From: Caulobacteraceae bacterium
GTDB lineage: Bacteria > Pseudomonadota > Alphaproteobacteria > Caulobacterales > Caulobacteraceae
Direction: 5' to 3'
DNA: 36,382 nucleotides
NCBI GenBank assembly: GCA_025352165.1
Contig: JANXTX010000145.1
Location: 1-36,382, forward strand
Shown here: positions 1 to 36,382 of the stretch, in pieces
Layout: the number at the start of each line of letters is the position of its first letter
Position numbering within the stretch: position 1 is the stretch's first letter
Notes under the pieces: generated by a model
The model's database searches: none
What the model saw: the letters and a program-made list of their open reading frames with translations, nothing else
Told to the model about the DNA's origin: nothing
Program-made: the position numbers and the translations under genes

Positions 1-1
1 A

Positions 2-229
2 GCCCCGAAAAGGAGGGTGAGCAATTACGAAATAAACGATCCGATCACGGAATCAGACAAGGTGCTGATCCCTAATAGCCTGGCTCTAGTAGAGCCTGCG
101 TGGCGAGTTCAAGAACTTATCGAAAACCATACACAATTTCAGGAACAAAGAGTGGCTAGAGAGGCTGGTGACGTGGATCGGGGCGAACCTATGCTAATGT
201 TAGAACACTCAATCTATCCCAACTATTAG
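2..229 (+). CDS. Unrecognised protein, probably 5'-truncated by the window edge
   Basis: I do not recognise this protein. A GTG at 17 gives 70 residues, but the frame is open to the window edge and AGGAGG (11-16) touches the GTG with no spacer, so this may be the C-terminal part of a longer gene. The sequence is acidic and polar (contains ESDKVLIPN and ELIENHTQFQEQ), with no signal peptide or membrane segment. Its codons are visibly more AT-rich than those of the neighbouring genes, which together with the adjacent transposase hints at acquired DNA (inference). The stop is TAG at 227-229. It could also be a chance ORF. Confidence 0.4.
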   Translation, partial: APKRRVSNYEINDPITESDKVLIPNSLALVEPAWRVQELIENHTQFQEQRVAREAGDVDRGEPMLMLEHSIYPNY

Positions 230-367
230 CGGGGGCGGTCAGAGTGTTTGTGGCTCGGAATTGCGTCTTTAGGCACACGAAGTAGCCTCGTGGTGAAGTC
301 TCTAAACCGTTCTAGTTGAATATTGCTTTCAGACGCAAGAACGTCTTCCTCGCCGTTGGCGGGGCCT

Positions 368-1330
368 TCAGGCGGCGGCGGGGCTGACGGCATGGCCGGT
401 CAATTCCTTGTAGGTGAGGCGTTTGCCGACGATACCACGGGTTGCCACGCGGAAGCGTCCGCCATCGTTGTCCTTGCGCTGGTTGAAGCGGAAAACCTGC
501 TCTTGGACGTAGGCTTCAAGGTGAAAGGGTTCGACGCTGACATAGGTTCCCTTGATCGACCGCTTCAAAAGCGACCAGAAATTTTCAATGCCGTTGGTGT
601 GGACGATGCCACGAACAAATTCGGCGCCGTGGTCTACGCACTGGTGAACATATTCGGCGCCCAGGCCGTTGTATCCCTTGTGTCCGTCCGTCATGAGAAG
701 CGATCCAGCGTTCACGTGGTTGCGAACCACCGCCTGAAGCGTCTTCTTGTTTGCGTCGATAATCATTCCAGCACGCACGCGGCTAGCGTTATCAGCGTCG
801 CCGCGTTCCAAAAGACCAACGACAGCGGCCTTGTCCACGCCGCCCGTTCCCGTGACCTTCTGAGCTCGCTTAGGGGCGTGCATATTCTTAGCCAGACCGC
901 CAACGTAGGTTTCATCAACTTCAGTAACGCGATCGAATTTCTCGAACGATTCGGTTTCCATCGCGAGGCGGATACGGTGAAGCATATGCCACGCAGATTT
1001 TTGAGTGATACCGATCGCGCGGCCAAGTTCATAGCTTGAAATGCCATTCTTGCAGTTGACGATTGACCAGATGGCGACAAACCACTTGTCGAGGGGAAGC
1101 GGACTGTCTTCAAAGATCGTGCCGACCTTGGCGGAGAATTGCTTGCGCGAGTGGTGCTCTTTGCATTCCCAAATCTGGCGAGTGGCGATGAAACGCACGT
1201 CTGTGCGTCCACACGTGGGGCAATGCACGCCTTCCGGCCAGCGAAGCTCAACCATCGTGGCGAGAGTGCGATCCGCGTCCGCGAAATACCGGACGGCTTC
1301 CATAAGGGTTTTGGGGGCTGGGTGTTCCAT
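368..1330 (-). CDS. IS1595-family transposase (ISXO2-like DDE domain)
   Basis: This DDE transposase (320 aa) would catalyse cut or copy of its own element. The N-terminus holds a zinc ribbon (C37-P-T-C40 paired with C56 and H59), as is usual in IS1595 proteins. It is followed by a helix-turn-helix-like stretch (about 96-122) and then the ISXO2-type nuclease. Likely catalytic positions are D139 in VDETYVGG, D215 in LMTDGHKGY and the HTNGIENFW block (N246/E249). The ORF is full length without frameshift, so the element may be active. The start ATG (1330-1328) is preceded by a TTGACA-like promoter inside the right end. The two long ORFs on the other strand are shadows. Confidence 0.93.
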   Translation of the reverse strand: MEHPAPKTLMEAVRYFADADRTLATMVELRWPEGVHCPTCGRTDVRFIATRQIWECKEHHSRKQFSAKVGTIFEDSPLPLDKWFVAIWSIVNCKNGISSYELGRAIGITQKSAWHMLHRIRLAMETESFEKFDRVTEVDETYVGGLAKNMHAPKRAQKVTGTGGVDKAAVVGLLERGDADNASRVRAGMIIDANKKTLQAVVRNHVNAGSLLMTDGHKGYNGLGAEYVHQCVDHGAEFVRGIVHTNGIENFWSLLKRSIKGTYVSVEPFHLEAYVQEQVFRFNQRKDNDGGRFRVATRGIVGKRLTYKELTGHAVSPAAA

Positions 1331-1336
1331 GCGCCC

Positions 1337-1365
1337 AACCTAGTGAACGGCGATCACTGTGTCAA
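1337..1365 (-). promoter_or_regulatory. Probable transposase promoter
   Basis: On the minus strand a perfect TTGACA (1360-1365) is followed after 17 nt by TAGGTT (1337-1342), a weak -10 element, just before the transposase ATG. The -35 is consensus and the -10 matches TATAAT at only three positions, so this is a moderate prediction. It overlaps the nominal GTG start of the macroglobulin ORF on the other strand. Confidence 0.4.
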
Positions 1366-4300
1366 GTATATTGTTGCCCAAACATGGGGTGAACATACCG
1401 GGTACGGTTGGACGTCGGACGGTTATCGCGGCCTTGGCGTTGCTGGTCGTGGGCTTCGGTGGGGGCTTTCTGACCGCGCGCATGGCGCCGCCCGCACCGA
1501 CGTCGGGGGCCCCGGCGAGCGCGACATCCTCCGGCTTTCCGTGGTCGATGTTCGGCAAGCCGCGCCCCGGCGACGCGCCGCGCGCCCTGCCGCCCAAGCC
1601 CGACGGATTCGCCGTGTGGACCTCACACCTGGACGTGACCGCGTCCGGTCCGAGCGCTTGCATCCGGATGTCGCGGCCGCTTGATCCGCGCCGATCGTAT
1701 GGCGACTTCGTCACCGTCAGCCCGGAACTGGGCCATCCGGCGGCGGTCACGGTGGCGGCCGACCAGCTATGCGTCGCCGGCGTCGGCTACGAAGGCCGCA
1801 CTGTCACCCTGCTGCGCGGCCTGCCGGCGGCCGATGGTGAAGTGCTGACGGCCAACGCGGACGTGGTGTTCGAGGCCGGATCCAAGCCGATCTACGTCGG
1901 CTTCGCCGGAAGCGGCGTGATCCTGCCGCGGGAGGACGCCGACGGCCTGGGCCTGGAGACTGTCAACGTCACCCGGCTGCACATCGAGGTCTGGCGCGTG
2001 GTGGACCGAAACCTGGTGCGCAAGCAAATCAGCGCGCCGGACCCGACGCCGGAGGGCGGCTACGACTATGACGATGGGCCGGACGGCGTCGGCAGCGATG
2101 GGCGGAAGATCTGGGAGGGCGACATGGCCGTGCGCGGCTCGCCCGACCAGCGGGTCACCACGGTGTTCCCCCTGGGAGCGGTGCTGAAGACCTTGGAGCC
2201 GGGCGCCTATGTGGTCACGGCGAAGGACGCCTCCGGGCTGCGGGGCGAACCGAAGAAACCGGGTATGGCGGAGGACAGCGACCCCGCCAGGGCGCGACGG
2301 TGGGTGCTGTTAACCGATATGGCCTTGCAGGCCTATGATGGCTCGGATGCGCTCGACGTCACCGTGCGCTCGCTGAAGACTGCCCGGACCATGGCCGGGG
2401 TTCGCATGGCGCTGGTGGGCAAGGATGGCGGCGAGCTGGCCTCGGCGTTCAGCGACGCGTCCGGACACAGCCACTTCGGCCGCGCACTGCTGGCGGGGGA
2501 AAATGGCGCGGCGCCGGCCCGGGTGATGGCCTATGGCCCAGGCGGCGACTTCACGGTGATGGACCTGGAGCGGGCGCCCATCGACCTTTCCGGACAGGAT
2601 GTGGCGGGGCGCGCCGCACCAGGGGGCACGCCGAAGACCGGCAAGGCGGCGCTGGATCCGTCGGTCGCCGTGGACGGTTTCCTGTACGCCGACCGCGGGA
2701 TCTACAGACCGGGCGAGACCCTGCATCTGGTGGCGCTGGTGCGCGATCGCCTGGCGCGCTCCGTCAAGGATCGCCGCGGCTCGCTGGTGATCCGGCGACC
2801 GTCGGGGCTGGAGTTCAGCCGCACGCATTTCGCCGCCAGCCCCTCGGGCGCGGTCAATCTGGACACTGTGCTGCCCGCCGCCGCGCCGCGTGGCGTCTGG
2901 AAGGCCAGCCTGGAAATGGACGGCGCGGAGAACCCGTCGGGCGAGGTCAGCTTCCAGGTCGAGGACTTCGTACCCCAGCGCCTGGCGGTGACGCTTTCCG
3001 GCGCCGAAGACAGGCCGGTCGTTAACGGCGAAACGCGACTGGTGCAGGTTTCCGCCAGATTTCTCTACGGCGCGGTCGCCTCCGCCCTGCCGGTAAGATC
3101 GGAAAGCCGCGTCATCGCCGATGCCAATCCCTTTCCCGCGCTGAAGGACTACCGCTGGGGCGACCAGCAGAATGCCTTTCCCGAAAAGCTTCTGCAGGGA
3201 ACCGCATCGCTCACCGACGGAGCCGGCCACGCGGTGCAGGCATTCCGCACCGACACGCTGGGCGGCTCGACCCAGCCGCTGATCGCGCAGCTCACCGCCT
3301 CGGTGTTCGAGCCGGGAGGACGGCCGGTCAGCGAACAGGTCAACCTCAAGGTGCGGCTCAAACCGCTGTATCTGGGTGTGAAGGTGACGCCCGGCTCCGG
3401 CGATAACCCCTTGCAGACTTTCGATGTGGTCGCCGTCGACGCCAATGGCCGAAGGGTGGCCGCGCCGAGAGCCCACTACAAGCTGATCTCCGAACACTGG
3501 GACTACGACTGGTACGAGCAGAATGGACGTTGGGCATGGCGGCGCACCAGCCGCGACATCCCGATCGCGGAAGGGTTTGTCGACGTCGGCGCCGGGGCCG
3601 CGGCGCGGATCGCCAGACATCTGCCGTGGGGCGACTATCGCCTGGAACTGGACGAACCCACAACAGGCGCCAGAACGGTCATCCGGCAGAGCTCGGGATG
3701 GTCGGAACCGGCGGACGGCGTCGAGCCCCCGGACGCGGCGCGGGTGTCGGCGGTGCGAACCGGCTATCGCGTCGGCGACACCGTGGAAGTCCGTGTCGAG
3801 GCTCCGTTCGCCGGCGAAGCGGAAGTGGCCGTGGCGACCGACAGGCTGGTATCGACCCATACGGTTCACGTGCCCAAGGATGGCGCCATCGTCAGACTGA
3901 AGGCTGACGCGAACTGGGTTGGCGGCGCCTATGTGATGATCACGGTTGTCCAGCCGCGAGACCCGGTCTTCAGTCCAAAGCCACGCCGCGCCCTCGGACT
4001 CGTCTACGTGCCAATTGATCAGACCGGGCGGAAGCTGTCGGTGGTTCTGGCGACGCCGCAGATCATCGACAGCAAGGCGCCGGTCAACGTACCGCTGACC
4101 GTCAAGGGCCTCGGCTGGGGCGAGAAGGCGCATGTGGCCCTGGCGGCGGTCGACGAGGGCGTCCTGCGGCTCACCCACCAGAAGAACCCCGATCCTGTCG
4201 GCTGGTATTTCGGCAAGCGGGCGCTGGGTCTGAGCTATCGGGACGACTACGGCCGCCTGCTCAATGCCAACCTCGGCGCGGCCGGCGCGGTCAACTTCGG

Positions 4301-6407
4301 CGGCGACGAGTTCGGCGGCGCGGGGCTGACCGTGGTGCCGACAAAGACCGTCGCCCTGTGGTCGGGGATCGTCGACACCGATGCGGGTGGTCACGCCACG
4401 ATCCATCTGCCGCCGGGAGATTTCAACGGACAGCTGCGGCTGGTGGCGGTCGCCTGGACCGACAAGGCGGTGGGCTCCGGCGCAACGGAGATGACGGTGC
4501 GCCAGCCGGTGGTGGCCGAGCTCGCCCTTCCACGGTTCATGGCGCCGGGCGACCGCGCGCGGGCGACGCTGGAACTGGACAACGTGGCCGGACGCCCGGG
4601 CGCCTATCGCGCGGACGTATTGGGGACCGCCGGCTTCGGAGTATCGCCGGGCCGGACCTACACCCTGGCCGCCGGTCAGAGGATAACCCAGCCGGTCGAT
4701 ATCGTAGCGCCGTCATGGCCGGTTGTCGGTTCGCTGGAGCTCAGGGCGGCCGGGCCGGGTTTTGCCTCCGACCACCGTTATCCGTTGCAGACGCGCCTGG
4801 GCTGGGGGCCGATGACGCGCGTGGTCACTGCCCTGCAGGCGCCCGGTGAAAGCTATACGCCGCCCGCCGGCCTGTTGAGCGGCTTTGCCGCCGGGACGGT
4901 CAGGCTGACGGTGTCCTATTCGCCATTCCGCGGCTTCGATCCGGCGCCGATCATCGCGGCCCTGGCCCACTATCCCTATGGCTGCAGCGAACAGCTGGTC
5001 TCCACCTCCCTGCCGCTGCTCTATGCATCCGAGCTGGACGGCTCGAACACACCGCATCCGCCGAACGGCGGGGCATCGGCGGCGGTGGCCAAGCTGCTCG
5101 ATCGCGAAGCGCTGGACGGTTCGTTCGGCCTCTGGCGGGTTGGCGATGGCGAGGCCGATCCGTGGCTCGGAGCCTACATCGTCGACTTCCTGCTCGAGGC
5201 CAGAGCCCACGGCATGATCGTCCCAAACGATGCGCTCGTCCGCGCCCTGTCCGGGATGAGGCAGATCTCCAGGCCCGACGGCTTCGGCTCGGTCGGCTAT
5301 CAGATGCAGGCGCCCGACTACCCCGGGGTCGATCGGCAAAGGCTGCAGGAACAAAATCGCCTGCGGCGCAGCCGGGCGAGCGCCTACGCGCTCTACGATA
5401 TGGCCAAGGCCGGGCAGGGCGACCTGTCACGCCTGCGCTGGTTCCACGACGTTGGCCTGAAGACCGAGCCTTCTCCGCTGGCGCGCGCGCAGATCGGCGC
5501 GGGGCTGGCCGCCATGGGGGATCGCGTCCGCGCGCATGACAGCTTCCTGCAAGCGGTCCAGGCGCTGGGCTACAAGGCGGAGGGCGACTGGTATCAGAGC
5601 CCGCTGCGCGATCTGGCCGGCGTGATCGCGCTGGCCTATGAAGCCGGGGAGACCGGCATTGCCCGCGGTCTGCAGGGTCGCCTGGAAAACACCGTCCGCT
5701 CGCCCGACGATATGAACACCCAGGAGCAGGCCTATCTGCTGCGGGCGGCGCACGGCATGTTCGCTACCGCCCGTCCCGCGAGCATTCGGGCAACCGGTGT
5801 ACGCGCCGAAAGCACGACGCGTTTCGCGGTCGGCAGGCTCGCGGACGCCAGGCTGGTCAATGCCGCATCCGGCGCCATCTGGCGCACAGTGACGGTCACG
5901 GGACTGCCGACCATGCCGCCGGCCGCGAGTGGCGCCGGACTGCACCTGGACAAGCGGTTCCTGGGTCTGGACGGCGGCGCGGTCGATCCCGGGGCGCTCA
6001 AGCAGGGCCAGCAGGTGATCGTGCGGCTCTCCGGGCGCGCGGACAGCCAGCAGTCGATGCAGACGGTCATCGACGACGCGCTGCCGGCGGGCCTGGAGAT
6101 CGAGGCGGTGCTGAAACCGGTCGACGCACAGGGCGCGGCAAGCGGAGATGACGATCAGAAGGCCGCGCCCGGTCGTTTCGCCTTCCTCGGCAAACTCAGC
6201 GATGTGTCCCTGCAGGAAAAGCGCGACGATCGCTATGTCGCGGCCTTCAGGCTGGAAGGCGGCAAGCCGTTCGTGCTGGCCTATGTCGCGCGCGCGGTGA
6301 CGCCGGGCGACTTCTTCCTGCCCGGGGCGGAGGCGCGCAATATGTATCGCCCCGCGATAAGCGCACATACGGCAGCCGGTCGGCTCAGGATCGCCGGCGG
6401 GCAATGA
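1359..6407 (+). CDS. yfhM: Bacterial alpha-2-macroglobulin, thioester type (YfhM-like)
   Basis: This is a periplasmic protease trap: a bait region is cut, and a thioester then binds the attacking protease. The nominal product is 1682 aa, near the length of E. coli YfhM. An N-terminal hydrophobic segment (about residues 18-38) is a signal or anchor; it lacks the lipobox cysteine of YfhM. An MG2-like block (YADRGIYRPGE) begins near residue 438 and the A2M block (ALWSGIVDTDAGG) near 997. The thioester motif C1209-S-E-Q1212 is intact, followed by the helical TED and C-terminal MG domains. GTG at 1359 probably lies within the insertion-sequence end; GTG at 1389 is an alternative and may be closer to the true start. 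The stop overlaps pbpC by ATGA, so the two are translationally coupled, the classic pairing for this family. Confidence 0.95.
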   Translation: MSSILLPKHGVNIPGTVGRRTVIAALALLVVGFGGGFLTARMAPPAPTSGAPASATSSGFPWSMFGKPRPGDAPRALPPKPDGFAVWTSHLDVTASGPSACIRMSRPLDPRRSYGDFVTVSPELGHPAAVTVAADQLCVAGVGYEGRTVTLLRGLPAADGEVLTANADVVFEAGSKPIYVGFAGSGVILPREDADGLGLETVNVTRLHIEVWRVVDRNLVRKQISAPDPTPEGGYDYDDGPDGVGSDGRKIWEGDMAVRGSPDQRVTTVFPLGAVLKTLEPGAYVVTAKDASGLRGEPKKPGMAEDSDPARARRWVLLTDMALQAYDGSDALDVTVRSLKTARTMAGVRMALVGKDGGELASAFSDASGHSHFGRALLAGENGAAPARVMAYGPGGDFTVMDLERAPIDLSGQDVAGRAAPGGTPKTGKAALDPSVAVDGFLYADRGIYRPGETLHLVALVRDRLARSVKDRRGSLVIRRPSGLEFSRTHFAASPSGAVNLDTVLPAAAPRGVWKASLEMDGAENPSGEVSFQVEDFVPQRLAVTLSGAEDRPVVNGETRLVQVSARFLYGAVASALPVRSESRVIADANPFPALKDYRWGDQQNAFPEKLLQGTASLTDGAGHAVQAFRTDTLGGSTQPLIAQLTASVFEPGGRPVSEQVNLKVRLKPLYLGVKVTPGSGDNPLQTFDVVAVDANGRRVAAPRAHYKLISEHWDYDWYEQNGRWAWRRTSRDIPIAEGFVDVGAGAAARIARHLPWGDYRLELDEPTTGARTVIRQSSGWSEPADGVEPPDAARVSAVRTGYRVGDTVEVRVEAPFAGEAEVAVATDRLVSTHTVHVPKDGAIVRLKADANWVGGAYVMITVVQPRDPVFSPKPRRALGLVYVPIDQTGRKLSVVLATPQIIDSKAPVNVPLTVKGLGWGEKAHVALAAVDEGVLRLTHQKNPDPVGWYFGKRALGLSYRDDYGRLLNANLGAAGAVNFGGDEFGGAGLTVVPTKTVALWSGIVDTDAGGHATIHLPPGDFNGQLRLVAVAWTDKAVGSGATEMTVRQPVVAELALPRFMAPGDRARATLELDNVAGRPGAYRADVLGTAGFGVSPGRTYTLAAGQRITQPVDIVAPSWPVVGSLELRAAGPGFASDHRYPLQTRLGWGPMTRVVTALQAPGESYTPPAGLLSGFAAGTVRLTVSYSPFRGFDPAPIIAALAHYPYGCSEQLVSTSLPLLYASELDGSNTPHPPNGGASAAVAKLLDREALDGSFGLWRVGDGEADPWLGAYIVDFLLEARAHGMIVPNDALVRALSGMRQISRPDGFGSVGYQMQAPDYPGVDRQRLQEQNRLRRSRASAYALYDMAKAGQGDLSRLRWFHDVGLKTEPSPLARAQIGAGLAAMGDRVRAHDSFLQAVQALGYKAEGDWYQSPLRDLAGVIALAYEAGETGIARGLQGRLENTVRSPDDMNTQEQAYLLRAAHGMFATARPASIRATGVRAESTTRFAVGRLADARLVNAASGAIWRTVTVTGLPTMPPAASGAGLHLDKRFLGLDGGAVDPGALKQGQQVIVRLSGRADSQQSMQTVIDDALPAGLEIEAVLKPVDAQGAASGDDDQKAAPGRFAFLGKLSDVSLQEKRDDRYVAAFRLEGGKPFVLAYVARAVTPGDFFLPGAEARNMYRPAISAHTAAGRLRIAGGQ

Positions 6408-8434
6408 CGCAACAGAAGCCCGGGCGGCGGTGGCTGATCGGGGCGACCGCCGGCCTTGCCGTGATGATCGCCGGGGTCGCCGTCCTGGCGTTGACCTTGC
6501 CGCTGGGCAAGCTGCAGCGGTCCTCGCCGGTCATCCTGGACCGAAACGGCGCCTGGCTTCGGGCGATACCGGTCGAGAACGGTCGTTGGCGGCTGAGGGC
6601 CGATCTCGATCGCACCGATCCGGTGTTCATCCGCCGCCTGATCGCGTTGGAGGACGATCATTTCTGGCTGCATCCGGGGGTGGATCCGATAGCCCTGGCG
6701 CGCGCCATCGTCTCGGACGTCAGCGCCGGTCGCGTTCGTTCGGGTGGGTCGACGATCACGATGCAGCTGGCGCGCCGGCTGGAACCCAGGCGGCGCACGT
6801 TCGGAGCCAAGATGATCGAGGCGGCGCGGGCCGTCGGACTGGAGGCGCGCCTTGGTAAACGAGGCGTTCTGGCGGCCTATCTGACACTGACGCCTTACGG
6901 GGGCAGCCTGGAGGGAGTCCGCGCGGCATCACTGGGCTATTTCGGTCACGAGCCATCTACGCTGACCAACGCCGAACAGGCTCTGCTGATCGCCCTGCCA
7001 CAGGCGCCGGAACTACGCAGACCCGACCTTCATCCACAGGCCGCGCGCCGGGCGCGTGCCCGAGTCCTTCATTTGCTGGCCCTGCGCGGACTGATCGACG
7101 CCAGAGCCGCGGTGGAGGCAGCCGCCGAACCGTTGCCTCGCCGGATCGTCTTTCCGCAGCGGGCCTGGGCAGCAGCCGGCGAACTGGCGCGTAACGCCTC
7201 GCCGTCGCGCCCCACGATCGTCTCGACCCTTGATGTCCGGCTGCAGGCCCGCCTCGAAGCGCTAGCGGCGCAGACCGGCGCCGGTCAGGGCGACCAGTCG
7301 TCCGCGGCCATCATCGTCGTCGAAACCGCGACGCGGGCGGTGAGGGCCATTGTCTCGTCCGCCGGCCATGACCGCCCTGGGGGCTGGATCGACATCACCC
7401 GTTCGCTGCGCTCGCCCGGCTCATCCCTGAAGCCGTTCATCTATGCCTTCGCTTTCGAGCAGGGACTGGCGGCGCCCGAAACACGCATGACGGACGCGCC
7501 GGTGGCTTTCGCAGGCTATGAGCCGGAGAATTTCGACCGCACATTCCATGGCGATGTGACAGCGGCCCAGGCGCTGCAATACTCGCTCAACGTCCCCGCC
7601 GTCGCCATGCTGGCCAAGCTGGGTCCCGAAGCCTTCGAAGCCCGGCTTGAAGGCGCCGGCGCGCGGCTGGTGCGTCCGCGGCCAGGACTGGCCGATCCCG
7701 GTCTGGCCCTGGCGCTGGGAGGCGAGGGAATCAGCCTGCGGGATGTGGCGATGTTGTATGCGGCGTTGGGTGATCGTGGGCTGGCCAGGCCGCTTGTCTG
7801 GGCCCAGGACGATGCGGCGGGCCACCCGCGCGGCCGCAGGCTGGTCTCAGCCGAGGCGGCCCAGCAAGTCCTGTCGATCCTTCGCGAAAGTCCGCCTCCG
7901 CCAGGCCGGGCCCCGCCGGCGCTGAGCGAGGGCGCGCCCAAACTCGCCTTCAAGACCGGCACCTCCTACGGATTCCGCGACGCTGTCGCCGCTGGCATCG
8001 GCGATGGCTGGACCGTCGTGGTCTGGACCGGACGGCCGGACGGGGGCGCGCGCCCGGGAATGACCGGCCGTCAGGCGGCGCTGCCACTGCTGTTTCAGGT
8101 ATTTGATGTACTCGAGGCCGACGCGCCGCGCGCGCAGGCGCTTTCTCCGCAAGTCGCGCCACCCGCCCTCACACAGATCGACGATGGGCGAGGCGGACCG
8201 CAAATGCTTTTCCCGCCGGACGGCGCGTCGCTGCTGGTCGATGGATTCGGCCCAAACTCGCGGGGGCTGGCCCTGGCCGGACGCGGCGACGGGCTAAGAT
8301 GGTACGTGGATGGCGCGCCACTCGCCGATGACAACGGGCAGGTGGTTTGGCGCCCGGACTATCCGGGCTTCTACACAATTGCCGTGATCGATCGTCTTGG
8401 GCGGCAAGTCAAAACGCGCGTGCGGGTCCGCTGA
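6404..8434 (+). CDS. pbpC: Penicillin-binding protein 1C (glycosyltransferase/transpeptidase)
   Basis: A bifunctional class A PBP that polymerises glycan and may crosslink peptides in the periplasm. Visible parts in order: a transmembrane anchor (about 10-32); a GT51 glycosyltransferase domain with E83 in LEDDHFWLHPG and the GGSTITMQLARRL block; a transpeptidase with S340-S-L-K343, the SLN triad (S394-N396) and K517-T-G519; and a C-terminal PBP1C-type domain (from about 600, LFPPDGASLLVDG). All catalytic motifs are present. At 676 aa it is somewhat shorter than E. coli PbpC. The start ATG lies in the ATGA overlap with the macroglobulin gene, so the two are co-translated. The known genomic partnership suggests wall repair after a breach of the outer membrane. 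Confidence 0.96.
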   Translation: MTQQKPGRRWLIGATAGLAVMIAGVAVLALTLPLGKLQRSSPVILDRNGAWLRAIPVENGRWRLRADLDRTDPVFIRRLIALEDDHFWLHPGVDPIALARAIVSDVSAGRVRSGGSTITMQLARRLEPRRRTFGAKMIEAARAVGLEARLGKRGVLAAYLTLTPYGGSLEGVRAASLGYFGHEPSTLTNAEQALLIALPQAPELRRPDLHPQAARRARARVLHLLALRGLIDARAAVEAAAEPLPRRIVFPQRAWAAAGELARNASPSRPTIVSTLDVRLQARLEALAAQTGAGQGDQSSAAIIVVETATRAVRAIVSSAGHDRPGGWIDITRSLRSPGSSLKPFIYAFAFEQGLAAPETRMTDAPVAFAGYEPENFDRTFHGDVTAAQALQYSLNVPAVAMLAKLGPEAFEARLEGAGARLVRPRPGLADPGLALALGGEGISLRDVAMLYAALGDRGLARPLVWAQDDAAGHPRGRRLVSAEAAQQVLSILRESPPPPGRAPPALSEGAPKLAFKTGTSYGFRDAVAAGIGDGWTVVVWTGRPDGGARPGMTGRQAALPLLFQVFDVLEADAPRAQALSPQVAPPALTQIDDGRGGPQMLFPPDGASLLVDGFGPNSRGLALAGRGDGLRWYVDGAPLADDNGQVVWRPDYPGFYTIAVIDRLGRQVKTRVRVR

Positions 8435-8446
8435 TTGCGATCAGGG

Positions 8447-8629
8447 CTACTGACCGCCGCCGAGCGGATCCGGAAGGTGACCCGCCTTGCGGCCGTGGAG
8501 GCGTTCCTGAATCTGCCGCAGGCGGTGGTTCTCGGCCGACAGGTCGAGAACGTCCGACTGCAATTGGGCGTTGCGGCGCTTAAGGTACTCGTTCTCACGC
8601 AGGACCTCCGCGAGATCGCGATCGGCCAT
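8447..8629 (-). CDS. Small coiled-coil protein of unknown function, third gene of the groESL unit
   Basis: A 60-aa product, highly charged and helical. Heptad-spaced leucines (LAEVLRENEYLKRRN and DVLDLSAENHRLRQI) predict a leucine-zipper-like coiled coil over residues 5-45, followed by a short Gly/Pro-rich tail. No signal or membrane segment is visible. It starts 29 nt after the groEL stop on the same strand and ends 12 bp from the convergent pbpC stop, so it is likely expressed from the heat-shock transcript (inference). The short-range heptad pattern and snug placement favour a real gene. I cannot name a family. It could act as a dimeric scaffold or a transcription-associated factor. Confidence 0.6.
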   Translation of the reverse strand: MADRDLAEVLRENEYLKRRNAQLQSDVLDLSAENHRLRQIQERLHGRKAGHLPDPLGGGQ

Positions 8630-8658
8630 GGCGCCGCCCCCCCAGGACGGCGGGCCGT

Positions 8659-10299
<1,641 letters not shown>

Positions 10300-10327
10300 T
10301 CAAGAATAGGGGGTGTTGGGGGACGTG

Positions 10328-10343
10328 AGGGCCGAGGGGCCCT
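10328..10343 (-). other. Intercistronic hairpin between groES and groEL
   Basis: A perfect 6-bp inverted repeat (AGGGCC / GGCCCT) with a 4-nt GAGG loop lies in the 68-nt gap between the groES stop and groEL start. No U-tract follows, so it is unlikely to be a full terminator. In the groESL operon of Agrobacterium a stem-loop at this place is linked to mRNA cleavage that separates the cistrons. A similar role here is an inference. Confidence 0.45.
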
Positions 10344-10355
10344 GACGGTGGATGA

Positions 10356-10652
10356 TCAGGCGGCGGTTTCGACGACGCCGAGGATGTCGGATTCCTTCAT
10401 AATCAGGAGATCCTCGCCTTCGAGCTTGATTTCGCTGCCGGACCACTTGCCAAACAGGATCCGGTCGCCAGGCTTCACATTCATCGGAATGCGCTGACCG
10501 TCGTCATCGCGGGCGCCGGGCCCGACAGCGATCACTTCGCCTTCCTGCGGCTTTTCCTTGGCCGAATCGGGGATGATGATGCCGCCTTTGGTCCGGGCTT
10601 CTTCATCGACGCGTCGAATGACAACGCGGTCGCCCAGAGGACGAAAGGTCAT
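10356..10652 (-). CDS. groES: Co-chaperonin GroES (Hsp10)
   Basis: The seven-fold lid of the GroEL cage, 98 aa. It starts with the family signature [16 protein letters not shown]. The mobile loop is [16 protein letters not shown] (about 22-37), and the end is [16 protein letters not shown]. The start ATG (10652) is preceded by GGAGAG about 7 nt upstream. It is the first gene of the groES-groEL-coiled-coil unit. A CIRCE inverted repeat lies 44 nt upstream, so HrcA repression is expected. Confidence 0.98.
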
Positions 10653-10696
10653 AGGCGAACTCTCCAGCTAGACAGGCTCGCAAGGGCGCGGCCGGA

Positions 10697-10723
10697 TTGG
10701 CACTCGACTCATGCAAGTGCCAA
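10697..10723 (-). promoter_or_regulatory. CIRCE operator (HrcA site) of groESL
   Basis: TTGGCACTC, nine nucleotides (10706-10714), then AAGTGCCAA matches the CIRCE layout (9-N9-9) with one mismatch between the arms: A at 10715 where G would pair. It lies just upstream of groES. HrcA binds this element to repress chaperonin genes until heat stress. I did not find a convincing sigma-32 promoter by eye. Confidence 0.88.
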
Positions 10724-10773
10724 TGAAAACTGTAGATGGTCCGGAAAAGCCGAAACACAAGGATCGGTGGATG

Positions 10774-10812
10774 TCGGAGGTAAAAGAATTCTATCGGAGG
10801 AAAATTGAATTC
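10774..10812. repeat. Imperfect tandem direct repeat, about 20 bp x 2
   Basis: TCGGAGGTAAAAGAATTC (10774-10791) is repeated as TCGGAGGAAAATTGAATTC (10794-10812). It sits in the relatively AT-rich gap between groES and the small-gene pair. A 61-codon ORF (10711-10896, +) runs through it but starts inside CIRCE and has no recognisable features. I see no supported gene in 10724-11032. Confidence 0.5.
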
Positions 10813-10908
10813 GACGAATATTTCGCGATCGACTTCGGAATCCGCGACGTCAAAAATCTGCAAATCGACCCGGCTTTTTTCTTGGGCCACGGTTAGATCA
10901 GTAAGAAT

Positions 10909-10987
10909 TTTCCGCGGATTACGCAGATAGTCGCAGATGAGATTGGGCGGGAGAGAGATTGGATTGAACGCAAAGACGCAAAGGCGC
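10909..10987. repeat. Short tandem-motif intergenic repeat element
   Basis: Three spaced copies of an xCGC(A/G)GAT motif (10912-10940) are followed by two exact copies of ACGCAAAG (10968-10983) and GCGC. The second half resembles the arms of the palindrome at 29368-29495. This looks like a dispersed intergenic repeat family rather than coding sequence. Confidence 0.55.
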
Positions 10988-11032
10988 TATCGATTTGATT
11001 GCGCTTCGCGCTAGCGGCAGGTTTTGGGGGAT

Positions 11033-11272
11033 TCAGGTGGGGCGGTGGGGGAGAATTTGGGCGGTGTGTTCTTCAGAATCCGGCCCGGGAGACTGGGTTT
11101 TGAAGGCTTCGAGGCCGGCTTCAGTGATCTTCCAACCCTGGTGATCGCGGCTGGCGAGACCGAGCAGAGTCAGTTCGCGCGCGTCGGCGATGTTGATCCA
11201 GTTGACGTCAATGCCGGCCTTTTTCCGTTCCAGATTGGCGAGGGCGTGAAACAGGGAGGGCGACAGTTGCAT
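11033..11272 (-). CDS. Small winged-helix-like protein of unknown function
   Basis: A 79-aa product. The segment ELTLLGLASRDHQGWKITEAGLEAF resembles the recognition helix and wing of small winged-helix domains, where a Leu-Gly-Leu helix is followed by a short hairpin and T-x-A-G. The call is by pattern only, and no family is certain. The tail is polar and likely disordered. The ATG (11272) lies 1 nt after the stop of the upstream 78-aa gene, and there is no strong ribosome site of its own, so it is probably translationally coupled. It could be a small DNA-binding regulator or a structural remnant. Confidence 0.65.
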   Translation of the reverse strand: MQLSPSLFHALANLERKKAGIDVNWINIADARELTLLGLASRDHQGWKITEAGLEAFKTQSPGPDSEEHTAQILPHRPT

Positions 11273-11273
11273 G

Positions 11274-11510
11274 CTATCGGCTGGCCGAAACCGGCTCGAT
11301 TTCAGGCTCGTGCTCTTCCGAGGCCGATGGCTTGAGGCCGTTGCGGCGCTCCCACGCCGCTACGCGGGCGCGATGATTGTCCGTCTCGCTCGCTAGCTTT
11401 CGCCACATCTTGGCCAGTTCCACGTAAGCGTCACGTTGCGCGGCCGTGAGCATTACCTTGGCCAGACGGTCGCAACGGTCCGCGTCTTCGTTCAGCCTGG
11501 ACACCAACAT
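11274..11510 (-). CDS. Small helical protein of unknown function
   Basis: I place the start at ATG 11510 (78 aa) because AAGGA lies 9 nt upstream. The frame is open further, to 11636, but those extra codons are AT-rich and look like promoter DNA. The product is mostly helix and strongly charged (NEDADRCDRLAKVMLTAAQ, YVELAKMWRKLASET), with a polar acidic tail. No signal peptide is visible. It overlaps nothing and is followed after 1 nt by the winged-helix-like gene, making a two-gene unit. The function is unknown. Confidence 0.65.
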   Translation of the reverse strand: MLVSRLNEDADRCDRLAKVMLTAAQRDAYVELAKMWRKLASETDNHRARVAAWERRNGLKPSASEEHEPEIEPVSASR

Positions 11511-11649
11511 TTCAGCCAATCCTTGGGAAAAATCCCAATATTTCCGCACACACGAAAAATACACTCCTGCGGACTCGACTGAATAAATCAAATAATAACC
11601 CAGCGAGATACGAATATATGGAAACCGGACGAGCATATCGCAAGGGGTG
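11511..11649 (-). promoter_or_regulatory. AT-rich leader/promoter region of the two-gene unit
   Basis: This stretch is markedly more AT-rich than its surroundings (TTATTATTTGATTTATTC around 11580-11600) and ends in an AAGGA ribosome site before 11510. It probably carries the promoter for the 78-aa and 79-aa genes. I cannot assign exact -35 and -10 boxes. Confidence 0.35.
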
Positions 11650-12840
11650 TCATCTCAGTACTCCGGCCTGCTTTAGGGTGGCTATGCGGGCGTCGTCATA
11701 ACCGGCGAACTCGCGGAGGATGTGGTCAGTGTCGCGCCCGGTTTGCGGGGCGGAGCGGTCGAGCCGGGCGGGGGTGGCGGACAGCCGAAAGCGGGAGGCT
11801 TCGACAATCGGCACACGGCCACGCGGCTCGGGTTGCATTATCAGGTGACCGAGGGCGCCGATCTGCGGATCGGCGGCGAAATCCTGCGCCGTCGCGACGA
11901 CGTGGGCCGGTATGCCGTGCGCCTGCAGTGCCGCCTCCGCCTGGAACAGATCCTGTCCGCGGGCCCAGTCGGCGACGACTGCCTCGATCTCGTCCTCATG
12001 CGCCTTGCGGCCGGAAAGGCTGGCGAAGCGCGGATCGTTCGCCAGCGCCTCGCCGCCGACGATCCCGGCGAGCGCTTTCCATTGCGGGTCGGAACAGACC
12101 GCGATCGCCAGCCAGGCTTCGTTTCCGGCGCAGGCGAAGACTCCATGTGGTGCGAAATCAGGGTCGCGATTGCCCAGCGCGCGGGCGACACGGCCAGTCG
12201 CGGCGTAGTCGGCGATCAGCGGGGCGAGGAATTGCAGCCCCGCCTCGGCCTGGGCGGCGTCGATATAGCCCCCCTCACCGGTGCGGCGGCGGTGATCCAG
12301 CGCCGCGAGCAGCAGCGGCAGGGAGAAACGTGGCGCCACGAAGTCGGTGTAGGGTCCGGCGGGACCGACAGGTTCCGCGCCGTCGCGTCCGACCATCACC
12401 TGAAAGCCCGACGCCGCCGCGCCGATGTTGCCGAAACCCGCCGTGCGCGCCAGCGGACCGTCCTGGCCCATCAGACAGGACGACAGCATGATGATCGCGG
12501 GATTGTACTTCTGAAATTCGGCGTAGGAGAGCCCCCACTTTTCCATCTGGCCGGGAGCGAACGATTCCGTGACGACGTCGGCCCAGCGGGCGAGATCGAG
12601 CACCACCTGGCGCGATTGCGGCCGACTCAGATCAAGCGCCAGCCCGAGCTTGCCCACATTGCAGTTCTCCCAGAGAGCGCTTTGCCCGTAATCGACGACG
12701 CCTTCGGGAAACGGGCCGACCACACGGGTGGCATCCATCCGCGCGGCGCTGTCCACGCGCACCACCGTGGCGCCGTAGTCGGCCAGGGCGCGGCCGACAC
12801 GGGGTCCTGCGACCACCCAGGCCAACTCGAGAACCCTGAG
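11650..12840 (-). pseudogene. CaiB/BaiF CoA-transferase, C-terminal domain (separated by frameshift)
   Basis: The second class III CoA-transferase domain of a two-domain protein. From the junction it reads LRVLELAWVVAGPRVGRALADYG, the usual N-terminal fold of the family, then the Asp-rich DLSRPQSRQVVLDLARWADVV block and GGYIDAAQAEAGLQFLAPLI. It ends normally with a stop at 11650. No good start codon or ribosome site exists near the junction. The frame extends upstream to an ATG at 12999, but that part is an out-of-frame reading of the first domain. One added base between 12840 and 12841 would fuse it to the upstream domain as PLAG-LRVLEL. As sequenced it would not be translated properly. Class III enzymes move CoA between carboxylic acids; the substrate is unknown. 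Confidence 0.75.
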
Positions 12841-14105
12841 CCGGCCAGGGGACGGTCCGGGGGTTGAACGTCGGGCGAGGGCCCGGGTCCGCCAGGGCGC
12901 CCGCCCGAACCCAGCCAGTCCGCAATCACCTCGTCGGTATGCTCGCCGATCCGCGGAGCCGGCCGCAGAGCGGAAAACGCCCCCGGCGCCTTGGCCCATG
13001 CATGCGGCAACAGCCGAGGACCCGTCTGTTCGAGCACCGCCGAATAGACGCCGCGCCCCTGAAACTGCTCGCTTTCGACCAGGGTGCGGGTGGTCTGGAT
13101 CTGGGTGAGCAGGATGCGCCGCTTCAGGGCCTGGGCCACCAGTTCGGCGGTGGTCATCCGTTCGAAGAAACGCCGGATCTCGGCGCGCGGCGCCTCCAGG
13201 CCCTCCAGTGTCAGGCGGCCGGCCTGCAGGTCGGCCAGCAGCTTCGTCCAGTCCCAGTCATCGAATTCGGGATCCAGGGCGCCGCGCTCTCGCATCCAGG
13301 CGAACAGGGCGTTGGTTGAGGCGCCGCCGAGCGCGCCCATTCCCATCGCCATTTCCACCTTGCCATCGAAAGTTTCCCAGCTGGATCTGCCGGCACGCGC
13401 TTGCGGGACCGGCTCGCCCGGCATGGGCCGGCGGCCGCGCGGGTCGGCCGTCGTCTCGGCCAGGACCAACGAGAGGGTGGCCTCGGCCACGCTGATCTGG
13501 GCGGAGATGTCGACATGCTGTCCCTTGCCACTACGCAAACGAGCGAAATGAGCGATCAGCGCGCCGGCCGCACCGTCGGCGGCGGCGTGCAGCCAGCCCT
13601 GCGGCGCGGTGATCCGCAAGGGGGGACCCACGCCATCCCGCGCCGGCAACAGGGCGCAGCCGGCGGCCCACACCGTCAGTTCGCTCGCCGCCCATCCGGC
13701 CTTGGGACCCTTCGAGCCGAACGGGGTGATCGAGACGTGGATCAGCCGGGGACTGATCCGCGCCAGGTCGGCGAAGGCCAGTCCGCGGGCGGCCATCACG
13801 CCCGGGGCCTCGGACTCAATGAGGAAGTCGGCCTCGGCCGCCAACCGCAGGAACAGTTCCCGGCCGGCGGGCGAATCCAGATCACAGGCCAGGCCACGTT
13901 TCGCGGACGCGTAGGCGGACCAGCAGAGAGAATTGTCAGGCGGCGGATCGGTGGTGAACGGTCCGACCAGGCGTGCGGACGAACCGGTCGGCGGCTCGAC
14001 CTGGACGACGTCGGCGCCGAGCTGGCCCAGGATTCTTCCTGCCAGCATGCCGCGTCCGTCGGTAAGGTCCAGGACCCGGTAGGGCGAGAGAAAGCCGTCC
14101 GCCAT
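12627..14105 (-). CDS. CaiB/BaiF CoA-transferase, N-terminal domain, frameshifted at its end
   Basis: The first class III CoA-transferase domain. The start ATG at 14105 gives MADGFLSPYRVLDLTDG; the upstream extension of the frame is not protein-like. The family pattern is clear: GRILGQLGADVVQVEPP, ASAKRGLACDLDSPAGRELFLRL, then HVDISAQISVAEATL. The genuine sequence continues through a Gly/Pro linker to DRPLAG at about 12842. After that the frame is wrong, and the last 70 or so codons (to 12627) are a Trp/Ser/Pro-rich nonsense tail. The intact protein would be about 818 aa with two fused CaiB domains, a known architecture. The gene is either a recent pseudogene or carries a sequencing error. 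Confidence 0.8.
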   Translation of the reverse strand: MADGFLSPYRVLDLTDGRGMLAGRILGQLGADVVQVEPPTGSSARLVGPFTTDPPPDNSLCWSAYASAKRGLACDLDSPAGRELFLRLAAEADFLIESEAPGVMAARGLAFADLARISPRLIHVSITPFGSKGPKAGWAASELTVWAAGCALLPARDGVGPPLRITAPQGWLHAAADGAAGALIAHFARLRSGKGQHVDISAQISVAEATLSLVLAETTADPRGRRPMPGEPVPQARAGRSSWETFDGKVEMAMGMGALGGASTNALFAWMRERGALDPEFDDWDWTKLLADLQAGRLTLEGLEAPRAEIRRFFERMTTAELVAQALKRRILLTQIQTTRTLVESEQFQGRGVYSAVLEQTGPRLLPHAWAKAPGAFSALRPAPRIGEHTDEVIADWLGSGGRPGGPGPSPDVQPPDRPLAGSGFSSWPGWSQDPVSAAPWPTTAPRWCAWTAPRGWMPPVWSARFPKASSITGKALSGRTAMWASSGWRLI

Positions 14106-14197
14106 GCACGCGTCCCGTTGCGACCGTTGCCCGGCCCGCGCCAGGATGATGCCGCAAACGGCGGCGCCCGCAAGGGTCTCCGGGCAAACCCCCGAGG

Positions 14198-14608
14198 TTA
14201 GGGGACGGTTGATGGGCCCGCACCGACCTGTGCGGCGTAGTCGTCGGCGTCGAACCAGCCCCGCGAATGCGTGATCCGGCCTGAGGGATCGAGGTCCCAT
14301 TCCTCCCAGCCGGTCACAGAGACCACGTTCCGGGTGACCCCGCGCGAACCGGTGAATGTCCAAAGATAGATCACGTGGTCGCCCGATACACGGACACCGT
14401 CACATGTCAGCGTCAGATCGGGAATGTCGGCAAAGAAGCCCGCCGCCATGGCAGCGACGCCTTCGCGGCCCCGCCAGGGATCTCCAGCATTGATGATGAT
14501 TGTTCCATCCAGCGTGAAGAACTTCGCGACGGCCATTGGTTCGCCCGTATTCCAGGCGGCCGTATAGGCTTCGGCGATACCGTGCGCCCGTGTCAGTTCA
14601 ATCGCCAT
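14198..14608 (-). CDS. NTF2/SnoaL-like protein
   Basis: A 136-aa protein with the cone-shaped NTF2-like fold (by pattern). It has a leading helix (IAEAYTAAWNTGEPMAVAKFF), then DGTIIINAGDPWRGREGVAAMAAGFFADIPDLTL, and paired strands HVIYLWTFTGSRG and WEEWDLDPSGRITHSRGWFD. Such proteins are small-molecule isomerases, hydrolases or binding proteins; the substrate cannot be read from the sequence. I chose ATG 14608 because homologous sequence begins there; the frame continues upstream to 14737 without protein-like character. It is divergent from the GH9 gene, with 71 bp between the starts. Confidence 0.82.
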   Translation of the reverse strand: MAIELTRAHGIAEAYTAAWNTGEPMAVAKFFTLDGTIIINAGDPWRGREGVAAMAAGFFADIPDLTLTCDGVRVSGDHVIYLWTFTGSRGVTRNVVSVTGWEEWDLDPSGRITHSRGWFDADDYAAQVGAGPSTVP

Positions 14609-14679
14609 TTCGCTTTGTCGATCCGTTGTCCATGCTCGTGGTATCATGCCGTCAAACCACAGACTTGAGGAGTGAGCTC

Positions 14680-16644
14680 GTGAGGCAAACCTGGGCGCCG
14701 GGTGGTGGAGTGCACGGCCTTGTTCTGGCCGGCTCAATCGGTTTAGCCGTATTGGCGGCGGCGGCCGGGGCCACCGCGCAGACGGCGCCGACCGGTTATC
14801 TGCGCGTGAACCAGGTCGGCTATGAGACCGGAACTATCGCGCATGCCTACCTGGTGACCAGCCAGTCCGCTTCCGGAACGACCTTCAAGGTGCGGGATGA
14901 AGGCGGCCACGACGTGGTTGTCGGTCAGGTCGAATCTCCGGCTGGAAACTGGGGCGATTTCGTAGTGACCCCCCTTACCTTTTCCATCGAACGGGAAGGT
15001 CGCTACCGGCTGATCGTGGAGGGCATTTCGGCGCCGCCCGCGCACTTTAACGTGGACCATCCCGACGGGCTCTACGCACAACCGCTGCATAACGCCCTGG
15101 AGTTCTATCAGACCGAAAGGGACGGCCCGGACTACATTCCCAGCGCCCTGCGCACCGCGCCAGCTCACCTCAATGATGCGAGCGCCATGGTATACGTCAC
15201 GCCGCCCATGACTCCCTACGGCAAGGTGATCGGTGAGCTTACCCCGACCGGCGAGACCATCGACGCCAGCGGCGGCTGGTGGGACGCGGGTGACTATCTG
15301 AAGTTCGTACAGACCACGAGCTACACGGTCGGCGTCATGCTCACGGGATTGCGGGACTTTCCCGGGCAGATGGGGCCGCGCAGCCGCGCGGATTTCACCG
15401 CCGAAGCGAAGTTCGGAATAAGCTGGCTGCTGAAGATGTGGGATGACCGTACATCGACGCTGCACTATCAGGTGGCGCTCGGCAGTGATTTCGTCGGCGC
15501 CAGGACGCTGAGCGACCATGATCTCTGGCGACTGCCGCAGGTGGACGACACCCTGGACGCGGGAAATCCCCGCTACGCCCTGATCAATCATCGCCCTGTG
15601 TTCGTGAGCGGTCCTCCGGGCTCGCGAATCAGTCCGAACTTGGCCGGCCGCTTGAGCGCTGACTTTGCCCTCTGCTTCATCGAATTCCGCCGCTCGGACC
15701 TGGCGCTGGCCCGGCAATGCCTTGCCGCCGCTGAACATATCTTCGACCTCGCCGACACCAATCCGACCACGCTGCTGACGGCATTGCCCTACGGATTCTA
15801 TCCGGAAACCGAATGGCGCGACGATCTGGAATGGGGTGCGAACGAGCTGTATCTGGCGCTGGCGCTCGGTGGCGACGCCGCCCCGGCGGATCTGCCGCAC
15901 GACGACGCCGGTTACTACCTGAAGGCTGCGGCGAACTGGGCGCACGCCTACATAACAGGGCCGGGCGACGGCTATGACACCCTGAACCTGTATGACGTCA
16001 GCGGGTTGGCGCATTACGACCTCTATCGCGCGATCGCCGCGGCAGGCGATCCACCCGCGCTGGCGGTCACACGCCAGGATCTGCTGGCGGACTTGCGTCA
16101 ACAACTGGCGATCGGCGCGGACCGGGCGACGCGGGACCCGTTCGGGTTCGGCGGCGCCTGGAACGAGGCCGACAGCGTCGCCCACGGCATGGGACTTGCG
16201 GTGACCGCGGAAGAGATCGCCGACCTTACCGGAGACAGGCAGCCGGACGACCTGGCGAGATCGTGGATGGGTAATATCCTTGGCGCCAACGTCTGGGGGG
16301 TGTCGATGATTGTCGGCGATGGAAGCAACCCGCCTCATTGCCCGCAACATCAGGTCGCCAATTTAGAAGGATCCCTCGATGGGTCAGGCCTGCTGCTGCG
16401 GGGTGCGGCTGTCGAGGGACCAAATGCCCCGAACACAGTGGCGCGCGGATTTCTTTCTGGACTGCGCGCCTGCCCGGTTGACAGCGTCGACGCCTACAAG
16501 ATGTTCACAGGCCGCGACGCCCGCTTCAAGGACAACGTGAAGAACTATGTGAACACCGAGCCGGCGATCGACCTCACCGCGCTCTCGCCGCTGATGTTCG
16601 CCTGGCGAATAGCCGGCAAACCGCGACCGCTGGCGGTGAACTGA
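14680..16644 (+). CDS. Secreted glycoside hydrolase family 9 enzyme (cellulase-like)
   Basis: An inverting beta-glycanase, likely an endoglucanase or exo-acting glucosidase on beta-1,4-glucans, exported by Sec. I choose GTG 14680 (654 aa) because GAGGAG (14667-14672) lies 7 nt upstream. A signal peptide follows (hydrophobic to about 33, cleavage after ATA-Q). Next come an Ig-like CelD-type N-domain (about 40-130, YLRVNQVGYETG) and the (alpha/alpha)6 catalytic domain. The catalytic base/nucleophile motif D202-A-G-D205 is in GGWWDAGDYLKF. The acid is probably E627 in NTEPAIDLTA. The NPPHCPQHQVANLEG block is the family's substrate loop. There is no carbohydrate-binding module or dockerin. Its stop is 10 bp from the convergent P450 stop. 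Confidence 0.93.
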   Translation: MRQTWAPGGGVHGLVLAGSIGLAVLAAAAGATAQTAPTGYLRVNQVGYETGTIAHAYLVTSQSASGTTFKVRDEGGHDVVVGQVESPAGNWGDFVVTPLTFSIEREGRYRLIVEGISAPPAHFNVDHPDGLYAQPLHNALEFYQTERDGPDYIPSALRTAPAHLNDASAMVYVTPPMTPYGKVIGELTPTGETIDASGGWWDAGDYLKFVQTTSYTVGVMLTGLRDFPGQMGPRSRADFTAEAKFGISWLLKMWDDRTSTLHYQVALGSDFVGARTLSDHDLWRLPQVDDTLDAGNPRYALINHRPVFVSGPPGSRISPNLAGRLSADFALCFIEFRRSDLALARQCLAAAEHIFDLADTNPTTLLTALPYGFYPETEWRDDLEWGANELYLALALGGDAAPADLPHDDAGYYLKAAANWAHAYITGPGDGYDTLNLYDVSGLAHYDLYRAIAAAGDPPALAVTRQDLLADLRQQLAIGADRATRDPFGFGGAWNEADSVAHGMGLAVTAEEIADLTGDRQPDDLARSWMGNILGANVWGVSMIVGDGSNPPHCPQHQVANLEGSLDGSGLLLRGAAVEGPNAPNTVARGFLSGLRACPVDSVDAYKMFTGRDARFKDNVKNYVNTEPAIDLTALSPLMFAWRIAGKPRPLAVN

Positions 16645-16654
16645 ACCGGCCGCC

Positions 16655-17815
16655 TCAGGCGTCTCCACGCCGGACGGGCAGGCGGCGGCGGCCCCAGAGG
16701 AAGAACGGCTTGATGCGCTCGCCCCGGTCGACAAGGTGCAGGTCGGGGAAGCGGGTCGTGAGGGCCTTGAGCGCCGTGCGGGCCTCAAGCCTGGCCATCT
16801 CCGCGCCAATGCAGACATGGATGCCGACGGCGAACGAGAGGTGCTTGCGCGGCGGCCTGTCGAGCGAAAAACGATCCGGGTCCTCGAACACCGACGGGTC
16901 GCGGTTGGCCGCGGCATAGTTCAGCATCACCTTTGCGCCCTCGGGGATCGCGACGCCGCCAACAGCGAAATCCCGGGTCGTGGTCCGGAACAGAGCCAGA
17001 ACCGGCGGATCGAAACGCAGACTCTCCTCCACGGCACGGTCGATCAGCGACGGATCGGCGACGACGCGCTCCCACAGCGCTCGATTCTCAAGCAGACGCC
17101 AGACGACATTGGTAATCAGCGAGGTAGTGGTCTCGTTCCCGCCGACCAGTAACTGGCTGACCAACCCCTGGATGGAGAGATCGTCGAGGCGGACCCCATC
17201 GCTTTCCGCCACCACCATGCGAGTGATCAGATCGTCTGGCGGCGCGCTGTCGGCGCGGCGGGCGCGGATCTGATCGAGGATATAGCCTCCCAGAGCCTCG
17301 AGTTCGCCCATCCACGGGGTCGGGTCCTCGGCGCCCATCGCCTCCACCGACGCATCCGACCATAGCTTGAACTGATGGATGTCATGGCTGGGTACGCCGA
17401 GCATCTCGCAGATGATCACCACCGGCAGCGGGAACGCGACGTCGTCGTGCAGGTCGAAACCCGGCTTGTCCGCCACCGCGTCGAGCAGTTCGGCTGTCTG
17501 GGCCTCCACACGCGGTGTCAGGGCCCGGATCGCCCCAGGCGTGAAGGCCTGCTGCACCAGCCCCCGATGGAGAGTGTGCATCGGCGGATCACAGACCATG
17601 CCGGAAGGCGGCGTATATCGAGGCCCCTGACCCTGCGCGCTTGAAAACACCTCGATGTCGCGCAGCGCGGCCTCGACGTCCTCGTAGCGCGAGAGAATGT
17701 AGAATCGCGGATCATAGCCCTCGAATAGGCTGACCGGAGCCCCTTCGCGCAGATAGTGATAGTTCGCCGCATGATCGCGCAGCGTGACCTCGTCGAGCGG
17801 GCTGTAACCGACCAT
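16655..17815 (-). CDS. Cytochrome P450
   Basis: A soluble bacterial class I P450 monooxygenase of about 386 aa; the substrate is unknown. Numbering from the upstream ATG (17821), the I-helix oxygen-activation motif is G227-G-N-E-T-T232, the K-helix pair is E266-S-L-R269, and the haem-thiolate loop is SFAVGIHVCIG with Cys337. The upstream ATG sits directly on AAGGAG, whereas the ATG at 17815 is 6 nt from it, so the later start is preferred. It follows the histidine kinase stop by 14 nt, so the two are likely co-transcribed. No ferredoxin or ferredoxin reductase is nearby, so electron donors must come from elsewhere. Confidence 0.95.
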   Translation of the reverse strand: MVGYSPLDEVTLRDHAANYHYLREGAPVSLFEGYDPRFYILSRYEDVEAALRDIEVFSSAQGQGPRYTPPSGMVCDPPMHTLHRGLVQQAFTPGAIRALTPRVEAQTAELLDAVADKPGFDLHDDVAFPLPVVIICEMLGVPSHDIHQFKLWSDASVEAMGAEDPTPWMGELEALGGYILDQIRARRADSAPPDDLITRMVVAESDGVRLDDLSIQGLVSQLLVGGNETTTSLITNVVWRLLENRALWERVVADPSLIDRAVEESLRFDPPVLALFRTTTRDFAVGGVAIPEGAKVMLNYAAANRDPSVFEDPDRFSLDRPPRKHLSFAVGIHVCIGAEMARLEARTALKALTTRFPDLHLVDRGERIKPFFLWGRRRLPVRRGDA

Positions 17816-17829
17816 CCTCATCTCCTTGT

Positions 17830-20232
17830 CTATGCGTCGACCTTGGCCAACGGCAGGGTGAAGCGGAAGTCGGCCCCGCCTCCTTCAGCCGGCTCGAACC
17901 AAAGCTCACCGCCGTGGCCCTCGATCAACCGGCGGCAGATCGAGAGACCAACGCCCATGCCGTCGCGTTTGCTGGAGACGAAGGGCGAAAACAACGTGCT
18001 CATGCGGTCGGCGGTGACGCCGGCGCCGTTATCGATCACCCGCACCAGCGACATCTCTCCACGCACCTCCACAACGATGCGTATCATGGGGGTCCGATCG
18101 AGCTTGTCCATGGCCTGGACCGCATTGCGGACGAGGTTGACCAGCACCTGCTGCACCTGAATCCGGTCAGCCAGGACGCTGGTCGCCGCGGGGTCGATCG
18201 ACTTGCTGACCTCAACGCCGCTGGCGGCCGGATTTGGCAGCGCCAGGGCCAGTGAATCGTCGACGAGTTCGCTAAGATCCTCAACCTTGGTGTCGGCCTC
18301 ACCCCGGGCAATGAATTCCCGTAGCCTGCGCACGATCTCACCCGCGCGCACCGCCTGCTTCTCGGCAAGGCGCGCGGCTCGAAGCAGACGCTGGCGAACC
18401 GGTGTGTCCAGAGGTTTGTCTTCGTCACGCAGCATCATCTCGATGGCGCCAACCGACGTGCCCACCGCCGCCAGCGGCTGGTTCAGCTCGTGCGCAAGAC
18501 CGGCGGCCAGTTCACCCATGGCGCTAAGGCGGGAGGTATGCGCCAGCTCCGCCTGGAGCTCGAGCAGGCGCGCGCCACGCGCGGCCATTTCCATCCGGTC
18601 GCGCAGCACCTCGGAGACGTCCATGTACACACCGAAGATGCGCGAGAGACGATCGCGGGAATCGTATTCGTAGCGGAGCACGCCCTGCAGGTCGCGGTAG
18701 TTGCCGTCACTGTGCATGGCCTTGAAAATTACCGTTCGGCCGTGAACCCCGCGTCGTGCATCATCCATGAACAGGGCCGTTACGCGGGGGATGTCCTCGG
18801 GGAAAACACGTCCGAACCAGACCGAATAGTCCTTACCGAGCCCCCCCTCTTCCAGCCCCAGCATCCGTTCCAACTGCGGCGAGAACTGAGCCTTGCCACT
18901 GAGCAGCCAGTAGTCGGCCATCCCCACGCCGTAGCCGGCGGTCACCTGCTCCAGGCTTTCTGTGGTTTCATGCAGTGCTGCGGCCGACTGTTTCAGCGCG
19001 GTAATGTCATTCATCGTCTCGACCAGCTTGAGCTCGGAATCCGCTTCGGGCTTGTCGACCGCGACCCGGGTAGCGATCCACAGGCGGCGACCGTCGCGGG
19101 CCGTCTGCCTTACCTCGCCGGACCATTCGCCGGTGCGCCGGATCGTGGCCACAATGTCCTCAAGAGGGATCTGATACTCGGTATGCAAGACGTCCGGAGC
19201 ACGCCGTCCGACGACTTCCTCGGAGGTGTAGCCAAACAGCGCCTCGCAACCGCGCGGCCAGTACTCCACCAGCCCCTGTTCGGAATGGATCATCACTGGC
19301 GAGGCTTCCACGGCTCGACTGAGGGTCGAACGCTGGCGGCGCTCCAGCCAAAGCCCCCGCAGCGCCGCCAGGCCGACCATCACCAGTACGATCGAGTTGA
19401 GCTCGGCATTGAGCACCGGCGAGACGTTCGGTGAATAGGCCCTATGGCTCGCCGCCAGCGACAAAAGACCCGCCGCGACGATGGGCATCAACATCAGCGG
19501 CATCAGGAACCGCCCAAGGGCGACGGAGCGGTCGAAACCGGTCAGCGCGCCCAGCCAGCGGCGATCTCCTCGCAGCAGTAATGCCCAGCCGACCATCACG
19601 AGAACCAGCATGGCCAGCTGGATGTTGCCGGCGCCAACAAAAAGCTCCCTGGCGAACCCGCCACCGAGGCTGAGGAAGCCCAGTTGCCACAGGGCGCTGT
19701 ACCAGAGGCATGTCCTGCCGACCGTCAACCCGAACAGAGCCAGCGGCTGTGTCCGCGACAGTACGGCCAGAGGCAGCGCCAGTCCCGCCGCGAGCATCAG
19801 TAAGCTTACTAGATAGCGATCCCATCCCGCCGTGAACGGCATGGCGCCGCTGCGCCAGACACCCGAGGTCCACAAAGCGAGATCCGAAGCAGGCGCGGGC
19901 GTCACCGTCATCAACGCCATGCTGACTCCGCCGAGCGCCACAAGTGCAATGCTCAAGACCACAGTCGTCCAGAAGCGGTTCCACAGCACCGCGGACACGC
20001 CAAGCGCGGAGGCGAGAGTGCCAATCATGAATAGCGTTTGCAATGACAGCAAATGGTCGGGACGCACGGTTGCGGCGATGACGATCGCGAATACACATGA
20101 CGGAACGACGGTTTGAGTAACCGCGATGACCACCTGGAGAGCGTCCGCGCGCGGATGCACAGCCGTTCTCCCGGCCACGGCCCCTACCGGCAGAACCGCC
20201 TCTTCAGCACCCGGAAGGTGTTGCACCGACAT
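17830..20232 (-). CDS. Membrane PAS sensor histidine kinase (FixL-type kinase core)
   Basis: An 800-aa inner-membrane sensor kinase. Residues about 33-294 form some eight membrane segments with short loops, a sensor region I cannot assign to a named family. Two PAS-like domains follow (about 303-415 and 430-545), the second with a PAC-like RIFGVYMDVSE end. The HisKA box AGLAHELNQPLA carries the phosphate-accepting H581. The ATPase has NLVRNAVQAM (N box), DNGAGV (G1) and GMGVGLSICRRLIEGHGG (G2). The H-box and GHL region are FixL/DctB-like. No response regulator is adjacent. The start ATG 20232 has GAAGG about 8 nt upstream. It is divergent from the giant repeat protein and 14 nt upstream of the P450. 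Confidence 0.92.
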   Translation of the reverse strand: MSVQHLPGAEEAVLPVGAVAGRTAVHPRADALQVVIAVTQTVVPSCVFAIVIAATVRPDHLLSLQTLFMIGTLASALGVSAVLWNRFWTTVVLSIALVALGGVSMALMTVTPAPASDLALWTSGVWRSGAMPFTAGWDRYLVSLLMLAAGLALPLAVLSRTQPLALFGLTVGRTCLWYSALWQLGFLSLGGGFARELFVGAGNIQLAMLVLVMVGWALLLRGDRRWLGALTGFDRSVALGRFLMPLMLMPIVAAGLLSLAASHRAYSPNVSPVLNAELNSIVLVMVGLAALRGLWLERRQRSTLSRAVEASPVMIHSEQGLVEYWPRGCEALFGYTSEEVVGRRAPDVLHTEYQIPLEDIVATIRRTGEWSGEVRQTARDGRRLWIATRVAVDKPEADSELKLVETMNDITALKQSAAALHETTESLEQVTAGYGVGMADYWLLSGKAQFSPQLERMLGLEEGGLGKDYSVWFGRVFPEDIPRVTALFMDDARRGVHGRTVIFKAMHSDGNYRDLQGVLRYEYDSRDRLSRIFGVYMDVSEVLRDRMEMAARGARLLELQAELAHTSRLSAMGELAAGLAHELNQPLAAVGTSVGAIEMMLRDEDKPLDTPVRQRLLRAARLAEKQAVRAGEIVRRLREFIARGEADTKVEDLSELVDDSLALALPNPAASGVEVSKSIDPAATSVLADRIQVQQVLVNLVRNAVQAMDKLDRTPMIRIVVEVRGEMSLVRVIDNGAGVTADRMSTLFSPFVSSKRDGMGVGLSICRRLIEGHGGELWFEPAEGGGADFRFTLPLAKVDA

Positions 20233-20490
20233 TTTTCATGCCTTCGCCAGACGCTGACCTTCAGCGTATCCCCGCATCGGAACATCGACCGGTTCGCGCC
20301 GTGCGGCAACGAGTAAGTCGACAACCGGAACAATGAAACTATTGGCCGGGTCTGGCGTCATGCAAGAATAATCGCTGGACGAGACAAAATGTCCTGATAC
20401 GGTTCCCATAACCGCTGGGTCGTCGGGACGTTTTCGTCATCCGCTCCGATACCCATCGGTCAATGGTACAATGGGCCAGCTGGGGGGGCG
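20233..20490. promoter_or_regulatory. Divergent intergenic region between kinase and giant repeat protein
   Basis: This 258-bp gap must carry the promoters of both divergent genes. It is less GC-rich around 20320-20400. I see no clear consensus boxes, operator dyads or RNA gene. The giant gene's ribosome site is weak: a G-run, GGGGGGG, about 3-9 nt before the ATG. Confidence 0.4.
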
Positions 20491-23400
20491 ATGACGACCA
20501 GATTGCTCAGTGGGACCTACGGTTCCGGTTACACGATCCATTCCCCAACGACGATCGTGAGCATCACGTCGAGCGGCTACGTCGAGGGAACCGGGGTTCA
20601 GTCCCAGACAATTACGTCGGCGGGCTACACGGTCAGCAACCAGGGTCGGATCCATAGCACGCAGGCTGGCGTATACTTGCGCCACGGCGGTGCGGTGACC
20701 AATGGGTCGTCGACCAATACAACCGCGTCGATTTTTGGGACCTACGCGGGGGTCGGGATGCTTGGCGCCGCCGGCACAGTCACAAACTATGGGTCAATCA
20801 CCTCGTCGGGAGGGGCCAAATACAAGTTCGCAGCCGTGTCGCTGGGGACCGGCGGCGGTGTGACCAATGGTTCAGCGACGGACACCCATGCGCTGATCTC
20901 CGGCTATGACGGTGTGGGCGTCTTCGCGACGCCCGGAACTGTCAGCAACTTCGGAACGATCCTCGGTACTGGCGGCACAACGGGGGGACAGAAGGTCGCC
21001 GGCATTTATCTCGCTCACGGCGGCGGCGTCAGCAACGCTTCCGCCGGGGTCATCAAGGGCGCGACCGGCATCAAGTCGCGATATGTCGCCTCGGTAACCA
21101 ACTACGGAACAATCACCGATCTCGGCCAGGGCGGCGGCGTCAGGCTCGACGGCGGCGGACTGGTGGTCAATGGCGGCGCGTCCGCAACCTCGGCAACTAT
21201 TTCGGCTGCCGTGGACGGGGTCAGCTTCGGATCATACATGGGGGGAACCGGCACGCTGAGGAATTTCGGCGGCATTTCGGGGCAGATCGGCGCGTACTTC
21301 GGTGCGACCGGCGAAGTCGTGAACGGCAGCGCGTCGGACACAACCGCGCATATCTCAGGCCAGTCGAGCGGTATCTACTCTCCGCAGATCGGCGCCCAGA
21401 CGGTGATCAACTACGGAACGGTATCCGGTTCGAGCAAGTGGGGCGTTCACCTGGGGCTCAATGGTCCTTTGACCAACGGATCTCTCACCGACACATCGGC
21501 CCTGATCACCGGCATGAGCGGCGTAAAGGGCGCTACCCAGATCGCTAACTTCGGCACGATCACCGGGACAGGCGCAGCGGGCATCGAGGCCTTCTACTGC
21601 ACCGTGAATAATGGCGCGGTCGGCGACACCAAGGCGCTGATCCAGGGTGTGCAGGCAATCTATTTACAGCGTAACGGCACGGTTACCAATTTCGGCACGA
21701 TCCTTGGAACCGGTGGCAGTTCAGCCATTTCGCTCAATCCTCATGGTTACGTGGGCCCTTCCAGCAACTTCACCAATGGAACCGCCACCGACACCACAGC
21801 GCTGATCTCGGGCGCCTACGGTATCGACGGCAAACAGATCAACAACGCGTCGGTCGCCCCGGGGGCAGTGGTCAACTTTGGTACGATCATTGGAACCAGC
21901 GGGTCCGCTATCGTACTCGGCCATTCTTATAGTTCCACGTTGCGGAGCTATTTGAGCAATGGTTCGTCGGCCGACGTTTCCGCCACCATCAAGGGCGGCG
22001 TGAATAACGCTCTCGGTCACAGCGACGGCGTCTCACTCGATGAAGGCGTGATCATCAACTTCGGCACAATCCTCACATCGGCGATCGGCTATGGCGTCAG
22101 GCTGTCGATCTACGGCTCCCTTACCAATGGCGCCGCAGACGACAAAAGCGCGCTAATCGAGGGCTATGGTGGTGTCTATTGGGGCGGCGGCGGTACGCTG
22201 ACCAACTATGGTGCGATCATTGCCACCAAAGGCGACGCGATCAGGATCACGTCGGCTAATTCGACGCTCGTCACTGAAGCAGGATCATCAATCCAGGGTA
22301 ATGTCGTCGGCGCGGGCGGCGCGCTCGACTTTGCCGGGGGAACCGGCACGATCTCCACGCTTTCCAACACAGCAATTACCGTTGTCGGGGCAACGAGCAC
22401 GACGAACTTTGCGAACTTTAAATCCCTGGCGCTGGGATCAGTTGCGGTCTTCACGCTTTCGGGCGCCGGCACGATCAGTTCCGGAGGCGAAACAGGCACT
22501 ATTGGACCGCTTAAAGTCGACGGTCGCCTCGTGGTCACCGGCAGCCTGCTGGTGACGACGGGAACGGTCAATGGCGCCGGCCTGCTGTCGTTTTCATCAG
22601 GAACAGGCGTCTTCGACACCGGTGAGCCGATCTACGGTCCACCGATCACCGTGGCGCATATCGATATGTTCGGAACCAGCACCGTGTTGCTGAAGACAGG
22701 CTTCAACTACGCCGGAGTCTGGGACCAGGTATCGGGAACCCTCTCTCTGGCCAGCGGCGCTACGCTGAGTTTGACGGGAGTCGGAGACAGTCTGGGCGGA
22801 ACCGTGACGGGCGCGGGCATTCTTCAGGTCGCCACCGGAACGGCTGTCGCAGTGCGGTCGATGACTCTCGACGGCGGGGTGACGTTTGACAACCAGGGTC
22901 AGGTGAACCAGTCCGGCGTGATCAAGTGGAAGAAGGGCGTCATCTACAACGAGCGTGGCGCGAACTGGAGCCTTACGGGCGCGTCAGGGATTCTGCTGTT
23001 CCCGGGCGCGAACGGCACCCTCGTAAACGACGGTGTACTGACGGTGTCGGGAGGGTCGCGCGCGATCACTATCAACGCCGATCTCAACAGCACGGGCGTG
23101 ATCGATATCACCAGCGGCGCCTTGTCGCTGGCGGGCGGCCTGACCACCGGGAACGGAATAATTCAAGGGGCGGGGACACTGGGCCTGACGCGCGGCTTTT
23201 TCTCATTTTCCTCCGACGTCAATCTCAACGTCGCCTCGATCTCGGTGACCGGTGCGGCGACAGTGGTCGAGATCGGCGGTAACTTCACCTATGGCGGCGC
23301 CTGGGTACAGACGGGCGGCGCGCTCACCATCGACGGGGGCAGCGTCCTCAACCTTATCGGACCAGCCAACGCCATCAGTGGATCAGTGCGGGGGAGTGGA

Positions 23401-24366
23401 ACCCTGGTGCTCAGCGGCGGTGTCGCACTCTCGGCGGTCACACTATCGGCGGCGACGGTGCAGATAAACAGTGCCGCGGTGAATCTGTCCGGGGCCATCA
23501 AGCTTTACGGCGTTGCCAGCGTGGCATCGAGCAACATCACCATCGCCTCGACAGGCGCCAGCCTGCAGGGCGGAGGCACGATCACGCTATCGGAGGCTGC
23601 CGGCTATGCCATCCGCGGCGCCGCCACGACCAGCCGACTGGTCAATTTGTCCGACACCATTACGGGCTACGGCGACATCGGCAGCGGCCAGATGGTGCTG
23701 TTGAATGAGAAAGCCGGCCTGATCGAAAGCGACGGGCCCGGAACGCTGGTGATCAATACCGGCGCCAATGCCATCGCCAATGCAGGCTTGATTGAATGTG
23801 AGGTCGGCAGCCTGATGATCGACAGCAAGATCAACAACAACGGCACATTGATGGTTGCCTCTGGAACCTTGACCGTCAACGCAGCAGTGGTCGGCGTGGG
23901 GGAGGTGCAGATCAACGGCGGCCTGGCTGACTTCACCTCATATTTCAACCAGCGTGTGACCTTCGGCGCGGCGGGTGTGCTCGAGCTGAGCCATTCGACC
24001 GCATACACCGGCACAGTCTTCGGCTTTTCAACCGCCGGGGCAACGTCGCTCGATCTCGGCGATATTGCTTTTGGTGCGGGAACCACAGCTAGCTACAAGG
24101 GCAATACGAAGGTGGGCATCCTGACGGTCAGTGACGGAGTCCGCACCGCGCAGCTCAAGTTGATAGGCGACTACACAGGCTCGACCTTCACAGTGTCCGA
24201 CGACGGACATGGCGGAACCTCAGTCACGGATGCGGCCAAGCCCAACCCAACGGCGTTCGTCGCCGCGATGGCCGGCGTCGGCGCGTCGCAAACGGCCGGC
24301 ATAGTCCCGAGCACCACCCTAACCGCTACACCGCCGCAAATGCTGGCGAAACCGGGGCTCCACTAG
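20491..24366 (+). CDS. Giant repeat protein, predicted parallel beta-helix
   Basis: A 1291-aa product rich in Gly, Thr, Ser and Asn. The first half (about 65-600) has around ten degenerate 45-65-residue repeats of the form TNG-S-x-TDT-x-ALI-x-G, then a Gly-rich turn, then GT(V/I)-x-N(F/Y)GTI-x-GTG. The second half has other strand repeats, including a pair built on (Y/T)GGxW-x-Q-x-G-x-L and a GT/GSG ending. This is the profile of a beta-solenoid surface or secreted protein. There is no Sec signal at the N-terminus (MTTRLLSGTYGSG) and no autotransporter barrel at the C-terminus. The end (LIGDYTGSTFTVSDDGHGG) resembles C-terminal regions of alphaproteobacterial type I-secreted repeat proteins, as I recall. 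Adhesion or matrix function is an inference. Confidence 0.85.
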   Translation: MTTRLLSGTYGSGYTIHSPTTIVSITSSGYVEGTGVQSQTITSAGYTVSNQGRIHSTQAGVYLRHGGAVTNGSSTNTTASIFGTYAGVGMLGAAGTVTNYGSITSSGGAKYKFAAVSLGTGGGVTNGSATDTHALISGYDGVGVFATPGTVSNFGTILGTGGTTGGQKVAGIYLAHGGGVSNASAGVIKGATGIKSRYVASVTNYGTITDLGQGGGVRLDGGGLVVNGGASATSATISAAVDGVSFGSYMGGTGTLRNFGGISGQIGAYFGATGEVVNGSASDTTAHISGQSSGIYSPQIGAQTVINYGTVSGSSKWGVHLGLNGPLTNGSLTDTSALITGMSGVKGATQIANFGTITGTGAAGIEAFYCTVNNGAVGDTKALIQGVQAIYLQRNGTVTNFGTILGTGGSSAISLNPHGYVGPSSNFTNGTATDTTALISGAYGIDGKQINNASVAPGAVVNFGTIIGTSGSAIVLGHSYSSTLRSYLSNGSSADVSATIKGGVNNALGHSDGVSLDEGVIINFGTILTSAIGYGVRLSIYGSLTNGAADDKSALIEGYGGVYWGGGGTLTNYGAIIATKGDAIRITSANSTLVTEAGSSIQGNVVGAGGALDFAGGTGTISTLSNTAITVVGATSTTNFANFKSLALGSVAVFTLSGAGTISSGGETGTIGPLKVDGRLVVTGSLLVTTGTVNGAGLLSFSSGTGVFDTGEPIYGPPITVAHIDMFGTSTVLLKTGFNYAGVWDQVSGTLSLASGATLSLTGVGDSLGGTVTGAGILQVATGTAVAVRSMTLDGGVTFDNQGQVNQSGVIKWKKGVIYNERGANWSLTGASGILLFPGANGTLVNDGVLTVSGGSRAITINADLNSTGVIDITSGALSLAGGLTTGNGIIQGAGTLGLTRGFFSFSSDVNLNVASISVTGAATVVEIGGNFTYGGAWVQTGGALTIDGGSVLNLIGPANAISGSVRGSGTLVLSGGVALSAVTLSAATVQINSAAVNLSGAIKLYGVASVASSNITIASTGASLQGGGTITLSEAAGYAIRGAATTSRLVNLSDTITGYGDIGSGQMVLLNEKAGLIESDGPGTLVINTGANAIANAGLIECEVGSLMIDSKINNNGTLMVASGTLTVNAAVVGVGEVQINGGLADFTSYFNQRVTFGAAGVLELSHSTAYTGTVFGFSTAGATSLDLGDIAFGAGTTASYKGNTKVGILTVSDGVRTAQLKLIGDYTGSTFTVSDDGHGGTSVTDAAKPNPTAFVAAMAGVGASQTAGIVPSTTLTATPPQMLAKPGLH
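20691..22260 (+). repeat. Tandem coding repeats in the giant protein
   Basis: Roughly ten units of 135-195 bp encode the TNG...ALI.G...NFGTI repeat. The protein pattern is well kept, but the DNA copies differ, so the array is old rather than recently expanded. Boundaries are approximate. Confidence 0.7.
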
Positions 24367-24412
24367 CGCCGCCCCCAAAGACAGGGCGCGCGCTTATTGC
24401 GCCGCACGTGGC

Positions 24413-25021
24413 TCAATGCCCGGACGACGGCGCCGATTCCGCGAGATAGGACGGGCTGAGCGTCTTAAGCCGGGTCGCTGTGGGCAGCAGGGTCGGGTAA
24501 AACTGCACGAAGGTGGTGTCGACGGCGGCGTGCTGCTGATGGCAGGCGTAGCAAGACGCGGCATGTGGGATTTCGCGTGCCGGCGCCCCCGCCGCGTCGA
24601 AGGCAAAGAAGGCCCAGCCTCCCCTGAACCGCGCATCATCCTTCACGTGCGCCTCGGCGCCCATGTACTGGGTGGTCTGGAACAGGCCGCGCCTGTTGAT
24701 CGAGCCCTGACCGGTTCCCCCTCGGTTCTCCAGCAGGATGACGGTCTTGTCGGGCCAGTGGCCTGTCTTCTGAAACACCGCGTAGGCCGCCGCTGGAACG
24801 AAAGTGTTGCCGAACATATCGTGGTCCGCCATGGCCTTATCGGGGCTGTAGCTCATATTGAGCCCAGAACTGAGAAAGACCCAGGTTCGGTAGTCGGCTG
24901 GAAACTGCATGCGCCCTTCCGCGTCGTATTGCGGCTGGCCTGGGTCGGGCGCAGGGGCGGCTGCAACGCAGGCCAAGAATAACGGCGCAAGTAGCAGTCC
25001 GCGACGGATCAACGACAACAT
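24413..25021 (-). CDS. Exported cytochrome P460-like c-type haem protein
   Basis: A 202-aa periplasmic haem protein. A signal peptide (LIRRGLLLAPLFLACVAAAP) precedes a mixed domain with FPADYRTWVFLSSGLNMSY and a C-terminal haem site C157-Y-A-C160-H161 followed by DTTFVQFYPTL, the cytochrome P460-family arrangement. P460 proteins bind haem covalently and in ammonia oxidisers turn over hydroxylamine or NO; the role of the many homologues in heterotrophs is not known. I reject the TTG at 25027 and use ATG 25021, with GGAG about 9 nt upstream. It is convergent with the giant repeat gene. Haem attachment would need the Ccm system, part of which is in this window. Confidence 0.87.
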   Translation of the reverse strand: MLSLIRRGLLLAPLFLACVAAAPAPDPGQPQYDAEGRMQFPADYRTWVFLSSGLNMSYSPDKAMADHDMFGNTFVPAAAYAVFQKTGHWPDKTVILLENRGGTGQGSINRRGLFQTTQYMGAEAHVKDDARFRGGWAFFAFDAAGAPAREIPHAASCYACHQQHAAVDTTFVQFYPTLLPTATRLKTLSPSYLAESAPSSGH

Positions 25022-25124
25022 GACCAAATTCTCCGGCTTCGGGCGATGACCTAGCCTACCGCGCGTTCGCCGCGTCGCTCAGGACATTGATCCGACAATT
25101 TCAGCCGACGATACAGCCCGGGTT

Positions 25125-25167
25125 GGCGACACGAACAACAGCGACATTGCCCCTGCTTCGTGTCGCC
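25125..25167 (-). terminator. Stem-loop after acnA
   Basis: A perfect 11-bp inverted repeat (GGCGACACGAA at 25125-25135, TTCGTGTCGCC at 25157-25167) with a 21-nt loop begins 11 nt after the acnA stop. There is no U-tract downstream, so it may be a Rho-assisted terminator or an mRNA 3' stabiliser rather than a canonical intrinsic terminator. Confidence 0.55.
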
Positions 25168-25178
25168 AGATCTTGGCG

Positions 25179-27890
<2,712 letters not shown>

Positions 27891-28078
27891 GATGGGGAGT
27901 TCCTTTTCCTGTTCGAGGCCGTCCGAAAATCGGTTCGGAGGATGGCGCGCTTATCGGGCCGGACACACAGCGTCCGTCCCGCGCGGCGCTGTCCCCGTGC
28001 GGCCCTCGGGTTCATAGACCCGGAAGGCCCCGACGTCTACGCGCGAGCCTCGCGTGGCCCTTCGAGGGCCGGCTCCAT
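27891..28078. promoter_or_regulatory. Divergent acnA-ccmA intergenic region
   Basis: A 188-bp gap between divergent starts, expected to hold both promoters. A short GGCCC-TTCGA-GGGCC hairpin (28056-28070) overlaps the ribosome-site region of ccmA and could affect its translation. No clear promoter consensus is visible. Confidence 0.35.
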
Positions 28079-28693
28079 ATGATCGCCGCGCTCCACATTG
28101 ACGACCTCGCCGTCCAGCGCGGCGAGCGCATTCTGTTCAAGGGGTTCAACCTGACGGTCGCCGCCGGCGAGGCAGTTGCGCTGGTCGGGGCGAACGGGGC
28201 GGGAAAGACCAGCCTGCTACGCTGTGTCGCTGGATTGCTTCGGCCGATCGCGGGGAACATCCGGTTCCGGGATGGAGAAACCGAGACCGACCCTGAGGAG
28301 GCGCGCCGCTTCGGCTGTCACATGGTTGGACATCAGGATGGACTTAAGGGCGCGCGGACGGCGCGGGAGGAACTCACCTTTCAGGCCGGCTGGACCGGCG
28401 GGGATGCATCGTCGGCCCTGGTTGCGGCCGAGCGGCTGGGTCTGACGCGGCTGCTCGATCTGCCGGTCCGGGTGTTGTCGGCCGGACAGCGTCGACGTCT
28501 GGCGTTGGCCAGGTTGATCGCGGCGCCTCGTTCGCTGTGGTTGCTGGACGAGCCGCTGGCGCCGCTTGATGCGGCATCACGGTTGCTGTTGGGCGAGGTA
28601 ATGGCCGACCATGTGGCCGGCGGCGGCCTCATCCTGGCGGCGGTGCACGACCCGCTGCCGCTGACCGCGCGCGTCATCGAGGTCGCCGCATGA
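28079..28693 (+). CDS. ccmA: Haem exporter ATP-binding protein CcmA
   Basis: The ATPase of the CcmABCD complex, which uses ATP to release holo-CcmE during cytochrome c maturation. It is 204 aa, the usual short length. Walker A is G37-A-N-G-A-G-K-T44, the ABC signature is LSAGQ (133-137) and Walker B is LWLLDEP (153-159). The stop overlaps the ccmB start by ATGA (28690-28693), showing translational coupling. The ATG at 28079 has GAGGG about 10 nt upstream. It lies next to divergent acnA. Confidence 0.96.
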
Positions 28694-29355
28694 GCCCCGT
28701 GGTGAGGTTGTTTCAGCGGGAAATCGCCCTGGCATGGGGCAAGGGCGGTGGGCCTCTGCTGGCGTTGGGGTTCTATGCGGGCGTTGTCACCCTGTTGCCA
28801 CTGGCGGCGGGGCCGGACCCCAAGCATCTCGCGGTGGTTGCGGGCGGTGTCGCCTGGGTTGGTCTGGCGCTGGCCAGCCTGCTGACGCTGGACCGACTGT
28901 TCGAACGGGACTTCGAGGACGGCGCACTCGACCTGCTGACACTCGGGCCACTATCGCTGGAGGTAGTTTCTGCATTGAAATGCCTCGCCCAATGGCTGGT
29001 GACGGGCGCGCCGCTTGCGCTGGCCACGCCGCTGGCGGCGATAGGCCTTGGCGCCCCGCCACGCGATGGGCCACTGCTGGTGCTGGTTGCGGCGCTGGGA
29101 GGTCTGGCCTTCGCGTTCGTCGGAGGCATGGGCGCCGCCCTGGCGCTGGCCAGCCGCCGCGGCGGCGTGCTGATCGCGGTGATCGTCCTGCCTCTGCTGG
29201 CCCCGCCGGTGATCTTCGGCGGCGCGGCTATCCACGCCTTCGAGAACGGTCTGGGATGGACGACAGGTCTCGCCCTTCTCACCGCCTACGCCCTCGCGGT
29301 CACCGCTCTCGCCCCCTTCGCCATGGCCGGCGCGTGCAGGAACGCGTTTTCGTAG
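28690..29355 (+). CDS. ccmB: Haem exporter membrane protein CcmB
   Basis: The membrane partner of CcmA, 221 aa with about six hydrophobic segments and the family start ([17 protein letters not shown]) with the charged N-terminal helix. A conserved block [22 protein letters not shown] follows the second segment. Normally ccmC follows directly. Here the gene is followed by a palindromic repeat and ccmC is some 6.3 kb away. Confidence 0.95.
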
Positions 29356-29367
29356 GGGACAGGAAGT

Positions 29368-29495
29368 GGTTTCACGCGAAGGCGCGAAGGCGCAAAGCGC
29401 TATGTTCTGAAAGCAGCACGCATCACATTGCCGATCATACAGCTGCGTGGGGCCATTGATTTCTTCTTCGCGTCTTCGCGCCTTCGCGTGAACCA
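29368..29495. repeat. Palindromic intergenic element built of 8-bp repeats
   Basis: The left arm (29368-29397, TTCACGCGAAGGCGCGAAGG core) and right arm (29464-29494, reverse complement GGTTCACGCGAAGGCGCGAAGACG...) pair over about 28 positions with two mismatches and one bulge. The arms consist of a tandem xCGC(G/A)AAG 8-mer. The 65-nt centre has no ORF. This is a REP/MITE-like dispersed element immediately after ccmB, and the gap 29356-29562 holds nothing else. Confidence 0.8.
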
Positions 29496-29562
29496 TTGGC
29501 TTGCTTGACCGCCCTCAAATTCAGGCAAAGGATGCCGAAGGCCCAAGGGAGGGACCCCAAAA

Positions 29563-30087
29563 ATGACGAAGATTCAAATGACTGGGGCGGCCTTGGCCGT
29601 GCTGATGGCGGCGTCGCTCAGCGCCTGCAAGAGCGGCGAAGCGGCAAAGCCTGTCGATACAGCCAAAATCGCCGACGCGATCAAGGCTGACGAGGCGCAA
29701 CTGCTAAGGGACTTCAACGGGCGCGACGCGGCCAAGGTCGCCAGCCACGATGCGCCGGATGTTGTGCAGATGGTCCACGGTGTCGCAAATCTGGTCGGCC
29801 CCGCCGCCGACGAAGCGAGCGACAAGCAGAGCTTCATAGACGATCCAAGCCAGAATTTTGCGGTCTCCAACGAGAATGTAGATGTTCCCGCTTCGGGCGA
29901 CATGGCTGTGTATCGTTCGAACTACGTCTACAAGTTCGCCGACCCAAAGACGAAGAAGCCCGTCACGGAAGTCGGCAACTATATCGCCGGCTACAAGCTG
30001 CAGTCCGACGGAGCGTGGAAAATCACCTGGTCGGTCCTCTCCGATACGCCCCCGACCCCGGTCCCGGCCGAACCAGCCAAAAGCTGA
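29563..30087 (+). CDS. NTF2-like lipoprotein
   Basis: A 174-aa periplasmic lipoprotein. The signal peptide (AALAVLMAASLSAC) ends in the lipobox LSAC with the modified cysteine near residue 22. The rest resembles a SnoaL/DUF4440-type NTF2-like fold: a helix AIKADEAQLLRDFNGRDAAKVASHDAPDV, then strands NVDVPASGDMAVYRSNYVYKF and GAWKITWSVLSD. Substrate and role are not evident. The ribosome site AAGGGAGGG ends 9 nt before the ATG. It is convergent with the flavin monooxygenase and separated from ccmB by the palindromic element. Confidence 0.85.
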   Translation: MTKIQMTGAALAVLMAASLSACKSGEAAKPVDTAKIADAIKADEAQLLRDFNGRDAAKVASHDAPDVVQMVHGVANLVGPAADEASDKQSFIDDPSQNFAVSNENVDVPASGDMAVYRSNYVYKFADPKTKKPVTEVGNYIAGYKLQSDGAWKITWSVLSDTPPTPVPAEPAKS

Positions 30088-30111
30088 AACGGCGACTCCT
30101 CCAGCGCCCGG

Positions 30112-31968
30112 TCAGTCGCCGAACACATAGGGCTCGAGGGTCGACTGGGCCTCGATGCGGTATTTGTGCCAGCGGCCGCCGCCATAATAGGCGAGGCTGC
30201 CGGGCTCGGCGCCGCCCTCACCGTTGTAATAGGAGAGGCAGTCACGCAACGGCGCCGTGGCGATGTCCGACAGGCGGCAGTGTTTCGCATAGGCGATCTC
30301 CGCCTCGGCATGGATATCCACCGTGAGGGCCCCACGCTCGCGCATCGTCTGCAGCATCCAGACCACGTAGTCGCCATGAGCGTCGATAGCGTCGGTGAAA
30401 TTGAAACTGCCGCCGCCGCCCTGGGGGCCAGTGACGATCAGGAGGTTGGGGAATCCCTGGCTGTGCAGGCCGAGGAAGGTGCGGGTGCCGTCTGCCTCCC
30501 ATTTCTGCTTTAGTGTCCGGCCATCGCGCCCGGTGATCATGTTGAAGGTGGACGTCGCCATCCACTGGAACCCGGTGGCGTAGATAAGCACGTCGAGCGG
30601 GTACTCGACCCCGTCGTGCACCACGCCGCGCTCATTGATCTCTTTCACACCCATCGGCGCGGTGTCGACCAGATGCACGTGCGGCAGGTTGAAAGCGGGC
30701 AGAAACTCGTCGTGGAACGTCGGGCGCTTACAGCCATAGGGATAGAACGGCTTCAGCGCCTGCGCCGTCTTGGGATCCTTGACGATGGCGTCTACCCGGG
30801 CGCGGATCTGCTCCATGATGCGGAAATTGGTCTCAAGCTGCTTGGCGACCAGCTCCTCGACGGTCAGCTCTCGCTCATACTGCTTGCGCTCCTTGAAGTC
30901 CGGAACCTTGCCGGCGAGATAGTCGTCGTTGGCCTTCATCGCCGTGCGGCCGCCGGAGATTCGGCCGAAGCGGGCACGGCGGGCGCGCGCCCACCCGGGC
31001 TCGTTGGCCCAGGTCTCCCGCTCATCGTCAGTGGTGGCGCGCTGGTCGCGGACATCGATGGTAGAGGGCGTGCGCTGGAAGACGAAGAGCTCGCCGGCGA
31101 CCCTGGCGAGTTCCGGGATCGCCTGCACGGCGGTGGCGCCGGTGCCGATGATGCCGATGCGCTTGCCCTTGAGGTCGACGTTGTAGTTCCAGCGGGAGGT
31201 GTGAAACGCCTCGCCCTGAAATTTCTCCATACCGGCGATGCGCGCCAGCTTCGGCGTGGTGAGGATGCCGTTGGCGAGTATGACGATACGCGCGCGCATG
31301 GCGTCGCCGCGATCGGTCGTCACCGTCCAGCGCCCACTGGCTTCGTCCCAGGCGGTTTCTTCGACGGTCGTATGGAACAGGCAATGGTCGTAGAAGCCGA
31401 ACTGCGCCGCCATCTTCTGGCAGTATTCGAGGATTTCGAAGCCGGAGGCAAACTTCATCGCCGGCACGTAGCCGGTCTCCTCCAGAAGAGGCAGATAGCT
31501 GTAGGCCTCGACGTCGCAGGCGATACCCGGATAGCGATTCCAGTACCAGGTGCCGCCGACGTCGCCGCCTTTTTCACAGAAGCGCACATCGGTAAACCCG
31601 GCCTCGCGCAGTTTGTACCAAAGCAGCAGGCCACCGAAACCGGCGCCGACCACCAGGATCTCGCACTCGTCGGTCAGCGCCTCACGGGGAACCGGATCGG
31701 CCGAATAGACGTCGGTCAGGTACTTCGCGAAGTTGCCTTCCATTGCCATGTAGTCGGCGGCGCCACGGCGGGCTTCCTTAAAGGCTCGATAACGTGCCTG
31801 CTCCTCGGCATTGAAGGTCGCTCCAGGCGGCAACTCCGGCAGGGTCTTGAGCGCCTCGTCCTTAATGATCGAATAGCCCTTGCCGGCGATGCGATCGGTG
31901 GCCTTGGCGGCGCGCGTTGCGAAGAGCTTGTGGCCTGTCGCTGGGTCGTTACGGATCGACGCGGTCAT
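30112..31968 (-). CDS. Baeyer-Villiger-type flavin monooxygenase
   Basis: An FAD/NADPH enzyme inserting oxygen next to a ketone, 618 aa. A leading extension of about 100 residues is typical of the long BVMOs acting on cyclic or steroid ketones. FAD binding is GAGFGG (108-113) and NADPH binding is GTGATA (275-280). The BVMO fingerprint F250-x-G-x3-H-x3-W260 is present, ending WN instead of the usual WP. I start at ATG 31968, with AAGGA about 11 nt upstream; the frame runs on to 32223 without homologous character. The O-methyltransferase gene lies upstream on the same strand, 107 nt away, so a shared transcript is possible. The substrate is unknown. Confidence 0.92.
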   Translation of the reverse strand: MTASIRNDPATGHKLFATRAAKATDRIAGKGYSIIKDEALKTLPELPPGATFNAEEQARYRAFKEARRGAADYMAMEGNFAKYLTDVYSADPVPREALTDECEILVVGAGFGGLLLWYKLREAGFTDVRFCEKGGDVGGTWYWNRYPGIACDVEAYSYLPLLEETGYVPAMKFASGFEILEYCQKMAAQFGFYDHCLFHTTVEETAWDEASGRWTVTTDRGDAMRARIVILANGILTTPKLARIAGMEKFQGEAFHTSRWNYNVDLKGKRIGIIGTGATAVQAIPELARVAGELFVFQRTPSTIDVRDQRATTDDERETWANEPGWARARRARFGRISGGRTAMKANDDYLAGKVPDFKERKQYERELTVEELVAKQLETNFRIMEQIRARVDAIVKDPKTAQALKPFYPYGCKRPTFHDEFLPAFNLPHVHLVDTAPMGVKEINERGVVHDGVEYPLDVLIYATGFQWMATSTFNMITGRDGRTLKQKWEADGTRTFLGLHSQGFPNLLIVTGPQGGGGSFNFTDAIDAHGDYVVWMLQTMRERGALTVDIHAEAEIAYAKHCRLSDIATAPLRDCLSYYNGEGGAEPGSLAYYGGGRWHKYRIEAQSTLEPYVFGD

Positions 31969-32075
31969 GCTCTGTTTGTTCCTTGAGTGTGTTCTTCCCT
32001 GGTCGGTGAACCGTATCGATGCACCTAAGCAACCGGCAAGAAGAATCCTTTTATTGCGGCCTGGCGAACGTGGCC

Positions 32076-32735
32076 TCAGCGAATTCTGGCCAGCATCACT
32101 CCATCGCCGATCGTCGCCAACGCCATATCGACGCGCTCGTCGGCGTGAATCTTCTCGTTCAGCGCCTTCAGGGCGAGGGTGTCCGGATCGGTGACAGCGG
32201 GGTCGGCGACGGCCCCGCTCCACAACATGTTGTCGAACGCAATCAGGCCGCCCGGGCGCATCAGCTTGAGCGCACGCTCATAATAGTTGTCGTAGTTGGT
32301 CTTGTCGGCGTCGATGAAGGCGAGGTCGAACGGAGCTTCGTCGACGGCAATCATGGCGTCGAGCGAGACCAGACCCGGACCCAGGCGAAGGTCGATCATC
32401 CCCGCGACACCCGCCTCCCGCCAATAGTCGCTGGCCCGATCGGTGAAGTCCTTGCTGACGTCGAGGGCGACGATCTGGCCGCCAGGTGGCAATGCCAACG
32501 CCATGCTCAATGCACTGTAGCCCGTAAAGGTTCCGACCTCGAGGCAGCGCCGCGCGCCGGTCAGCCGAGCCAGCATGGCCAGAAAAGCGCCCTGTTCCGG
32601 CGCGATCTGCATGCCGGAAATCCTGCCCAGGGTCGCGGTTTCTTCACGGCATCGCATCTGTGCGGGGTGCTCACGAGCGCCAAGTCGCGACAGATAGTCC
32701 ATCAGGCCGTCGGTCGCCTGTACGAAACGTCCCAT
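32076..32735 (-). CDS. Class I O-methyltransferase, CCoAOMT-like
   Basis: A SAM-dependent, metal-dependent catechol-type O-methyltransferase of 219 aa. Motif I is EVGTFTGYSA (66-75). Metal and substrate residues lie in IDADK (141-145) and FDNMLWSG (167-174). Start ATG 32735 is chosen because GGGGAG lies 9 nt upstream; the frame extends to 32777. Related bacterial enzymes methylate catechols or caffeoyl-like substrates. It precedes the flavin monooxygenase on the same strand, suggesting possible joint work on an aromatic or ketone substrate (inference). Confidence 0.93.
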   Translation of the reverse strand: MGRFVQATDGLMDYLSRLGAREHPAQMRCREETATLGRISGMQIAPEQGAFLAMLARLTGARRCLEVGTFTGYSALSMALALPPGGQIVALDVSKDFTDRASDYWREAGVAGMIDLRLGPGLVSLDAMIAVDEAPFDLAFIDADKTNYDNYYERALKLMRPGGLIAFDNMLWSGAVADPAVTDPDTLALKALNEKIHADERVDMALATIGDGVMLARIR

Positions 32736-32807
32736 GAGCCTGATCTCCCCGCGCGTGGCCGCCGTTGCCGAATGCATACCGGCGCCGGCGGAATTGTGCG
32801 AGATGAT

Positions 32808-32948
32808 TCAGGTCGCCCTCGCTTCCAGGTGGGCCTTCATTGTCTCCAGCCCCGCGGCCGTGAGCGACCCCCGGGAATCGGCCGGCCCATGTGGCGGCAC
32901 ATCGGCGACCCACACGGCCCGACCCATCGTCGCGTGCCGGTGCATCAT
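32808..32948 (-). CDS. Possible 46-aa protein of unknown function
   Basis: A short ORF from ATG 32948 to TGA 32808, or 39 aa from ATG 32927. It encodes a fairly protein-like sequence (MGRAVWVADVPPHG, SLTAAGLETMKAHL) with a strong bias to G or C at third positions. No strong ribosome site is visible. It lies between rcnA and the methyltransferase gene, on the same strand, 72 nt upstream of the methyltransferase start. It might be a leader or a genuine small gene; I recognise no family. Confidence 0.35.
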   Translation of the reverse strand: MMHRHATMGRAVWVADVPPHGPADSRGSLTAAGLETMKAHLEARAT

Positions 32949-32987
32949 GCTCGGATCATCAATTCGTGATGCCGCGCGGACAACACC

Positions 32988-33767
32988 TCATTGCAGCGCT
33001 GACAAAGCCTGCGCCGCGAGGGCGAATGCCACGAGCGTGATCAATACCGCCGACGCATAGGGCGCGCGGCGGGCGACCATGCCGAAGGCATCTCCCCAAC
33101 GTGTCTCCGCGTGGCGCATGCCGAGGGCCGCGGCGACGCCGACGCTGACCATGGTCACCGCGAGACCTACTGAGAAGCAGAGGACCAGCGCCGCGCCCAG
33201 GGCGATCTGCTTGAGTTGCAGGCAGACCAGCAGCACGGTGATCGAGGCGGGGCAGGGGACCAGGCCGCCGGTGAGGCCGAAGGCCACGATCTGACCGGTG
33301 GTGACATGCCGACCGGTATTGCCGGCGAAGCGGCGGCGGATCTCTTCCGCGTGGGCGCGCTGGTGTGCGTCATCGTGATGATCATGGTCATGTTCGTGAT
33401 GATGGTCGTCGTGATGGGGTTGCTGTTCGCGCCAGGTGCGCCAGGCCATCCAGGCGGCGACGCCGAGGATGATGGCGGCCGAGCCTAGTTGGAAGTACGG
33501 CTCCGACCTAGCCAGATTGAGATTTCGCCCGAAATACAGGCCGCCCAGCGCGACCAACCAGACGACGGCGGTGTGCGAGACCGTCGCCGACAGCCCCAGC
33601 AGGGCCGCCTGCCAGGCGGTTCCACGGACTGCGACGATGAAGGCCGCCATCATGGTTTTCGAATGGCCGGGTTCCAGTCCGTGCAGCGCGCCCAGCAGGA
33701 TCGCGCTGGGAATGAACAGCCAGAGGTTGGCCGAGCCCTGCTGCAGAAGATGAGCGAGATCGGGCAT
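32988..33767 (-). CDS. rcnA: Nickel/cobalt efflux protein, NicO/RcnA family
   Basis: A six- to seven-helix membrane exporter of Ni or Co, 259 aa. The signature HGLEPGHSKT (29-38) sits in the first helices. A histidine/aspartate-rich cytoplasmic loop (118-139, eleven His) is typical of RcnA. The later GLVPCPASITVLL helix carries the Pro-Cys-Pro. It starts 4 nt after the stop of the methyltransferase gene, which itself follows the metal sensor by 13 nt, so the three form one operon. Metal is inferred from the family; other divalent cations are possible. Confidence 0.93.
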   Translation of the reverse strand: MPDLAHLLQQGSANLWLFIPSAILLGALHGLEPGHSKTMMAAFIVAVRGTAWQAALLGLSATVSHTAVVWLVALGGLYFGRNLNLARSEPYFQLGSAAIILGVAAWMAWRTWREQQPHHDDHHHEHDHDHHDDAHQRAHAEEIRRRFAGNTGRHVTTGQIVAFGLTGGLVPCPASITVLLVCLQLKQIALGAALVLCFSVGLAVTMVSVGVAAALGMRHAETRWGDAFGMVARRAPYASAVLITLVAFALAAQALSALQ

Positions 33768-33771
33768 CGGA

Positions 33772-34764
33772 TCAGACAGCGGTCTCGGGTGGGTTGACGG
33801 TCTTTTCCAGCAGTACGAACCAGGCGTTGTTGAACATCCCCTCGTCGATCAACCGAAAGCCGGCGCGGGCGGCCATCTCGCGCCACGCCGATTTTGACGT
33901 GAGAAACAGCGAGAGAAGATTGGCAACCGCGAACATCGCCCAGCCAGGAACCCAGACCGCCATCAGAAATCGGCCACCGGGCTTGAGCACGCGATGAACT
34001 TCGTCGAGGCCGCGCTGTTTGTCCCTGCCGAGATGGTCATAAACGTGGGTGCTGACCGCGCTGTCGAAGTCCCCGTCGTCGAACGGCAGCCGGATGAGGT
34101 CGGCGGTTTCGACTGTGACCCTGTCTGAGAGGCCGGTCAGGGCGAGATTGCGCTCGAGCAGAGCCCGTCCGCCATCGTCGATGTAGCCGGCATCGAACCG
34201 GTCGACGGCAACCACGTGGCCGTACTTCAGGATCCGGCTAAGCGCGATAGTGGTTCGTCCGGCGCCGCAGCCGGCATCGAGCACGACGTCACGGTCGCCT
34301 CGCAGCAAATCGACCATTGGCAGCACCACCTGATCGCGACGCCGGAACCCATTCATGATCAGGTTGCCGGTCAGCAGCACGACAGCGGAGGCCACAGCCG
34401 CCCAGCCGAGAGGCCACAGAGCCGGAGCGGTGAGTTGCAAGGCCAGCGCGCCTGCGCCGACGATCAGCGCGGCAATCGCCAGCCCGTTCATCCATCCGGG
34501 ACCCCAGCCGAAATCCACTCGCGTTCCATCGACCCGCGAATTCAGACGCCGGACGACGCGTCGCAAGCCCACGGTCCAGGCCGAGGCGAGGATGACGATC
34601 GCGCCGACGACGTGGAAGCCCGCGAACAATATCAGTGACGCCGAGACCACTTTCAGTTTCGGCAGGAAGACGAGAATACCGGCGCCGATGGCGATCCCCG
34701 CCACGCCCATGATCCAGAGGTGGCTGTGTGGCGATGCACGACGGGTAGCGGTGCGACTGGTCAT
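33772..34764 (-). CDS. Membrane-anchored class I methyltransferase in a metal-efflux operon
   Basis: A 330-aa protein. The N-terminal half has four hydrophobic segments (about 17-35, 41-62, 92-110 and 115-136) separated by a loop containing RVDFGWGPGWMNG. The C-terminal half is a SAM methyltransferase: motif I VVLDAGCGAGR (160-170), then AVDRFDAGYIDDGG, ADLIRLPFDDGDFD and the post-motif HRVLKPGGRFLMAVW. A hydrophobic stretch (WAMFAVANLLSLFLT) lies near the end. I know no firm name for this architecture. It is flanked by the metal sensor (13 nt upstream) and rcnA (4 nt downstream). Whether the substrate is a metal or metalloid, a lipid or a small thiol cannot be told. Confidence 0.85.
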   Translation of the reverse strand: MTSRTATRRASPHSHLWIMGVAGIAIGAGILVFLPKLKVVSASLILFAGFHVVGAIVILASAWTVGLRRVVRRLNSRVDGTRVDFGWGPGWMNGLAIAALIVGAGALALQLTAPALWPLGWAAVASAVVLLTGNLIMNGFRRRDQVVLPMVDLLRGDRDVVLDAGCGAGRTTIALSRILKYGHVVAVDRFDAGYIDDGGRALLERNLALTGLSDRVTVETADLIRLPFDDGDFDSAVSTHVYDHLGRDKQRGLDEVHRVLKPGGRFLMAVWVPGWAMFAVANLLSLFLTSKSAWREMAARAGFRLIDEGMFNNAWFVLLEKTVNPPETAV

Positions 34765-34777
34765 GTTCCCTGTTCCC

Positions 34778-35035
34778 TCAAAGATATCTGGTCAGCTGTT
34801 TGATCTCCTTGAGATCGGATCGCGTCGCCTCACCGCCCTCCAGACAGTGCTCGATGTGGTCGTGAATCAACTCGCGCTTGGCGGCGATGATCGCGGCCTC
34901 GACGGCGTGAAGCTGCTGAGCGAGGTCCACGCACGGCCGCCCCTGCTCGATCATGCCGATGATCGAGCGAAGGTGTCCCTCCGCCCGCTTCAGGCGGGCG
35001 GTGATCGCGGGATGAGAGGCGTGTTTGGCGGTCAT
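34778..35035 (-). CDS. Metal-sensing repressor, CsoR/RcnR/FrmR family
   Basis: An 85-aa all-helical DNA-binding repressor that releases DNA on binding its ligand. Likely ligands are Cys35, His60 and Cys64 with N-terminal His5 or His8. This C-H-C set matches CsoR and InrS rather than E. coli RcnR, which has His at the last position. FrmR-type formaldehyde sensors share Cys35 but differ at 64. Its place ahead of rcnA argues for Ni or Co; Cu(I) is possible. The ATG 35035 has AGGATAAG upstream. A G-tract dyad overlaps the upstream region, so it probably autoregulates the operon. Confidence 0.92.
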   Translation of the reverse strand: MTAKHASHPAITARLKRAEGHLRSIIGMIEQGRPCVDLAQQLHAVEAAIIAAKRELIHDHIEHCLEGGEATRSDLKEIKQLTRYL

Positions 35036-35042
35036 GAACGCT

Positions 35043-35068
35043 TATCCTATCCCCCTGGAGAGGTTATG
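35043..35068. promoter_or_regulatory. Candidate operator of the metal sensor
   Basis: TATCCTATCCCCCTGGAGAG then GTTATG is a C/G-tract with AT-rich flanks, the general layout of CsoR/RcnR-family operators. The dyad is imperfect. It lies 8-33 nt before the sensor's ATG, so occupancy would block the promoter or early transcription. Confidence 0.4.
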
Positions 35069-35207
35069 ATCCGCCGGGCGCGCCAGGGTGTCAACGCATT
35101 TCTGCGCGCCAACGGCGGCGACCTCGATTTCCGGCACAATCAGCACCGCATTCAGGCGACATTCATCAATAGTCCTCCAAACGACGGTTCTACGCTGGAG
35201 ATACGCA

Positions 35208-35660
35208 ATGACCCTTTCCGCACCGCGCCTCGCCGTTCTTGCCGGCATCGCGCTGCCGCTCGCGATCGCGGGAGCCAGCTTCGCCCAAGGCCAGTTCAGC
35301 GGACCGCCGCCAGGACCTCCTGGCTCCAACGGCGCGCCGCCCAACCGTCCACCGATGTCGCAGGCTGAGTACATGCGCCAGACCCTGGGACTCTCGCCTG
35401 CGCAGGAACCGGCGTTGCAGACCTTTCTCGCCGCCGTCGCGGCCCCACCGGGCCTGCAGGCGCACATCCAGGCGCAGGACACGCAGATGAACGCGGTGCC
35501 CACGCCGCAGCGGCTGGACATGATGCTGTCGCGGATGGACGAAGCGCGCAGCCTGATGGTCACGCGCATTCAGGCGACCAAGCGCTTCTACTCCGAGCTC
35601 TCGCCGGCGCAGCAGCGCACCTTCGATAGCCTCGGCTCACAAGGCGGTCCGCCGCGCTGA
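35208..35660 (+). CDS. Spy/CpxP-like periplasmic protein
   Basis: A 150-aa exported protein. The Sec signal peptide (LAVLAGIALPLAIAGASFA-Q) is followed by a Pro/Gly-rich linker. A helical body carries two LSPAQ-type motifs (LGLSPAQEPALQTF and ELSPAQQRTFDSL) typical of LTxxQ Spy/CpxP proteins. These act as periplasmic holdases or stress sensors for envelope or metal stress. The start ATG 35208 has GGAG 7 nt upstream; the frame extends to 35088 without protein-like sequence. It is divergent from the metal-sensor operon and could be part of the same stress response (inference). Confidence 0.85.
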   Translation: MTLSAPRLAVLAGIALPLAIAGASFAQGQFSGPPPGPPGSNGAPPNRPPMSQAEYMRQTLGLSPAQEPALQTFLAAVAAPPGLQAHIQAQDTQMNAVPTPQRLDMMLSRMDEARSLMVTRIQATKRFYSELSPAQQRTFDSLGSQGGPPR

Positions 35661-35707
35661 AGCGCGCCCCCTCCCCCTGCGCGGCAAAACCGGCTAAGCG
35701 GGGGAGC

Positions 35708-36382
35708 ATGATTGCTGGCCTCGCCAATCCGCACAGGTTCATGGCGTTCTCGCGCTGGGCGGCCCCCATTCTGGGAGTCGTTGCGACGGCGCTGATCGTC
35801 GTCGGCCTATGGCTAGGCGCGCGGGCGCCGCCCGACTACCAGCAGGGCGAGACGGTGCGGATCATGTTCATCCACGTGCCTGCCGCCTGGACGGCGATGA
35901 TGGCCTATGGTTGCCTTGGTGTCGCGAGCTTCTTCTCGCTGATATTCAGCCACTCGCTTGCCGACGCGGCCGCCAAGGCCGCGGCGCCCTTGGGCGCGGG
36001 CTTCACGCTGATGGCCTTGGTGACCGGATCCCTGTGGGGGCGACCCATGTGGGGAACATGGTGGGTCTGGGACGCCCGACTGACATCGGTATTGGTCCTG
36101 TTTCTGCTGTTTGTCGGCTATATCGCCCTGCGCGCCAGCATCGACGACGAAACCAAGGCCGGACGAGCCGGGGCCATCCTCGCTCTGGTTGGCCTGATCA
36201 ATCTGCCGATCATCAAATTTTCCGTGGAGTGGTGGAACACCCTGCACCAGGGCGAATCGGTGATGCGGGCCGGCGGTTCGGCCCTGGCGCCGGTCTATCT
36301 GACGCCGCTGCTGCTGGTCGGGCTGGGCTATGTCGCCGCCTTCGGCGCCCTGTGGATGGCGCGTATCCGAGCCGAGATCTGG
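35708..36382 (+). CDS. ccmC: Haem exporter protein CcmC, 3'-truncated by the window end
   Basis: The membrane protein that places haem on CcmE. The frame is open for 225 codons from ATG 35708 to the window end. The tryptophan-rich haem motif GTWWVWDARLTS is present, with flanking periplasmic histidines (HVP near residue 60 and LHQGES) and several hydrophobic helices. The N-terminus (GLANPHRFMAFSRW) matches the usual CcmC start. A G-rich ribosome site (GGGGGAG) lies very close to the ATG. It is separated from ccmAB, which lies upstream on the same strand, by about 6.3 kb of unrelated genes. Confidence 0.95.
   Translation, partial: MIAGLANPHRFMAFSRWAAPILGVVATALIVVGLWLGARAPPDYQQGETVRIMFIHVPAAWTAMMAYGCLGVASFFSLIFSHSLADAAAKAAAPLGAGFTLMALVTGSLWGRPMWGTWWVWDARLTSVLVLFLLFVGYIALRASIDDETKAGRAGAILALVGLINLPIIKFSVEWWNTLHQGESVMRAGGSALAPVYLTPLLLVGLGYVAAFGALWMARIRAEIW

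Follow-up and report, generated by a model that had tools for sequence, protein, structure and literature searches.

In a contig of a Caulobacteraceae bacterium, a predicted metal sensor, a membrane-anchored methyltransferase and a nickel/cobalt exporter of the RcnA family appear to form one metal-controlled operon. The window, that is, the whole stretch of 36,382 nt that was analysed, carries the three genes on its minus strand as intact open reading frames, in the order sensor, methyltransferase, exporter, with intergenic gaps of 13 and 4 nt. This arrangement had been noticed in a sequence-only reading, and the common strand and both gap lengths are confirmed exactly. The range which that reading gave, 33767-35068, spans the sensor, the methyltransferase and the operator, but the exporter falls outside it.

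The region upstream of the sensor gene carries the likely control elements. An operator-like dyad with a G5 tract, TAACCTCTCCAGGGGGATAGGATA (35043..35066, minus strand), is located 8-9 nt 5' of the sensor start codon and has 2 mismatches to a motif common to the relatives, while shuffled sequences are expected to give 0 such sites. The consensus of this dyad, TATCCTATCCAGGGGGATAGGATA, is recognisable upstream of nine of the ten CsoR/RcnR-family genes found at methyltransferase loci (the window, L004, L007, L012, L015, L016, L049, L050 and L051), the tenth being the divergent sensor of L006, and its strict core, TCCNNGGGGATAGGA, is present at seven of the ten. When the whole genome of the window was scanned with up to three mismatches, a single dyad site was obtained (reversed control, 0), in line with a repressor that controls just one operon. 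The G-tract dyad is thus a putative operator of the kind that CsoR/RcnR-family repressors bind, placed before the sensor's own gene. It is abutted by a promoter-like site, TTGACA-17-GATCAT (35066..35094, minus strand; 10/12 matches in a consensus scan), for which the scan gave one site against a shuffle mean of 0.3, a result that is weak taken alone.

At the other end of the unit, no terminator-like site was found in the 210-nt gap after the RcnA gene (32778-32987), so read-through into the next gene is possible. This gene (32076-32777, minus strand) encodes a second methyltransferase, a soluble catechol-type O-methyltransferase (PF01596, E 3e-64). A gene divergent from that of the sensor, at 35208-35660 (plus strand), encodes a small secreted-looking protein of the LTXXQ family (PF07813, E 7e-10, with a weak Metal_resist match). 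The LTXXQ group includes CpxP/Spy-like periplasmic proteins.

The sensor, a protein of 85 aa (34778..35035, minus strand), belongs to the CsoR/RcnR family, and its PF02583 match (E 9e-23) reaches 80.9 bits against a curated cut-off of 22.8. Its metal-ligand residues, C35-H60-C64, represent the X-Y-Z set Cys-His-Cys/His, and two further histidines, H5 and H8, are located at the N-terminus. The same ligand set is given for the nickel sensor InrS (C53/H78/C82) and the copper sensor CsoR (C36/H61/C65) in the available part of PMC7055735, which assigns a histidine as the third ligand to RcnR and DmeR, the DmeR residues being given also in the available part of PMC6044271. In NCBIfam the sensor scores highest with the profile of RicR, a copper sensor (42.8 bits against a cut-off of 175), and next with RcnR (22 bits), and its best PDB matches, CsoR and InrS, are practically tied, so copper is still a possible signal. 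At position 3, where nickel sensors carry an N-terminal histidine (position 3 in RcnR, 21 in InrS), the protein has an alanine; H5 and H8 lie nearby and are conserved among the sensors upstream of the methyltransferase. Nickel or cobalt is favoured because the adjoining exporter is a clear RcnA, and the sensed metal is likely one of these two rather than copper. A related sensor (E <= 1e-15) occurs in 62 of 388 genomes of the window's family, and the eight genomes with the methyltransferase beside the sensor fall among the nine closest to the sensor of the window.

The exporter (32988..33767, minus strand; 259 aa, with a His-rich loop) is clearly a member of the RcnA family with predicted nickel/cobalt efflux activity. 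It matches NicO with an E of 3e-28 and the NCBIfam profile NF007454, 'nickel/cobalt efflux transporter', with 367 bits against a cut-off of 195. The identities first proposed for both the sensor and the exporter are therefore upheld by the PF02583 and NF007454 scores.

Between these two genes lies that of a class I SAM methyltransferase of 330 aa (33772..34764, minus strand; Methyltransf_11, E 3e-16, residues 162-267). Its N-terminal membrane part covers residues 1-157 (34294..34764, minus strand). The AlphaFold2 model (mean pLDDT 81.1, pTM 0.78) places helices at residues 12-32, 44-74, 89-112 and 114-139, and the hydropathy peaks agree, which bears out the four-helix membrane enzyme described from the letters. 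The membrane part contains HxHxW ahead of helix 1, H51 within helix 2, FGWGPGWMN ahead of helix 3 and GN where helix 4 ends. In the family alignment, H51, F85, G86 and W87 are invariant, H15 and W17 are nearly so (invariant in 20 rows), and H13, W91, N93 and N134 are conserved in at least 90% of the rows; the SAM motif D163-A-G-x-G-x-G-R-T is also invariant. Residues that are conserved in the family border the catalytic domain where it faces the membrane. Additionally, of six pairs compared, five give a dN/dS between 0.06 and 0.30 for the methyltransferase, and the sixth (the two Bacteroidota) is saturated at silent sites. For the membrane part, the five pairs that are free of this saturation give 0.03 to 0.32, a constraint equal to that on the rest of the protein. 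Given these near-invariant residues and low ratios, the membrane part is, to judge from its conservation, more than a mere anchor.

The class I fold is indicated by VIA-align comparisons with solved structures, which give Z values of 18-22 over about 160-187 residues, in agreement with Pfam. A Foldseek search with the full model gave 1256 matches at E <= 0.001 to generic class I enzymes; the nearest structures are generic small-molecule methyltransferases of this class and point to no single chemistry. The membrane part modelled alone (pTM 0.49, low confidence) had no PDB match at E <= 0.001. For all 21 family members the best NCBIfam profiles are of the ArsM type, with scores well short of the cut-offs and matches confined to the SAM-binding region. 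For instance, the enzyme of the window scores 36-47 bits with arsenite-methyltransferase profiles whose cut-offs are 240-575, and 35.9 bits with NF008823, whose cut-off is 263. Membership of the UbiE/MenG quinone methyltransferases was considered and rejected (TIGR01934, 30.5 bits, cut-off 158). Only one cysteine column is conserved in the family, that of SAM motif I (20 of 21 rows), and no second column is shared by more than 3 of the 21.

The family comprises 21 full or nearly full-length members: that of the window, 16 of the 28 loci from a contig scan, and 4 new ones among the 17 loci from a family search. Twelve contig-scan loci (L020-L031) were left out as matching the protein only in part, and 12 family-search loci as duplicates of contig-scan loci. 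In the window's family, Caulobacteraceae, 16 of the 390 genomes searched carry the methyltransferase (E <= 1e-20). The neighbourhood search in Alphaproteobacteria proposed in the sequence-only reading was run, but it yielded almost nothing beyond this family: one of 385 genomes of the class, and likewise one of 299 Pseudomonadota genomes, carries the enzyme, in both cases the window's own. Outside Caulobacteraceae, the draft genomes that carry it are two of Bacteroidota, one of Acidobacteriales and one of a gammaproteobacterium. The phylum of L018 has it in 1 of 296 genomes, that of L018 itself, and the phylum of L008 in 4 of 149; in three of these four, at least the first two helices are absent (the matches begin at residue 83 or 159), and no metal genes were seen beside these three short relatives in the ORFs inspected by eye. 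A distant acidobacterial methyltransferase (L073, 4968-5762, minus strand) keeps the FG-x-GW motif and two helices, with the first two absent, a sign that the family of membrane methyltransferases extends further. Among plasmids, 39 records have partial SAM-domain matches, none covering 80%, and phages gave no match to the methyltransferase, so there is no sign of mobility. Phenylobacterium aquaticum KACC 18306 carries two copies; in its CsoR-type copy (L012, 5060-5300) the first-helix segment is in a different frame from the rest, and its second, TetR-type copy (L006) is intact.

Two kinds of control can be distinguished among the 21 loci. A CsoR gene is located directly upstream of the methyltransferase in eight, seven of which have the full sensor-methyltransferase-RcnA order; a divergent TetR gene lies beside it in 11; and two, both from Bacteroidota, have neither, the contig of L017 being just 3.2 kb long. 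In these arrangements, adjacency of CsoR and methyltransferase genes exceeds chance. The association with rcnA and CsoR-family genes seen in the window thus holds for part of the family, with 8 of 21 members beside CsoR and 8 of 21 followed by RcnA, but 11 of 21 sit beside TetR instead. On the enzyme tree, 2 changes suffice to account for the control labels, the lowest number that three groups allow; shuffled labels required 8.2, and none of 200 shuffles came down to 2. Of the 18 inner branches of this tree, 9 are weakly supported, and the changes are counted irrespective of the direction of the swap. The TetR-type enzymes of sister Caulobacteraceae are 57-64% identical to that of the window.

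A palindrome within two mismatches of TGTCCGGAAACCGGACA lies between TetR and enzyme genes in 7 of the 11 TetR loci, 110-135 nt before the enzyme. Over ten genomes, nine sites were found at two mismatches, seven of them in TetR-methyltransferase gaps; since the reversed control gave 21, this motif is backed by its position and not by its genome-wide count. TetR repressors typically respond to organic ligands. Beside the TetR-type methyltransferase of L014, the stretch 7165-8313 encodes a MerR-family protein and, by a weak match (PF03203, E 0.002), a MerC-like one, which hints at a locus for mercury or another metal.

The genes that follow the enzyme are frequently transporters. In 12 of 20 readable loci a transporter gene comes directly after it (RcnA in eight, CDF in one, EamA in one and a tentative NicO-like protein in two). 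Metal-exporter-type genes account for 11 of the 20, counting the two tentative ones, and the other nine have different genes or none there. RcnA is directly downstream in seven of the eight CsoR-type loci and in the TetR-type locus L006. At L008, the next gene encodes a CDF-like cation exporter (called by eye from sequence), beside an RND gene of the AcrB family; at L019 an EamA transporter follows; and at L017 and L018 a His-bearing membrane protein of uncertain family. This Bacteroidota partner was called NicO-like by eye, and the label is tentative, as Pfam gives no family at E 0.001. The L017 partner is 27% identical to RcnA over 108 aa (E 3e-5 in a five-sequence comparison), and the Bacteroidota partner shows 38% identity over 126 aa to a His-rich membrane protein of genome G767 (L083, 713-1486, minus strand). 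The latter gene follows a CsoR gene, and its product, with a very long His-rich loop and a sub-threshold ZIP match alone, possibly represents an undescribed exporter family. At L007, a CsoR-RcnA pair lies beyond the TetR gene, and a heavy-metal P-type ATPase about 2.5 kb downstream.

As far as gene content tells, each of the two, enzyme and RcnA, can occur without the other. A search for RcnA in 22 genomes (E <= 1e-20) found it in all eight CsoR-type genomes and in two of the 11 TetR-type genomes, G615 and G662, of which G662 carries both types. In the other nine TetR-type genomes RcnA was undetectable at this threshold, so RcnA cannot be the enzyme's sole target, nor is the enzyme a mere RcnA accessory. 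Conversely, in genome G398 (L085), of the window's genus, sensor, operator (2 mismatches) and RcnA are directly joined with no methyltransferase, which suggests that sensor and exporter make a complete unit and that the enzyme is an added or lost part. Two further CsoR-RcnA loci without the enzyme (L088 and L099) are present among 30 sensor loci read. The loci L015 and L016 are near-identical, with the same flanking genes by eye; in L016, RcnA does not follow the methyltransferase, and the genome has it on another contig.

The following mechanism can be proposed for the operon. A metal, more likely nickel or cobalt than copper, would bind the CsoR/RcnR-family repressor and thereby free the promoter, and RcnA would export the metal ion. 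The methyltransferase, anchored by its four helices with the catalytic domain on the cytoplasmic face of the membrane, would methylate a lipophilic metal-binding ligand of the thiol, hydroxamate or phenolate type, which would then no longer hold metal. Such a ligand could be a chelator or ionophore carrying metal across the membrane, and the dedicated TetR repressor of the relatives would answer an organic compound rather than a metal. Taken as a whole, this combination of a metal-derepressed operon, RcnA export and methylation of a lipophilic ligand, the substrate that we infer, is put forward tentatively, as a possible reading with considerable doubt attached. It is preferred because a ligand of this kind best explains an enzyme that is paired either with TetR or with a metal sensor and exporters, and it is close to the 'thiol or lipid that binds metal' named among the first suggestions. 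A two-part defence against metal-loading molecules might also operate, in which the enzyme methylates the ionophore or chelator where it is dissolved, the exporter removes the freed metal, and the alarm is swapped between TetR for the ligand and CsoR for the metal; this we consider quite unlikely.

The substrate might otherwise be a membrane lipid, with methylation of its head group lowering metal binding or leakage and with the TetR repressors of the relatives answering membrane-active compounds. The four-helix membrane part with its conserved interface residues is consistent with such a role, as is the presence of the phosphatidylethanolamine N-methyltransferase 8ys9 in the top 50 Foldseek matches. 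However, 8ys9 is just one of the 1256 generic matches, and Caulobacter membranes are poor in phosphatidylethanolamine. A lipid substrate is unlikely. Unlikely too is that an ordinary small-molecule methyltransferase has come under the sensor's promoter with no role in metal handling, although both possibilities are serious competitors of the preferred reading. Sister loci that are TetR-controlled with no exporter nearby agree with this, and G398 manages without the enzyme. Yet at least three kinds of exporter-type gene follow the enzyme across three phyla (L008, L017, L018 and Caulobacteraceae), the metal-operon lineage is under strong constraint (dN/dS 0.06 for L015/L016), and L016 keeps sensor and enzyme where its near relative also has RcnA, which in the L016 genome is found elsewhere.

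Direct methylation of a metal or metalloid (arsenic, selenium, tellurium or mercury), followed by volatilisation or export, was also among the first suggestions and is very unlikely. ArsM-type profiles rank highest in NCBIfam for every member, and the MerR and weak MerC-like genes of L014 adjoin the enzyme; but these profiles stay below cut-off, the neighbours are divalent-cation exporters, and the motif-I cysteine alone is conserved, so the ArsM cysteine set is missing. That the enzyme methylates the exporter itself, as was likewise proposed, or another membrane protein is hardly probable, for although it adjoins RcnA in eight loci and another transporter in four, most TetR-type genomes have no detectable RcnA and the partner transporters come from unrelated families.

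Metal resistance is usually described as sensing combined with export or sequestration. A metal-signalled enzyme that alters a membrane component would constitute a third arm beside these, and its ability to be switched to a TetR-type signal would connect the tolerance of metals with protection from small molecules that carry them. The question is testable, as the methyltransferase family is small, well delimited and found in cultivable Phenylobacterium.

Among known systems, rcnR-rcnA of E. coli and dmeRF of rhizobia likewise have a repressor of the same Pfam family and a G-tract operator, according to the available parts of PMC6044271 and PMC7055735. The operon of the window shares its RcnA-type exporter with rcnR-rcnA, while the exporter of dmeRF is the CDF protein DmeF; it shares with dmeRF, as presented in the same two sources, the position of the sensor as first gene. 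It differs from both in the membrane methyltransferase placed between sensor and exporter. Its sensor has Cys64 as the third ligand where RcnR and DmeR have His64, and the C-H-C set is common to it, InrS of Synechocystis (nickel) and CsoR of M. tuberculosis (copper). As in InrS, a proline precedes the first cysteine in the alignment, whereas the N-terminal histidines lie away from the position used in InrS and RcnR.

As regards the enzyme, ArsM supplies the best NCBIfam profiles for its SAM-binding region, but the scores are far below cut-off and an ArsM-like cysteine set is absent. Nor is ArsM known to have a membrane part. A mechanistic precedent, by analogy, may be offered by human TMT1A/TMT1B (METTL7A/B), proteins with a hydrophobic N-terminus whose thiol methylation inactivates drugs with a zinc-binding thiol, as reported in the available parts of PMC7921093 and PMC10705543. 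The likeness, drawn by fold and not by sequence, consists in a class I methyltransferase with a hydrophobic N-terminus and in the proposed logic of methylating a metal-binding ligand; the difference is that these enzymes are human and have no tie to metal sensors or exporters. The nearest counterparts are the TetR-methyltransferase pairs of sister Caulobacteraceae, which have the same enzyme, with TetR replacing CsoR and RcnA usually absent from the genome. Among the matches listed in searches of open-licence PMC papers, none describes an operon or enzyme family of this kind, in keeping with the initial remark that a methyltransferase between sensor and exporter was unfamiliar, and the arrangement recurs in relatives. 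The sensor-exporter operon is accordingly rated as known, and the membrane methyltransferase within it, of an uncharacterised family, as new.
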